From the NCBI GenBank assembly GCA_017854855.1, contig JAFMGZ010000005.1, positions 59,279-123,278 of the forward strand: a stretch of 64,000 nucleotides of DNA, given 5' to 3'. The position numbers and the translations under genes are program-made. Positions 1 through 64,000 of this stretch are shown piece by piece. Below the pieces are notes generated by a model that saw nothing but the letters and a program-made list of their open reading frames with translations, was not told where the DNA came from and did not search any database. Position 1 is the first letter of the stretch; every line of letters starts with the position of its first letter. The DNA is from Sulfitobacter sp. Lineage in GTDB: Bacteria; Pseudomonadota; Alphaproteobacteria; Rhodobacterales; Rhodobacteraceae.

Positions 1-1052
1 ATCTCGCGGCGGGTTTCCGTCTGGCATTGATGAGCCTTGCCGGGCTGCTGCCGGTGTTGCTGATCGGGGGAACGATCATGCTTTGGCAGCGCGGTATGGC
101 GAGCGAAGGCGATATTGTGGCCTCTGGCGCGGTGGCCATCCGAATTGCACAGATGACCGGTTGGGTCAGCTTTACCCTGATGGCGATCTATTCCAACGTC
201 GGAGAGGTTGAGGACGGCATGAAGACTCTAACTCCCCGTAACAGGGTCGAAGACGGCACCGATGCCCAGACCCTTGACGTGACGCGCGGAGAGATTGTTC
301 TGGATGATCTCAGCTTTGCTTATGGGCGGAATGCAGGCGGGATCGACGGGATCAGCCTGACCGTCAATCCGGGCGAGAAACTGGGCATCGTGGGCGCGTC
401 GGGGGCGGGGAAATCCACATTGGTGGCACTGCTTTTGCGGCTCTATGAAGGGGAAAAAGGCTCTATCTCCATTGATGGGGTGGATATTCGGCAGGTCACC
501 CAGGAAAGCCTGCGGCGCAATATCGGGATGGTCACGCAGGAAACGGCGATGTTCAACCGCTCTGCGCGTGACAACATTCTTTATGGCAGGCCTGACGCGA
601 CCAAAGAGGATGTGATTGCCGCCGCCGAGGGTGCCGAGGCGCATGAATTTATCATGGCCCTTGAGGATCACAAAGGCAGGCGCGGCTATGACGCCCATCT
701 GGGCGAACGCGGTGTGAAACTGTCTGGTGGGCAGCGCCAGCGCATCGCCCTGGCCCGCGCCATTCTAAAAGACGCGCCGATCCTTGTGCTGGACGAGGCG
801 ACATCGGCCTTGGACAGCGAGGTAGAGGCCGCCATTCAGGTCGCCCTGACCCGCGTGATGCAGGGCAAGACGGTTTTGGCCATCGCACACCGTCTGTCGA
901 CGCTGACGGAAATGGACAGAATCATCGTGATGGACGCCGGTCGTATCGTCGAAAGCGGGACGCATGAGGCGCTTTTGGCGCAAGACGGGCTTTATGCGCG
1001 CTATTGGCATCGGCAGTCGGGTGGGTTTTTGAACCTCAAGGCTGCGGAATAG
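1..1052 (+). CDS. ABC transporter, fused permease/ATP-binding protein (MsbA-like exporter), 5' truncated by window
   Basis: Open frame extends to the window edge (LAAGFRLALMSLAG...); Walker A GASGAGKST, signature LSGGQRQRIALARAIL, Walker B ILVLDEATSALD. Confidence 0.92.
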   Translation, partial: LAAGFRLALMSLAGLLPVLLIGGTIMLWQRGMASEGDIVASGAVAIRIAQMTGWVSFTLMAIYSNVGEVEDGMKTLTPRNRVEDGTDAQTLDVTRGEIVLDDLSFAYGRNAGGIDGISLTVNPGEKLGIVGASGAGKSTLVALLLRLYEGEKGSISIDGVDIRQVTQESLRRNIGMVTQETAMFNRSARDNILYGRPDATKEDVIAAAEGAEAHEFIMALEDHKGRRGYDAHLGERGVKLSGGQRQRIALARAILKDAPILVLDEATSALDSEVEAAIQVALTRVMQGKTVLAIAHRLSTLTEMDRIIVMDAGRIVESGTHEALLAQDGLYARYWHRQSGGFLNLKAAE

Positions 1053-1089
1053 GCTTGGGAAGTGCCGCGCGCCACGGTAGAGCGGGGAT

Positions 1090-2313
1090 ATGACAGAATA
1101 TAAAATACGCCGTTTGGGCCACCACGGGGACGGCATCGCCGATGGCCCGCTTTTTGCACCTGTTACCCTGCCGGGTGAGGTGGTCACTGGCGATCCTGTG
1201 GATCAGGCGCTTGAGAATGTGCGCATCGTCACGCCGTCACCTGATCGGGTCGCTGCGCCGTGCCGCCATTTCAAGGCCTGCGGGGGATGCAAGCTGCAGC
1301 ATGCCTCAGACGCATTTGTTGCCGATTGGAAGGTGGGCGTGGTGCGCAGCGCGCTGGATGCGCATGATCTGGAAACGGAATTCAGACCGATCCAGACGTC
1401 GCCCGCGCAATCGCGCCGCCGGGCAACCTTTGCTGCGAAGCGGACGAAGAAGGGTGCCATGGCCGGTTTTTATGGCAGGGCGTCGGACGTGGTGATCGAA
1501 ATCCCCGATTGCCAGCTGCTGCATCCTGATTTGATGGGTGGCCTGAAGGTTGCCGAAGAACTGGCGCTGATCGGGACCAGCCGCAAGGCGGCGCTGGCCG
1601 TGACAGTGACCTTGGCGGATAGCGGGTTGGATGTGGCGGTGGCGCAGGGCAAACCGCTGGACGGTCCTTTGCGCATGGCGCTGGCGCAGCTGTGTGAACA
1701 ATTGGGGTTGGCGCGGCTGACCTGGGAGGATGAAGTCATCGCGATGCGGCAACCGCCCTTGCAGCGGTTTGGCCGCGCGCAGGTTTTGCCGCCCCCCGGT
1801 GCCTTTATGCAGGCCACCAAGCAAGGGGAGACCGCCTTGCTGGCCTCCGTGCGCGAAGCGGTGGGCGATGCCGCGCATATTGCCGATCTGTTTGCGGGCT
1901 GCGGGACCTTTGCGCTGCCGCTGTCGGAAAAGGCCCGCGTGCACGCCGTGGAAAGCGAGGCAGAGATGCTGGCCGCATTGGATCAGGGCTGGCGCATGGC
2001 CGAGGGGCTCAAGCCGGTGACGACAGAGGCGCGGGACCTGTACCGCCGTCCGATGCTGCCTGACGAGATGAAAAAGCTGGATGCCATCGTGATTGATCCG
2101 CCCCGCGCCGGGGCCGAACGACAGGTGGTTGAGATCTGCCTTGCCAAGGTGCCGCGCGTTGCCTTTGTGTCCTGCAATCCCGTGACCTTTGCCCGTGATG
2201 CCCAGATGTTGTGCAAGGCGGGGTACAGATTGAACTGGGTGCAGGTTGTGGACCAGTTTCGCTGGTCATCGCATGTTGAAATTGCGGCATCCTTCACACA
2301 GCCGGGCATTTGA
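1090..2313 (+). CDS. TrmA/RumA (RlmCD)-family RNA m5U methyltransferase
   Basis: Fe-S cluster motif CRHFKACGGCKLQH, SAM motif DLFAGCGTFALPL, catalytic VSCNPVTFARD. Confidence 0.88.
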   Translation: MTEYKIRRLGHHGDGIADGPLFAPVTLPGEVVTGDPVDQALENVRIVTPSPDRVAAPCRHFKACGGCKLQHASDAFVADWKVGVVRSALDAHDLETEFRPIQTSPAQSRRRATFAAKRTKKGAMAGFYGRASDVVIEIPDCQLLHPDLMGGLKVAEELALIGTSRKAALAVTVTLADSGLDVAVAQGKPLDGPLRMALAQLCEQLGLARLTWEDEVIAMRQPPLQRFGRAQVLPPPGAFMQATKQGETALLASVREAVGDAAHIADLFAGCGTFALPLSEKARVHAVESEAEMLAALDQGWRMAEGLKPVTTEARDLYRRPMLPDEMKKLDAIVIDPPRAGAERQVVEICLAKVPRVAFVSCNPVTFARDAQMLCKAGYRLNWVQVVDQFRWSSHVEIAASFTQPGI

Positions 2314-2339
2314 CGTCATCTGAGCCTGCTCACGGCTTT

Positions 2340-2367
2340 TTGAATGAGAAGTTTTTTGCTATATGAT
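2340..2367 (+). promoter_or_regulatory. Candidate sigma70-type promoter TTGAAT-N16-TATGAT
   Basis: Matches -35/-10 consensus spacing, 47 nt upstream of the L,D-transpeptidase ATG at 2414. Confidence 0.45.
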
Positions 2368-2413
2368 AGCGCGATAAGAAACGCGCCGGAAATCGGCAAA
2401 GAGGCAGTAAAAG

Positions 2414-2911
2414 ATGAATCGCAGAACTGTTATTTTAGGTGGCTCGGCGTTGGTTGCGCTGGGCGCATGCAGCGACAGCAAATTCAAACGCTACAACGGG
2501 CCAGAGGTCACCTATGTCGTGGTGAACAAGGGCAGCCGCAAGATGATGCTGCTGCACCATGACAAGGTATTGGAAGATTATAAGATCAAGCTGGGTTTTG
2601 CCCCCTTGGGTCACAAAGAGATCGAAGGTGACGGCAAGACGCCCGAGGGGATCTATTGGATCGACCGGCGCAATCCGAATTCGCGGTTCCATCTGTCCTT
2701 GGGCATTTCCTATCCCAATGAACGTGACCGTGAGCGGGCCAAGCAATTGGGCAAATCACCGGGCGGCGATATTTTCATCCACGGACAAGAGCATCCGTTG
2801 AAAAAGGACAAGGGCGATTGGACCTGGGGATGTATCTCTGTGACCAATGATCAGATCGAAGACATCTATGCGATGGTCCGTGACGGCACGCCAATTCAGA
2901 TCAATGCGTAA
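2414..2911 (+). CDS. L,D-transpeptidase (YkuD domain), putative lipoprotein
   Basis: HGQEHP...GDWTWGCISVTN matches YkuD HXX...SXGC(I/V)XV motif; lipobox-like ALGAC near N-terminus. Confidence 0.87.
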   Translation: MNRRTVILGGSALVALGACSDSKFKRYNGPEVTYVVVNKGSRKMMLLHHDKVLEDYKIKLGFAPLGHKEIEGDGKTPEGIYWIDRRNPNSRFHLSLGISYPNERDRERAKQLGKSPGGDIFIHGQEHPLKKDKGDWTWGCISVTNDQIEDIYAMVRDGTPIQINA

Positions 2912-2946
2912 ATCGGGCTGGCGTTAGGACGTTTTTGCGAAACGTC

Positions 2947-3453
2947 TTAATTCCCCATCACCAGCGTCCACCAGATCTTGCCGTTGCTTTCCTGGTGCCA
3001 TGAGAAACCCATGTTGCGTGCATCGGCTGACATGATGACGCGGCGGGTGTCGGGCTGCTCCATCCAGGCGGCAAGGGTTTCCAGCTCTGATTCGTAGGTT
3101 TCTGAGATGGTTTCACCGACCAGACGGCCATCATATCCAACGCGGTTGATCCGATCGATGGGAGAAGAGCCGTCAGAGCCGAAATGCCAGGGGCGGTTTT
3201 GCACCGACATGTCCCGTGCATGGGTCGCTGCGGCAGCGTTCAACCTTGGGTCAAGGGCAACAGGCGCGCGGCCGCTGGCCTGCCGCAGGGCGTTGACGGA
3301 ATCGAGCATCCGAAACTGGATCTTGCCTGTATCGCCACTGCTGATCCGATATGCCCTTGGCAATGGTTTGCCGTCCGGGCCCATCTGCGGGGCAGAGGGC
3401 GCACAAGCCGCAAGAGAAAGGGCCAAAGCCAGAAAAACAGACAGAATACGCAT
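2947..3453 (-). CDS. CAP/SCP-like domain secreted lipoprotein
   Basis: Start chosen at MRILSVFLALALSLAAC (lipobox); LNAAAATHARDMSVQNRPWHFGSDGSSPIDRINRVGY... typical of bacterial CAP domain. Confidence 0.8.
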   Translation of the reverse strand: MRILSVFLALALSLAACAPSAPQMGPDGKPLPRAYRISSGDTGKIQFRMLDSVNALRQASGRAPVALDPRLNAAAATHARDMSVQNRPWHFGSDGSSPIDRINRVGYDGRLVGETISETYESELETLAAWMEQPDTRRVIMSADARNMGFSWHQESNGKIWWTLVMGN

Positions 3454-3623
3454 CATGGCAATGCTCCCAGTGTTATGATTTGGCCAAGCCATACAGCGAT
3501 GGGCGTTGCAGTTCAAACGCACATCGGCGTTACTATGCGCAATGACGGTTGTTTGATTTGATACTGCGTCTTTCGGGCAATATGTTCTGGGCAATCTCGC
3601 AAAATTGCAAATGATGGAGACAG

Positions 3624-4235
3624 ATGATGTCTGACAAGCCTTTCACCCTTAATACACGCCGCGGATTTCTGGCCGGCACGGCTGCGATGCTGGCCACGCC
3701 AGCGCTGGCGCAGACCAGTGCGGTCAATTCCGTCGCGACCACGCAGGTGGAACGGGATTTGAACGAATCTGTGCGCCGAAACATTTCCAGCTTTCGTACG
3801 CTGGATTGGCAGCCCTATTTCGACAATACAAAGAATGGCGCGATCCTGGTCGATATTGACAGCCGCGCTGTGCATTACTGGTCCGAGGATCAAAGCGTCT
3901 ACAAGTTGTACCCGTCTAGCGTGCCACTGACCGATGACCTGACGCGCCGTGGCCGCACAAGGGTCACGCAGAAGGTTGAAGGACCAAGCTGGCGTCCGAC
4001 GCCGTCAATGCTGAAGCGGAATCCTGAGTGGCCACCCTTTATCGGGCCGGGCCCTGATAATCCGCTTGGCACGCATGCCCTGTACCTGAGCTGGACCTAC
4101 TACCGGATCCACGGAACGCATGACACGCGCAAGATCGGTCGCCGGTCATCGAATGGCTGTATTGGTCTTTATAATGAGCATATTGCTGAATTATTCGGCA
4201 TGGCCAATGTGGGCACTCAAGTGTTGCTTATTTGA
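3624..4235 (+). CDS. L,D-transpeptidase (YkuD) with Tat-like signal
   Basis: NTRRGFLAGTAAMLATPALA twin-arginine signal; IHGTHDTRKIGRRSSNGCIGLYN catalytic motif. Confidence 0.88.
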   Translation: MMSDKPFTLNTRRGFLAGTAAMLATPALAQTSAVNSVATTQVERDLNESVRRNISSFRTLDWQPYFDNTKNGAILVDIDSRAVHYWSEDQSVYKLYPSSVPLTDDLTRRGRTRVTQKVEGPSWRPTPSMLKRNPEWPPFIGPGPDNPLGTHALYLSWTYYRIHGTHDTRKIGRRSSNGCIGLYNEHIAELFGMANVGTQVLLI

Positions 4236-4377
4236 CGACATTTTGACGCTTGTGATGTTCTGTAATCGAATCCGGGTTTGCATTCCTGCGGCTATGATGT
4301 TTACAAACAATTACGAGGTAAGTCTTGGGCGCGTGCGCGCACAGGCGCTGCACGCCACATTCTGGAGGTTATTTACT

Positions 4378-4560
4378 ATGAAAAAACTCGTTCTCGCCGC
4401 TGCTCTGACAGCTGCTGCTTCAACTGCTTATGCCGGTTCTTTGGCTGACCCAGTAATCGAAGCACCAGTAATCGTAGAAGAAGCAGCCGGTTCTTCTTCC
4501 GGTATCCTGATCCCGCTGATCCTGCTGGCTCTGGTTGCTGCTGCTGTTGCTGCCGATTAA
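4378..4560 (+). CDS. 60-aa exported/membrane small protein of unknown function
   Basis: Strong SD (CTGGAGGT) before ATG; MKKLVLAAALTAAASTAYA signal peptide, then short linker and hydrophobic GILIPLILLALVAAAVAAD; own terminator. Confidence 0.75.
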   Translation: MKKLVLAAALTAAASTAYAGSLADPVIEAPVIVEEAAGSSSGILIPLILLALVAAAVAAD

Positions 4561-4582
4561 TTCGGTCAACGGTTCTAAATCT

Positions 4583-4612
4583 AAAAAAGGCGGTGCTTGC
4601 ACCGCCTTTTTT
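4583..4612 (+). terminator. Rho-independent terminator
   Basis: AAAAAA-GGCGGTGC-TT-GCACCGCC-TTTTTT; 8-bp perfect GC stem followed by T-run. Confidence 0.9.
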
Positions 4613-4787
4613 GTGTTCAACGGACTCTGATCACAAGGTCATAGAGTTTGAATAGCCTTTGATTTGGGCAAAAACATACAGACACACCCCTGACGTTTCC
4701 GGCCAAGGATGTCGCGCTGGGCACAAGCCTGGCTGCGGAGTTGGGGCATTTTCGGATAACTCTGTATTCGGTATTCCGAAAGACGCT

Positions 4788-5858
4788 TTAGTCCAGCCAA
4801 CCTTTCAGGTTGTCCTCAATCACGTTTGAAAGCGCCTTGATGTGCAGATCATCGTCGTTGAGGCAGGGGATATAGGTGAAATGTTCGCCACCGGCCTCCT
4901 CAAAGCTTTCCTTGATCTCTTCGTTGATCTCTTCCAGCGTTTCGATGCAATCGGCTGAAAAGGCAGGGGCGCAGACGGCGATGTTCTTGTTCCCGGCTTC
5001 GGCCTGACGCGCGACTTCTTCGACGGTATAGGGCTGAAGCCATTCTTCGGGGCCGAATTTTGACTGGAATGTCGTCATGATTTCGGTGTCTTTCCAGCCC
5101 AGCCGTTCCTTGAGCAGCCGCGTGGTTTTCTGACACTGGCAATGGTAGGGATCGCCTTCCATCAGGTAGCGGATCGGCACGCCGTGGTAGGAACAGATCA
5201 GGATATCGGGGCGCTTTTCGGTGGCGGCATAGGCGCGCTCAATGGATTGGGCCAATGCCTCAATATAGTCGGGACGATCGAAATAGGGTTCGACGACCCG
5301 GGCAATGGGTTGCCATTTTTCCTTGCCCAAAGCGGCAAAGAACGCATCGCAGGCGGTGGCCGAAGTGGCCCCGGCGTAATGCGGATAAAGCGGGAAAAAC
5401 AGTATCTTGGAACACCCTGCCTCGGTCATGGCGCGGACCTTGGATTTGGTTGAGGGGTTGCCGTAGCGCATGCAGAAATCAACCATCACATCATCGCCAT
5501 AGCGTTCTTTCATCGCGGCGGTAATCTTGGCTGTCTGGGCCTTGGTGATGGTCATCAGGGGGCTTTCGCCCTCGGCCTCGTTCCAGATGGATTTATAGGC
5601 GGCACCAGAGGTGAAGGGGCGTTTGGTCAGAATGATCAGCTGCAACAGCGGCTGCCAAAGCCACGGACTGTAATCAATGACGCGTTGGTCGGACAGGAAT
5701 TCACCCAGATAGCGGCGCATGGACCAATAGTCGTAATTGTCCGGCGTTCCCAGATTCGCGACCAAGACGCCGACCCGTTTTCTGGGGACGGTTGGGTGGT
5801 CTTCGTTTGCATGTGCTGGTCGCGCCGCTTGCATCTTTAAGTCCTTTGATAAATCCAT
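4788..5858 (-). CDS. hemH: Ferrochelatase
   Basis: GVLVANLGTPDNYDYWSMRRYLGEFLSDQRVID...ICSYHGVPIRYLMEGDPYHCQCQ...PAFSADCIETLEEI. Confidence 0.95.
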   Translation of the reverse strand: MDLSKDLKMQAARPAHANEDHPTVPRKRVGVLVANLGTPDNYDYWSMRRYLGEFLSDQRVIDYSPWLWQPLLQLIILTKRPFTSGAAYKSIWNEAEGESPLMTITKAQTAKITAAMKERYGDDVMVDFCMRYGNPSTKSKVRAMTEAGCSKILFFPLYPHYAGATSATACDAFFAALGKEKWQPIARVVEPYFDRPDYIEALAQSIERAYAATEKRPDILICSYHGVPIRYLMEGDPYHCQCQKTTRLLKERLGWKDTEIMTTFQSKFGPEEWLQPYTVEEVARQAEAGNKNIAVCAPAFSADCIETLEEINEEIKESFEEAGGEHFTYIPCLNDDDLHIKALSNVIEDNLKGWLD

Positions 5859-5913
5859 GCGTCCGGTCCTTAGACAAAATCATCCGTCTCAGATAGGGGC
5901 ATTGTTGTCTTAG

Positions 5914-6732
5914 TCAATCACGCAGCTTTTTCTCTTGGGTGCCCAGCGCCTCTGCGAGGCTGTGTTGGGCTGATCCGGGCCTCAGCGGTTTGGGTTGGCT
6001 GGCGTCGGGTGCCCAGCCTGTCAGAAAAAGCAGCTCGAAGGTGGCAGTGATGCGGTTTTGGTCCGTGCCGTGGTGGGTTTGGTACAGGTCTGCTGCCGCC
6101 TGGAAAATCCTGCGGCGCGTGGGATGGCGCAGGCGCGCGGCCAATGCGTTGGCTTCGCCCATCGCGCGCAGGTCGCGCATCAGGGACCTCAGGGAGTCGT
6201 ATTCAACCTTGAAGGCAAGCGCGTCCGCCACCGGCAGGGCAAAGCCTGCCCGTTGCAGCAGGCCCCCCAGATCGCGCAGTTCGGCCATCGGGGCCACGCG
6301 CGGCGACAGACCGCCGGTGATATCCGCCTCTGCCTGTGCCAGACAGGCGCGCAACTCATGCAGGGTTTGCCCGCCAAAAGATGTGGTCAGCAGCAGGCCA
6401 TCCGCCCTGAGCGCGCGCCGGCATTGGATCAGCTGCCCAACCGGGTCATTGGCCCAATGCAGTGACATTGCGTGAATCACCAGATCATACTGGCCCTGAT
6501 CCACGGCCAATATGTCCGTATCCGGGATCATATCAGCGCCGGGAAAGCGGGCCGCCCAAAGATCAGGAAAACCTGTCACAATCGCCGTTGATCTAAACGG
6601 CTTGTTAACCATCGCCATACGATCCTCGATCTCATCGGCTGCGGCCTGATGCAGGAACAATGCATCGGGATGGGCGCGGGCGCGATGCCGGGTCAGGGCC
6701 TGTGCGTCGGAGATATTGGGTTGCTGGGTCAT
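5914..6732 (-). CDS. BioC/NDUFAF5-like SAM-dependent methyltransferase
   Basis: YDLVIHAMSLHWANDPVGQLIQCRRALRADGLLLTTSFGG; start at MTQQPNISDAQAL. Confidence 0.75.
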   Translation of the reverse strand: MTQQPNISDAQALTRHRARAHPDALFLHQAAADEIEDRMAMVNKPFRSTAIVTGFPDLWAARFPGADMIPDTDILAVDQGQYDLVIHAMSLHWANDPVGQLIQCRRALRADGLLLTTSFGGQTLHELRACLAQAEADITGGLSPRVAPMAELRDLGGLLQRAGFALPVADALAFKVEYDSLRSLMRDLRAMGEANALAARLRHPTRRRIFQAAADLYQTHHGTDQNRITATFELLFLTGWAPDASQPKPLRPGSAQHSLAEALGTQEKKLRD

Positions 6733-6743
6733 TCGGGTGACAT

Positions 6744-7478
6744 ATGGGGTTACGGCGCGGACTTCAAACAGGCTTGAACGCCATTTATCCGGCACGCTGC
6801 CTGACCTGTGGCGCGATGGTAGACGGCGACTTTGGCCTGTGTGGCCCGTGCTGGCGGGATACGTCGTTCATTGGGGGGACAGTTTGCGACGCCTGCGGCG
6901 TGCCGTTGCCGGGTGTGGATGGCGGTGAACATGCCCATTGCGACGCCTGTTTACAGACCCCGCGCCCGTGGCACAGGGGGCGGGCCGCGCTGCTGTATCG
7001 TGATACGGGGCGCAAACTGGTGCTGGCGCTGAAACATGGTGACCGCCAGGAGATCGCCTATCCGGCGGGTCTGTGGCTGGCACAGGCCGCGCGCGAGGTG
7101 CTGACCCAGAATACGCTGATTGCGCCGGTCCCGCTGCATTGGCAGCGCATGATCAAACGGCGCTACAATCAATCGGCCCTGCTGGCCAAGGCATTGGCCC
7201 ATCGTGTCGACCGGCCGATGTGTCCTGATTTGCTGCAAAGGTTCAGGCGCACCCGCAGTCTGGACGGGCTGGGCCGAGAAGAGCGGTTCAAGACATTGGA
7301 AAACGCGGTTCGCGTGCATCCCCGGCGCAGGCATCGCCTGATGGGCAGGCCGGTGCTGTTGGTGGATGACGTGATGACCTCAGGGGCGACGCTGGCGGCT
7401 TGTGCGCGGGCCTGTCTGGATGCCGGATCGGGGGCTGTTTGCATCGTGACACTGGCGCGCGTGGCCAAAGATGCCTAA
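6744..7478 (+). CDS. ComF family protein (phosphoribosyltransferase-like)
   Basis: Zn-finger-like CLTCGAMVDGDFGLCGPCW; PRPP motif VLLVDDVMTSGATL; RRYNQSALLAKALA. Confidence 0.9.
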   Translation: MGLRRGLQTGLNAIYPARCLTCGAMVDGDFGLCGPCWRDTSFIGGTVCDACGVPLPGVDGGEHAHCDACLQTPRPWHRGRAALLYRDTGRKLVLALKHGDRQEIAYPAGLWLAQAAREVLTQNTLIAPVPLHWQRMIKRRYNQSALLAKALAHRVDRPMCPDLLQRFRRTRSLDGLGREERFKTLENAVRVHPRRRHRLMGRPVLLVDDVMTSGATLAACARACLDAGSGAVCIVTLARVAKDA

Positions 7479-7514
7479 ATCAGCATGTAACTGACATGTT
7501 GAAAGGAACGGCGC

Positions 7515-7772
7515 ATGAAACCGGTCGAGATTTATACGTCACCCCTGTGTGGTTTTTGCCATGCGGCAAAGCGGCTGCTGACGTCCAAGGATGTCAGCTT
7601 TGTTGAGGTGGACATCTGGGCACATCCTGAGCGCAAGGAAGAGATGATCCAGCGCGCCAAGGGCGGGCGCACGGTGCCGCAGATCTTTATTGACGGCACC
7701 CATGTGGGCGGCTGTGACGATCTGCATGCGCTAGAGCGTGCGGGCAAGCTTGATGCGATGCTGGCGGCCTGA
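7515..7772 (+). CDS. grxC: Glutaredoxin 3
   Basis: IYTSPLCGFCHAAKRLL; RTVPQIFIDGTHVGGCDDLHAL. Confidence 0.92.
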   Translation: MKPVEIYTSPLCGFCHAAKRLLTSKDVSFVEVDIWAHPERKEEMIQRAKGGRTVPQIFIDGTHVGGCDDLHALERAGKLDAMLAA

Positions 7773-8602
7773 TGCAGGGCGCGATCCTGCAGCTGAATGT
7801 CACCGATGATCCGGCAGCCAACCTGCCCGTGACACGGGCCATGCTGCGCGAGGCCGTGGCGGGCGGGGCGCAATTTGTGCTGACGCCTGAGGTAACCAAT
7901 TGCATCTCGACCAGCCGCAGTCATCAGCGCGAGGTGCTGCAGTCTGAGGCCGAGGATATCACCCTGGCCGGTTTGCGGGCCGAGGCACGGGATGCTGGCA
8001 TCTGGCTGTTGATCGGTTCACTGGGCCTTAAGACGGATGACCCGGACGGGCGGTTTGCCAACCGGTCCTTTCTGATCGGGCCGGATGGTGGGATTGTCGC
8101 CAGCTATGACAAGATCCACATGTTTGATGTGCAGATCAGCGAGACGGAAACATGGCGCGAATCCGATGGCTATCGCCCCGGTGACCGCGCCGTGGTGGCG
8201 CAGGCCGATTTCGCCAAGATCGGGATGACCGTCTGCTATGACGTCAGGTTTTCGCATCTGTACCGCGCTCTGGCGCAGGCGGGCGCACAGGTTCTGACGG
8301 TGCCTGCCGCGTTCTCTCCGGTGACGGGTGCGGCGCATTGGCATGCGCTGCTGCGGGCGCGTGCAATCGAATCGGGATGTTTCGTAATCGCGCCAGCGCA
8401 GACCGGCACCCATGCCAGCGCCAACAACAAGACGCGTGATACATATGGTCATTCCTTGGTCGTTGACCCGTGGGGCGAGGTACAGGTTGACGCAGGCACA
8501 GAGCCCGGCGTTTACAACTTCACCCTGAATATGGAACAAATCAGTTCAACGCGTCAGCGGGTGCCGAGCCTTGCCAATGCCCGTGCGTTTTCTGGACCCT
8601 AG
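7772..8602 (+). CDS. Carbon-nitrogen hydrolase (nitrilase superfamily, Nit1/Nit2-like)
   Basis: TPEVTN, DKIHMFDV, MTVCYDVRFSHLYRALAQ (E-K-C triad). Confidence 0.88.
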   Translation: MQGAILQLNVTDDPAANLPVTRAMLREAVAGGAQFVLTPEVTNCISTSRSHQREVLQSEAEDITLAGLRAEARDAGIWLLIGSLGLKTDDPDGRFANRSFLIGPDGGIVASYDKIHMFDVQISETETWRESDGYRPGDRAVVAQADFAKIGMTVCYDVRFSHLYRALAQAGAQVLTVPAAFSPVTGAAHWHALLRARAIESGCFVIAPAQTGTHASANNKTRDTYGHSLVVDPWGEVQVDAGTEPGVYNFTLNMEQISSTRQRVPSLANARAFSGP

Positions 8603-8623
8603 CCAAGTGAATCAGGTATTTGG

Positions 8624-9058
8624 ATGAGTGATGACAAGAATACTCTGGCGATCTTGCTGATCGGAGAGCTGCTGGCGGCGGATCACTCCATGCGGGGACG
8701 TTTGAGCCGTGTCTTGCCCAAGGGTATGGAGATTTCCCATTTCTCGGTGCTGAACCATCTGGCATGGCAAAAGGCCGAAAGCACGCCTGCGCGGCTGGCG
8801 GAAAAATTTGGCGTCACGCGCGGTGCCATGACTAATACGCTGAACAAGCTGGAATGGGCCGGATATGTCCATATCCGCCCCGATTGGGACGACGCGCGGC
8901 GCAAGATGGTAGGGATCAGCCCCGCCGGTCAATTGGCACGCGACACAGCGCTGGCCGCGATTACCCCGGTTATCAATGCCGTGGTCGAGGATCTGGGCGA
9001 AGAGCAGGCCCGTGCGGCCCTGCCCATCCTGCGTGAAATCAGGCTCAAGCTGGCCTGA
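8624..9058 (+). CDS. MarR family transcriptional regulator
   Basis: [62 protein letters not shown] winged HTH. Confidence 0.85.
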
Positions 9059-9791
9059 GGCTGGCGGTCACGTAGTTCACGCTGAGGTCACGGTCGGACA
9101 GTTTCCATGACCACGCGACAGGGTTGAAAACAAACCCCTTGCGGTCGACAGGATCAAGATTGGCCTGGCGCAGCAGATCAAACAATTCGTCCGGGGTGAT
9201 GAACTTGGACCATTCATGCGTGCCTTTGGGCAACCAGCGCATGATGTGTTCCGCGCCGATAATCGCCATCACATAGCTTTTGGGATTTCGGTTCAGGGTT
9301 GAACAGATATGCAGCCCGCCGGGTTTCAGCAGATCATGACAGGCCCGCAGATAGTCGATGGGAGAGGCGACATGTTCGATCACTTCCATATTCAGCACGA
9401 CATCGAATTGTTCGCCGGCCTCTGCCATCGCTTCGGCTGTGGTGTGGCGATAGTCGATGGTAAGGCCCGATTGTTCGGCATGCAGGCGTGCGACCGGGAT
9501 GTTGCCGGCCGCTGCATCGGCACCGACCACATCCGCACCCAGACGCGCCATGGGTTCAGCCAAAAGGCCCCCGCCACAGCCGATGTCGAGGATGCGCAGG
9601 CCTTTGAACGGCGCGTCTGATGTCAGATCGCGGTCAAATTCGCCCGCGATCTGGCTGGTGATGTAATCCAGTCTGCAGGGGTTGAGCATGTGCAAAGGTT
9701 TGAACTTGCCGTTCAAATCCCACCATTCGGCGGCCATCGCCTCAAATTTAGCAATTTCGCCATCGTCGACTGTCGATTGAGCATTTTGCAT
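9045..9791 (-). CDS. ubiG: Ubiquinone biosynthesis O-methyltransferase
   Basis: [33 protein letters not shown]...[25 protein letters not shown]; start at [10 protein letters not shown]. Confidence 0.93.
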
Positions 9792-9839
9792 GTCGTCGTC
9801 CCTATGTTCTTGTCTTTCTTCTGAGTATATAGGGCGTCT

Positions 9840-10814
9840 ATGGACAAGTTTCCCGACCAAAAACGCGCTGTTCAATATCTTTACCCGCCGATCGACCCCT
9901 ATGATCAGCGGATGATCCCTGTTGGTCAGGGCCATGACGTCTACATGGAGCAATGCGGCAACCCCGATGGTATCCCCGTTATTGTTCTACATGGTGGGCC
10001 CGGCGGGGGGTGTAGCCCCTCTATGCGGCGTTATTTCGACCCGGCAAAGTTTCGTGTGATCCTGTTCGATCAGCGCGGTTGTGGCCGGTCAAGGCCGCAT
10101 GCCAGCGTGACCAACAACACGACGTGGCATCTGGTCGCAGACATAGAGATGATTCGAAAAGAGCTGAAGATTGACCAATGGGTCGTCTTTGGTGGCTCTT
10201 GGGGTGCGACGCTGTCGTTGATCTATGGGCAGACCCATCCAGAGGCGGCGCGCAATCTGGTGCTGCGCGGTGTGTTCTTGATGACAAAGGCAGAGTTGGA
10301 TTGGTTTTATGGCGGCGGGGCCGGAAAATTCTGGCCAGAGGTGTGGGACAGGTTTGTCTCCATCATCCCCGAAGACGAACGCGACGATCTGATCGGTGCC
10401 TATCACCGGCGTCTGTTTTCCGGCGACCTGCCGATGGAGCAGCGCTTTGGCAAGGCATGGGCGGCGTGGGAAAACGCGCTTGCCTCAATCCATTCGGTTG
10501 GCGGCACCCACGAGGGGCCTGCGGATTATGCGCGTGCCTTTTCGCGGCTTGAGAATCATTATTTCATCAATGCGGGATTTCTGGAATTTGACGGTCAAAT
10601 CCTGGCTCATATGCCGCGCATTGCGCATATTCCCGGTGTGATCGTTCAGGGTCGCTATGACATGATCTGTCCACCCACCAGCGCCTACGAGGTGGCAAAA
10701 CGCTGGCCTGTGGGTGAATTGAAGATGGTGCGCAATGCAGGCCACGCCTTGTCAGAGCCGGGCATCAGCGCAGAGTTGGTGCGCGCCATGGATCAGATCG
10801 GGGCCGAGACATGA
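9840..10814 (+). CDS. pip: Prolyl iminopeptidase
   Basis: [53 protein letters not shown]. Confidence 0.94.
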
Positions 10815-11671
10815 GCCGCCGGACGTCCCTGATGGATCGCCGGGCGCTGTTTTCCAGTGCGGCAGCCGCGGCTTTGCTGGCGGCGACGGGTGTGTCGGCG
10901 GCGGGCGCGCCGCAGCGTGGCGGGCGTTTGCGCATGGCTTTGTCGGGGGCAGCACGTTCCGACAGCTGGACCAGCGGTGAGGGGTTGTTCATGCAGATCG
11001 CCCGTCAGGGTCTGGTGTTTGACACGCTGACCGAAGTGGCGGCCGACGGGACCCTGCGCCCAGAGCTGGCAACCGGCTGGCTGGCATCGGAGGATGCGCT
11101 GGTCTGGACCTTTGATCTGCGGCCAGATGTGCGGTTTCATGACGGTGCGGCGCTGACGGCAGCCGATGTCGTCAAAAGCCTGACGGGTCTTTTGGCCGGG
11201 ACCGTTGAGGCGGCGGGCGCGTTGCGCGTGACCATCGCGCTTGAGACACCCGATACGCGTTTGCCGCTGACCCTGTCGCAGCCTGAATTCATCATCCGTC
11301 CCGCCCATGATCCGATGGGTGGCATCGGCACGGGCCTGTACCGCGTGACCAGCTTTGTGCCCGGTCAGCGGTTGCTGGCCCAACGGGTGGCCGCGCATTT
11401 CAAAGACGGCAGCGCCGGCTGGTTTGAACAGGTCGAACTGACCTCTATTCCGTCGCAGGATGTGCGCGCGCAGGCGCTGGGCGAATATCTGGTGGATGCG
11501 GTGGACCTGGACGATGCCGGTATGCTGCGCGGCTTTGCGGATGTGGCCGTGATGCCGGACGCCCGCCATCCGACACAGGCGGTGTCCACCGATGTGATGC
11601 AGCCCGCGCAGGTCAGTCATCTGCGCCCGCTGGATAACCTGCGGGCGGCGGAACGCTGGTGGTTCGCCTGA
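10811..11671 (+). CDS. Short SBP_bac_5-type ABC substrate-binding-like protein
   Basis: Signal peptide RRALFSSAAAAALLAATGVSA; ATGWLASEDALVWTFDLRPDVRFHDGAALTAADVVKSL; only 286 aa. Confidence 0.7.
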   Translation: MSRRTSLMDRRALFSSAAAAALLAATGVSAAGAPQRGGRLRMALSGAARSDSWTSGEGLFMQIARQGLVFDTLTEVAADGTLRPELATGWLASEDALVWTFDLRPDVRFHDGAALTAADVVKSLTGLLAGTVEAAGALRVTIALETPDTRLPLTLSQPEFIIRPAHDPMGGIGTGLYRVTSFVPGQRLLAQRVAAHFKDGSAGWFEQVELTSIPSQDVRAQALGEYLVDAVDLDDAGMLRGFADVAVMPDARHPTQAVSTDVMQPAQVSHLRPLDNLRAAERWWFA

Positions 11672-11760
11672 ACCCCCTTGCAGTTCAGCACCATCCCCCG
11701 TATATGCATTCCAACAGCGGCGCGTTCGGGTCCAAACCAAATGCTCCACCGATCTTGAAC

Positions 11761-11783
11761 ACGGGCCGCGCGCCCGTTTTTTT
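11761..11783 (+). terminator. Rho-independent terminator
   Basis: ACGGGC-CGCGC-GCCCGT followed by T-run. Confidence 0.75.
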
Positions 11784-11810
11784 GTGTCTATTCGAACCTG
11801 ACAGGATCCC

Positions 11811-12389
11811 ATGAACAACGACCTTATCGCAAAAGCAGCCATCGACCGCCGCATGGCCGAGATCATCACACCGGTGATCGAGGACATGGGCTTTGAGCTG
11901 GTGCGCGTACGGTTGATGTCTGGCAAAGAGACGATTCTGCAGATCATGGCCGACAAGCCCGATGGCGGCATCGAAGTCGATGATCTGGCGTTGATCAGCC
12001 AGGCGCTGGGCGCGGTGCTGGATGTCGAGGACCCGATCATCGAGGAATATACGCTTGAGGTTTCCAGCCCCGGTATCGACCGGCCGCTGACCCGCCTCAA
12101 GGATTTTGACATGTTCGAAGGCTATGAGGCCAAGATCGAGACCGAGGAGCTGATTGACGGCCGCCGCCGGTTTAAAGGGATGCTGGCCGGGATCGAGGGC
12201 GACGAAGTACTGATCAACGTTGCCGAAGGCACCGTGGGCCTGAAATTCGACTGGCTTACAGACGCCAAACTGGTGCTGACCGATGAGCTGATCAAGGAAA
12301 TGCTGCGCCAGCGCAAAGCTGCGGGCGTGATTGACGAAACTGATTTCGATGAGATTGAGACCGAAGGGTCTGATGAGGGAGAAGACTAA
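11811..12389 (+). CDS. rimP: Ribosome maturation factor RimP
   Basis: [50 protein letters not shown]...[18 protein letters not shown]; upstream of nusA. Confidence 0.94.
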
Positions 12390-14005
12390 TGGCCATTACA
12401 TCCGCCAACCAGCTGGAGCTTTTGCAAACAGCCGAGGCTGTTGCCCGCGAAAAGATGATCGACCCCGGTCTGGTCATTGAAGCGATGGAAGAATCGCTCG
12501 CCCGTGCGGCCAAGTCGCGTTACGGCGCTGAGATGGACATTCGCGTGTCGATCGACCGCAAGACGGGTCGTGCGACATTTACCCGTGTGCGCACCGTGGT
12601 CGCGGATGATGAGCTTGAGAATTATCAGGCGGAATTCAATGTGGAGCAGGCCAAGCAATACATGGAAAACCCCGCCATCGGCGATACCTTTGTCGAAGAG
12701 GTTCCCCCGGTTGAGATGGGCCGGATCGCGGCGCAATCTGCCAAGCAGGTGATCTTGCAAAAGGTCCGCGAAGCGGAGCGTGATCGTCAGTATGAGGAAT
12801 TCAAGGACCGCGCGGGAACGATCATCAACGGTCTGGTCAAACGCGAGGAATACGGCAACGTCATCGTCGATGTGGGCGCTGGCGAGGCGATCCTGCGCCG
12901 CAACGAAAAGATCGGCCGCGAAAGCTATCGGCCGAACGACCGCATCCGCGTCTACATCAAGGATGTCCGTCGCGAGCAGCGGGGCCCCCAGATTTTCCTC
13001 AGCCGTACAGCGCCGGAATTCATGGCAGAACTGTTCAAGATGGAAGTGCCCGAGATTTATGACGGCATCATCGAAATCAAGGCTGTCGCCCGCGACCCCG
13101 GTTCGCGCGCCAAGATCGCCGTGATTTCCTATGACAATTCCATCGACCCTGTTGGTGCCTGCGTCGGTATGCGCGGTAGCCGGGTTCAGGCAGTTGTAAA
13201 CGAGCTTCAGGGTGAAAAGATCGACATCATCCCTTGGAATGAAGACCAGCCCACCTTCCTTGTAAACGCCTTGCAGCCTGCGGAAGTTTCCAAGGTGGTT
13301 CTGGACGAAGAAGCCGGCAAGATCGAAGTCGTTGTGCCCGAAGAGCAGTTGAGCCTTGCGATTGGCCGTCGGGGCCAGAACGTGCGCCTGGCGTCGCAGC
13401 TGACGGGTCTGGACATCGACATCATGACAGAAGAGCAGGAAAGCGCGCGCCGTCAGGCCGAGTTTGAACTGCGTACCAAATTGTTCATGGACAACCTGGA
13501 TCTGGACGAATTCTTTGCCCAGCTGCTGGTTTCCGAAGGGTTCACCAACCTTGAAGAAGTCGCCTATGTCGAACTGGACGAATTGCTGGTGATTGACGGC
13601 GTGGACGAGGATACGGCCGGTGAATTGCAGGCCCGCGCCCGCGATGTGCTGGAAGCGCAGAACAAAGCGGCCATGGAAGCAGCCCGTGAATTGGGTGTTG
13701 AGGACAGCCTGGTTGAATTTGATGGCCTGACACCCCAGATGCTTGAGGCGCTGGCAAAAGACGATGTGAAAACATTGGAAGACTTTGCTACCTGCGCTGA
13801 CTGGGAATTGGCCGGTGGCTGGACCACCGTAAACGGCGAGCGCGTCAAGGACGAGGGCACGCTGGAAGGATTCGGCATTACGCTGGAAGAAGCGCAGGAT
13901 ATGATCATGACCGCCCGCGTCATGCTGGGTTGGGTCGATCCGACGGAACTGGAAGCGGATGCTGTCGAGGATGACGGCGCAGAAGAACAGGAGGTCGAGG
14001 CCTGA
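12389..14005 (+). CDS. nusA: Transcription termination/antitermination protein NusA
   Basis: S1/KH domains, DPVGACVGMRGSRVQAVVNELQGEKIDIIPW, AIGRRGQNVRLASQLTG. Confidence 0.97.
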   Translation: MAITSANQLELLQTAEAVAREKMIDPGLVIEAMEESLARAAKSRYGAEMDIRVSIDRKTGRATFTRVRTVVADDELENYQAEFNVEQAKQYMENPAIGDTFVEEVPPVEMGRIAAQSAKQVILQKVREAERDRQYEEFKDRAGTIINGLVKREEYGNVIVDVGAGEAILRRNEKIGRESYRPNDRIRVYIKDVRREQRGPQIFLSRTAPEFMAELFKMEVPEIYDGIIEIKAVARDPGSRAKIAVISYDNSIDPVGACVGMRGSRVQAVVNELQGEKIDIIPWNEDQPTFLVNALQPAEVSKVVLDEEAGKIEVVVPEEQLSLAIGRRGQNVRLASQLTGLDIDIMTEEQESARRQAEFELRTKLFMDNLDLDEFFAQLLVSEGFTNLEEVAYVELDELLVIDGVDEDTAGELQARARDVLEAQNKAAMEAARELGVEDSLVEFDGLTPQMLEALAKDDVKTLEDFATCADWELAGGWTTVNGERVKDEGTLEGFGITLEEAQDMIMTARVMLGWVDPTELEADAVEDDGAEEQEVEA

Positions 14006-14027
14006 TCTCAGGCCTCGAGGGTTCCTG

Positions 14028-14648
14028 ATGGGTCGCGGTGGCGTCTCGAAAGACCGGCAAGACGGTCCTGACCGCAAGTGCATTGCCACGGGCGAGGTGC
14101 AGCCGAAATACGGGCTGGTCCGCTTTGTTGTAGGGCCCGAAGGTCAGGTCGTGCCGGATATTCTGGGCAAATTGCCCGGTCGTGGCATGTATGTGGCGGC
14201 AGATAGGGCAGCGATTGAACTGGCCGCCAAAAAGAACCTCTTTAGCCGCGCGGCCAAGACGCAAGTCACCGTGCCAGAGGATCTGGTAGAAGAAGTAGAA
14301 CGCCAACTGGCGCGGCGGGTGATCGATCTGATCTCATTGCAGCGCAAGGGCGGTCGAGCTGTAGCTGGTTATGAAAAAACCAAGGGCTGGCTGCAAAACG
14401 AAGAAGCCGAAGTGCTGATCCAGGCTGTGGACGGATCTGGCCGCGGTAAATCGAAACTGAGCACGCCGCATTACGGCCAATATATTGGTTGGTTGACGGC
14501 AGATGAATTGGGTTTGGCATTCGGACGCCAAACTGTGATACATGGGGCGCTCGCCTCTGGTGGACTCACTCTACGTGTTGTAGAGGAAGCCCAACGATTA
14601 AAAGGCGTGCGCGTAAACGAGGCTGGCAAGGGCCAGCCGAAAGGATAG
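14028..14648 (+). CDS. YlxR (DUF448)-type RNA-binding protein
   Basis: RKCIATGEVQPKYGLVRFVVGPEGQVVPDILGKLPGRGMYV between nusA and infB; start at MGRGGVSKDRQ. Confidence 0.9.
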   Translation: MGRGGVSKDRQDGPDRKCIATGEVQPKYGLVRFVVGPEGQVVPDILGKLPGRGMYVAADRAAIELAAKKNLFSRAAKTQVTVPEDLVEEVERQLARRVIDLISLQRKGGRAVAGYEKTKGWLQNEEAEVLIQAVDGSGRGKSKLSTPHYGQYIGWLTADELGLAFGRQTVIHGALASGGLTLRVVEEAQRLKGVRVNEAGKGQPKG

Positions 14649-14657
14649 ACGAGCTTC

Positions 14658-17144
14658 ATGAGCGATAGTGACGGCAACACCGACGGCAAGAAAACACTGG
14701 GTCTGCGCAGCGGCGCACGTCCGGGCAACGTAAAGCAGAGTTTTAGCCACGGGCGGACCAAGAACGTCGTGGTCGAAACCAAACGCAAGCGCGTTATGGT
14801 GCCAAAGCCGGGTGGCCACAAACCAACGGGTCCCGGAGCGGGCCCTGTTGGTGACCCTTCGAAACGACCAGCAGGCATCACCGATGCAGAGATGGACCGC
14901 CGCCTGAAGGCTGTGCAGGCCGCAAAGGCACGCGAAGTCGAGGAAGCCGCTGAGCGCGAAGCCGAAGAAAAGGCCCGCGCAGAAGATCGGGAACGGCGTC
15001 GTGCCGAGATCGAGGCCAAAGAGCAGGAAGATCGTGAGCGCGAAGAGAGCCTGAAAGCGAAAGCCGAGGAAGATGAGCGTGCCAAGCGCGAGGCAGAGGC
15101 CGCAGCAATCGCCGCTGCCGCCCCCGTGGCCGAGCCTGCGGCACCCCGCGCGACACCCAGCAAGGTCGCACCCGGCCCAGCCGTGCGCAAAGTCGAGCGC
15201 GAGCGCGAAGAAACCAACAAGAAGAACCGCGGCGATGACAGCCGTCGTTCCGGCAAGCTGACAGTCAACCAGGCGCTGACCGGCGGCGAAGGTGGCCGCC
15301 AGCGGTCCATGGCGGCAATGAAGCGCAAGCAAGAGCGTCAGCGTCAAAAGGCGATGGGCGGCAGTGTTGAGCGCGAAAAGATCATTCGCAATGTGAACCT
15401 GCCTCCGGCGATCGTGGTGTCAGAACTGGCCGCGCGTATGGCCGAAAAGACCGGTGCGGTTGTCAAAGCCTTGATGAACAACGGCCTGATGGTCACGCAG
15501 AACGAGACCATTGATGCCGATACGGCTGAACTGATCATCGAAGAGTTTGGCCACAAGGTTGTCCGCGTATCGGATGCCGACGTCGAGGACGTGATCAAAG
15601 AGATCGAAGACGATCCAAAAGATCTGATCGGGCGTCCCCCGGTCATCACGATCATGGGCCACGTTGACCATGGTAAAACGTCGCTTTTGGATGCGATCCG
15701 CAAGGCAAAGGTTGTCGCTGGCGAAGCCGGTGGCATCACCCAGCACATCGGTGCCTATCAGGTCACCACTGAGGGTGGTCAGGTTCTGAGCTTTCTTGAC
15801 ACGCCGGGTCACGCCGCATTTACGTCCATGCGTTCGCGTGGTGCACAGGTTACGGATATCGTGGTTCTGGTGGTTGCGGCGGATGACGCTGTGATGCCTC
15901 AGACGATCGAGGCGATCAACCACGCCAAGGCGGCCAAAGTGCCGATGATCGTGGCGATCAACAAGATCGACAAACCCTCGGCCAATCCCGACAAGGTGCG
16001 GACAGATCTGCTTCAGCATGAAGTGATCGTAGAAAAGATGTCTGGTGAAGTGCAGGACGTCGAAGTTTCTGCAACGACCGGTCAGGGTCTTGATCAACTG
16101 CTTGAGGCCATCGCGCTTCAGGCGGAAATCCTTGAGCTGAAAGCAAACCCGAATCGTGCCGCCGTCGGTGCCGTGATCGAAGCGCAGCTTGATGTGGGCC
16201 GTGGTCCTGTGGCGACGGTTCTGGTTCAGAACGGCACGCTGCGTCAGGGCGATATCTTTGTTGTGGGCGAACAGTACGGTAAGGTTCGTGCGCTGATCGA
16301 CGATCAGGGCAATCGCGTAAAGGAAGCCGGGCCATCGGTTCCGGTTGAGGTTCTGGGCCTGAACGGCACACCCGAAGCGGGCGATGTGCTGAACGTGACA
16401 GAGACCGAAGCGCAGGCGCGCGAGATCGCGGATTACCGTGCAAGTGCCGCCAAGGACAAACGCGCTGCAGCCGGTGCTGCGACGACGCTGGAACAGCTGA
16501 TGGCAAACGCCAAGGCCAACGAGGACGTGTCCGAACTGCCGATCCTGATCAAAGCGGATGTGCAGGGTTCTGCCGAAGCGATCGTTCAGGCGATGGAGAA
16601 AATCGGCAACGACGAGGTCCGCGTGCGCGTGTTGCATTCGGGTGTTGGTGCGATCACCGAAACCGACGTTGGTCTGGCCGAAGCGTCAGGTGCGCCGATC
16701 ATGGGCTTTAACGTCCGTGCCAATGCATCTGCCCGCAACACCGCGAACCAGAAGGGTGTCGAGATCCGCTATTACTCGGTCATCTATGATCTGGTTGACG
16801 ATGTAAAAGCGGCGGCATCCGGCCTGCTTAGCAATGAGATCAAAGAGAACTTCATCGGATATGCGAATATCAAGGAGGTCTTTAAGGTTACGGGTGTTGG
16901 CAAGGTTGCCGGCTGTCTGGTCACCGAAGGTGTGGCGCGCCGTTCTGCTGGTGTGCGTCTGCTGCGTGACAACGTGGTTGTCCACGAAGGTACGCTCAAG
17001 ACACTCAAGCGTTTCAAGGACGAGGTTGCCGAAGTGCAGTCCGGTCAGGAATGCGGCATGGCCTTTGAGAACTACGATGATATCCGCCCCGGCGATGTGA
17101 TCGAGATTTTCGAGCGCGAAGAGGTCGTTCGTTCACTTACCTAA
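14658..17144 (+). CDS. infB: Translation initiation factor IF-2
   Basis: [44 protein letters not shown]; charged N-terminal domain. Confidence 0.98.
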
Positions 17145-17178
17145 ATCGGGTTTGATCGTTCAAACCTTGTTTCCAAAT

Positions 17179-17208
17179 AAAAAGGGGCTGCGAAAGCGGC
17201 CCCTTTTT
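17179..17208 (+). terminator. Rho-independent terminator of rimP-nusA-infB operon
   Basis: AAAAGGGGCTGC-GAAA-GCGGCCCCTTTT, GNRA loop. Confidence 0.88.
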
Positions 17209-17289
17209 CGTTGTGCGTTCGACCAAATACCTGACCGCAAGCCAGCGGTATAAAGGATGCAAGATGTATCAGGTATTCAGAGCAATGAT

Positions 17290-17424
17290 TTAGTTTTTAC
17301 GGATAACCGGTGTGCCGGAATAGACGGTTTCGTCTACCTTTACGATGATCCGGCCATCTGCCAGATCTTTTACGTAAACGCCCTGCACATACACGCAACT
17401 TCCAAGCGTAATGGTACGCAGCAT
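17290..17424 (-). CDS. 44-aa small protein of unknown function
   Basis: MLRTITLGSCVYVQGVYVKDLADGRIIVKVDETVYSGTPVIRKN preceded by a purine-rich SD (GGGGGAGAGAG). Confidence 0.5.
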   Translation of the reverse strand: MLRTITLGSCVYVQGVYVKDLADGRIIVKVDETVYSGTPVIRKN

Positions 17425-17529
17425 GATCTCTCTCCCCCAAGACAGTGGGGCAATCATACTCAATTTCATGTGACTGAGCCAGATGTTTCGATTTCCCAAG
17501 TGGCGAAATTCTGTGGATAGCTTATGGGA

Positions 17530-17928
17530 TCAGAGCCAATCGCGCAGGATCGGGATCAGCGGAATATCGGCAGGCGGCATCGGATAGTCCCGCAGATCCT
17601 TGGCGAAAACCCATTTCAAGGTCTGGTTTTCCTGCGGTCTGGGTGTGCCTTCCCATTTGCGGCAGGCAAACAGAGGCATCAGCAGGTGAAAATCATCGTA
17701 GGCGTGGCTGGCAAAGGTCAGCGGGGCCAGACAGGAGGCCCAGGTGTTGATGCCCAGCTCCTCCTCCAGCTCCCTGATCAGCGCCGCTTCTGGGGTTTCG
17801 CCCTGTTCCACCTTGCCACCTGGAAATTCCCAAAGGCCAGCCATGGATTTGCCTTCGGGGCGTTGGGCAAGCAGGATGCGCCCATCGACATCGATGAGCG
17901 CAACCGCCGACACCAGAATAACCTTCAT
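17530..17928 (-). CDS. mutT: NUDIX hydrolase, 8-oxo-dGTP diphosphatase-like
   Basis: Nudix box GGKVEQGETPEAALIRELEEELGI. Confidence 0.9.
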   Translation of the reverse strand: MKVILVSAVALIDVDGRILLAQRPEGKSMAGLWEFPGGKVEQGETPEAALIRELEEELGINTWASCLAPLTFASHAYDDFHLLMPLFACRKWEGTPRPQENQTLKWVFAKDLRDYPMPPADIPLIPILRDWL

Positions 17929-19151
17929 GAACGGTAATCTGCGTTTATTTCGATATAGCCATGGGTCAGATCACAGGTCCAAACCGTTGCTGTGCCGCTG
18001 CCGATACCCAGATCAACGCCGATCTGGATGTTTTCACCCTTCATATGGGCGGCTGCGGCCTCTTCTGAGTAATCTGGGCTGCGCCAGCCGTCTTTTGCCA
18101 CCTGAACATCGCCAAACCGGATCGACAGCCGGTCACGATCAGCATCGGCACCGGATTTCCCGATGGCCATGACGACGCGGCCCCAGTTTGGGTCTTCGCC
18201 CGCGATGGCGGTTTTGATCAGGGGTGAATTGGCAATGGCCATGCCGTGAACCTTGGCGTCTGCATCACTTGCGGCACCGGTCACCACGATTTCAACGAAT
18301 TTGCTGGCACCTTCACCGTCGCGCACGACCTGATGGGCCAGATCCAGCATGACGCCGTGCAGGGCCTGCCTGAATGCAGGGCTGTTGGTTGCATCCACAC
18401 CTGACGCCCCCGTCGCCGCAAGGATGAGGCTGTCGGAGGTTGATGTGTCGCTGTCGACGGTGATGCAATTGAATGTCTTGTCCGTCTGTGCACTGACCAT
18501 CTCTTGCAAGGTCGATTGTTCGACCTTTGCATCGGTAAAGATGTAGACCAGCATTGTCGCCATGTCGGGCGCGATCATGCCTGACCCTTTGGCGATACCG
18601 GCGATTGATACGGTCTTGCCGTCGATCTCGATCGTGGCGGATGCGCCCTTGGGGAAGGTGTCAGTGGTCATGATCGCCTTGGCGGCGGCACTGATGCCCG
18701 TGGTTTGCTGATGCGCGGCCAGATCGCCGATCACTGCCGTGACACGGTCAAACGGCAAGGGTTCGCCGATCACACCTGTGGAAGAGGTAAAGACCCGTGT
18801 CTGAGGAATGTCGCAGGTGTCTGCCACAGCCTTGGTTATGGCGGCGACTGCCTCAACCCCACTGCGGCCCGTGAAGGCGTTCGAGTTGCCGGAGTTCACC
18901 AAGATCGCAGCACCCGCATCGGATGCGCCGCCGATCTTGCTTTGACAGTCCAGAACCGGGGCGGAGCGCGTCTTTGACCGGGTAAAAACGCCAGCAATGG
19001 TGGTTCCGGGTATCAGCCGGGCCAACATGACATCTGTCCGGCCCTGATATTTTACGCCGGCTGCAGCGGTGGCAAAGCTGACCCCGTCAATGACGGGAAG
19101 TTCAGGAAAGGCCGCCGGTGCGAGAGGTGATACTTTGGTAATCGTGCCCAA
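17925..19151 (-). CDS. argJ: Bifunctional glutamate N-acetyltransferase/amino-acid acetyltransferase
   Basis: GIAKGSGMIAPDMATMLVYIFTDA autocleavage motif; SGNSNAFTGRSG. Confidence 0.96.
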   Translation of the reverse strand: MGTITKVSPLAPAAFPELPVIDGVSFATAAAGVKYQGRTDVMLARLIPGTTIAGVFTRSKTRSAPVLDCQSKIGGASDAGAAILVNSGNSNAFTGRSGVEAVAAITKAVADTCDIPQTRVFTSSTGVIGEPLPFDRVTAVIGDLAAHQQTTGISAAAKAIMTTDTFPKGASATIEIDGKTVSIAGIAKGSGMIAPDMATMLVYIFTDAKVEQSTLQEMVSAQTDKTFNCITVDSDTSTSDSLILAATGASGVDATNSPAFRQALHGVMLDLAHQVVRDGEGASKFVEIVVTGAASDADAKVHGMAIANSPLIKTAIAGEDPNWGRVVMAIGKSGADADRDRLSIRFGDVQVAKDGWRSPDYSEEAAAAHMKGENIQIGVDLGIGSGTATVWTCDLTHGYIEINADYRS

Positions 19152-19157
19152 TTTGCG

Positions 19158-20006
19158 TTACTCCAACCAATCAAGGTTTTTCAAAAGTGAGGGATCGATG
19201 CCTTCTGATCCGCTGCGATCCACATTAGCGGCTGCAGTGATATCCTCAATCGTGGTTTGTGCCAGTATTTGACGAAGTTGCAGTTCCAGTTCCTCGCGGA
19301 CCTCTTCCAGAGCGGGCGCTTGGGTCTTGCGGGTCTCGTTCAGTTTGATCACATGCCAGCCAAACTGTGTCTCTACCGGATCGGACACGGCACCGGGGGC
19401 CAAGGCAACGACCGCTTCCTCAAAAGAGGGGACCATCATGCCCTTGCCGAACCAGCCCAGCGATCCGCCGCCGGGACCAGAGGGGCCTGTCGACCGTTCG
19501 CGGGCCATTTTAGCAAAATCCGCCCCATTGGCGAGCTCTTCCTTGATGGCATTTGCCTCTTCTTGCGTTTCGACCAGAATATGGGAGGCGTTGTATTCAT
19601 CGCCTGCGTCCTGACCGGCGTATTGTTCCTCATAGGCGTTCAGGACCGTGGTTTCGTCCAGCGGGGCGGACATGACCTTTTCAAGGACTTCGGCAGCCGT
19701 CAGCGACCGGGTCTCGTTGTCCAGTGACAGGACCGCGCGTGCAGGCAGATCACCCTCAAAGGAATCGGCAAGGGCCGTTTGCTGAACCAATTGGTCGAGG
19801 ATGCCTGCGAACAGCACTTCGTCAGGCAGTTGCTGATATTGTTCCGGCAGACTGGCCCGTGCCACGATCATATGGCCCAAGGTGATGTCGGTGCCATTTA
19901 CGGTTGCAACGACCGTATCGCGGTTTGGTGTGTCCTGTGCCACCACAGGAAGCGCCAAAATCACGCTGAATGCCGCTGATGCCAGAAATGTGAGGGGTTT
20001 TTGCAT
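19158..20006 (-). CDS. Parvulin-type peptidylprolyl isomerase, exported
   Basis: NASHILVETQEEANAIKEELANGADFAKMARERSTGPSGPGGGSLGWFGKGMMVPSFEEAV; signal peptide. Confidence 0.92.
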   Translation of the reverse strand: MQKPLTFLASAAFSVILALPVVAQDTPNRDTVVATVNGTDITLGHMIVARASLPEQYQQLPDEVLFAGILDQLVQQTALADSFEGDLPARAVLSLDNETRSLTAAEVLEKVMSAPLDETTVLNAYEEQYAGQDAGDEYNASHILVETQEEANAIKEELANGADFAKMARERSTGPSGPGGGSLGWFGKGMMVPSFEEAVVALAPGAVSDPVETQFGWHVIKLNETRKTQAPALEEVREELELQLRQILAQTTIEDITAAANVDRSGSEGIDPSLLKNLDWLE

Positions 20007-20073
20007 GGAATGTCCTATCGTTCGACCCTGTCTCGGGCTGCTACATTGACAGCCTTTGGTGCGGCCCTTACAT

Positions 20074-20087
20074 CGCCCTTAAGGGCG
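20074..20087. promoter_or_regulatory. Perfect 14-bp palindrome in ppi/secA divergent intergenic region
   Basis: CGCCCTTAAGGGCG; extra half site GCCCTTA 11 nt away (20064-20070). Confidence 0.4.
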
Positions 20088-20182
20088 CACGCTGAGGCCA
20101 TGTTCAGCCATCTATCTATGGGCTGAGCCCGCGCTGGGCAAGCAGATGAGCGCAGACAATCAAAACTTCGGCTGGAGAGCAC

Positions 20183-22885
20183 ATGCTGGGTATCGGAACA
20201 ATCGCCAAAAAAGTTTTTGGCACGCCAAATGATCGACGGATCAAGGCTGTACGTCCTCTTGTTGAGCAGATCAATGCGCTGGAGCCGGACTTTGAAAAGC
20301 TGAGCGATGAAGGTCTGAAAGACAAGACCAAGGCGCTGGCCAAACGGGCGTCAGAGGGTGAAAGCCTGGATGATCTGTTGCCAGAAGCATTCGCCAACTG
20401 CCGGGAGGCCGCGCGTCGGACCCTGGGCTTGCGGGCATTTGACACACAGATGATGGCGGCGATTTTCCTGCACAAAGGCAATATTTCAGAGCAGAAGACC
20501 GGTGAGGGCAAAACCCTGACCGCCGCGCTGGCCGCCTATCTGAACGCGCTGACCGGCAAGGGCGTGCATGTTGTGACCGTGAACGAATACCTCGTTCAGC
20601 GTGACGCAGACTGGATGGGCAAGGTTTTTGCCGCACTTGGCATGACCACAGGTGCCGCGATTTCGGGCATGGACACCCAGCAAAAGCGTGCCGCCTATGA
20701 CTGTGACATCACCTATGCGACGAACAATGAGCTGGGATTTGACTATCTGCGCGACAACATGAAGTCGAACCTGGATGAAATCCTGCAAAAGCACCACAAC
20801 TTTGCCATCGTGGACGAAGTCGACAGCATCTTGATCGATGAGGCGCGTACACCGCTGATCATCTCTGGCCCGGCGCAGGACCGGTCTGACATGTATGTCA
20901 CCATCGACAAGCTGATCCCCGAGCTGAGCGATGAACATTTCGAGTTGGACGAAAAAACCCGTAACGTGACCTTTACCGATGAGGGCAACGAGTTTCTGGA
21001 AGAGCTGCTGCGTCAAAGCGGTTTGATGGAAGAGGGTCAGTCGCTTTATGACCCGGAAAGCACGACCATCGTGCACCACGTCAATCAGGGCCTTCGTGCG
21101 CACAAGCTGTTCATGAAGGACAAGGATTACATCGTGCGTGACGGTGAAATCATGCTGATCGACGAATTTACCGGACGGATGATGCAGGGCCGCCGCCTGT
21201 CTGACGGTTTGCATCAGGCGATCGAGGCAAAGGAAGGCACGAAGATCATGCCTGAAAACGTCACGCTCGCTTCTGTGACGTTCCAGAACTACTTCCGCCT
21301 GTATGACAAGCTGGCCGGGATGACAGGTACCGCACTGACAGAAGCCGAAGAATTCGGCGAGATTTACGGCTTGGGCGTGGTCGAGATTCCGACAAACGTG
21401 CCGATTGCGCGTATCGACGAAGATGATGCCGTCTACCGGACTGTCGGCGAGAAATACAAAGCGATGATCGAAAAGGCGAAAGAGGCGAATGCCAAGGGTC
21501 AGCCTTGTCTGATCGGCACCACCTCGATCGAGAAATCCGAACAGTTGAGCCAGATGCTGACTGCTGAAGGGATCAAGCACAATGTGTTGAACGCCCGCCA
21601 GCACGAGCAGGAAGCGCAGATCATTGCAGACGCCGGTAAACTGGGTGCCGTGACAATCGCGACCAACATGGCCGGTCGGGGTACCGACATTCAGCTGGGC
21701 GGTAACGTGGACCTCAAGGTGCTTGAGGCGCTGGATGCTGATCCGGATGCCGATCCATCCGCGCTGCGCGCCCGCATAGAGGCAGAACATGCAGATGAGC
21801 GCCAAAAGGTGCTGGAGGCCGGTGGCCTGTATGTTCTGGCATCAGAGCGCCACGAAAGCCGCCGGATCGACAACCAGTTGCGAGGCCGTTCGGGCCGTCA
21901 GGGTGACCCGGGGCGCACGTCCTTTTTCCTGTCATTGGAAGACGACCTGATGCGCATTTTCGGGTCCGAGCGTCTGGACAAGGTGCTGACCTCACTTGGT
22001 CTTCAGGAGGGTGAGGCGATCATTCACCCCTGGGTCAACAAATCGCTGGAACGTGCGCAGGCCAAGGTTGAGGGCCGTAACTTTGACATCCGCAAACAGT
22101 TGCTGAAATTCGATGACGTGATGAACGAGCAGCGCAAGGTCATCTTTGGTCAGCGCCGCGACATCATGGAATCGGATGATCTGTCCGAGATCACGACAGA
22201 CATGCGCCAGCAGGTCATCGACGATCTGATCGACATTTACATGCCGCCCAAGACCTATGCCGATCAATGGGACACAAAGGGGTTCCATGAGGCGGTGATA
22301 GAGAGCCTGAACATGAACCTGCCCATCGTGGAGTGGTGTGAAGAAGAAGGCGTAGATGAAGAGATCATTCGCGAACGCCTGAACGAGGCTGTTGAAAAGC
22401 TGATGGCCGAAAAGACAGAGGTGTTTGGCGAAGAGAACATGCGCAACATCGAAAAGCAGTTGTTGCTGCAAGCCATTGACACCAAGTGGCGCGATCACCT
22501 GATGACGCTGGAACATCTGCGTTCTGTGGTGGGGTTCCGTGGCTATGCCCAGCGTGATCCGCTGAATGAATACAAGAACGAATCCTTCCAGTTGTTCGAA
22601 AGCATGCTTGATTCCCTGCGTCAGGAAGTGACCCAGAAGCTGGCACAGATCCAGCCGATTTCCGAAGAAGAACGCGCGGCGATGATGGCTGAAATTGCGG
22701 CCCGTCAGGCTGCCCTGTCTGCCGCGGCCAACCCGCCGCAGCAGATGCAGGCTGAGGCTTCTGGCGAGGCGGCTGCCGGGTTTGATGAAAATGACCCCGC
22801 CACATGGGGCAATCCCGGCCGAAACGAGGCCTGCCCCTGCGGTTCTGGAAAGAAATTCAAGCACTGCCACGGACGCCTGTCCTAA
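20183..22885 (+). CDS. secA: Preprotein translocase ATPase SecA
   Basis: [29 protein letters not shown]-terminal zinc motif [14 protein letters not shown]. Confidence 0.98.
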
Positions 22886-22987
22886 GAGTTGACTTTGTTT
22901 TGCCTTGTTTTGTCCCAATCTGGGTCAAACCAAGGCCCTGTTTGCACGCGATAGATGTCTGGATGATTCCGTTGAAGGGACTGCCAG

Positions 22988-23986
22988 ATGTTGCGTTCGA
23001 AAGAGATAATGACTGCCGCCTTTGCCTTGGTTACGGCCTTGGGCATCGGCTATGTGATGCAGAAATCGGAAACGGCGCACCGATATTACGGGTCTAGCGG
23101 CGACCCTATCCCGCTGTCCCAGATGCCTATTCTGGATGACGGCGGACCAGCCAACGAAATGCTGGACGTGCAGGAAATCACCCTGACGTCAGCAGAAATG
23201 ATGACCGGCTTCACGCTGCCTGTTGCAGACACGCAGGTTGTGACCATCGCTGCCCCGGCAAGCGTTCTGGAAGAACCTGTCGTGCCTGAGGCCGCTGTCG
23301 AACCCGCCTGTGACATCGTTGCAGATGCACGCCCTGTCGCCGCAGCGATGGTGAATTTGACCCTGTCTGCACCCTGTCTGCCCAACGAAAGGATCACCGT
23401 GCACCACAATGGCATGATCTTTACGGAAACCACATCGCGCAGTGGAACGCTTGATCTGCGGGTTCCTGCCTTGGCGCAAGAGGCCGTGTTCATTCTGGCC
23501 TTTGCCAATGGCGATGGCGCTGTGGCACAGACCACTGTCGAGGAATTGCAGGACTATGACCGTGTGGTTCTGCAATGGGCCGGTGATACCGGTTTTCAAA
23601 TTCATGCACGTGAATTCGGTGCCGATTATGGCACGGCGGGTCACATCTGGGACGGTGCGCCGGGCGATATTCTGGCGACCATCTCTGGCGAAAGCGGCGT
23701 GATGATCCGATACGGTGATGTCACGGCGGCAGAGCCTCTCTTGGCCGAGGTCTATAGTTTCCCTAAAGGGTTCAATACGCGTGACGGCAGCATCGCCCTG
23801 TCGGTCGAATCTGAGGTAACCGAAGCCAATTGCGGCCTTGAAGTCGAAGCGCAGACCCTTGAGATTGCTCCAGACGGTCAGGTGAAAACACAGAATTTGA
23901 CACTGGCAGTGCCTGATTGCGACGCCAAAGGTAGCTTTCTGGTGTTGAATAATCTGCTCGCAGACCTGAAAGTCGCAGGCATGTAA
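22988..23986 (+). CDS. Exported protein of unknown function, 332 aa
   Basis: N-terminal hydrophobic anchor MTAAFALVTALGIGYVM; no catalytic motif recognised; own ORF downstream of secA. Confidence 0.75.
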   Translation: MLRSKEIMTAAFALVTALGIGYVMQKSETAHRYYGSSGDPIPLSQMPILDDGGPANEMLDVQEITLTSAEMMTGFTLPVADTQVVTIAAPASVLEEPVVPEAAVEPACDIVADARPVAAAMVNLTLSAPCLPNERITVHHNGMIFTETTSRSGTLDLRVPALAQEAVFILAFANGDGAVAQTTVEELQDYDRVVLQWAGDTGFQIHAREFGADYGTAGHIWDGAPGDILATISGESGVMIRYGDVTAAEPLLAEVYSFPKGFNTRDGSIALSVESEVTEANCGLEVEAQTLEIAPDGQVKTQNLTLAVPDCDAKGSFLVLNNLLADLKVAGM

Positions 23987-24003
23987 CGAGCGTTTGGGGT
24001 CCC

Positions 24004-25563
24004 ATGATCTTTTTGAGGCGTGCGGCGGTTTCCGCCGCACTTTTTATGTTTTCAGTTTTGGGTGCCACGGCACAGGATGTCACGCTGACCTCTCGCGATG
24101 GCAAGGTTGAACTGAGCGGTATGCTGTTGGGTTTTGATGGCGAATTTTATCGCCTTCAAACGGAATACGGGGAATTGACGGTAGATGGTTCAGGTGTGTC
24201 CTGCATCGGGCCGGGCTGTCCGAACCTTCAGGATTATATAGCCGAGATAGAGATGTCAGGCTCTGCCACGATGGGGGCGGTTCTGATGCCGGCGCTGGTC
24301 AACGCCTATGCCGCCCGCAACGGATATGCGTTGGAACGTGAAGATGTGGATGCCACGCGTTTCGTGCTGTCGCTGAGGCGGAATGATACGGGCAAATTGG
24401 CCGCCCGTTTCGGGTTTCGGGCCAGCAATACGGACGAAGGTTTTGCCGATCTGCTGGCCGATGAAGCAGATGTCGTGATGGCGCTGCGCGAAATCAGGCC
24501 GGAAGAACGGCAGAATGCCCGCGCGGCTGGCATGGGTGATCTGACAGGGCCGAACCGAAGCCGTGTTTTGGCGCTGGATGCGGTTGTGCCTGTTGTGGCG
24601 CTTGGCAATCCGGTCAAGAGCATCTCACCTCTGACCTTGGCAAAGGTATTTGCCGGGGAGATCACCAACTGGAAAGACCTGGGCGGAGCGGATGCGCCGA
24701 TCGAATTGCATCTACCCGATCCAGCAAGCGGTCTACTGCAGGCCATCGAAGATCAGGTGATGACGCCCGCGCAATTGTCGCTGTCGGATGCAGCCATCCG
24801 GCATCCTGCCCCAGAAAGCATTGCCGATGCGGTGGCGCGCGATACGCTGGCGCTGGGCATCACCAGCTACGCAGAGCGGCGCAATACCCGGGTGCTGACC
24901 CTTGGCGGTACCTGCGGTTTTGCCTTGGACGCGTCGCGCCGCACGATAAAGACCGAGGATTATCCACTGACCGCGCCGATGTTCCTATATTTTCCGGCCC
25001 GCCGGTTGCCGCTGGTCGCGCGGGAATTTCTGGCCTTTACCCGTGGTCCCGGCGCACAGAATGTCATTCGTCGCGCCGGTTTTGTCGATCAGGCCCCCGA
25101 AGAAATCACGATAGAGCAGCAAGGCAACCGTTTTGCGAATGCGATCACGGTGGCGGGTGCCGAAATCCCGCTGGAAGAACTGCAAAGAATGACAGCGACA
25201 TTGTCCCCGATGGCGCGGCTGACGACCTCTTTTCGGTTCGAAGCTGGATCAATCCGTCTGGATGCGCAATCGCGGTCGAATGTGCAGCAATTGGCCCGTG
25301 CGTTGGAGCAGGGTCAATATGACGCCCGCAAGCTGTTGTTTGTCGGGTTCAGCGATGGTCAGGGCGCGGCAACGCCGAACCGTGATATCGCGCTGCGCCG
25401 CGCCGAGGCGGTGATGCGGGCGGTTGGTGCGGCAGCGATCACCGCCAATCTGGAACGTGTCGATATCGGCGTTGACGCCTTTGGAGAGGCGATGCCGATG
25501 GCCTGTGACGACACCAGCTGGGGCCGGCAAGCCAACAGGCGGGTAGAAGTCTGGGTCAGGTAG
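24004..25563 (+). CDS. PBP-like (PstS-type) substrate-binding domain fused to C-terminal OmpA domain
   Basis: SGSATMGAVLMPALVNAYAARNG, LAKVFAGEITNWKDLGG (PBP); DAQSRSNVQQLARALEQ...LLFVGFSDGQGAATPNRDIALRRAEAV...WGRQANRRVEVWVR (OmpA). Confidence 0.82.
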   Translation: MIFLRRAAVSAALFMFSVLGATAQDVTLTSRDGKVELSGMLLGFDGEFYRLQTEYGELTVDGSGVSCIGPGCPNLQDYIAEIEMSGSATMGAVLMPALVNAYAARNGYALEREDVDATRFVLSLRRNDTGKLAARFGFRASNTDEGFADLLADEADVVMALREIRPEERQNARAAGMGDLTGPNRSRVLALDAVVPVVALGNPVKSISPLTLAKVFAGEITNWKDLGGADAPIELHLPDPASGLLQAIEDQVMTPAQLSLSDAAIRHPAPESIADAVARDTLALGITSYAERRNTRVLTLGGTCGFALDASRRTIKTEDYPLTAPMFLYFPARRLPLVAREFLAFTRGPGAQNVIRRAGFVDQAPEEITIEQQGNRFANAITVAGAEIPLEELQRMTATLSPMARLTTSFRFEAGSIRLDAQSRSNVQQLARALEQGQYDARKLLFVGFSDGQGAATPNRDIALRRAEAVMRAVGAAAITANLERVDIGVDAFGEAMPMACDDTSWGRQANRRVEVWVR

Positions 25564-25593
25564 CGACGGGCAGGGCGTTTTTCGCAAAACGCT

Positions 25594-26343
25594 TCAGAGG
25601 TATCCTTCTGATTTGAAACTGAGTTCGGTTGATTTTCCGATAATCAGATGATCATGCAAGGTCAGGCCCAAGGCATCGCAGGCCGCCGCAACCCGGGCGG
25701 TCATTTCGATGTCAGAGGCGGACGGTGTCGGGTCGCCCGACGGGTGATTATGCACCAGAATAAGCGCTGATGCGTTGAGTTCCAGCGCCCGCTTTGCCAC
25801 CTCGCGGGGGTAGACGGGCACGTGATCAACAGTGCCCTTGCCCTGTTCCTCATCTGCGATCAGCACATTCTTGCGATCTAGATAGAGCACGCGAAACTGT
25901 TCGGTTTCACGGTGCGCCATGGTGGTGTGGCAGTAGTCGATCAAGGCGTCCCAGCTTGAGACGACATGGCGCTGAAGCACCTTGGCACGGGCCAGACGTT
26001 GCGCTGCGGCCTCAACCACCTTGAGTTCAACAATGACCGCGTCGCCGACACCGCTGACATCCCTCAACCGCATCTCGGAGGCCGAGATGACGCGGTTGAA
26101 GTCGCCGAATTGATCCATCAAAGCGCGGGCCAGCGGTTTCACATCGCGGCGCGGAATGGCGCGGAACAGGACCAGTTCCAGCAGTTCGTAATCTGGCATG
26201 GCACCGGGCCCACCAGCCATGAAACGGGCACGCAGGCGCTGCCGATGATCGCGAATATAGGAAGGTTGTTTGCCGGGGGTGCCGCCCGCTTGGGGTGTTT
26301 CGTCCAGCAGAAAGGGCAGGGGTTGTTCGTTGAATGCTGTCAT
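25594..26343 (-). CDS. radC: RadC family JAB/MPN-domain protein
   Basis: HNHPSGDPTPSASD JAMM motif; DVSGVGDAVIVELK HhH. Confidence 0.92.
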   Translation of the reverse strand: MTAFNEQPLPFLLDETPQAGGTPGKQPSYIRDHRQRLRARFMAGGPGAMPDYELLELVLFRAIPRRDVKPLARALMDQFGDFNRVISASEMRLRDVSGVGDAVIVELKVVEAAAQRLARAKVLQRHVVSSWDALIDYCHTTMAHRETEQFRVLYLDRKNVLIADEEQGKGTVDHVPVYPREVAKRALELNASALILVHNHPSGDPTPSASDIEMTARVAAACDALGLTLHDHLIIGKSTELSFKSEGYL

Positions 26344-26386
26344 GCCCTCAAAGTGGCGCTATGACGGTTAGCATTCAGTTAATGCC

Positions 26387-26467
26387 GGTGGGTGGGCGAT
26401 GCGCCCACCTTACTTTTGCAGGACATCGAATGTTGAGAGTGTAAGGTGGGCGCATCGCCCACCCGCC
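26387..26467. repeat. REP/BIME-like inverted pair of palindromic repeats
   Basis: GGTGGGTGGGCGATGCGCCCACCTTAC (26387-26413) and GTAAGGTGGGCGCATCGCCCACCCGCC (26441-26467): 26/27 inverted match; each arm also contains GGTGGGCG-NNN-CGCCCACC. Confidence 0.85.
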
Positions 26468-26468
26468 C

Positions 26469-27620
26469 TTAGCCTTTCATCGAATCCCAAAAGGATTTCA
26501 CGCTTGAGAAAAAGTCTTTGCTTTCAGGATTATTCTCGGACGACAGGTCTTCGAATTCCTTTAGCAGTTCTTTTTGGCGAGCGGTCAGGTTGACCGGGGT
26601 TTCAACGGCCAGTTCGATGATCATATCGCCGACACCGCCGCCACGCAGGGGTGGCATGCCCTTGCCTCGCAGGCGCATCTGGCGGCCAGACTGGCTGCCT
26701 GCCGGGATCTGAACACGTCCGCGGCCGCCATCAATGGTCGGCACTTCGATGTTGCCGCCCAATGCTGCGGTACTCATTGAAACGGGGACACGGCAGAACA
26801 GGTTCGGGCCGTCGCGGTCAAACAGCTCGTGTTCGGTGACCTCGATAAAGATATAGAGATCGCCAGACGGCCCGCCGCGCATGCCGGCCTCGCCTTCGCC
26901 GGCCAGACGGATGCGTGTGCCTGTCTCTACCCCTGCCGGGATATTGACGCTGAGAGAACGCTCTTTTTCAGTGCGGCCTGCGCCACGGCAGCTTTTGCAC
27001 GGGTTCTTGACGATCTGGCCCATGCCGGAACAGGTCGGACAAGTCCGTTCAACGGTAAAGAAACCCTGCTGTGCGCGCACTTTGCCCATGCCAGAGCATG
27101 TGGGACAGGTTGTCGGTTCTGCGCCGCCTTCGGCACCAGAGCCGCTGCAGCTGTCGCATTGGACAGATGTGGGCACGTTGATGGATTTTTGCATCCCCGA
27201 GAAGGCTTCTTCTAGTGAGATGCGCAGGTTGTAGCGCAGGTCGGCACCGCGCGCGGCACGGCGTCCGCCGCCGCCCCCACGTTGGCCCATGAAGTCGCCG
27301 AAAAGATCGTCAAAGACATCCGAAAAGGCAGATGAGAAATCGCCCTGACCGCCGCCAAAGCCGCCACCAGGCCTGCCGCCGCCGCCCATGCCGCCCTCAA
27401 AGGCCGCATGGCCGTATCGGTCATAGGCTGCTTTCTTGTCGGCGTCTTTCAGAACTTCGTAAGCTTCATTCGCTTCTTTGAATTGCGCTTCGGCATTGGG
27501 GTTGCTGGAATTGCGATCAGGGTGCAATTCCTTTGCCTTGGTGCGAAACCCTTTTTTTATTTCGTCCGCTGAGGCCCCTTTAGCGACGCCAAGCACCTCA
27601 TAGTAGTCACGTTTTGCCAT
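26469..27620 (-). CDS. dnaJ: Chaperone DnaJ
   Basis: J-domain HPD, G/F region, CXXCXGXG zinc repeats. Confidence 0.97.
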
Positions 27621-27650
27621 GGATGATGTCCTTTCGCTGGAACGCGAAGA

Positions 27651-27676
27651 GGCCGGCCCGTCAGGTCGGACCGGCC
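27651..27676 (-). other. Strong stem-loop in dnaK-dnaJ intergenic region
   Basis: Minus strand GGCCGGTCCG-ACCTGA-CGGGCCGGCC: 10-bp stem with one G-U, no T-run after it. Confidence 0.65.
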
Positions 27677-27702
27677 CCCTTCAATTGTTCAGCTTGCGCA
27701 AC

Positions 27703-29628
27703 TTACGACGCGCGCTTGTTGTCGTCATCAAGATCTTCGAACTCTGCGTCGACGATATCATCGTCGTCGCCACCACGTGCGGCGGCATCTGCCGCTTCTG
27801 CGATATCGTCATCACCCTGTTCCTGGGCTGACTTATAGATCGCTTCGCCCAGTTTCATGGCCGCTTCGGTCACGTTCTGGATACCGGCTTTGATCTTGCC
27901 GGTATCTTCTGTTTCCAGCTCGTCCTTGAGGGCGGCGATGGCCAGTTCGATGGCTTCGACGGTTGTTGGATCGACCTTGTCGGAATGTTCTTCCACGGAC
28001 TTTTCGGTCGAGTGGATGAGGCTTTCCGCCTGGTTTTTCGCTTCGATCAGCTCGCGGCGTTCCTTGTCCGCCTCGGCGTTTTCTTCGGCGTCCTTGACCA
28101 TCTTTTCGATGTCCGCGTCCGACAGACCGCCGGATGCCTGGATCGTGATCTTTTGCTCTTTCATGGTGCCTTTGTCCAATGCGCCCACGGACACGATGCC
28201 GTTGGCGTCGATGTCAAAGGTCACTTCGATCTGTGGCATGCCACGTGGGGCAGGCGGGATGTTTTCAAGGTTGAAAGCGCCCAGGATCTTGTTGTCTGCG
28301 GCCATCTCACGCTCGCCCTGGAAAACCCGGATCGTCACAGCGTTCTGGTTGTCTTCGGCTGTGGAAAAGACCTGAGATTTCTTCGTGGGGATCGTGGTGT
28401 TGCGGTCGATCAGACGGGTGAATACGCCGCCAAGGGTCTCAATGCCCAGGGACAATGGCGTCACGTCCAGCAGAACCACATCTTTGACGTCACCTTGCAG
28501 AACGCCGGCCTGAATAGCGGCACCCAGGGCCACAACCTCGTCAGGGTTCACACCCTTGTGCGGCTCTTTGCCGAAGAATTTGGTTACTTCTTCGACAACT
28601 TTTGGCATCCGGGTCATACCGCCGACCAGAACAACCTCGTCGATGTCAGAGGCGGACAGGCCCGCATCTTTCAGGGCGTCCTTACAAGGCTTCATGGATG
28701 CTTTGATCAGGTCGCCAACAAGGCTTTCCAGCTTGGCGCGGGTCAGTTTCATGACCATGTGCAGCGGTGAGCCGTCTTTGCCCATTGAGATGAACGGCTG
28801 GTTGATTTCGGTCTGCGAGGCCGAAGACAGCTCGATCTTGGCTTTCTCAGCGGCTTCTTTCAGACGCTGAAGCGCCATCTTGTCTTTGGTCAGGTCAACG
28901 CCGTTGGATTTCTTGAACTCATCCGCCAGGTAGTTGACGATGCGCATGTCAAAGTCTTCACCGCCAAGGAAGGTGTCGCCGTTGGTGGATTTCACTTCGA
29001 ACAGGCCATCGTCGATCTCAAGGATGGTCACGTCGAATGTACCACCACCAAGGTCATAGACCGCGATGGTTTGCGTGTTCTCTTTGTCCAGACCATAGGC
29101 CAGGGCAGCCGCTGTCGGCTCGTTGATGATCCGCAGCACTTCAAGGCCAGCAATCTTGCCGGCGTCCTTGGTGGCCTGACGCTGGGCGTCGTTGAAATAG
29201 GCAGGAACGGTGATGACCGCCTGTGTCACTTCTTCGCCAAGATAGCTCTCGGCGGTTTCTTTCATCTTGCCCAGAATGAAGGCAGAGATTTGCGACGGGG
29301 AGTATTTCTCACCGCGAGCTTCGACCCATGCGTCGCCATTGCCACCGTCAATCACGTTGAACGGCAGGTTTTTCTTGTCTTTGGCCAGATCGGCGTCGTC
29401 GTTCCGACGGCCAATCAGACGCTTAACGCCGAAAATTGTGTTGTCTGGGTTTGTAACGGCCTGACGTTTTGCAGGCTGGCCCACCAGACGCTCGTCTTCT
29501 GTGAAGGCGACGATGGATGGGGTTGTACGGGCACCTTCCGCGTTTTCGATAACACGAGGTTTGCTGCCGTCCATGATGGCGATACAGCTGTTGGTGGTTC
29601 CAAGGTCAATACCGATGACTTTTGACAT
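27703..29628 (-). CDS. dnaK: Chaperone DnaK (Hsp70)
   Basis: [50 protein letters not shown]. Confidence 0.99.
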
Positions 29629-29838
29629 TTTTTGATCCCTCTACTTACTCAAGGCGATGACACGAGACGCAGGCCCATTCCGGCACCCTTGCCCCGATCT
29701 GTTGACACTGATCACAATCTGCGTTCAGCGGTTCGCAGGTTATATAAGGAGCGCACTTCATGCCCGCAACCACTGCTGCTGGGTTGAATCGGGGAATCTA
29801 CGTGGATTTTTTCATAATCGTTGGCGAGAGAGGACATT

Positions 29839-30441
29839 ATGGCGGTTTTGAAACTGCGCGGCTTTGAGATTCACAAGGGCCATCTGTCCGCCGATGCGCA
29901 AAAAGAGATGTTGTCAGCCGTGCGTGACGTGGTGCGACAGGTACCGTTTTTCCGGCCCGTGACCCCGTCGGGCAAGCCGATGTCCGTCCGGATGACCGCC
30001 GCGGGGTCCTATGGGTGGTATTCCGACAGTGCGGGATATCGCTATGCCCCTGCGCATCCAACCGGTGTCGCCTGGCCTGCGATCCCGGCACCGGTGCTGG
30101 CGGTTTGGGATCAGCTGACCGGCTGTGCGCGCGCGCCTGAGTGTTGTTTGATCAATTATTACGCGGCAGACGCCAAGATGGGGATGCATCAGGACAAGGA
30201 CGAGGTGGATTTTCAGTGGCCCGTTGTGTCGATCTCATTAGGCGATGAGGCGCTTTTTCGTATGGGGCATGCCACCAAGGGCGGCAAGACAGACAGTGTC
30301 TGGCTGCAGTCGGGGGATGTGGTTGTCATGGCTGGCGCTGCCCGGTTGACCTATCACGGGGTCGACCGGATCAGATCTGGATCGTCGCGCTTGCTGCCCA
30401 AAGGTGGGCGGATCAACCTGACGCTGCGGGTTGTGACCTGA
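29839..30441 (+). CDS. alkB: AlkB-type alpha-ketoglutarate-dependent DNA repair dioxygenase
   Basis: CLINYYAADAKMGMHQDKDE (HxD), WLQSGDVVVMAGAARLTYHGVDRI, RINLTLR. Confidence 0.92.
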   Translation: MAVLKLRGFEIHKGHLSADAQKEMLSAVRDVVRQVPFFRPVTPSGKPMSVRMTAAGSYGWYSDSAGYRYAPAHPTGVAWPAIPAPVLAVWDQLTGCARAPECCLINYYAADAKMGMHQDKDEVDFQWPVVSISLGDEALFRMGHATKGGKTDSVWLQSGDVVVMAGAARLTYHGVDRIRSGSSRLLPKGGRINLTLRVVT

Positions 30442-30460
30442 ACGGTCACGTACCCATTGA

Positions 30461-31288
30461 TCAGCGCCGCGCTTCCCAACTGATGGAGGCATGGCGGCGG
30501 GTATAGAATTCGCCCATCAGCCCGATCATCAGGAATACCAACCCCATCCAAAAGGAATATTCCCAATTGGAGTAGCGCGGGTTGTAGTTGATAAAGGCAA
30601 AGCCGCGCGCCTGATCAATCACGTGGAACAAAGGGTTCCAGTCAAACATGGCCAGCATGAAGCTGGGCAGGGTATTGGCCACGAACATCTTGCCCGAGGC
30701 AATCATGTTTGCCCGCTGATAGACCATGGAGATCAGACTGACGATTGACGGGAACCAAGGTTTCATCGCTAGAAATACCATGCCGATCCCACAGCCGCTG
30801 AACCAGGCGACCAGCAACATGCCAAAGGCCGGGATGGGTTGTTCAATCGAAATGGGTTCCCAGGCGACATGGTAGGCAAACAGCACGAGAACAGCCGACA
30901 GCACCTGAATATAAAGCGCGCCAAAGGCAGCCGACAGAATCGCGATGATCGTATTCATCGGGGCGTGCTGCATCATCGGGCTGGCGGGTCCTTCTGATCC
31001 CATGACCGCGCTCAGTGCCTTGATATGGGTCAGATACAGGAAAATGCCCGACATGATGTAGACCAGGAAATCCCCGCGCAGCGCCGAACCCCGCATCCCC
31101 AGGATGGAGAACATCAGATAGAAAGCGCCAACAAACATGACCGTTTGCATGATATTCATCGCAATGGCGACGAAGGCATTGTTGTGCTGTTTGCGCACGC
31201 TGCGCACAATGGAATGATAGACCAGTTCCGCAATAGACAGAGCCGAGGACAGGCCGCCCTTTGGTTTTCGCTTGGATTGAAACATCAA
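30461..31288 (-). CDS. ABC-2 type polysaccharide export permease (KpsM/Wzm-like)
   Basis: Six hydrophobic segments; LFHVIDQARGFAFINYNPRYSNWEYSFWMGLVFLMIGLMGEFYTRRH resembles C-terminus of capsule exporter permeases. Confidence 0.78.
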   Translation of the reverse strand: MMFQSKRKPKGGLSSALSIAELVYHSIVRSVRKQHNNAFVAIAMNIMQTVMFVGAFYLMFSILGMRGSALRGDFLVYIMSGIFLYLTHIKALSAVMGSEGPASPMMQHAPMNTIIAILSAAFGALYIQVLSAVLVLFAYHVAWEPISIEQPIPAFGMLLVAWFSGCGIGMVFLAMKPWFPSIVSLISMVYQRANMIASGKMFVANTLPSFMLAMFDWNPLFHVIDQARGFAFINYNPRYSNWEYSFWMGLVFLMIGLMGEFYTRRHASISWEARR

Positions 31289-31400
31289 CTGCCGTCCTTC
31301 AACAAACCAGATCCTTGCACGGAATTCTTGCCGATCCGTTATCGTGACACCATAAGGAACAAATGTGTCTATTCAATGGAAGCCAAAGGATCTGCAGAAT

Positions 31401-32198
31401 ATGAACTACGAAAAGTTGGTGACTGTGATGCGCAAGCTATCCTTGCAAGCGGGTGACGCGATCATGACAGTCTACGGCCGCGACGATTTTGACGTCAAAT
31501 CAAAATCCGATGACAGCCCCGTGACCGCAGCGGATGAGGCGGCGGATTCGATCATCAGCGCGGGTTTGCGGGCAGCTTTTCCTGACGTGATGCTGGTGAC
31601 CGAAGAACAATCTGCCACGCATACAGCACGGGGTGACACATTCCTGATCGTTGATCCGCTGGATGGCACCAAGGAATTCATTCACAGGCGCGGCGATTTC
31701 ACGGTCAACATCGCCCTTGTCGAAAAGGGCGTGCCGACACGCGGTGTCGTCTATGCGCCCGCAAAGGGGCGGATGTTTTTCACCCAGGCCGATGGACAGT
31801 CGGTTGAGGAAACCGGCGATTTTGAAAAAGATACGGTTGGAACGGTCACGCCGATAAAGGCGGCGCGCGCCGACAATGCCGGCCTGATGGTTGTGGCATC
31901 GAAATCGCACCGGGATCAGGCGACAGACGACTACATTGGCAAATATCAGGTCCGCGACATGACCAGCGCGGGGTCATCGCTGAAGTTCTGTTTGGTGGCC
32001 ACGGGCGAGGCGGATCTATATCCGCGTCTTGGCCGGACGATGGAATGGGATACCGCTGCGGGACATGCTGTGTTGCTGGGGGCGGGGGGTGATGTTGTGC
32101 GCTTTGACGATCATAGTCCGCTGACCTATGGCAAAGCCGATTTTGCCAACCCTTTCTTTATTGCCTTGTCACCTGCTGTAGAATTGAAGCCTGCCTGA
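31401..32198 (+). CDS. cysQ: 3'(2'),5'-bisphosphate nucleotidase
   Basis: DDSPVTAADEAAD, VTEEQSA, IVDPLDGTKEFIHRRGDFTVNIALVEKG, EWDTAAGHAVLLGAGG; start chosen at MNYEKLVTVM. Confidence 0.9.
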   Translation: MNYEKLVTVMRKLSLQAGDAIMTVYGRDDFDVKSKSDDSPVTAADEAADSIISAGLRAAFPDVMLVTEEQSATHTARGDTFLIVDPLDGTKEFIHRRGDFTVNIALVEKGVPTRGVVYAPAKGRMFFTQADGQSVEETGDFEKDTVGTVTPIKAARADNAGLMVVASKSHRDQATDDYIGKYQVRDMTSAGSSLKFCLVATGEADLYPRLGRTMEWDTAAGHAVLLGAGGDVVRFDDHSPLTYGKADFANPFFIALSPAVELKPA

Positions 32199-32998
32199 TG
32201 TCTGTACTGATCGTGATACCCGCCCGCTATGCCTCCAGCCGCTATCCCGGCAAACCGCTGGCCGAACTCAAAGGAGCAAGCGGGGAATCCCGCAGCCTGA
32301 TTGAGCGGTCATGGCGTGCTGCCTGCGACGTCGGCGGCGTGGACCGCGTTGTGGTTGCCACCGACGATGACCGGATCCGTGATGCCGCAGAGGCCTTTGG
32401 TGCCGAGGTGGTGATGACATCAACCGACTGCGCCAATGGCACCGAACGCTGCGCTGAGGCGCATCAGGCGCTGGGCGGTGGATTTGATATCGTCGTGAAC
32501 CTGCAAGGCGATGCGCCCCTGACACCGCATTGGTTCGTGGAAAGCCTTGTTCAGGGTCTGAAAGATGCGCCCGAGGCCGAAATTGCGACACCGGTGTTGC
32601 GCTGTGATGGTGCGGCGCTGAACAGTCTTTTGGCGGATCGCAAGGCCGGTCGCGTGGGCGGCACGACGGCGGTTTTTGCCGTCGATCACCGTGCGCTTTA
32701 TTTCTCCAAGGAAGTCGTGCCTTTCACCTCACGCATCTATGCCCAAGAGGATGCGACCCCGGTTTTTCACCATGTCGGGGTTTATGCCTATAGGCCCGGT
32801 GCCCTGGCCGCCTATCCCTCCTGGCCCGTCGGGCCGCTGGAGCAGCTGGAGGGGCTTGAGCAATTGCGCTTTATGGAGAATGGCCGCGCTGTCTTATGTG
32901 TCGAGGTGGAGGCCAAGGGGCGCGAGTTCTGGGAGTTGAACAACCCCGAAGACGTGCCAAAGATCGAGGCCATGATGGCGAAAATGGGCCTTGCATGA
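32198..32998 (+). CDS. kdsB: 3-deoxy-manno-octulosonate cytidylyltransferase
   Basis: VIPARYASSRYPGKPLAEL, VVATDDDRIRDAAEAFGAEVVMTSTDCANGTERCAEA, NLQGDAPL. Confidence 0.93.
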   Translation: MSVLIVIPARYASSRYPGKPLAELKGASGESRSLIERSWRAACDVGGVDRVVVATDDDRIRDAAEAFGAEVVMTSTDCANGTERCAEAHQALGGGFDIVVNLQGDAPLTPHWFVESLVQGLKDAPEAEIATPVLRCDGAALNSLLADRKAGRVGGTTAVFAVDHRALYFSKEVVPFTSRIYAQEDATPVFHHVGVYAYRPGALAAYPSWPVGPLEQLEGLEQLRFMENGRAVLCVEVEAKGREFWELNNPEDVPKIEAMMAKMGLA

Positions 32999-34233
32999 CG
33001 GATCTGAGCGTCAGCGTTGTCGTGGTCAGCCGGGGGCGTCCCGATGCGCTGAGGCGATGTCTGCTGGGGCTGTCGCAGCTGCAATATTCCCAATTTGAGG
33101 TCGTCGTTGTGGCCGACCCTGCTGGTATCGCAGTGGCGGAAGCCCTGGCATTTGCGGATGCGCTGAAATTGATCCCCTTTGACAAGGCCAATATCTCTGC
33201 CGCGCGAAACCTGGGCATTGACCATGGGGCGGGCGAAGTCATTGCTTTCATTGATGATGATGCGGTGCCAGAGCCGCAATGGTTGCGCTATCTGGTGGCC
33301 CCGGCCCTGCAACGTGATGTGGCTGCGATGGGCGGCTTTGTCCGGGGGCGCAATGGTATTTCGTTTCAATGGAAGGCGCGCAGTCTGGATGGGTCAGGCC
33401 TGTCTGAACCACTAGAGGTCGATGACAGCCAGGCGACCGTTTTGCATCCCCCCAAGGGGCGGGCGGTCAAGACCGAAGGAACCAATATGGCGTTTCGACG
33501 GTCGGTCTTGGTTGAACTGGGCGGGTTTGACCCAGCGTTCCATTATTATCTGGATGAGACAGACCTGAACATGCGGCTTGCGCGTGCAGGCCATGCGACG
33601 GCGCTGGTTCCCTTGGCAGAGGTGCATCACGGTTTTGCGGCCAATGCCTTGCGGACAGCCGAAAGGGTGCCGCGTGACCTGTTTGATATCGGTGCCAGTT
33701 GGGCGGTGTTTCAGCGCAAACACATTCCCGAGGCAGAGCACGCCCCGCATTGGGAAGCCCGGCGGCATCATGAGCGGCAGCGGTTGTTGCGTCATATGGT
33801 GACCGGCGGGTTGGAGCCACGCGATGTCAGACGGCTGATGAAACGGCTGGATCAGGGGTATGTTGAGGGTCAGGACAGGGTGTTGACCGCTGCCAAACTG
33901 GCCAGCCATCCTTCGGCACCTTTCAAGGCCTTTCCTGCGCAAATGCGCCATTCGACAATAATCCTGTCGCGGCCGTCACATTTTTCAAAAGACATGGAAA
34001 ATGCGGCAGATAGGGTGAAAAAGGGTGAGATTGTCACCGTTTTGTCGCTTTCCCCCAGTGCTATCTACCATAAAGTGTTCTTTAACGAGTATGGAGTTTG
34101 GGTGCAGACCGGTGGGATGTTCGGTCGTTCGGACCGCAGCGCCCCGTTGTTTCGGCTGACGACAAGGTCAAGACGCGGGCAAAAGGAAGCGCGGCGCGTT
34201 GCAAGACAGCGTGGTTTGCGCCAAGACAAGTGA
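32995..34233 (+). CDS. Family 2 glycosyltransferase
   Basis: LSVSVVVVSRGRPDALRRCLLGL, ISAARNLGIDHGAGEVIAFIDDDAVPEPQWL; ATGA overlap with kdsB. Confidence 0.87.
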   Translation: MTDLSVSVVVVSRGRPDALRRCLLGLSQLQYSQFEVVVVADPAGIAVAEALAFADALKLIPFDKANISAARNLGIDHGAGEVIAFIDDDAVPEPQWLRYLVAPALQRDVAAMGGFVRGRNGISFQWKARSLDGSGLSEPLEVDDSQATVLHPPKGRAVKTEGTNMAFRRSVLVELGGFDPAFHYYLDETDLNMRLARAGHATALVPLAEVHHGFAANALRTAERVPRDLFDIGASWAVFQRKHIPEAEHAPHWEARRHHERQRLLRHMVTGGLEPRDVRRLMKRLDQGYVEGQDRVLTAAKLASHPSAPFKAFPAQMRHSTIILSRPSHFSKDMENAADRVKKGEIVTVLSLSPSAIYHKVFFNEYGVWVQTGGMFGRSDRSAPLFRLTTRSRRGQKEARRVARQRGLRQDK

Positions 34234-34324
34234 CCGATTGGGAAAGGGTGCTAATGTTTTGGGCATTGGCCACCGGATTGAAACAAGATGGCATAAGCCA
34301 CGACATAATTTTTTGAGGTAGAAG

Positions 34325-35212
34325 ATGCCTAAGAAGGTAACAAAAGCGATTTTTCCAGTAGCCGGAATGGGCACGCGGTTCTTACCGGCGACCAAATCGG
34401 TGCCCAAGGAAATCATGACCCTCGTGGACCGGCCCTTGATCCAATATGCGATCGACGAAGCCCGCGCCGCTGGGATCAAGGAATTCATATTTGTTACCTC
34501 GCGCGGCAAGGGTGCATTGGAAGACTATTTTGACCTGGCACCCCAGCTTGAGCAGGAATTGCGCAAAAAGAAAAAGACCGAGCTGCTGAAGATTTTGAAA
34601 TCCACCAATATGGAAAGCGGTGCGATTGCCTATATCCGTCAGCACAAGGCGCTGGGCCTTGGCCATGCGGTGTGGTGTGCGCGGCGCCTGATTGGCAACG
34701 AACCCTTTGCGGTGATCCTGCCCGATGACGTCATCGCGGCGGACAAGCCCTGCCTGCAGCAGATGGTTGAGGCCTATGCCGAGACGGGCGGCAATATGGT
34801 TGCGGCGATGGAAGTGGAACCGGAACGCGCGTCTTCCTACGGGATGTTGGATATCTGCGAAGAGAATGGCCAGCTGGTCAAAGTCAAAGGCATGGTTGAG
34901 AAACCAAAAGCGGAGGATGCGCCGTCAAACCTTGCGGTGATCGGGCGCTATATCCTGTCGCCCAGCGTGTTGCAGCACCTCAATCAGATCAAGACCGGCT
35001 CTGGCGGAGAGATTCAGCTGACCGACGCAATTGCCCGCGATATTGATGCCAAGAACAACGTGTTCGGTTTTCGGTTCAGCGGTCAGCGGTTTGATTGCGG
35101 TTCCAAGTCAGGTTTCTTGCAGGCGACGGTTTCCTTTGGTCTGTCGCGGGCTGAGTTGAAAGATGATCTGCGGGCCTATCTGCGCAGTATCAACTTGGAC
35201 GATGACGCCTGA
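34325..35212 (+). CDS. galU: UTP-glucose-1-phosphate uridylyltransferase
   Basis: KKVTKAIFPVAGMGTRFLPATKSVPKEIMTLVDRPLIQYAIDEA. Confidence 0.96.
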   Translation: MPKKVTKAIFPVAGMGTRFLPATKSVPKEIMTLVDRPLIQYAIDEARAAGIKEFIFVTSRGKGALEDYFDLAPQLEQELRKKKKTELLKILKSTNMESGAIAYIRQHKALGLGHAVWCARRLIGNEPFAVILPDDVIAADKPCLQQMVEAYAETGGNMVAAMEVEPERASSYGMLDICEENGQLVKVKGMVEKPKAEDAPSNLAVIGRYILSPSVLQHLNQIKTGSGGEIQLTDAIARDIDAKNNVFGFRFSGQRFDCGSKSGFLQATVSFGLSRAELKDDLRAYLRSINLDDDA

Positions 35213-35233
35213 TCAGGTTAGGTTGGTTTTACA

Positions 35234-36217
35234 ATGAACACTATCTTGGTCACTGGTGGCGCGGGCTATATCGGCTCGCATGCCTGCAAGGCGCTAAAGG
35301 CTGCCGGTTATGCGCCGGTGACCTATGACAACCTTGTGACGGGTTGGCAGGATGCCGTGAAATTCGGGCCGTTCGAACATGGCGACCTGCAGGATCGCGC
35401 CCGCCTGGATATGGTGTTTCAGAAACATAAACCCATCGCCGTCATGCATTTCGCCGCGCTGAGCCTGGTCGGGGAAAGCATGCAGGATCCTGGATTGTAC
35501 TGGCGCAACAATGTCGGCGGTTCATTGACCCTGATCGAGGCGGCAGTGGCGGCCGGTTGCCTGAACTTTGTGTTTTCATCGACCTGTGCCACCTATGGCG
35601 ATCAGGATAATGTGGTGCTGGACGAAAATTCTGCCCAGTATCCGATCAATGCCTATGGGGCCTCCAAGCGCGCGATTGAGGATATCTTGCGGGATTTCGA
35701 AGTTGCCCATGGTCTGCACCATGTCATTTTCCGCTATTTCAACGTGGCGGGTGCCGATCCTGAGGGTGAAGTGGGTGAATTTCACCGGCCAGAGACACAT
35801 TTGGTGCCATTGATGCTGGATGCGCTGGATGGCAAGCGCGATGCGCTGACGATCTTTGGGACAGATTACGATACACCCGATGGCACCTGTATCAGGGATT
35901 ATGTGCATGTCTGCGATCTGGTGGATGCCCATGTGCTGGGGCTGCACTGGTTGCGTGATGACAAAGGCAGCCGGGTGTTCAACCTGGGCACGGGTACCGG
36001 ATTTTCGGTGCAGGAAGTGCTGGATCAAAGCCATTCGGTCACCAACCGTGCCGTGCCCTGTACCGAAGGGCCACGTCGGCCGGGGGATTGCACCAAGCTG
36101 GTTTCAGGATCGCAGCGCGCCAAGGATGAACTGGGCTGGACCCCCAACAGATCGACCATGAAACAGATGATCACCGATGCATGGAGATGGCACCAGACGG
36201 GCCATTACGATCGCTGA
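35234..36217 (+). CDS. galE: UDP-glucose 4-epimerase
   Basis: ILVTGGAGYIGSHACKALK, YGASKRAIEDIL, YFNVAGADPEGEVGE. Confidence 0.96.
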   Translation: MNTILVTGGAGYIGSHACKALKAAGYAPVTYDNLVTGWQDAVKFGPFEHGDLQDRARLDMVFQKHKPIAVMHFAALSLVGESMQDPGLYWRNNVGGSLTLIEAAVAAGCLNFVFSSTCATYGDQDNVVLDENSAQYPINAYGASKRAIEDILRDFEVAHGLHHVIFRYFNVAGADPEGEVGEFHRPETHLVPLMLDALDGKRDALTIFGTDYDTPDGTCIRDYVHVCDLVDAHVLGLHWLRDDKGSRVFNLGTGTGFSVQEVLDQSHSVTNRAVPCTEGPRRPGDCTKLVSGSQRAKDELGWTPNRSTMKQMITDAWRWHQTGHYDR

Positions 36218-36218
36218 T

Positions 36219-37415
36219 ATGACGCGGGCAAGGCTGCTTGATCTGACAAGGAGCCTGCGCCGCGTGGGGCGTGTTGCCACGGGTGTGGACCGGGTTGAAC
36301 GCGCCTATCTGGATCGCTTTGTCAGGGATGACCTGCCTGCTTTTGGCCTGATCCGGACCGCCTTTGGGTATGTATTGCTGGACAAGGATGGCATGCGCGG
36401 GCTTGCCGACCGGCTGTCCGGTGTTCAGGGCTGGGGCGCGCCTGATCTGATCTCGCGGTTGCCCAGAGGCCGCAGCCGGACATTGATGCAGGCCGAAGCG
36501 GATGTGCGCAGGATGGCGCGGGCCCGCTGTCTGGCGGGGGGATTACGCCGGATGCTGACGCGGCAATTGCCTGCGGGGTTTACCTATTTCAACACGGGCC
36601 ACAGCAATCTGACAGACCGGGTTTTGGGCGGCGTCAAATCGGCCGGTGGCATTGTGCAGGCGCTTGTTCATGATGTGATACCGCTGGAATACCCTGACTA
36701 CCAAAGACCCGGAACAGTCGGACCCTTTGGGGAGAAACTGAAACGGGTCAGCCGGATGGCCGACCGGGTGATCTATAATTCGAATGACACCCGCCAAAGG
36801 ACAGAGGCGTTCATGCACGAATGGGGCAGGGTGCCCCCAGCCATTGTTGCGCATCTGGGAACAATCAAGCCTGTTGCCGATCGCAGTGAGCTGCCTGCCG
36901 GGCTGCCGCCTGCCAGACCCTATTTCGTTGTTGTCGGCACCATTGAGCCGCGAAAGAACCACGGTTTCCTGTTGGATTTATGGCAAGAAATGGGGCCGTT
37001 GGCACCGCCGTTGCTGATCTGTGGCAGCAGAGGTTGGAATAATGACACCGTTTTTTCAAGGCTGGATGCCTTGCCGGCGGACAGCCCCATTCAAGAGATT
37101 TCCGGCCTCACGGATGCGGCGCTTGCCGCGCTGGTGCAGGGCAGTGCGGGCTCTCTTTTTCCGAGTCACGCCGAGGGTTTTGGTTTGCCTCCGGTTGAGG
37201 CGCTGAGCCTCGGAGCGCGTGTTTTGTGCAACGATATTGCTGTCTTGCGGGAAATTCTTCAAGGATACCCAACATTTACCCCTGTTTTTGAACGTGAAAA
37301 GTGGCTAGATACAATCAAGAATTGGGAAAAAACGCCGCCGGATGCGGATCAAGCCAACGGTTTTGAAGGCCCGACATGGGCAGATCATTTCAATACTGTG
37401 TTAGGGTTAACTTGA
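36219..37415 (+). CDS. Family 1/4 glycosyltransferase
   Basis: YFVVVGTIEPRKNHGFLLDLWQEM, SLFPSHAEGFGLPPVEALSLGARVLCNDIAVLREIL; start at MTRARLLDL. Confidence 0.88.
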   Translation: MTRARLLDLTRSLRRVGRVATGVDRVERAYLDRFVRDDLPAFGLIRTAFGYVLLDKDGMRGLADRLSGVQGWGAPDLISRLPRGRSRTLMQAEADVRRMARARCLAGGLRRMLTRQLPAGFTYFNTGHSNLTDRVLGGVKSAGGIVQALVHDVIPLEYPDYQRPGTVGPFGEKLKRVSRMADRVIYNSNDTRQRTEAFMHEWGRVPPAIVAHLGTIKPVADRSELPAGLPPARPYFVVVGTIEPRKNHGFLLDLWQEMGPLAPPLLICGSRGWNNDTVFSRLDALPADSPIQEISGLTDAALAALVQGSAGSLFPSHAEGFGLPPVEALSLGARVLCNDIAVLREILQGYPTFTPVFEREKWLDTIKNWEKTPPDADQANGFEGPTWADHFNTVLGLT

Positions 37416-37461
37416 TACTGCGGAAACAGAGTGGCGTGTTCCCGAAGAATATAGGTGGTGT

Positions 37462-38472
37462 TTGGGCATATTTCGGTCATACGGGCTGAGGCTTCAACGC
37501 AAGCGATGGCGTCTTCGTGCAAACCTGAAACGCCGGGAGCTGAAGCGCGTTGTGGATCGGACGGATCAAATCCGTGCCGATGACCTATTGCTGTTCTGTA
37601 CCCAGCGGAACGAACGCATCCGCCTGCCCTATTTTCTGGATTACTATCGGAAAATGGGCATCTGCCATTTCTTTTTCGTGGACAATGACAGTGATGACGG
37701 GTCGCTTGATTATCTGGCAGAGCAGCCTGATGTCTCTGTCTGGCACACCAAGGCCAGCTATAAACGGTCGCGGTTCGGTGTTGACTGGCTGAACAGTCTA
37801 CAGATGCGATACGCCCATGGGCATTGGGTGCTGACCGTTGATCCTGATGAGTTTCTGGTTTTCCCCTTTTGTGACACGCGGCCCCTGCGCGCCTTGACGG
37901 ATTGGCTGGATGCCTCTTCGATCAAATCCTTTTCGGCGATGTTGCTGGACATGTATCCCAAAGGGAGGTTGGATGATCAGCCCTATCAGGCCGGTCAGGA
38001 CCCGATGGAAATTGCCTGCTGGTTTGACAGCGGCAATTATACAATCTCGCCCAATCCGCAGTTCACCAACCTTTGGATACAGGGTGGCCCCCGTGCGCGG
38101 GTGTTTTTTGCCGATGCGCCCGCCAAGGCACCAGCGCTGAACAAGGTTCCCTTGGTCAAATGGGACAAGCGATACGTTTATGTCAGTTCAACCCATATGC
38201 TGCTGCCCCGTGGTCTGAACCAGGTCTATGATCAATGGGGCGGCGAAAAAGCATCCGGCGTTCTGCTGCACGCGAAATTCATTGATACCTTCGGTGCCAA
38301 GGCCAAGGAGGAATTGGAACGCAATCAGCATTACGCGGGGTCGGTCGAATACAAGGCCTATGCGGCGCAGATGAATGACGATCCGCAGCTTTGGTGCAAA
38401 TGGTCAGAGCGGTATATCAACTGGCGCCAGCTTGAGATCCTGGGACTGATGTCCAAAGGAAACTGGGCATGA
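37462..38472 (+). CDS. Family 2-like glycosyltransferase (Glyco_tranf_2_4 type), TTG start
   Basis: CTQRNERIRLPYFLDYYRKMGICHFFFVDNDSDDGSLDYL, VDPDEFLVFP. Confidence 0.82.
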   Translation: MGIFRSYGLRLQRKRWRLRANLKRRELKRVVDRTDQIRADDLLLFCTQRNERIRLPYFLDYYRKMGICHFFFVDNDSDDGSLDYLAEQPDVSVWHTKASYKRSRFGVDWLNSLQMRYAHGHWVLTVDPDEFLVFPFCDTRPLRALTDWLDASSIKSFSAMLLDMYPKGRLDDQPYQAGQDPMEIACWFDSGNYTISPNPQFTNLWIQGGPRARVFFADAPAKAPALNKVPLVKWDKRYVYVSSTHMLLPRGLNQVYDQWGGEKASGVLLHAKFIDTFGAKAKEELERNQHYAGSVEYKAYAAQMNDDPQLWCKWSERYINWRQLEILGLMSKGNWA

Positions 38473-40178
38473 AACAAAGACACGCAGTCGGGGTCGTCAT
38501 GCTGGTCCATACCGCGCTGGGACGTGCCGAACAGGTTGCGCGCCATTGGTCGAACGCAGGCTGCCCGGTTGTGATCCATGTGGATAAATTTGTCCCAAGG
38601 CGGACCTATGATGCCTTTGTCGCCTCGCTTGCCGATTTGCCGGATGTGCGGTTCAGCAGCCGTTTTCGGTGCGAATGGGGGACCTGGGGCATTGTTGAGG
38701 CAACCCAGGCCGCAGCAGAGTTGATGCTGGCCAACTACCGTGACTTGCAGCATGTCTATCTGGCCTCTGGGTCCTGCCTGCCCCTGCGGCCTGTGAATGA
38801 GTTGATTGATTATCTGGAGGCCCGCCCCCAGACCGATTTCATCGAAAGCGCCACGACATCCGAAGTGCCATGGACGGTGGGCGGTCTGGATGCAGAGCGC
38901 TTTACCCTGCGGTTTCCGGTCTCGTGGAAAAAGAACCGTCACCTGTTTGATTTCTGCGTCAAGGTCCAGCGTACCCTGCGGCTGAAGCGGAAGATGCCCA
39001 ATGGCATCATTCCACATATGGGGTCGCAGTGGTGGTGCCTGTCGCGCAGGACGCTGACGGCGATCCTGCAAGATCCCGAACGGCCGACCTATGACCGTTT
39101 CTTTCGCCAGGTGTGGATCCCTGATGAATCATATTTCCAGACGCTGGCACGCCAATATTCAAGCAATATCGAAAGCCGTTCTCTGACCCTTTCCAAATTC
39201 GATTTCCAAGGCAAGCCGCATATTTTCTATGATGACCACCTGCAACTGCTGCGCCGTTCCGATTGTTTTGTCGCCCGCAAGATCTGGCCGTTTGCGGATC
39301 GGCTGTATGAGGCGTTCCTGACCGATGCAGCCGGTGCCATGAAACGGACAGAGCCGAACCCCGGCAAGATTGACCGCATATTTTCCAAGGCGGTTGAACG
39401 CCGGACGCGGGGCCGGTCTGGCCTGTATATGCAAAGCCGCTTTCCAAATGAGGATTGGGAAAACGGTGTGACCGCCTCTGCCTATTCAGTGTTTCAGGGG
39501 TTTTCAGAACTGTTTGAGAATTTCGGCCCCTGGCTGTCCTCTGCGACGGGTGCGCGGGTGCATGGTCATATCTTTGCCAAAGACCGGGTGGAATACGCCG
39601 ACGGGCAAACCGCGATGAATGGTGCATTGTCAGACAGCGCGATATTGCGCGACTATAACGCCAAGGCGTTTCTGACCAATCTGATCTGGAACACGCGTGG
39701 CGAACGACAGTGTTTCCAGTTCGGGCCGAACGACAATCAAGACATCTGCTGGCGGATTGCGAAAGACCCCAATGCGCAGGTGTCTGTCATCACCGGGGCC
39801 TGGGCTGTGCCCTTGTTCCGATCCAACCTTGATTTCGCTGAAATTCGCAGCATAGCGGCCAAATTGCAAAAGATCGAAAGCGATCATATGGATATTCTAC
39901 GCTCGCCCCAGGCCAAGGCACGGGTGCGGATCTGGACGATGGCGGAATTCATCGAAGCGCCGATGGAACCGTTGCAGGGCATCCTAGATGAGATCGGTCG
40001 CACCAAGCTGCGCCGTTTGTCAGAGGCACCCAAAATGGTTGATCTGGCGGGTTTCGGGCAATTCCTGCAGAACCTGAAAAATCAGGGCATGCACCCCTAT
40101 CTGATGGGCGACTTCCCCGTTGAAACAGCGATGAACGGATCGCCAAAACCCGAACGCAAACCCTATCTGGTGCAATAG
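38469..40178 (+). CDS. Core-2/I-branching (GT14)-like glycosyltransferase with large C-terminal domain of unknown function
   Basis: VMLVHTALGRAEQVARHWSNAGCPVVIHVDK, YLASGSCLPLRPVNELIDYL, GSQWWCLSRRTL, WIPDESYFQTL. Confidence 0.8.
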   Translation: MKQRHAVGVVMLVHTALGRAEQVARHWSNAGCPVVIHVDKFVPRRTYDAFVASLADLPDVRFSSRFRCEWGTWGIVEATQAAAELMLANYRDLQHVYLASGSCLPLRPVNELIDYLEARPQTDFIESATTSEVPWTVGGLDAERFTLRFPVSWKKNRHLFDFCVKVQRTLRLKRKMPNGIIPHMGSQWWCLSRRTLTAILQDPERPTYDRFFRQVWIPDESYFQTLARQYSSNIESRSLTLSKFDFQGKPHIFYDDHLQLLRRSDCFVARKIWPFADRLYEAFLTDAAGAMKRTEPNPGKIDRIFSKAVERRTRGRSGLYMQSRFPNEDWENGVTASAYSVFQGFSELFENFGPWLSSATGARVHGHIFAKDRVEYADGQTAMNGALSDSAILRDYNAKAFLTNLIWNTRGERQCFQFGPNDNQDICWRIAKDPNAQVSVITGAWAVPLFRSNLDFAEIRSIAAKLQKIESDHMDILRSPQAKARVRIWTMAEFIEAPMEPLQGILDEIGRTKLRRLSEAPKMVDLAGFGQFLQNLKNQGMHPYLMGDFPVETAMNGSPKPERKPYLVQ

Positions 40179-40181
40179 ATA

Positions 40182-41612
40182 ATGGCAGGCAAATTTCAAA
40201 GTTTCGTAGTTTTTGCCGAGATGCGGACCGGGTCCAATTTTCTGGAGGCGAACCTGAATGCCTTTGAGGGGATCCGCTGTCATGGTGAGGCGTTCAATCC
40301 GCATTTTATCGGTTATCCCAGCAATGAACCGATCCTTGGCGTTGATCTGGACACCCGCGATGCAGACCCAGCCGTGCTTTTGGCTGCGATCCGTAGCAAC
40401 AGTACACAGCTGAATGGGTTTCGCTATTTCCACGACCACGACCCAAGGGTTCTGGACAAGATCATCGAGGATCAGACCTGCGCCAAGATTGTCCTGACCC
40501 GTAACCCCGTTGAAAGCTATGTCAGCTGGAAGATCGCGCAGGAAACCGGGCAATGGAAGCTGACCGATGTCAAAGCCCATAAGCCGGGGCAGGCCCAGTT
40601 TGATCCGGACGAATTCGCCGCCCACCTTGAGGCGCTGCAGGAATTTCAGATCACCTTGTTGAACCGTTTGCAGACGGCAGGACAGACTGCATTCTATGTT
40701 GCTTATGAGGACCTGCAAAGCGTTGAGGTGATGAATGGGCTGGCCCGATATCTGGGTGTGGATGAGGCATTGGAAGGGCTGGACAAGAAGCTCAAGAAAC
40801 AGAACCCCAGCCCGATTGCGTCCAAGGTGCGCAATTATGACGAGATGCTGCAGGCGCTGTCGCAATTGGACCGTTTTGATTTGACGCGCACCCCGACTTT
40901 CGAACCCCGTCGGGGGCCGAATGTGCCGTCCTATGTGGCCGCAGCACAGAGCGCGTTGTTGTACCTGCCCCTGCGCAGTGGACCGCAGCAGCAGGTGATC
41001 CGCTGGCTTGCCGCGCTGGATGGCGGCGGGCGGGGTGATCTGCGCATGAAAATGACCCAAAAGGATTTGCGCCACTGGAAGCGGAAACATCCCGGCCACC
41101 GCAGCTTTACCGTGCTGCGCCACCCGGCACAGCGGGCCCATGACGCATTTTGCAGGCATATCCTGCCGGTCGACAAAGGCAGCTATGTCCAACTGCGCAA
41201 GACCATGATCCGCCGCTATCAGATGCCCTTGCCGGAAAATGGTCCGGATCAATCCTATGATGTTGCGGCACATCGCACCGCCTTTGTTGCCTTTTTGCGG
41301 TTTCTCAAGGGGAACCTGGCGGGCCAGACAGCGATCCGTGTTGATGCGGCATGGTGCACGCAGGCGCAGGCCATCATGGGATTTGGTGAATTCTGCCCAC
41401 CAGACCGGATCATCAGAGAGGATGATTTGGCCCATGAACTGGCTGATCTGGCCAAGGCGGTCGGCAAAACAGATGTGCCTGCAGTGCCCGCCGCCATCCC
41501 GGACCAGCCCTTTGGTCTGCAAGACATCTACGATGACGAGATCGAAGATCTGGTGGCGGATGCCTACCAGCGCGACTATGTCATGTTTGGATTTTCACGC
41601 TGGAAACCGTGA
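40182..41612 (+). CDS. Sulfotransferase family protein (Stf0/NodH-like N-terminus plus second sulfotransferase-like half)
   Basis: N-terminal FAEMRTGSNFLEANLNAFEGIRCHGEAFNP, KIVLTRNPVESYVSW; C-terminal FTVLRHPAQRAHDAFCRHI...YQRDYVMFGFSRW. Confidence 0.75.
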   Translation: MAGKFQSFVVFAEMRTGSNFLEANLNAFEGIRCHGEAFNPHFIGYPSNEPILGVDLDTRDADPAVLLAAIRSNSTQLNGFRYFHDHDPRVLDKIIEDQTCAKIVLTRNPVESYVSWKIAQETGQWKLTDVKAHKPGQAQFDPDEFAAHLEALQEFQITLLNRLQTAGQTAFYVAYEDLQSVEVMNGLARYLGVDEALEGLDKKLKKQNPSPIASKVRNYDEMLQALSQLDRFDLTRTPTFEPRRGPNVPSYVAAAQSALLYLPLRSGPQQQVIRWLAALDGGGRGDLRMKMTQKDLRHWKRKHPGHRSFTVLRHPAQRAHDAFCRHILPVDKGSYVQLRKTMIRRYQMPLPENGPDQSYDVAAHRTAFVAFLRFLKGNLAGQTAIRVDAAWCTQAQAIMGFGEFCPPDRIIREDDLAHELADLAKAVGKTDVPAVPAAIPDQPFGLQDIYDDEIEDLVADAYQRDYVMFGFSRWKP

Positions 41613-41626
41613 CAACGTCACTGTGA

Positions 41627-42091
41627 TCAGGCGGCCTGAACTGAATGTTCTTCCGTCAGGATTGTATACAGCGTTGTAGGATCGGGGTTCGCGCGCAATT
41701 TGTTGCAGATCGACATGTCGCGCAGGGTACGGGACACCAGTGCCAGCGCCTTGAGGTGTTCAACCCCAGCGTCCTGAGGTGCAAAAAGCGCAAAAGCAAC
41801 ATCGACAGGTTGCCGGTCTACCGATGAGAAATCAATCGGTTTGTCCAGCAGGACAAAAGCGCCGACAACCTTGTCAATTCCGTCAAGCCGGGCGTGGGGA
41901 AGGGCAACACCATGCCCCACCCCTGTTGGACCAAGAGATTCCCGCGCCAGCAACGCTTCGACCACGATACCGGGTTCCAGCCCATAGGCGGTATAAACCA
42001 AATCACCGATGTCTTGCATCAGCCGTTTCTTGCTAGAGGCGGAGGTCAACACTTTGACAGCCTCTGGCTTTAGGAGTTTTTGAAATTCCAT
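41627..42091 (-). CDS. ptsN: PTS IIA-like nitrogen regulatory protein
   Basis: LLARESLGPTGVGHGVALPHARLDGIDKVVGAFVLLDKPIDFSSVDRQPVDVAFALFAP. Confidence 0.93.
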   Translation of the reverse strand: MEFQKLLKPEAVKVLTSASSKKRLMQDIGDLVYTAYGLEPGIVVEALLARESLGPTGVGHGVALPHARLDGIDKVVGAFVLLDKPIDFSSVDRQPVDVAFALFAPQDAGVEHLKALALVSRTLRDMSICNKLRANPDPTTLYTILTEEHSVQAA

Positions 42092-42136
42092 CCGGCTCGC
42101 TCTGCTATGGCGGGGAAATTCCCGTCCAGTTGGTCC

Positions 42137-42700
42137 CTATGGGTCGATCCATCCTATGTTGCCGTCTTCACGACGGTACACGACGTTCAACCCCTCTTTG
42201 CTTTCGTTCCGAAACACCAAGACCGGTGCGCCTGCCAATTCCATCTGCATTACCGCCTCACCTACAGACAAAGTGGCTATTTTAGTCTGCATTTCGGCGA
42301 TGATCATCGGCTGCAGGGTTTCAGGTTCCAGCGCGTCAGCATTGCTATCTGATGCAAGGATATATGAGGAAGCACCGAATAATTCAACCGGTTCTGCACG
42401 GTCTTTGTGATGATCTTTCAACCGACGCTTGTACCGTCTGAGTTGTTTTTCCATCTTTTCGTTGCAGGCATCAAATGCGCCATAGATTTCGGTACTATGC
42501 GCTTTGGCCGATGCTGTAAGGCCGGTTGACAGATGTACGGTTGCTTCGCAGACAAACTCATGTCCTGACTTTGAAAACACCACAGTGGCGTCAGTAGGAC
42601 GCTCGGCGTATTTCTTGACCGCCTCCCCAAGTTCCAGTTTTACATGGGTCTGAAGTGCATCGCCAATGTCGATTTGTTTGCCGCTGATCTGATACCGCAT
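42137..42700 (-). CDS. hpf: Long-form ribosome hibernation promoting factor
   Basis: MRYQISGKQIDIGDALQTHVKLELGEAVKKYAERPTDATVVFSKSGHEFVCEATVHLS; C-terminal long-form domain. Confidence 0.92.
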   Translation of the reverse strand: MRYQISGKQIDIGDALQTHVKLELGEAVKKYAERPTDATVVFSKSGHEFVCEATVHLSTGLTASAKAHSTEIYGAFDACNEKMEKQLRRYKRRLKDHHKDRAEPVELFGASSYILASDSNADALEPETLQPMIIAEMQTKIATLSVGEAVMQMELAGAPVLVFRNESKEGLNVVYRREDGNIGWIDP

Positions 42701-42949
42701 ACGTTCTCCTTGTTCGTGTCATCCGGCATCGCCAAAAGGGACCACATTTGTGGTGTTTCATCCGATACTAGACGCGGGTAAGTGGCAATGTGTTCAAATT
42801 AAAGTGATCCATGCCTTGGCAGTAAGGCCGGTGCAGGATCATACAGGAACACAGTGTTGCCATACACCTATCAGGCGCAGAATGGCATTCGAAGTCAATG
42901 GTTAGCGCATCACGCTACAGCAAATTTTCGCGCCTGCTTTTGAAAAATT

Positions 42950-43708
42950 TTAGGAAATACGAAAGTTGTCGCCCAGGTAGACCCGGCGCACATTCTCGTT
43001 CTGAACCACTTCTTCAGGGGTGCCTGACATCAGCACCTTGCCTTCATGCAAGATATAGGCCCGGTCCACAATCTCCAGCGTTTCCCGGACGTTGTGATCC
43101 GTGATCAGCACGCCAATGCCGCGGTTCTTGAGGTCGGAGACCAGGTGACGAATATCGCCTACCGAAATCGGATCAACCCCGGCAAAGGGTTCATCAAGCA
43201 GCAGGTAATTCGGATCTGCGGCCAGACAGCGGGCAATCTCCACCCGGCGACGTTCACCGCCCGACAATGCCAGCGCAGGCGCGCGGCGCAGATGCTCGAT
43301 TGAAAATTCCGACAAGAGTTCTTCGAGCCGTTCGCGCCGCTGGCGTTTGTCAGGGACAGAAATATCCAGAATCGCAGCAATGTTGTCTTGCACGCTAAGC
43401 CCGCGAAAAATGCTCATTTCCTGCGGAAGATATCCAATGCCCAGCTGCGCACGGCGGTACATGGGCAGCAAGGTAACGTCCTTGCCATCGACCATCACGG
43501 TGCCGCCTTCGGGGGTGACCAGACCGGCCACCGCGTAAAAGGTTGTTGTCTTGCCCGACCCGTTTGGCCCCAGCAATGCGACAACCTCGCCCCGGTTCAG
43601 GTGCATCGAAAAATCACGGATCACGATTTTTTTGCGGTAGGATTTGCGCAGGTGATCAATTTGCAGGCCGGACGCGGCCTTGGCGATCTTCAGATCGGGC
43701 ATTGGCAT
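42950..43708 (-). CDS. lptB: LPS export ABC transporter ATP-binding protein
   Basis: LLGPNGSGKTTTFYAVAGLV, IGYLPQEMSIFRGLSVQDNI, LSGGERRRVEIARCL. Confidence 0.96.
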   Translation of the reverse strand: MPMPDLKIAKAASGLQIDHLRKSYRKKIVIRDFSMHLNRGEVVALLGPNGSGKTTTFYAVAGLVTPEGGTVMVDGKDVTLLPMYRRAQLGIGYLPQEMSIFRGLSVQDNIAAILDISVPDKRQRRERLEELLSEFSIEHLRRAPALALSGGERRRVEIARCLAADPNYLLLDEPFAGVDPISVGDIRHLVSDLKNRGIGVLITDHNVRETLEIVDRAYILHEGKVLMSGTPEEVVQNENVRRVYLGDNFRIS

Positions 43709-44214
43709 CAGTTGCCGCCACCCGGCTGAATGATCGTCTTGACCCTGCCTGACATCTGCGCGGTACCGTCGTTCAACTGGACCGTCATCCGGTCCGAGCT
43801 GAGCGCGTTCAGGCCCTGATCCAGCAGGACATTGCCCGACATGACGATAACGCCATCTGCGATACTGTAATCCGCGCGCTCTGATTCGGCGGCATCGGGG
43901 CCGGACACCAGTGTCACGCCACCCGTCGCTTCCAACCGTTCAATCCCTGACCTGTCCTGGCGATAGACGACCAGCACGCGTGGCGCGGACAGGCGCATTT
44001 CGCCCTGACCGATCAGCACATTTCCAGTGAAAACCGCGATATTAGTTTCCTGATCGACAGATAAATTGTCCGAAGTGACTTCGACCGGCAGACTGGTATC
44101 TTGCTGCATCGCACCGAATGCCACGCTGGTGCCTTGCGCGAAAACGGGTTCTGCTGCAAAGGCCAAAAGCAGGGGCAGCAGGAATATACGCAGGTTCTTC
44201 ACAGGGTCACTCAT
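43708..44214 (-). CDS. lptA: LPS transport periplasmic protein LptA
   Basis: VTSDNLSVDQETNIAVFTGNVLIGQGEMRLSAPRVLVVY, overlaps lptB and lptC. Confidence 0.87.
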   Translation of the reverse strand: MSDPVKNLRIFLLPLLLAFAAEPVFAQGTSVAFGAMQQDTSLPVEVTSDNLSVDQETNIAVFTGNVLIGQGEMRLSAPRVLVVYRQDRSGIERLEATGGVTLVSGPDAAESERADYSIADGVIVMSGNVLLDQGLNALSSDRMTVQLNDGTAQMSGRVKTIIQPGGGN

Positions 44215-44815
44215 TGTGTTGTTTTGGCAGGTATACCAGTTTCACACCGTTTGTGAAAAGCAATTGGGCACCTGATCCTGCATTCACGTTCTTCAACGAC
44301 ATCGTGCCGGCATCCAAAGTGCCAAAAGGTCCATCTGCCTGAACAGGACCGGGAGAGACGATATCAAGCGTGGACATCAACGCGGTCAGCCTGTCGCTTT
44401 TGATATGGTAGCCGGTTGAGGTATCTATCGTCACATCCCCAAACAGATCGGCAAAGTCTTTTTCAATATCCAGAAACCCCCTTTGCGAGGTCACGATGAC
44501 TTTGGAACCAGAGGATAGGTCCATGGCAATCTCGACATCCAGCGCCTCATTCGCGCCGGTCTTGCCCTCGGGGGTGGTCAGTGTTTCTGCGGCAAAGGCG
44601 ATCTGATCACCATCTGCGGTAACCGAATAGTAGATGGGCCCGGTCACTTGCTGGCTGCGCAGGCGATCCTGAATCTCCTTATCCGCAAAAGGGATCGCCG
44701 TTTCAGTGTCGATGGCCTTGGAGATCAGGAACAAAGTGGAAAGCAGACCCAATGCGGTCAGGGGCAGCAGCACCTTGAGCCAGCCAACCAGCCTTGAATA
44801 GCGGTCTGCCTGCAT
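44207..44815 (-). CDS. lptC: LPS export protein LptC
   Basis: N-terminal single TM; GYHIKSDRLTALMSTLDIVSPGPVQADGPFGTLDAGTM; position upstream of lptA. Confidence 0.85.
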   Translation of the reverse strand: MQADRYSRLVGWLKVLLPLTALGLLSTLFLISKAIDTETAIPFADKEIQDRLRSQQVTGPIYYSVTADGDQIAFAAETLTTPEGKTGANEALDVEIAMDLSSGSKVIVTSQRGFLDIEKDFADLFGDVTIDTSTGYHIKSDRLTALMSTLDIVSPGPVQADGPFGTLDAGTMSLKNVNAGSGAQLLFTNGVKLVYLPKQHNE

Positions 44816-44820
44816 GGCTG

Positions 44821-45783
44821 TTATCCCAGACCGACGCGCAGGCAATCATGGATGTGCAACAGGCCCGCAGGCTTGTGGGGTGCCGCAGGGTCCACGACCA
44901 ACAGGGTGGTGATCTTGCGGGTATTCATCATGCCCACGGCCTTTTCAGCCAGCGCTTCGGGGCCGATCGTGACGGGGTTGCGCGTCATCACATCACGGGC
45001 TTTCAGTGACATCAGCCCGTCCATGTGCCGGCTCAAATCGCCAAGCGTGATGATACCGGTCAGACAGCCATCGGTGTCGGTCACCCCTGTCACGCCAAAA
45101 CCCTTGCTCCCAATCTCGGCCAGGGCCTTGGGCATATCGTCGTCTTCACCGACCAGCGGGATCGCAACGCCCTTGTGCATCAGGTCAGCAACAAGGCTTA
45201 GCTGTGCGCCCAGTTTGCCGCCGGGGTGGAAGTTGCGAAAATGTTCTGCGGTGAAATCGCGATGCTCCATCAATGCCACGGCCAGCGCATCGCCCATGGC
45301 CAGCGTCATCGTGGTGGAGGAGGTGGGCACAACGCCGGTGGTGCAGGCCTCTGCGACCTGGGGCAGGGCAAGGATGACATCAGATTGCCGGCCCAGGCTG
45401 CTGTCAGGGCGACTGGTCAGCCCAATCAGCGGAATTTCATAGCGCCGCGAATAGGCGATCAGATTGATCAGCTCTGGGGCCTCGCCAGAGTTGGAAATGG
45501 CCAGTACCACGTCATCGCGGGTGATCATGCCCAGGTCACCATGGTTCGCCTCAGCCGGATGTACGAATTGCGCGGGCGTGCCGGTGCTGGCCAGGGTCGC
45601 TGCGATCTTGTTGGCGATATGGCCGGATTTGCCAATGCCCGTCACGATCACGCGGCCCTTGGTGGCGCGCATCAGGTCAATCGCCATGCGAAACCGGTCG
45701 TCCAGACCATCCGCCAATGTATTAAGGGCGGCGGCTTCGGCGCGGATCACGCGGGCGGCTGTATCAATGAATGGGGTTCTCAT
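44821..45783 (-). CDS. kdsD: Arabinose-5-phosphate isomerase (KpsF/GutQ family)
   Basis: VIVTGIGKSGHIANKIAATLASTGTPAQFVHPAEANHGDLGMI; SIS plus two CBS domains. Confidence 0.93.
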   Translation of the reverse strand: MRTPFIDTAARVIRAEAAALNTLADGLDDRFRMAIDLMRATKGRVIVTGIGKSGHIANKIAATLASTGTPAQFVHPAEANHGDLGMITRDDVVLAISNSGEAPELINLIAYSRRYEIPLIGLTSRPDSSLGRQSDVILALPQVAEACTTGVVPTSSTTMTLAMGDALAVALMEHRDFTAEHFRNFHPGGKLGAQLSLVADLMHKGVAIPLVGEDDDMPKALAEIGSKGFGVTGVTDTDGCLTGIITLGDLSRHMDGLMSLKARDVMTRNPVTIGPEALAEKAVGMMNTRKITTLLVVDPAAPHKPAGLLHIHDCLRVGLG

Positions 45784-46394
45784 GCGTGTGCAAAGATGTC
45801 CGTCTCGGGCCAGCCATCCAGGTCAAGCCGGGCGCGCATGGGCAGAAAGTCAAAACAGGCCTGCGCGATTTCCATCCGCCCTTCCCGGACCAGCATGCCG
45901 TTCAGTTTCTCACGCAATTGGTGCAGGTACAGAACATCGGATGCCGCATAATCAATCTGGGCTGATGTCAATGTCTCTGCCCCCCAATCGCTGGATTGCT
46001 GCTGCTTGGAAATGTCGATGCCCAGCAGCTCTTGCAACAGCTTGGCCAGACCATGACGGTCCGTGTAGGTGCGGACAAGGCGGCTGGCGATCTTGGTGCA
46101 ATAGACGGGTGCTGTGACAGCACCAAAGGCATTCAGCATCGCCGCAATGTCAAACCGGCCGAAATGGAACAGCTTGAGCACGTCAGGGTCTTCTAACAGA
46201 CGGCACAGGTTTGGGGCCTCTGTTTGCCCTTTGGCGACTTGCACCAGATGGGCATTCCCGTCCCCGCCGGACAGCTGGATCACACACAGGCGGTCCCGGT
46301 GCGGATGCAGCCCCATGGTTTCACAGTCAATGGCAACCATTGGACCCAGATCAAGGTCGGCAGGCAGATCGTTTTGATACAGAAAATTTGTCAT
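45780..46394 (-). CDS. rnd: Ribonuclease D-like 3'-5' exonuclease
   Basis: VAIDCETMGLHPHRDRLCVIQLS, FHFGRFDIAAML, DYAASDVLYLHQL; start at MTNFLYQND. Confidence 0.88.
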   Translation of the reverse strand: MTNFLYQNDLPADLDLGPMVAIDCETMGLHPHRDRLCVIQLSGGDGNAHLVQVAKGQTEAPNLCRLLEDPDVLKLFHFGRFDIAAMLNAFGAVTAPVYCTKIASRLVRTYTDRHGLAKLLQELLGIDISKQQQSSDWGAETLTSAQIDYAASDVLYLHQLREKLNGMLVREGRMEIAQACFDFLPMRARLDLDGWPETDIFAHA

Positions 46395-46449
46395 GGCCAA
46401 CGCTATAGCCTGCATCTGCGCTTTGGGAAAGCGGGTGTTCCATTCGGCC

Positions 46450-47241
46450 TCAGGCGGCAGCGCGGGCCTGTTCAATCGCGTCCAGACCGGGGCGGGGATA
46501 ATGCGTTAAGAAGCGATGGACCAGCAGGTGGCACCGATGGCCGGGCCAATCTGGGTCCACCAGCGGCGCGGGCAGGGCCGGATGTTTCAGGATCAGACGA
46601 CGCCAATTATGCACGATCAAGCAGCGCAATACCGCTATTTCGACTGGCGAAAGGTCATTTTGGGCGGGCAAAGCCTGATCCAGGTATTCCAGCCTTGTCA
46701 GCAGATCGGCATAGCCTTGGCGCAGGGTTTCAGGCTGTGCCTGCAGGCGCAACCAATCGGGCACATCGCCACCGGGCAGGCGTATGGCGTCACCGGGAAC
46801 GCCTGCCGCTGCCGGGCCAACATAGATGCGCGCCATGATCTGGGCAAAACCGGCAACCGCCATCGATTCGCTTTCGTCTTGTTCGGTGCCGGATGTCACG
46901 ACCAGCTGCCATGCCTGCTGTGGCTGATCGGGGTCCGCGTAGATGCGCGGACTGGCTGCGGCGCTTTCGGCGCGGCCCTTGGCGCTGAGCATGTGCTGAC
47001 TGATCCGTCCGGATTTCCGTGAGGTGATCCAGCCGTCATTGCGCAACCGGTGCAGCGCCACGCGTGCGGCTTCCGGCTTGATCCGAAGTCCCTGCATGAT
47101 CGCCGACAGCACAGGACCATCTACCGATTGCCCCTCTTCCTGCGCCAGATCGCCAAAGAGGCTGATCATCAACGACCAGACCCGCCCCCCGCCAAGATCG
47201 CGCAGGCCCTCCGTAAGGTCTATGAACCGGTCAGTGGGCAT
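46450..47241 (-). CDS. paaX: PaaX family transcriptional repressor
   Basis: MISLFGDLAQEEGQSVDGPVLSAIMQGLRIKPEAARVALHRLRNDGWI; next to paaZ. Confidence 0.87.
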   Translation of the reverse strand: MPTDRFIDLTEGLRDLGGGRVWSLMISLFGDLAQEEGQSVDGPVLSAIMQGLRIKPEAARVALHRLRNDGWITSRKSGRISQHMLSAKGRAESAAASPRIYADPDQPQQAWQLVVTSGTEQDESESMAVAGFAQIMARIYVGPAAAGVPGDAIRLPGGDVPDWLRLQAQPETLRQGYADLLTRLEYLDQALPAQNDLSPVEIAVLRCLIVHNWRRLILKHPALPAPLVDPDWPGHRCHLLVHRFLTHYPRPGLDAIEQARAAA

Positions 47242-49255
47242 TCATCGTCAACAATTCATACTCGGCCGCAGCTTCGTCATTTTGATTATAGAGCGTCACA
47301 TGCCAGCGCACCTCGCCATATTCATCATTGCGGGGGGTTTTCTGTTTCACCGTCAGGCGGACACGAATGCTGTCTCCTGCGGCGACAGGTGCCATGAAAC
47401 GCAGGTTGTCCAGACCGGTATTGGCCAAGACAGGCCCCGGATCAGGCTGCACGAACAGACCCGCCGCAAAGCTGAGCAAGAGATAACCGTGGGCCACGCG
47501 ACCAGGAAAGAAAGGGTTCGCCTTGGCGGCTTCTTCGTCCATATGGGCGTAAAACGTGTCACCCGTGAAATGGGCAAAGGTTTCGATATCCTCCAGCGTC
47601 ACTTGTCGTGACGCAGAGTTGAACGTCTCACCCAGATCAAGGTCGCCGAAGGTTCGGGTAAAGGGGTGGTCGCGGTCTGAAATCTCAACCGCGCCGGGCA
47701 CCCATTGCTGGCCGATGGCGGTCAGAATATCGGGGCTGCCCTGAATGGCGGTGCGCTGCATGTAATGCATGACGCCGCGGATGCCGCCCAATTCCTCGCC
47801 ACCGCCTGCCCGGCCCGGACCGCCATGCACCATATGGGGCAGGGGCGCGCCGTGGCCCGTGGCCTCGGCCATGGAGGTGCGGTTGTTGAAATAGAGCCTG
47901 CCATGGAAGGCCGCGGCCCCCAGCGTGACCTCGCGGGCGACATCGCCGTCATTGGTGATGACAGAGGCCACAAGCGATCCTTGCCCCTTGTTCAGCAGTT
48001 GGATGGCATGGGGCAGGTCGCGATAGGGCATGATGGTTGAGACAGGGCCGAAGGCTTCGGTGTCGTGCACGCGCAGGGCAGTGTCAGGATCGGCGCAGTG
48101 AAACAGCATTGGCGGGACAAAGGCCCCTTTGTCCTTGTCTGCACCTTCAACGGCAAAGCTGTCGGGGTCGCCAAATACCCGCTCCGCTTCGGCCCCGATC
48201 AAGGCGGCCTTGGCCAGGACATCGCGTTTCTGGCTGGCCGAGACAAGCGCACCCATGCGGGTGCTCTCCAGCCTTGGGTTACCGATTGCCGTCTTTGCCA
48301 GACGCGCGCTGATCGCGGCGATCACGGCATCGACCTGCGCCTGCGGCACCATGATGCGGCGGATGGCGGTGCATTTCTGACCTGCCTTGGCGGTCATCTC
48401 GCGCTGGACTTCTTTGACGAACAGATCGAACTCGGGCGTGCCGGGTGTGGCATCCGGCCCCAGAACCGAGGCGTTCAAACTGTCCTGTTCCGACGCAAAG
48501 CGCACAGAATGTTGCATCAATCTGGGATTGCCCCGCAGCATCAGCGCGGTGTCGGCAGAGCCGGTAAAGGCCACGGCATCCTGACATTCCAGATGGTCCA
48601 GCATGTCGCCCAGCCCGCCACTGACCAATTGCAATGCGCCCTCGGGCAACAGCCCGCTATCCAGCATCATGCGCACGCAGGCCTCTGTCACGTAACAGGT
48701 GGCGGTTGCGGGTTTGACGATGGCTGGCACACCGGCCAGTAGCGTCGGGGCCAGTTTTTCCAACATCCCCCAAACTGGAAAGTTGAAAGCGTTGATATGC
48801 ACGGCGACCCCCTGCAAGGGCGTGCAGATGTGACGGCCCATAAAGGCACCCGTGCGGCCCAGCTGTTCGGGCGGACCGTCCAGATAGACATGGCCATCTG
48901 GCATTTCACGGCGGCCCTTGGCGGCAAAGACCATCATCGTGCCGATCCCGCCATCCACATCGATCTTGTGATCGCTGAGCGTGGCACCGGTGTCATAGCT
49001 CAGATCATAAAGCGCCTGTTTGCGTTCCATGAGATACAGCGCGACGGCCTTCAGCATCTTTGCACGATCATGAAACGTCATCTTGCGCAGGGCAGGGCCG
49101 CCGACCTCGCGGGCATGGCCCAGCATCGATTGGACGTTCAGCGCGTCATTCCCTGCGGTCGCGATCACCTCGCCAGTGATGGCGCTGGCGATGTTGCGGG
49201 CACCAGAACCAGAGGCAATCCATTGACCGGCGGCAAAGCTTTGTACGTCGAGCAT
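47231..49255 (-). CDS. paaZ: Bifunctional oxepin-CoA hydrolase/aldehyde dehydrogenase
   Basis: ALDH domain (KAGQKCTAIRRIMVP; HINAFNFPVWGMLEKLAP) plus C-terminal MaoC-like hydratase (DTFYAHMDEEAAKANPFFPGRVAHGYLLLS). Confidence 0.95.
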   Translation of the reverse strand: MLDVQSFAAGQWIASGSGARNIASAITGEVIATAGNDALNVQSMLGHAREVGGPALRKMTFHDRAKMLKAVALYLMERKQALYDLSYDTGATLSDHKIDVDGGIGTMMVFAAKGRREMPDGHVYLDGPPEQLGRTGAFMGRHICTPLQGVAVHINAFNFPVWGMLEKLAPTLLAGVPAIVKPATATCYVTEACVRMMLDSGLLPEGALQLVSGGLGDMLDHLECQDAVAFTGSADTALMLRGNPRLMQHSVRFASEQDSLNASVLGPDATPGTPEFDLFVKEVQREMTAKAGQKCTAIRRIMVPQAQVDAVIAAISARLAKTAIGNPRLESTRMGALVSASQKRDVLAKAALIGAEAERVFGDPDSFAVEGADKDKGAFVPPMLFHCADPDTALRVHDTEAFGPVSTIMPYRDLPHAIQLLNKGQGSLVASVITNDGDVAREVTLGAAAFHGRLYFNNRTSMAEATGHGAPLPHMVHGGPGRAGGGEELGGIRGVMHYMQRTAIQGSPDILTAIGQQWVPGAVEISDRDHPFTRTFGDLDLGETFNSASRQVTLEDIETFAHFTGDTFYAHMDEEAAKANPFFPGRVAHGYLLLSFAAGLFVQPDPGPVLANTGLDNLRFMAPVAAGDSIRVRLTVKQKTPRNDEYGEVRWHVTLYNQNDEAAAEYELLTMNAH

Positions 49256-49264
49256 GGGCTCTCC

Positions 49265-50329
49265 TTAATGGGTGTCGTAGTCGATGATCAGTTTATCGGT
49301 CAGTGGATAGGACTGGCAGGACAGGACATAGCCGCGCTCCACCTCGTAATCCTCAAGCGCGTGGTTGCTGATCATCTCAACCTCGCCTTCGATCACTTTG
49401 CACATACAGGTTGAACAAACGCCCGCCTTGCAGGCAAAGGGCGCATCCTGACCGTTCTCCAGCGCGGCATCCAGCACTGACTGTCCTTTTGACATTTCGA
49501 ATGTGCGCTGGGCCCCTTCGATGATGACGGTCAGTTCCGTGCCTTTTTGCCCCTCGCTGCGTGCAGCCATTGCCTGTTTGGCCAACTGGCCTTGCTGGCT
49601 TTCGCTGAACAGCTCAGACTTGATCTGATCAGGCTCTAACCTGTGGGTTTTCAGGCTGTCCGCGATGGCCAGCATCATCGGTTCCGGCCCGCAGATAAAG
49701 GCTGTGGTGACCGTGCTGACGTCGATCCACTGTTTGAACAGGGCGGTGCATTTTTCCTGATCCACACGACCAGTGAACAGGTCGATGTCCTGGCCGGACT
49801 CAAGCATATGAATGATCGTCAACCGGCCCATGTAGTGGTTCTTGAGATCCTCCAGTTCCTCGCGGAACATGATCGTGTTCACGGCGCGGTTGGCATAGAC
49901 CAGCGTAAAGGTGGACAGCGGTTCACGTTTCAGCACGGTCTTGAGGATCGACAGCACCGGCGTGATGCCAGAGCCACCGGCAAAGCCAAGGTAGTTCTTG
50001 GCGCGATCAGGCTCTATCGCGGTGAAAAACTTGCCTTGGGGCGGCATGGCTTGCAGCGTGTCACCGACCTTGAGCACGGTATTGGCGAAGGTGGAGAATG
50101 CGCCGCCATCGACACGTTTGATGCCGACCTGTAGTTTGCCGTCGTCCAGCCCCGCGCAGATCGAATAGTTGCGGCGCAATTCGGTCCCGTCGAAATCCTG
50201 CTTGAAGGTCAGATATTGGCCTTGGGTAAAGGCGAAATCATCTGGGTTCTCGGGGGCAAGGGTCAGGACAACCGCATCGCGGATGGTGTGGTGGATATCG
50301 GTGACTGTTACGGGGTGAAACTGGCTCAT
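49265..50329 (-). CDS. paaE: Phenylacetyl-CoA epoxidase reductase subunit
   Basis: RRNYSICAG, FAGGSGITPVLSILK; C-terminal 2Fe-2S CKAGVCSTCMCKVIEGEVEM...LSCQSYP. Confidence 0.95.
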   Translation of the reverse strand: MSQFHPVTVTDIHHTIRDAVVLTLAPENPDDFAFTQGQYLTFKQDFDGTELRRNYSICAGLDDGKLQVGIKRVDGGAFSTFANTVLKVGDTLQAMPPQGKFFTAIEPDRAKNYLGFAGGSGITPVLSILKTVLKREPLSTFTLVYANRAVNTIMFREELEDLKNHYMGRLTIIHMLESGQDIDLFTGRVDQEKCTALFKQWIDVSTVTTAFICGPEPMMLAIADSLKTHRLEPDQIKSELFSESQQGQLAKQAMAARSEGQKGTELTVIIEGAQRTFEMSKGQSVLDAALENGQDAPFACKAGVCSTCMCKVIEGEVEMISNHALEDYEVERGYVLSCQSYPLTDKLIIDYDTH

Positions 50330-50338
50330 CTCAGCGCC

Positions 50339-50806
50339 TCAAATACATTTGAAATAATCGAAGGGTTCCATGCAATCCGTACAGCGCCACTGCGCCTTGC
50401 AGGGGGTTGATCCGAATTGGCTGATCTTTTCCACAGCGCTTGATTTACATCGGGGGCAGTGCTGCGGCCCGCCTGCTGGTTGCGGCGGGGCGATGCCGTA
50501 GTCTTCCAGCTTGGCGCGGCCCGCCTCGCTGAGCCAATCGGTCGTCCATGCCGGAGAGAGCTGGCGTTTCAGCGTCAGCTTTTCGATGCCGTGGCCGCGC
50601 AAGGCGGTTTCAATATCCAGATTGATAATGCTGGTTGCCGGGCAGCCCGAATAGGTCGGCGTGACGGTGACCACCAGCGTATCCTCTTCCCATGACACAT
50701 CGCGGATGATGCCCAGATCGGTCAGAGAGATGACCGGAATTTCCGGATCCGGCACGGCAGAAAGCCAATCCCAAACAGTCTCTAATGTGGGTTTTTCGGT
50801 TACCAT
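50339..50806 (-). CDS. paaD: Phenylacetate-CoA oxygenase subunit PaaD
   Basis: VPDPEIPVISLTDLGIIRDV, PTYSGCPAT, CPRCKSSAVEKISQFGSTPCKAQWRC. Confidence 0.93.
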   Translation of the reverse strand: MVTEKPTLETVWDWLSAVPDPEIPVISLTDLGIIRDVSWEEDTLVVTVTPTYSGCPATSIINLDIETALRGHGIEKLTLKRQLSPAWTTDWLSEAGRAKLEDYGIAPPQPAGGPQHCPRCKSSAVEKISQFGSTPCKAQWRCTDCMEPFDYFKCI

Positions 50807-51555
50807 GTCGCATCCGGATAGGCGCGTTGCAGCCATTGCATCTGGGTCAGCATATGACCCAGATGTTCGCTGTGCCGCGCGCCTGTCTTGCCACCCTTAT
50901 GGGCGAAATCATCGGCCGGCTTTGTCAGCGTCGCCTCGCCCAGCACCTGGGCCAGATGCGCATCAAAAGCGGGGCGCAATGTGGTAGGATCAGGGGCGAT
51001 CCCCTGGGCCACCATGGCGGCGTCCACATCATCAGACAAGAACATCTCACCCACATAAGGATAGAGCCTATCAAGGGCTTTTTGCATGCGATCATGGCTT
51101 TCTTCGGTGCCGTCGCCCAGCCCAATCACCGTGTCGGTAGACCGCTCCAGATGATAGGTGACTTCCTTGACCGACTTTTCCGCAATTGCTGCGATCTGTT
51201 CATTGGACGATGACATCAGCGCCTTAAGATAGGACAGATGCCAGCTGTCAAACAGGAACTGGCGCATCATGGTCTGGCCGAAATCCCCGTTGGGTTGTTC
51301 CACCAGCAGGACATTGCGAAAGTCCCAGACGTCGCGGTGAAAGGCCAGCCTGTCCGCATCGCGGCCCTGTCCCTCAACCTCGCCCGCCAAACCAAGCCAA
51401 AGCTGGGTCTGGCCGATCAAATCCAGCGCTACATTGGCCAGCGCGATGTCTTCTTCCAGCACCGGGGCCACGCCGCACCATTCAGAGACGCGGTGGCCGA
51501 GTACCAGTGTGTTGTCGCCCAAACGGCAGAGGAATTCGAAGAGGGGATCGCTCAC
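50800..51555 (-). CDS. paaC: Phenylacetyl-CoA epoxidase structural subunit PaaC
   Basis: LGDNTLVLGHRVSEWCGVAPVLEEDIALANVALDLIGQTQLWL. Confidence 0.93.
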   Translation of the reverse strand: MSDPLFEFLCRLGDNTLVLGHRVSEWCGVAPVLEEDIALANVALDLIGQTQLWLGLAGEVEGQGRDADRLAFHRDVWDFRNVLLVEQPNGDFGQTMMRQFLFDSWHLSYLKALMSSSNEQIAAIAEKSVKEVTYHLERSTDTVIGLGDGTEESHDRMQKALDRLYPYVGEMFLSDDVDAAMVAQGIAPDPTTLRPAFDAHLAQVLGEATLTKPADDFAHKGGKTGARHSEHLGHMLTQMQWLQRAYPDATW

Positions 51556-51848
51556 ATTGTCCCCACTTCGTCAGGGATGTCATAGAAGGTCGGGTGACGG
51601 TAGACCTTGTCGTTGGCTGGCTCATAAAGCGAGCCTTTCTCCTCGGGCGAGGAGGCAGCGATGTTTGAGGCTTCAACGGCCCAGATGCTGACGCCTTCGT
51701 TGCGGCGGGTATAGACGTCGCGGGCGTTCTTGATCGCCATTTCGGCGTCTGCTGCATGCAGGGACCCCACATGACGGTGGCTCAGCCCGTGCTGTCCACG
51801 GATAAATATTTCCCACAGGGGCCATTCGGTTTTTGCGTTCATGATCAT
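51552..51848 (-). CDS. paaB: Phenylacetyl-CoA epoxidase subunit PaaB
   Basis: EWPLWEIFIRGQHGLSHRHVGSLHAADAEMAIKNARDVYTRRNEGVSIWAVEA; start may be 51842. Confidence 0.93.
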   Translation of the reverse strand: MIMNAKTEWPLWEIFIRGQHGLSHRHVGSLHAADAEMAIKNARDVYTRRNEGVSIWAVEASNIAASSPEEKGSLYEPANDKVYRHPTFYDIPDEVGTM

Positions 51849-52840
51849 TACTCCGCTGCCAGTTTGGCGGCACGTTTCTTGGCCGCATGGGCCATCAGAC
51901 CCTCACGGACCCAAGCGCCGTCATCCCAGGCCTTGTTGCGCGCCTCAAGCCGGTCGGTGTTGCAGGGGCCATTGCCGCGCAGCACGTCAAAGAATTCGTC
52001 CCAATCGGGCTGGGCAAAATCATAATGACCGGTGTCGGGGTTCAATTTGCAGGTCTCATCCGGAATCGTCAGGCCCAGGTATTCTGCCTGGGGTGCCGTC
52101 AGATCGACGAACTTCTGACGCAGCTCATCGTTGGAATTCATCTTGATCTTCCACGCCATGCTCTGGGCGGAATGCACTGAATCCGCGTCAGACGGGCCGA
52201 ACATCATCAGCGCCGGACCCCAGAAGCGGTTCAACGCGTCCTGCGCCATTTTGCGCTGGGCTTCAGTGCCATTGGCCATTTTCATCATGATGTCGAAACC
52301 CTGACGCTGGTGAAAGGATTCCTCTTTGCAGATCCGCACCATCGCGCGGGCATAGGGACCGTAGGATGTGCGCTGCAACGGCACCTGGTTCATGATCGCC
52401 GCACCATCAACCAGCCAGCCAACAGCGCCCATATCGGCCCAGGTTAGGGTCGGATAATTGAAGATCGAGGAATATTTCATCTTGCCCGACAGCAGGTCGC
52501 GGGTCAGTTCGTCCCGCGTCACGCCGAGGGTTTCAGCCGCGCAATAGAGGTAGAGGCCATGGCCCGCTTCGTCCTGCACTTTGGCCAGCAGGATCGCCTT
52601 GCGCTCCAATGTCGGGGCACGGGTGATCCAATTGCCTTCGGGCAACTGACCGACGATTTCGGAATGGGCATGTTGGCCGATCTGGCGGATCAGGTTCTTG
52701 CGATAGCCCTCGGGCATCCAGTCCTTGGGCTCAATCTTGCCGCCTGCATTGATGCGTTCCTGAAAGGCGCGCTCTTCGGGTTCCATTTCATCAAGGGATT
52801 TGACCCCCTGACCGGTAGACTTGATCATCTGTGCATACAT
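51848..52840 (-). CDS. paaA: Phenylacetyl-CoA epoxidase catalytic subunit PaaA
   Basis: [25 protein letters not shown] (diiron ligands), [17 protein letters not shown]. Confidence 0.96.
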
Positions 52841-52870
52841 TGGATCGGTCCTTTCGGGATGGTTGACGGG

Positions 52871-54073
52871 TTAGACGCGTTCAAGGATCAGGGCGACGCC
52901 CTGGCCCACGCCCACACACATGGTGCACAGGGCATAGCGGCCGCCGGTGCGTTGCAGCTGCAGCGCAGCTGTCATCACCAGACGGGCACCGGACATGCCC
53001 AAGGGGTGACCGATGGCAATGGCACCGCCGTTGGCATTCACATGGGGGGCATCATCGGGTACGCCGAGGGCGCGCAGGGTTGCGATGCCCTGAGATGCGA
53101 ATGCTTCGTTCAGTTCGATCACATCCATTTGGGCGGCGGTCAGACCGGCGCGCGCCAGAACCTTTTGACAGGCGGGGATCGGGCCGATGCCCATGACGCG
53201 CGGTTCAACACCAGCGGCCGAGATGCCGACAACACGGGCGATCGGGGTCAGGTTGTGGTCCTTGGCGGCCTGTTCATTGGCCAAGAGCATCGCCGCCGCG
53301 CCATCGTTTACGCCCGAGGCATTGCCGGCTGTTACTGTCAGGTCGGGACCGTTGATGCCACGCAGTTTGGTTAGGGCTTCGACAGTAGTGCCGGGCCGAG
53401 GGTGTTCGTCGCGGTCCACGATGATCGGGTCACCCTTGCGCTGCGGGATGGTGACGGGCGCAATCTCGGACGCGAAAATGCCAGCCGCATCTGCTGCCGC
53501 CCAGCGTTGCTGGGAACGCAGCGCGAAAGCGTCCTGGTCGGCGCGGCTGACTTCGTAATCCTCGGCCACGTTGTCGGCCGTCTGGGGCATTGAATCGACG
53601 CCGTATTTCGCCTTCATCGCGGGGTTGATGAAACGCCAGCCGATGGTGGTGTCATAGACGGCATTGTTGCGGGAAAAGGCGGTGTCGGCCTTGGGCATCA
53701 CAAATGGGGCGCGGGTCATGCTTTCGACACCGCCGGCGATGGCCAGGTCGATATCACCCGCCTTGATCGCGCGCGCGGCGGCACCGACAGCGTCCATGCC
53801 AGAGGCACAAAGGCGGTTGATCGTGGCCCCCGGGACATCGACGGGAAGCCCTGCCAAAAGTGCCGCCATACGCGCCACGTTCCGGTTATCTTCGCCCGCC
53901 TGATTGGCGCAGCCCATGATCACATCATCGACGCGCGACCAATCCACATCGGGGTTGCGGGCCATCAGCGCGGCAATCGGTACCGCCGCCAGATCATCGG
54001 CCCGAACGGAAGCAAGCGCCCCACCAAACCGTCCAATTGGTGTCCGCTGCGCATCGCAGATAAATGCTGTCAT
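52871..54073 (-). CDS. pcaF: 3-oxoadipyl-CoA/3-oxo-5,6-dehydrosuberyl-CoA thiolase
   Basis: [36 protein letters not shown]-like ([20 protein letters not shown]), [15 protein letters not shown]; clustered with paa (could be named paaJ). Confidence 0.9.
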
Positions 54074-54172
54074 GACTCACTCCCTAAGCTTTGAACAATG
54101 CTAGAGGAGCTGGGGGTCTAAAACAAGAAAAATGTTACGGATTGTAATTCTGTTTCCAGATTTGGTAACGCT

Positions 54173-54907
54173 TTAAGAGATCCCTAGGCGATCCGCATTC
54201 TGAAAGGCCTCTTCGAGGGCGCGAAGCGTGTTCAAATCCCTGTCCTGCAGGATTTGATCATCCGGTGCGGCATCAGGTGCAAGCGCACGTAGGTCCGGCG
54301 GCATATGTCGCGCCTGGGCCGTGCGCACGATTTTCTTGATGTCAGAGACCGTGCGCTGGATCGTTCGGCAGGTCGCATTTAGTCGCGAGATCCTGTCTTC
54401 TTCAATCGGGGTAACGCGGGCCATTTGGGTGACCGCGCTAAAGGCGCTGCTGAGATTCTCAAGCTGCAAATCAGCAATGGACGCGTAATAGCGCAGGTCC
54501 TCAAAGGCGAGCCGGTCTTGCAAGAGCGGCTGCACATCGGGGACCTTTATCGCAGTTGCGATGACACGGTCATGCCCTTCGGGGCTGCGGGCATATTGCA
54601 AGGTATTGTCCCAATAGCTTTGGCTGTGGTCTTGGGAAAACAGGAATGTAAAACGGATTGGCCGTCGTGTTGTGACGCATTGGCTGTAATATTTCACCGT
54701 GTCCTTGGCCGCAGCGGCAGCGGCCAGTTTTACGATCGACTGCCCCACAATATTCTGGCGTGGCAGGCCAGACAGATCCTCAAACGCGCGGTTCAAGGTG
54801 GAAATCCGAAATTCATCAGCGGTTTCCTGACGTTCCACCAGGAACATGGGGACAGAAAACTGATCCAGCAGATTTTCCAACTGCGCGATGGACAACATGT
54901 TAAACAT
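54173..54907 (-). CDS. PAS-domain-containing protein without recognised output domain
   Basis: ISTLNRAFEDLSGLPRQNIVGQSIVKLAAAAAAKDTVKYYSQCVTTRRPIRFTFLFS; C-terminal helical region only. Confidence 0.6.
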   Translation of the reverse strand: MFNMLSIAQLENLLDQFSVPMFLVERQETADEFRISTLNRAFEDLSGLPRQNIVGQSIVKLAAAAAAKDTVKYYSQCVTTRRPIRFTFLFSQDHSQSYWDNTLQYARSPEGHDRVIATAIKVPDVQPLLQDRLAFEDLRYYASIADLQLENLSSAFSAVTQMARVTPIEEDRISRLNATCRTIQRTVSDIKKIVRTAQARHMPPDLRALAPDAAPDDQILQDRDLNTLRALEEAFQNADRLGIS

Positions 54908-54964
54908 AGCTTTTTCCTCAATTACGGGGAAAACTTAGGAAGTAATGGTAAACAAAGGTTTTCT

Positions 54965-55036
54965 ATGAAACAAAATTTTGCGATTGATCCAGAAGTTTTG
55001 ATCAATGGTCCGAAAGCGTCTGAGGAGGGCCGCTGA
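54965..55036 (+). CDS. Possible 23-aa leader ORF directly abutting Rieske oxygenase start
   Basis: ATG after AAAGG; MKQNFAIDPEVLINGPKASEEGR*, stop TGA immediately followed by ATG of next gene. Confidence 0.3.
   Translation: MKQNFAIDPEVLINGPKASEEGR
54983..55006. promoter_or_regulatory. Inverted repeat ATTGATC-N10-GATCAAT upstream of Rieske oxygenase
   Basis: Perfect 7-bp dyad in PAS/Rieske divergent region. Confidence 0.35.
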
Positions 55037-56080
55037 ATGTTCCTGAAGAATGCGTGGTATGTGGCTGCCTGGGGGCATGAGATCGCCCGCGATCTGAAGC
55101 AGGTAAAGCTGCTGGATGAAAAGATCTGCATGTACCGCACCCAAGATGGTGAGGTGATCGCGCTTGAGGATGCTTGCCCGCATCGCAAGCTGCCCCTCTC
55201 CATGGGGCGGATCAAGGGCGATACGGTCGAATGCGGGTATCACGGGCTGACGTTTGATTGTGCGGGTCAATGTGTCTGGGCCCCAGGCGGCGGGCGCATA
55301 CCGTCTGCGGCGCGGGTCCGGCCCTATCCTGTTCACGAAAAATACGGGTTGATCTGGATCTGGATGGGCAATGCCGCAATCGCGGATCCAGATGATATCA
55401 TTGAGATTGCGAACTTTGACGATCCCGCATGGGGGCTGAACACAGGGGCCGCGATGGACCTGAACTGCAATTATCTGTTCATGTGTGACAACCTTCTGGA
55501 TCCCACGCATGTCGCCTGGGTGCATCAAAGCTCTTTTGCTGCAGCGGCGACCAAGGATACGCCGTTGCGGGTGACCAAGACCGATACCGGGGTGATCGTG
55601 CACCGCTGGATGATGGATCACGAACCGGCCCCGTTTTACAAAAAGATTGTGGAATTTGACGGCAATTGTGACCGGTTGCAGCATTACGAGGTTCGCTATC
55701 CCGGTCATGCCCTGATCAAGGCGGTGTTCACGCCTGCGGGCACAGGTGGGCCGGATGGCCCTTTGCATGCACAGACATTTGTCATGGACAGCTATAATTT
55801 CATGACCCCGGTCAGTGAAAGTGAGACACGTTATTACTGGTTCCAGCTGCGCAACCTGCGGCCCAAGGACGAGGCGCTGTCTGCGATGATGTCGGAGGAT
55901 GTGCGCGCTGCCTTTGAAGAGGACCGCGCGGTGCTGGACCAGGTGCAGATCGGCATGTCGGGCAAAACCTCTGCGCATATTGACCTGAGTATTGATGCGG
56001 GGCCTTTGCGGTTTCGCCGACAGCTGGAAGCGATGATTGCCGAGGAAGCCATGGTCGATGCCAAAATGAATGGCAGCTGA
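55037..56080 (+). CDS. Rieske aromatic ring-hydroxylating/O-demethylase oxygenase (VanA-like)
   Basis: Rieske CPHRKLPLSMGRIKGDTVECGYHG; mononuclear iron DNLLDPTHVAWVH; SD GAGGAGG. Confidence 0.88.
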   Translation: MFLKNAWYVAAWGHEIARDLKQVKLLDEKICMYRTQDGEVIALEDACPHRKLPLSMGRIKGDTVECGYHGLTFDCAGQCVWAPGGGRIPSAARVRPYPVHEKYGLIWIWMGNAAIADPDDIIEIANFDDPAWGLNTGAAMDLNCNYLFMCDNLLDPTHVAWVHQSSFAAAATKDTPLRVTKTDTGVIVHRWMMDHEPAPFYKKIVEFDGNCDRLQHYEVRYPGHALIKAVFTPAGTGGPDGPLHAQTFVMDSYNFMTPVSESETRYYWFQLRNLRPKDEALSAMMSEDVRAAFEEDRAVLDQVQIGMSGKTSAHIDLSIDAGPLRFRRQLEAMIAEEAMVDAKMNGS

Positions 56081-56116
56081 AGTGCCGAAGGGTAAAATTA
56101 ACTGAAGGACGATTAG

Positions 56117-57571
56117 ATGACTGTAACACCGCTGGGTATTGATCCGTCTTGCTGCTTTATCAATGGTGCCTGGGTGCCGCCCGAGAACAGCGATGGCATT
56201 GCGCTGCGCAATCCGTCCGATGGCAGCACATTATGCCATATCGCCAAAGGATCAGCCGCAGATATCGACCGCGCGGTTGCGGCAGCACAGGGTGCGCTGA
56301 ACGGCGATTGGGGCAAGCTGGCCAATTTTGAACGCGGTCGCATCCTGTACAAGATCGGCACATTGGTGCTGGAGAACATTGAAGAGCTGGCCCGGCTGGA
56401 GGCGCTGGACGTTGGCAAGCCGCTCAAGCAGGCGCGGGCCGATGTGGTGGCGCTGGCGCGGTACATGGAATTTTATGCAGGGGCCGCCGACAAGATCCAC
56501 GGCACGACGATCCCCTATCTGGATGGGTATACTGTCTATTCACTGCGCGAGCCGCATGGGGTGACCGGACATATTGTTCCATGGAACTACCCGATGCAGA
56601 TCATCGGCCGCTCTGTTGGGGCGGCTTTGGCGATGGGGAATGCGGCTGTCTTGAAACCCGCAGAAGAGGCTTGCCTGACCGCGCTTGCCTTTGTCGAACT
56701 GGCCCATCGGGCGGGCCTGCCTGCGGGTGCCCTGAACGTGGTGCCCGGTTTGGGCACCGAGGCCGGCGCCGCCTTGACGGCGCATTCGGGCGTGCATCAC
56801 ATCTCTTTCACGGGGTCTGTCGGTGTGGGCAAACTGATCCAGCAATCCGCGGCGGCGAATGTTGTTCCCGTGACACTGGAGTTGGGCGGCAAATCCCCGC
56901 AATTGGTGTTTGAGGATGCCGATATTGATGCGGCTCTGCCGTTCCTGACAAATGCAGGCATACAGAACGCGGGCCAGACCTGTTCAGCCTCTTCGCGTAT
57001 CCTTGTCCATCGGTCGCGCTATGACGAAGTGGTGGCGGGCATGGCGGCGCGCTATGGCGCGCTGCGCGCGGGGCCTGCGTTGGACGATCTGGATGTGGGG
57101 CCTGTGGTCTCTGCCCGGCAGCGCGACATCGTTGAGGGGTTCATCGCCAAGGGGGCCGACCTGGAGATCGCGGCCAGGGGCCAGGTGGTTGCGGATGCAC
57201 CCAGCGGCGGGGCCTATGTGGCACCGACCCTTTTTGCCGGGGTAGCGCCCGATCACCTGTTGGCCCAGGATGAGATTTTCGGACCTGTGCAGGTGGTCAT
57301 CCCCTTTGACACCGAGGAAGAAGCGGTCAGCATCGCCAATGGCACGGCCTATGGTCTGGTCGCCTCCATCTGGTCGCGGGACGGCGCGCGCCAGATGCGG
57401 CTGGCCAAACGGCTGCGGGCGGGTCAGGTCTTTTTGAACAACTACGGGGCTGGCGGCGGTGTGGAACTGCCCTTTGGCGGGACCGGCCTGTCTGGTCATG
57501 GTCGTGAAAAAGGGTTTGAGGCGCTGTATGGCTTTTCAACACTGAAAACTGTCGCAGCATTGCATGGATAG
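56117..57571 (+). CDS. NAD(P)-dependent aldehyde dehydrogenase
   Basis: PWNYPMQIIGRSVGAALAMGNAAVLKPAE, ELGGKSPQLVFEDAD, NAGQTCSASSRILV. Confidence 0.92.
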   Translation: MTVTPLGIDPSCCFINGAWVPPENSDGIALRNPSDGSTLCHIAKGSAADIDRAVAAAQGALNGDWGKLANFERGRILYKIGTLVLENIEELARLEALDVGKPLKQARADVVALARYMEFYAGAADKIHGTTIPYLDGYTVYSLREPHGVTGHIVPWNYPMQIIGRSVGAALAMGNAAVLKPAEEACLTALAFVELAHRAGLPAGALNVVPGLGTEAGAALTAHSGVHHISFTGSVGVGKLIQQSAAANVVPVTLELGGKSPQLVFEDADIDAALPFLTNAGIQNAGQTCSASSRILVHRSRYDEVVAGMAARYGALRAGPALDDLDVGPVVSARQRDIVEGFIAKGADLEIAARGQVVADAPSGGAYVAPTLFAGVAPDHLLAQDEIFGPVQVVIPFDTEEEAVSIANGTAYGLVASIWSRDGARQMRLAKRLRAGQVFLNNYGAGGGVELPFGGTGLSGHGREKGFEALYGFSTLKTVAALHG

Positions 57572-57580
57572 GACAAAGAC

Positions 57581-58327
57581 ATGAGATTGAACGGAAAAGC
57601 AGCAATCGTTACCGGCGGAGCATCGGGTTTTGGGGCCGGCATCGTCGCCAAGTTCGTGGCGGAAGGGGCAAAGGTGCTGATCGCTGACCTGAACCTTGAG
57701 ATGGCCGATGCGCTGGCCGCCGAACTGGGCGATACGGTCAAGACGATCCAGACCGACATCACGCAGGCCAACGCCGTGCAGGCCATGACGCAAGCGGCAA
57801 TCGCGCATTTCGGCAAGATCGACATCCTGGTGAACAACGCCGGGACAACCCACATGCCAGCCGCGATGGAAGACGTGTCGGAAGAGGATTTTGACAAGGT
57901 ATTTGCCGTCAACGCAAAGTCCATCTATCTGACTTCCAAAGCGATTGTGCCCCTGATGAAGGCGCAGAAATCGGGTGCAATCCTGAATATATCGTCCACC
58001 GCAGCGCTCAGCCCGCGCCCCCGGCTAAGTTGGTATAACGCGTCCAAAGGCTGGCTGAACACGGCGACGAAATCCATGGCTGTTGAACTGGCCCCGCAGG
58101 GTGTGCGGGTGAACGCGCTGAACCCGGTTGCGGGCGAGACGCCATTGCTCAAGATGTTCATGGGCGAGGATACCCCCGAGATGCGGGCGAAATTCCTGTC
58201 CACCATTCCGATTGGTCGTTTTTCCACACCTGAGGATATGGGCAATGCCGCCTGCTACCTGTGTTCGGACGAGGCCAGCATGGTCACGGGCGTCTGTATG
58301 GAAGTGGACGGCGGGCGCTGTATCTGA
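57581..58327 (+). CDS. Short-chain dehydrogenase/reductase
   Basis: VTGGASGFGAGIVAKF, NNAG, SWYNASKGWLN (YxxxK), C-terminal CMEVDGGRCI. Confidence 0.92.
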   Translation: MRLNGKAAIVTGGASGFGAGIVAKFVAEGAKVLIADLNLEMADALAAELGDTVKTIQTDITQANAVQAMTQAAIAHFGKIDILVNNAGTTHMPAAMEDVSEEDFDKVFAVNAKSIYLTSKAIVPLMKAQKSGAILNISSTAALSPRPRLSWYNASKGWLNTATKSMAVELAPQGVRVNALNPVAGETPLLKMFMGEDTPEMRAKFLSTIPIGRFSTPEDMGNAACYLCSDEASMVTGVCMEVDGGRCI

Positions 58328-58331
58328 GGAT

Positions 58332-58348
58332 CGTAAGGTTACCGTAAG
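58332..58348. promoter_or_regulatory. PmrA-box-like direct repeat CGTAAG-GTTAC-CGTAAG
   Basis: Exact hexamer repeat with 5-nt spacer; reverse strand CTTACG-N5-CTTACG compares with HTTAAK-N5-HTTAAK; 47 nt before eptA ATG. Confidence 0.6.
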
Positions 58349-58394
58349 CTTGGGGTGATCAATCGCGCTGAAACAACAGCGCAGAACATACCCA

Positions 58395-60059
58395 ATGACC
58401 ACAAAACCATTCGGCAGCCAGCGCTGCGCAGAAATGCGCAGCGCGCTGCATCTTTCGCCGATTGCTTTGAAATCCCTGACCATCGGTTTCATTTTCCTAA
58501 CCTATAACGCGACCTTCTGGTCCCATGCGGCTGAGATATTTTCCGGTCATCTCTTGTCGCTTGGGGGATTTGTGGCAGCAGTGTTTTTCCTGATGCTGGG
58601 GGCCTTCAGTTTTTTCGCTTTTCCCTATGTGGTGAAACCTTTCTTGGTCTTTATTGTCCTGCTCAGTTCCGTCACCTCCTATTACATGGACAATCTGGGG
58701 GTGATCATTGACCGTGATATGATCCAGAATGTGATGGTAACGACAGTCACCGAATCCAAGCATCTGATTACATTTGGTTTTGTGACCCATGTCCTGATCT
58801 ATGGGGTGCTGCCAGCGATCTTGATCCTATGTGTCACGATCAAGCCCCAAGGGCGGATCAGAATGGTCCTGACCCCCTTTGCTTCGGTCTTGCTCAGCTT
58901 TGGCCTTGCTGCGGGTTTTCTGATGACCGACCTCAAATCCTATGCGTCGATCCTGCGCGAACGCAAAGACCTGATGAGCAGCTTTCAACCCGGTGCGCCG
59001 CTGGTTGGTGCCATCCGATATGCGCGCATGATCTCAACCTCATCGCATGTTGCGGTCGCGGCGATTGGCGAGGATGCAGTCAAGGGACCTGCCTATGCAA
59101 GGCAGGACAAACCCGTGCTGACCATCGTCGTCGCCGGCGAGACGGCGCGGACGCAGAATTTCAGCCTGAATGGATACGAGATAGACACCAACCCCAGACT
59201 GGCCGAAATGCCCGTGATCAGTTTTCGCGATGTCAGCTCTTGCGGGACTGCGACGGCGGTTTCCTTGCCCTGCATGTTCTCGCGCTTTGGGCGTGAAGAA
59301 TACTCTTATGATAAAAGCATCTCGCATCAGAACGTGCTGGACGTGCTTACCCACGCTGGGGTGCATGTGGAATGGTGGGACAACAACACCGGCCACAAAG
59401 GGATAGCTGACCGGATACAGACGCAATCCTTTACCCACCGCAAGAACGATATTTTCTGTGCTGCTGGTGAATGTATGGACGGTATCTTTATGGAGGCCTT
59501 GCAGGAATATGCAGCGGGGATCACCCGGGATACGGTGCTGGTGCTGCACCAGATCGGCAGCCATGGGCCAACTTATTATCTGCGCTACCCTTCTGAATTT
59601 GAACGTTTCACACCGGCCTGTCGCACGGCCGAGTTCAAGAATTGCACGACACAAGAGATCGTGAATGCCTATGACAATACCATTGCCTATACGGATGAAA
59701 TCCTTGCGCAGACCATCGAAATGCTGACCGCCCAAAAGCATCTGACCACAGCGCTGTTATATGTGTCCGATCACGGGGAATCGCTGGGCGAGGGGGGGAT
59801 CTACCTGCATGGCGCGCCCTATTTCATGGCACCTGAGGATCAAACAAAGGTGCCGATGATCCTTTGGATGTCCAAAGGGTTTCAAGCCAGGTTCGGGCAC
59901 AACACAGATTGTCTGGCAGACAAGGCCGATGTTGCGCTGTCGCATGACAACCTGTTCCATTCCTTGTTGGGGATGCTTGATATAGAAACCGGCGAACGTG
60001 ACCCAGGATTGGATATTTTCGCATCATGCAGAGCGGCAGCACAGGAAGCCCAGGGATGA
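58395..60059 (+). CDS. eptA: Lipid A phosphoethanolamine transferase (EptA family)
   Basis: N-terminal TM helices; VVAGETARTQNFSLNGYEIDTNP, YVSDHGESLGEGGIYLHGAPYFMAPEDQ; alternative start ATG 58434 (MRSALHLSPIALKSL). Confidence 0.92.
   Translation: MTTKPFGSQRCAEMRSALHLSPIALKSLTIGFIFLTYNATFWSHAAEIFSGHLLSLGGFVAAVFFLMLGAFSFFAFPYVVKPFLVFIVLLSSVTSYYMDNLGVIIDRDMIQNVMVTTVTESKHLITFGFVTHVLIYGVLPAILILCVTIKPQGRIRMVLTPFASVLLSFGLAAGFLMTDLKSYASILRERKDLMSSFQPGAPLVGAIRYARMISTSSHVAVAAIGEDAVKGPAYARQDKPVLTIVVAGETARTQNFSLNGYEIDTNPRLAEMPVISFRDVSSCGTATAVSLPCMFSRFGREEYSYDKSISHQNVLDVLTHAGVHVEWWDNNTGHKGIADRIQTQSFTHRKNDIFCAAGECMDGIFMEALQEYAAGITRDTVLVLHQIGSHGPTYYLRYPSEFERFTPACRTAEFKNCTTQEIVNAYDNTIAYTDEILAQTIEMLTAQKHLTTALLYVSDHGESLGEGGIYLHGAPYFMAPEDQTKVPMILWMSKGFQARFGHNTDCLADKADVALSHDNLFHSLLGMLDIETGERDPGLDIFASCRAAAQEAQG
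58421..58444 (+). other. Perfect 10-bp hairpin with GAAA loop at eptA 5' end
   Basis: GCGCTGCGCA-GAAA-TGCGCAGCGC; overlaps alternative ATG at 58434. Confidence 0.7.
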
Positions 60060-60466
60060 ACACGCAAGAGCCCCCAATCTCAGTACCACGGTCGAAACCG
60101 GAACGTATCACCGGAATTGCCCATGTTTTTGCCGCAGCGGGCTATTCTATCGGGGGTTTGCGCAGGCTCTGGCAGGAGACGGCGTTCCGGCATATCATCT
60201 TGTTGCTGATATTCGGCTTTGGCGTCCTTGCCATCGCGGGGGCCGGATTTTTCGACTACTGTCTTTTGTTGATCCTGTTCTTCTGCCTTGTCGCTGTCGA
60301 AGCCCTGAATACAGCCATTGAATGTCTTGTTGACCATTTGGCCCCACAATGGGAGGAATTCGCCCGCGACGCCAAAGATCTGGGGTCGCTTGCAACCATG
60401 TGTCTGCTCTGTGCAAATGGTGTCTTCCTTGGTGCGGTTGTTGTCCGCTCCTTCGTTTTGTCGTGA
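60056..60466 (+). CDS. dgkA: Diacylglycerol kinase (DgkA family)
   Basis: [55 protein letters not shown] overlap with eptA. Confidence 0.9.
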
Positions 60467-60476
60467 AAGAAAAATT

Positions 60477-61169
60477 ATGAATATGCTCAAGATCGTGGCC
60501 GTTCCGATGCACAAGGAAGGGCGGAAATTCGTGGCAACCTTTGCCGTGATCACTTTGGTCCTAGCGTTGATTTGGGAACCTTTGTTCTGGATCGGCGTGG
60601 GGCTTACGATCTGGTGCTACTATTTCTTTCGCGATCCGGTGCGGGTTGTCCCACAGCAGCAGGGGCTGGTTCTGTCGCCTGCGGATGGTGTTGTGTCCTT
60701 GATCGAACAGGTGGTGCCGTCCCGGGACCTTGGGCTTGGCGATGATCCTTTGACGCGCGTGTCTGTCTTCATGAATGTATTCAACTGCCACGTGAACCGT
60801 GCGCCGATCGCCGGGCGTGTGATGCAAGTGGTCTATCACCACGGCAAGTTTCTGAATGCATCGCTGGACAAGGCAAGCGAGCATAACGAACGCAATAGTG
60901 TGACCATTGAAACCCCCCAAGGGGTGCGGATCGGTGTTGTACAGATTGCCGGTCTGGTGGCGCGCCGCATCGTTTGTTTCGTGCAGGAAGGCGACACTTT
61001 GGATATCGGGCACCGTTTTGGCCTGATCCGTTTTGGCAGCCGTCTGGACATCTACCTGCCCAAGGGGGTCACGCCGCTGGTGTCAGTGGGGCAAACGGCC
61101 GTTGCGGGTGAAACCGTGCTGGCCGATTTGGCGAATCCAGACCAGCAGCGCCCCGGTATAGCCGTATGA
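60477..61169 (+). CDS. psd: Phosphatidylserine decarboxylase (short form)
   Basis: [62 protein letters not shown] (GS autocleavage). Confidence 0.95.
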
Positions 61170-61933
61170 CCGCATCGCCCAAGATCAAGCTGCGCCATAT
61201 CGTACCCAGCATGGTGACGGTTTTTGCCCTCTGTGCCGGGATGACATCTGTGCGCATGAGCCTTGAAGGCAAGCTTGAGATCGGGCTTTATTTCATCTTG
61301 CTGGCCGTGTTCCTGGATGCAGCGGATGGCAAGCTGGCCCGGTTCCTCGACACCGCCAGCCCGTTCGGGGCTGAATTGGATACGCTTGCGGATTTCTTCA
61401 ACTTTGGCATCGCGCCGGGCGTGCTGTTGTTCAACACGCTTTATATCGGGACGGAGCATGCGAATTTGGGGTGGTTGGCCTCTTTGGTTCTGGCGGTCTG
61501 TTGTGCCTTGCGGTTGGCGCGGTTCAACCTGTCGGGCAAGACCAAGGATGTGACGCTGTCCAAGGATGCCTTTTTTGTCGGCGTCCCGGCCCCGGCGCTG
61601 GCCTGTCTTGCCTTGATGCCGGTCTTTATGCACCTGCACGGCTGGCAAAACACGGATTGGCCGGTCCTGCGGGCCATCTATATCATCGGTGTCGGGTTCC
61701 TTGCGGTCAGCACATTGCCGACCTTTTCGATCAAACATGCCACGATCAAGCGAAGCCAGCTGCCGATGGTCCTGATCGCCTCTGTGGTGCTGGTGGTCTG
61801 TCTGATGGTCTATCCCTGGCCCACTTTGATGGTGGCAAACTGCATCTATCTTGCCTCATTGCCGTTTTCCTACCTGTCACAGACGAAACAGACCAAGGCC
61901 CTTCGGAACAAAGATGCGCATTCTGCTCATTGA
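61166..61933 (+). CDS. pssA: CDP-diacylglycerol-serine O-phosphatidyltransferase
   Basis: [40 protein letters not shown] matches CDP-alcohol phosphotransferase motif. Confidence 0.95.
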
Positions 61934-62570
61934 AGACGAGGCGGCCCTTGCCGGGCCGATGATGGAACACCTTGAGGTGGATCATCACCTTGTCGAATGG
62001 TTCAGCACCCTGGACGAGGCCGAAAGCGCTGTGCGCACGTCGGACTATGATGTCGTGCTGCTGGACCTTCAATTGCCGGATGGGGATGGGCTTGGCTTTC
62101 TCAAATCCTTGCGGGACCGGCGGATCAATACACCGGTCATCATCCTGACCGCACGGGACAAGGTTTCTGATCGCATTGCTGGTCTGAACCTGGGTGCCGA
62201 TGACTATGTGATCAAGCCCTTTGATCTGGATGAGGTCAAGGCGCGCATCCATACGGTATGTCGGCGCAGCGCTGATCAAAGGGCCGAAACCATAATCATC
62301 GGTGACCTCAACATCTCTCTGGCCGATCATATCGTCTTGCAGGCGGGCCATCCCATCCGCCTGACTACCAAGGAGTGGCGGGTTCTGGAAACATTGGTGC
62401 GCCGGAAGTCCAAGATCGTGCTCAAGGAAAGCCTTGAAGCCGCGCTTTATGGCTTCGGCGAGGAGATCGAAAGCAATGCGCTGGAGGCCCATATCAGCAG
62501 GCTGAGGTCAAAACTGGGCAAAGACCTGATCATCACGCACCGTGGGCTGGGCTACGGGATTGCCGGATGA
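61914..62570 (+). CDS. OmpR-family response regulator
   Basis: [58 protein letters not shown]-terminal winged helix EIESNALEAHISRLRSKLG. Confidence 0.93.
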   Translation: MRILLIEDEAALAGPMMEHLEVDHHLVEWFSTLDEAESAVRTSDYDVVLLDLQLPDGDGLGFLKSLRDRRINTPVIILTARDKVSDRIAGLNLGADDYVIKPFDLDEVKARIHTVCRRSADQRAETIIIGDLNISLADHIVLQAGHPIRLTTKEWRVLETLVRRKSKIVLKESLEAALYGFGEEIESNALEAHISRLRSKLGKDLIITHRGLGYGIAG

Positions 62571-63916
62571 TCCCGCGCGGCGACAGCCTGCTGGGCCGGT
62601 TGGTCCGGTCTTTGATCCTTCCCGGGGTGCTGGCAATTTTCCTAGGCGCGCTGATTGTCTATGATCTGTTCAAGGAAGAATACGACGAGCTGCTTGATAT
62701 GGGCCTGACCAGCAAGGCGCATCTGCTGTTGCAGATTGCCGAAGGCTCTGGTGAGGATCCGAACATTTCTGACCTGTTGGGGTTCCAAAACGCGGCCCTT
62801 GCCCCCGAAGAACGGGCGATGTTCTGGTTCATGAATGGTGCCGGTCAGATCATAGGGCAATCGGCAATGGCGGGTGATCCGATCTTGCCCGGCGATGCGG
62901 CAGAGGGGATCAGAACGCTGGAGGACAAGCGTGTGGTCGTGCTGCGCTCCGCGTCCCGGCCTGGGCTAAGCGTGATCGTGGCGGAACCGATGCAGGAACG
63001 GAACGAGGCTGTGCTTGATGTCGTTCTTGGTGCGCTGGTCGGGTTTATTCTGTTGGGACTTCTGTTTTACCTGGTGGCCTACCTTGCGATTGCCAGGTCA
63101 TCGCGCATCATCGCAAAGCTGAGTGAGAATATCGCGCAAAAGAGTGAACAGGACCTCTCGCCGATCGACAGGCGGAATTCCTTTGCCGAGATCGAACCGG
63201 CAATTGATACATTGGACAAGCTGTTGGGACGGCTGGACACGGTCCTTGCGGCCGAACGCGCCTTTGCAACCAATGCGGCCCATGAATTGCGCACGCCGGT
63301 GGCGATTTCGCTGGCCCATGTCCAGCGCCTGAAATCAAAGCTGGCCGATCCGACACTCGCGCGCAGTGCCGCAGAAATCGAAGAGGGGCTGAAGCGGCTG
63401 GTCCGCCTGACCGAACGATTGCTGCAGATGTCGCGGGCCCAGTCCGGATTGGGGCTGAATGCGACGGCAACGGATATCAATCCGGTGGTCGCGCTGCTGC
63501 TTAGGGAACTTCGGCAACGCGAACCATCAAAAGAAAGATTGATCATCTTAGCGCCGGTTGGCCAGTGGTTCAGTCGAATAGACCCCGATGCCCTGGGGAT
63601 TATTCTGAACAACCTTTTTGACAATGCGTTCAAACATGCCTCGGGCGGGGGGGCGATATTTGTTGATGCGCACCAGCCGGGCCGTTTGACCGTTTCGAAT
63701 GATTGTGATGCGTTGACACAAACGGATCTGGACAAGATCAAGACGCGGTTTGTCCGCAAGGCAACCCTGTCTGACGGATACGGTCTGGGTCTGTCGATTG
63801 TTCAGGAGCTTTGCCGTCAATCGGGCTGCGTGTTCGAAGTGATCTCGCCGCAACCCGGCGCATCCCGAGGGTTCACAGCAATGCTGACCTTTCCGGGCGA
63901 CCCAGAGAAAGCGTAG
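62567..63916 (+). CDS. Two-component sensor histidine kinase
   Basis: Two TM segments; H-box ATNAAHELRTPVAISLAHVQRL, N-box LGIILNNLFDNAFKHA, GYGLGLSIVQELC. Confidence 0.93.
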   Translation: MIPRGDSLLGRLVRSLILPGVLAIFLGALIVYDLFKEEYDELLDMGLTSKAHLLLQIAEGSGEDPNISDLLGFQNAALAPEERAMFWFMNGAGQIIGQSAMAGDPILPGDAAEGIRTLEDKRVVVLRSASRPGLSVIVAEPMQERNEAVLDVVLGALVGFILLGLLFYLVAYLAIARSSRIIAKLSENIAQKSEQDLSPIDRRNSFAEIEPAIDTLDKLLGRLDTVLAAERAFATNAAHELRTPVAISLAHVQRLKSKLADPTLARSAAEIEEGLKRLVRLTERLLQMSRAQSGLGLNATATDINPVVALLLRELRQREPSKERLIILAPVGQWFSRIDPDALGIILNNLFDNAFKHASGGGAIFVDAHQPGRLTVSNDCDALTQTDLDKIKTRFVRKATLSDGYGLGLSIVQELCRQSGCVFEVISPQPGASRGFTAMLTFPGDPEKA

Positions 63917-63954
63917 GCTTTCCTGCGGGACATGCGTCTCGCCCTTTTTGGAAA

Positions 63955-64000
63955 TGGTGACCCCGGCAGGATTCGAACCTGCAACCTGCCCCTTAGGAGG
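63955..64000 (-). tRNA. tRNA-Arg (anticodon CCU), 5' part cut by window end
   Basis: Reverse strand CTCCTAA anticodon loop, GGGGC stem, T arm GCAGG-TTCGAAT-CCTGC, acceptor CGGGGTC-A-CCA encoded. Confidence 0.85.

Follow-up and report, generated by a model that had tools for sequence, protein, structure and literature searches.

An operon that opens with a lipid A phosphoethanolamine transferase gene (eptA) and closes with genes for a response regulator and a sensor kinase raises the question of whether that regulator controls its own operon, and through which site in the DNA. In the window, by which we mean the whole 64,000-nucleotide stretch of Sulfitobacter sp. DNA analysed here, the gap between an SDR gene and eptA is 67 nt long (58328-58394) and houses the tandem repeat CGTAAGGTTACCGTAAG, that is CGTAAG-GTTAC-CGTAAG, which reads CTTACGGTAACCTTACG on the reverse strand (Table 1). 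An exact 6-nt direct repeat with an 11-nt periodicity had been claimed for this gap from a sequence-only reading, and it was confirmed on the forward strand. A pattern search of the 3.82-Mb genome returned it as the single copy of CGTAAG-N5-CGTAAG with 0 mismatches, and no second genomic match with fewer than 2 mismatches was found for the extended 20-mer CGTAAGSTTNNCGTAAGSTT. Upon shuffling of the gap, an exact 6-mer repeat of period 11 appeared in 0.9% of shuffles, rising to 4.4% when periods of 9-13 were allowed, and the whole window contains 22 such short exact repeats. Against base composition alone the single repeat is mildly unusual; it is because of its conservation that we judge it to lie far beyond chance.

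Table 1. Features of the eptA promoter and operon in the window
Feature	Position	Strand	Remarks
SDR gene	57581-58327		Upstream neighbour of the gap
Tandem repeat CGTAAGGTTACCGTAAG	58332-58348	+	Read in the window
Half-site 1, CGTAAGGTT	58332-58340	+	Core CGTAAG 58332-58337; footprint columns 0-8
Half-site 2, CGTAAGCTT	58343-58351	+	Core CGTAAG 58343-58348; footprint columns 11-19
Downstream element TGATCAA (TGRTSAA in relatives)	58356-58362	+	Conserved in the 22-locus alignment
eptA, lipid A phosphoethanolamine transferase	58395-60059	+	First gene; Pfam EptA_B_N, Sulfatase; NCBIfam P_eth_NH2_trans
dgkA-type diacylglycerol kinase	60056-60466	+	Pfam DAGK_prokar; 4-nt overlap with eptA
psd, phosphatidylserine decarboxylase	60477-61169	+	Pfam PS_Dcarbxylase; NCBIfam PRK05305
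pssA, phosphatidylserine synthase	61166-61933	+	Pfam CDP-OH_P_transf; NCBIfam pssA
OmpR-family response regulator, proposed binder	61914-62570	+	Pfam Response_reg, Trans_reg_C; recognition helix ESNALEAHISRLR
Sensor histidine kinase	62567-63916	+	Pfam HisKA, HATPase_c

The genes eptA-dgkA-psd-pssA-RR-HK all lie on one strand and neighbours overlap or stand 10 nt apart, so the six were read as one operon. Against their NCBIfam models eptA scored 565 bits (P_eth_NH2_trans, cut-off 500), psd 382 bits (PRK05305, cut-off 315) and pssA 96.7 bits, slightly under its cut-off of 107. PmrB and QseC were among the best NCBIfam models for the kinase, both under cut-off, and the kinase is presumed to be the partner of the operon regulator. 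EYDE directly after the first membrane segment of the kinase (N-terminus, 62567-62700) is invariant in 14 relatives and could be typical of the kinase family as a whole. The genome gave one match each for psd and pssA, both within the eptA operon (60477-61933), so that the same switch probably controls the phosphatidylethanolamine supply; in relatives including G016, G054 and G028 both genes are located outside the eptA operon.

To describe what is conserved in the promoter, 22 eptA loci, namely L097 and 21 others whose regulator is linked, were aligned on the box. The conserved unit is a 9-nt CGTAAGSTT occurring twice with an 11-bp period, the second copy lying one 11-bp turn downstream of the first. 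In each half-site 8 of 9 columns carried 1.37-1.90 bits, the exceptions being column 6 (0.81, G or C) and column 17 (0.88), while none of the 20 columns upstream of the box exceeded 0.35 bits. Further downstream, in helical phase with both half-sites, the T, G and T at columns 24, 25 and 27 of a TGRTSAA element were invariant in 22/22 loci; this element may be a degenerate third half-site or a promoter element. The 6-nt half-site described earlier was therefore correct as a core but too short, since the full conserved half-site has 9 nt and is joined by TGRTSAA. The box begins 59-64 nt ahead of the eptA start codon in 26/26 loci (63 nt in the window). Counting the window, the box was found upstream of eptA in 22/22 same-genus loci with an intact eptA, and it occurred at 4 eptA loci of other genera as well (EptA 63-68% identical). 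A check of orthologous loci, suggested at the outset, found the repeat in every related eptA locus with an orthologous regulator. The SDR neighbour had just 3 matches at other loci (26-34% identity, 0 adjacent); as this gene is not conserved there, the box has been kept with eptA and not brought by a flanking gene. A perfect inverted repeat between the box and the start codon (GCGCTG-AAACAA-CAGCGC, 58364-58381) was considered as a rival operator and rejected; it is present in some relatives, but its second arm is not generally conserved. The eptA promoter of G011 (L130 / L045) has three in-phase units, CGTCAGATAAC, CGTAAGGTTGG and CGTAAGGTAGA.

In E. coli K-12, the eptA-basR-basS operon carries CTTAAGGTTGGCTTAAT (CTTAAG-GTTGG-CTTAAT), identified as the PmrA box from the known consensus, on the coding strand, with its first base 63 nt upstream of the eptA start codon; the coding-strand box of the window stands upstream of eptA at that same distance. 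The sequence-only reading had placed the match to HTTAAK-N5-HTTAAK on the reverse strand with one mismatch per half-site. Such a match indeed exists (10/12), but flipping the strand was unnecessary because the coding strand fits equally well (10/12), and the reverse-strand reading, which offers no advantage, was dropped. Given the equal fit and the same geometry as in E. coli, the coding-strand reading is preferred. Two direct half-sites with a 5-nt spacer (11-bp period) occur in the window as an exact repeat, an arrangement that 26 aligned loci share, while each half-site departs from HTTAAK at one position.

We then asked what kind of regulator the operon encodes. Among NCBIfam models it ranked highest with PmrA (203.7 bits, under the cut-off of 330), followed by QseB (168.2 bits, likewise under cut-off), with PhoB lower at 147.7 bits, and its nearest solved structures were those of BasR/PmrA. 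A maximum-likelihood tree placed the eptA-linked regulators of Alphaproteobacteria in one clade with their paralogues (100/98) apart from BasR/PmrA; E. coli CpxR was far from the window regulator, and the grouping of PmrA, QseB and the alphaproteobacterial clade received joint support of just 80/72 with several long branches. In PmrA, N188, N196 and R210 contact the bases, and T187, V192 and H195 make hydrophobic contacts (PMC4660055). Two of these six residues, N188 and R210, are retained in the window regulator, and the others are changed to S187, A192, S195 and R196. The residue of PhoB at the PmrA N196 position, R201, has been reported to bond guanine (PMC3973317); the window regulator likewise has Arg at 196, which would fit the T-to-G change at half-site position 2. 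Judged by curated cut-off and tree, the regulator is an altered-specificity PmrA relative and not a PmrA orthologue. Since it scores under the PmrA cut-off and lies outside the PmrA branch, the site should be called PmrA-like, an operator whose specificity has changed, rather than a true PmrA box. The initial description as PmrA-box-like was largely right, then, but strict membership by half-site consensus, orthologous regulator and contact residues does not hold: the box is predicted to work like a PmrA box without being one in the strict sense.

If the regulator reads this box, its recognition helix and the half-site would be expected to vary together. Three helix types were found with three half-site types across Alphaproteobacteria. 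Regulators with an S187/A192/H193 helix, ESN(A/T)(L/I)EAH, go with GTAAG half-sites (22 loci A/A, 2 A/C); those with S187/V192/Y193, ESNT(I/V)EVY, go with TTCAG...GTCAG in 9/9 cases, including Brucellaceae and Rhizobiaceae eptA-RR-HK loci; and those with G187/V192/Y193, EGNAVEVY, go with GTAAG...GCAAG. The corresponding half-site forms are CGTAAGSTT for ESNALEAH, TGTCAGSTT for ESNTIEVY and CTTAAGGTT for EGNAVEVY. At most EGNAVEVY loci regulator and eptA are arranged divergently, and the site lies in the gap they share (L159, L160, L163, L165, L166). This covariation covers about three clades, within which related loci are not independent. Box scores were higher at loci with an adjacent regulator than at loci without one (Mann-Whitney p = 2.4e-12; p = 1.3e-6 with close relatives left out), the degenerate pattern used for scoring having been written after those clades were seen. 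No box was found at eptA-psd-pssA loci lacking a regulator (L168, L246, L248, L249, L253). A counter-case is L143, whose box is strongly diverged despite a similar helix. Direct repeats with a period of about 10-11 bp and winged-helix regulator domains occur in the same regulon, as in tandem operators of the OmpR/PhoB family. The co-variation of box, regulator and helix type supports the original proposal that the repeat is an operator for the OmpR-family regulator encoded at 61914-62570.

Within the genus, 62 genomes were surveyed, 22 of which have an intact eptA. All 22 have the box and all 22 have a regulator with the A192/H193 helix, which is the orthologue adjoining eptA in 18 and an unlinked relative (51-53% identity) in four (G005, G051, G020, G027). 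The unlinked regulator-kinase pairs of these four genomes (L193-L196, A192/H193) are related in the tree to the eptA-linked regulator of G193, and they are a possible replacement of the linked regulator. By contrast, the 48-49% matches in G042, G050, G059 and G011 are TctD-like paralogues with valine at 192. The box pattern matched 31 times in the genus, 23 times at eptA and 8 times elsewhere; since the reversed control gave 7 matches, the 8 are at background level, and the genomes other than the 22 showed box matches at that level only. In G053 (L138, L272) the box is intact although eptA is fragmented and both the regulator and pssA are cut short, so that the operon seems to be decaying. In another counter-case, G216 (L142), the box is kept and the orthologous regulator is absent. 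A search of the window genome for a wider regulon, with the extended motif and up to 3 mismatches, gave 3 places versus 2 for the reversed control. The second-best genomic site (C11:36669) was rejected, as it overlaps an ORF 3' end and is wrongly oriented for the next gene. It is about an even call whether this is a dedicated one-operon regulon, in which an altered-specificity PmrA-like regulator has brought psd and pssA, the sole phosphatidylethanolamine synthesis genes of the cell, under one autoregulated operator with eptA and dgkA, so that use and resynthesis of the donor lipid would answer to one switch, and in which the TAAG/TCAG operator code follows the helix across Alphaproteobacteria.

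We consider it very probable that the repeat serves the eptA-dgkA-psd-pssA-RR-HK operon as its operator, bound by the operon's own regulator. The adjacent kinase would phosphorylate the OmpR-family regulator, which would then bind as a head-to-tail dimer with one DNA-binding domain per CGTAAGSTT, as PmrA binds tandem half-sites (PMC4660055). Bound beside the -35 region or across it, the regulator would activate transcription. Autoregulation would follow from the operon structure, and with both regulator and kinase inside their own operon a positive feedback loop is expected. As for the products, EptA would add phosphoethanolamine to lipid A, using up phosphatidylethanolamine and freeing diacylglycerol; DgkA would rephosphorylate this by-product, and PssA and Psd would raise phosphatidylethanolamine synthesis and replace the donor. 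The enzymology of this donor cycle is established, and CdsA, encoded elsewhere, would complete it. In E. coli, psd is under envelope-stress control via sigmaE and CpxR (PMC8138132), a precedent for coupling phosphatidylethanolamine synthesis to envelope stress but not for one operon with eptA.

The sign of regulation is unreadable from sequence, and the box starts so near the start codon that it could overlap the promoter. The operon regulator might thus bind and repress, the kinase either relieving repression or shutting the operon down. We regard this as unlikely, because the box of E. coli eptA, which PmrA activates, has the same position, and because no strong -35 is apparent downstream of the box, as would be typical of regulator-activated promoters; nor could a clear -10 or start site be made out at the eptA promoter. 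It seems similarly unlikely that another regulator (PhoB, a CpxR-type protein or a TctD/QseB-like paralogue) binds the box, the operon regulator being a bystander or a second input. CpxR sites consist of GTAAA repeats, which the GTAAG-N6-GTAAG of the box resembles. E. coli psd is controlled by CpxR (PMC8138132), the half-sites of TctD-like paralogues (TTCAGG...GTCAGSTT, L197-L208) come close to that of the window, and G216 has the box without the orthologous regulator. A global regulator, however, would have many sites and one per genome was found; box presence within the genus follows the eptA operon and A192/H193 regulators exactly; and the paralogues read TCAG cores, whereas the eptA operon has TAAG. 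That the repeat arose by chance or for structural reasons and plays no part in regulation, an idea for which the shuffled-gap frequencies could speak, is hardly conceivable given its conservation, namely the 22-locus footprint with its flat upstream flank, the fixed eptA spacing and the tracking of regulator type.

Control by the operon's own regulator would extend PmrA-type eptA control beyond the enteric bacteria into marine and soil-dwelling Alphaproteobacteria, and it would tie lipid A modification to the cell's only phosphatidylethanolamine pathway in one operon. The variants of operator and recognition helix form a natural series usable to work out DNA reading by PmrA/QseB-type regulators. 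Literature searches on alphaproteobacterial eptA regulation, judged by titles and abstract openings, gave no obvious report of this operator.

Compared with known systems, the Rhodobacteraceae TctD/QseB-like regulators (L197-L208) share the broad regulator clade and 11-bp-period half-sites ending in AGSTT, but their loci have a TCAG core and paired divergent repeats and are not beside eptA. In their promoters, paired and oppositely oriented TTCAGG-N5-GTCAGSTT sites lie upstream of the regulator gene and are apparently shared with a divergent gene. The PhoB Pho box is likewise an OmpR-family direct repeat of 11-bp period, with a half-site xGT(C/A)Ax and an Arg at the R201 position (PMC3973317); its GTCAT core differs from the GTAAG of the window, and it serves phosphate genes rather than lipid A and phospholipid genes. 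The CpxR site of E. coli psd-mscM resembles the window in its GTAA-core direct repeat and in envelope-stress two-component control of psd (PMC8138132), whereas eptA and psd are controlled separately in E. coli and are combined in one operon with its own regulator in the window. The closest parallel is the PmrA box, taken from the eptA (pmrC) and pbgP promoters of E. coli, Salmonella and Klebsiella, with its tandem 6-nt half-sites. The E. coli box and that of the window agree in strand, 5-nt spacer, the GTT after half-site 1 and the 63-nt distance, and both eptA genes share an operon with their own regulator and kinase. By contrast, CGTAAG in the window replaces the T at position 2 of CTTAAG by G in each half-site, and the regulator, scoring under the cut-off, has R for N196, A for V192 and S for H195, while the window system has a 9-nt unit with TGRTSAA and an operon to which dgkA, psd and pssA are added.
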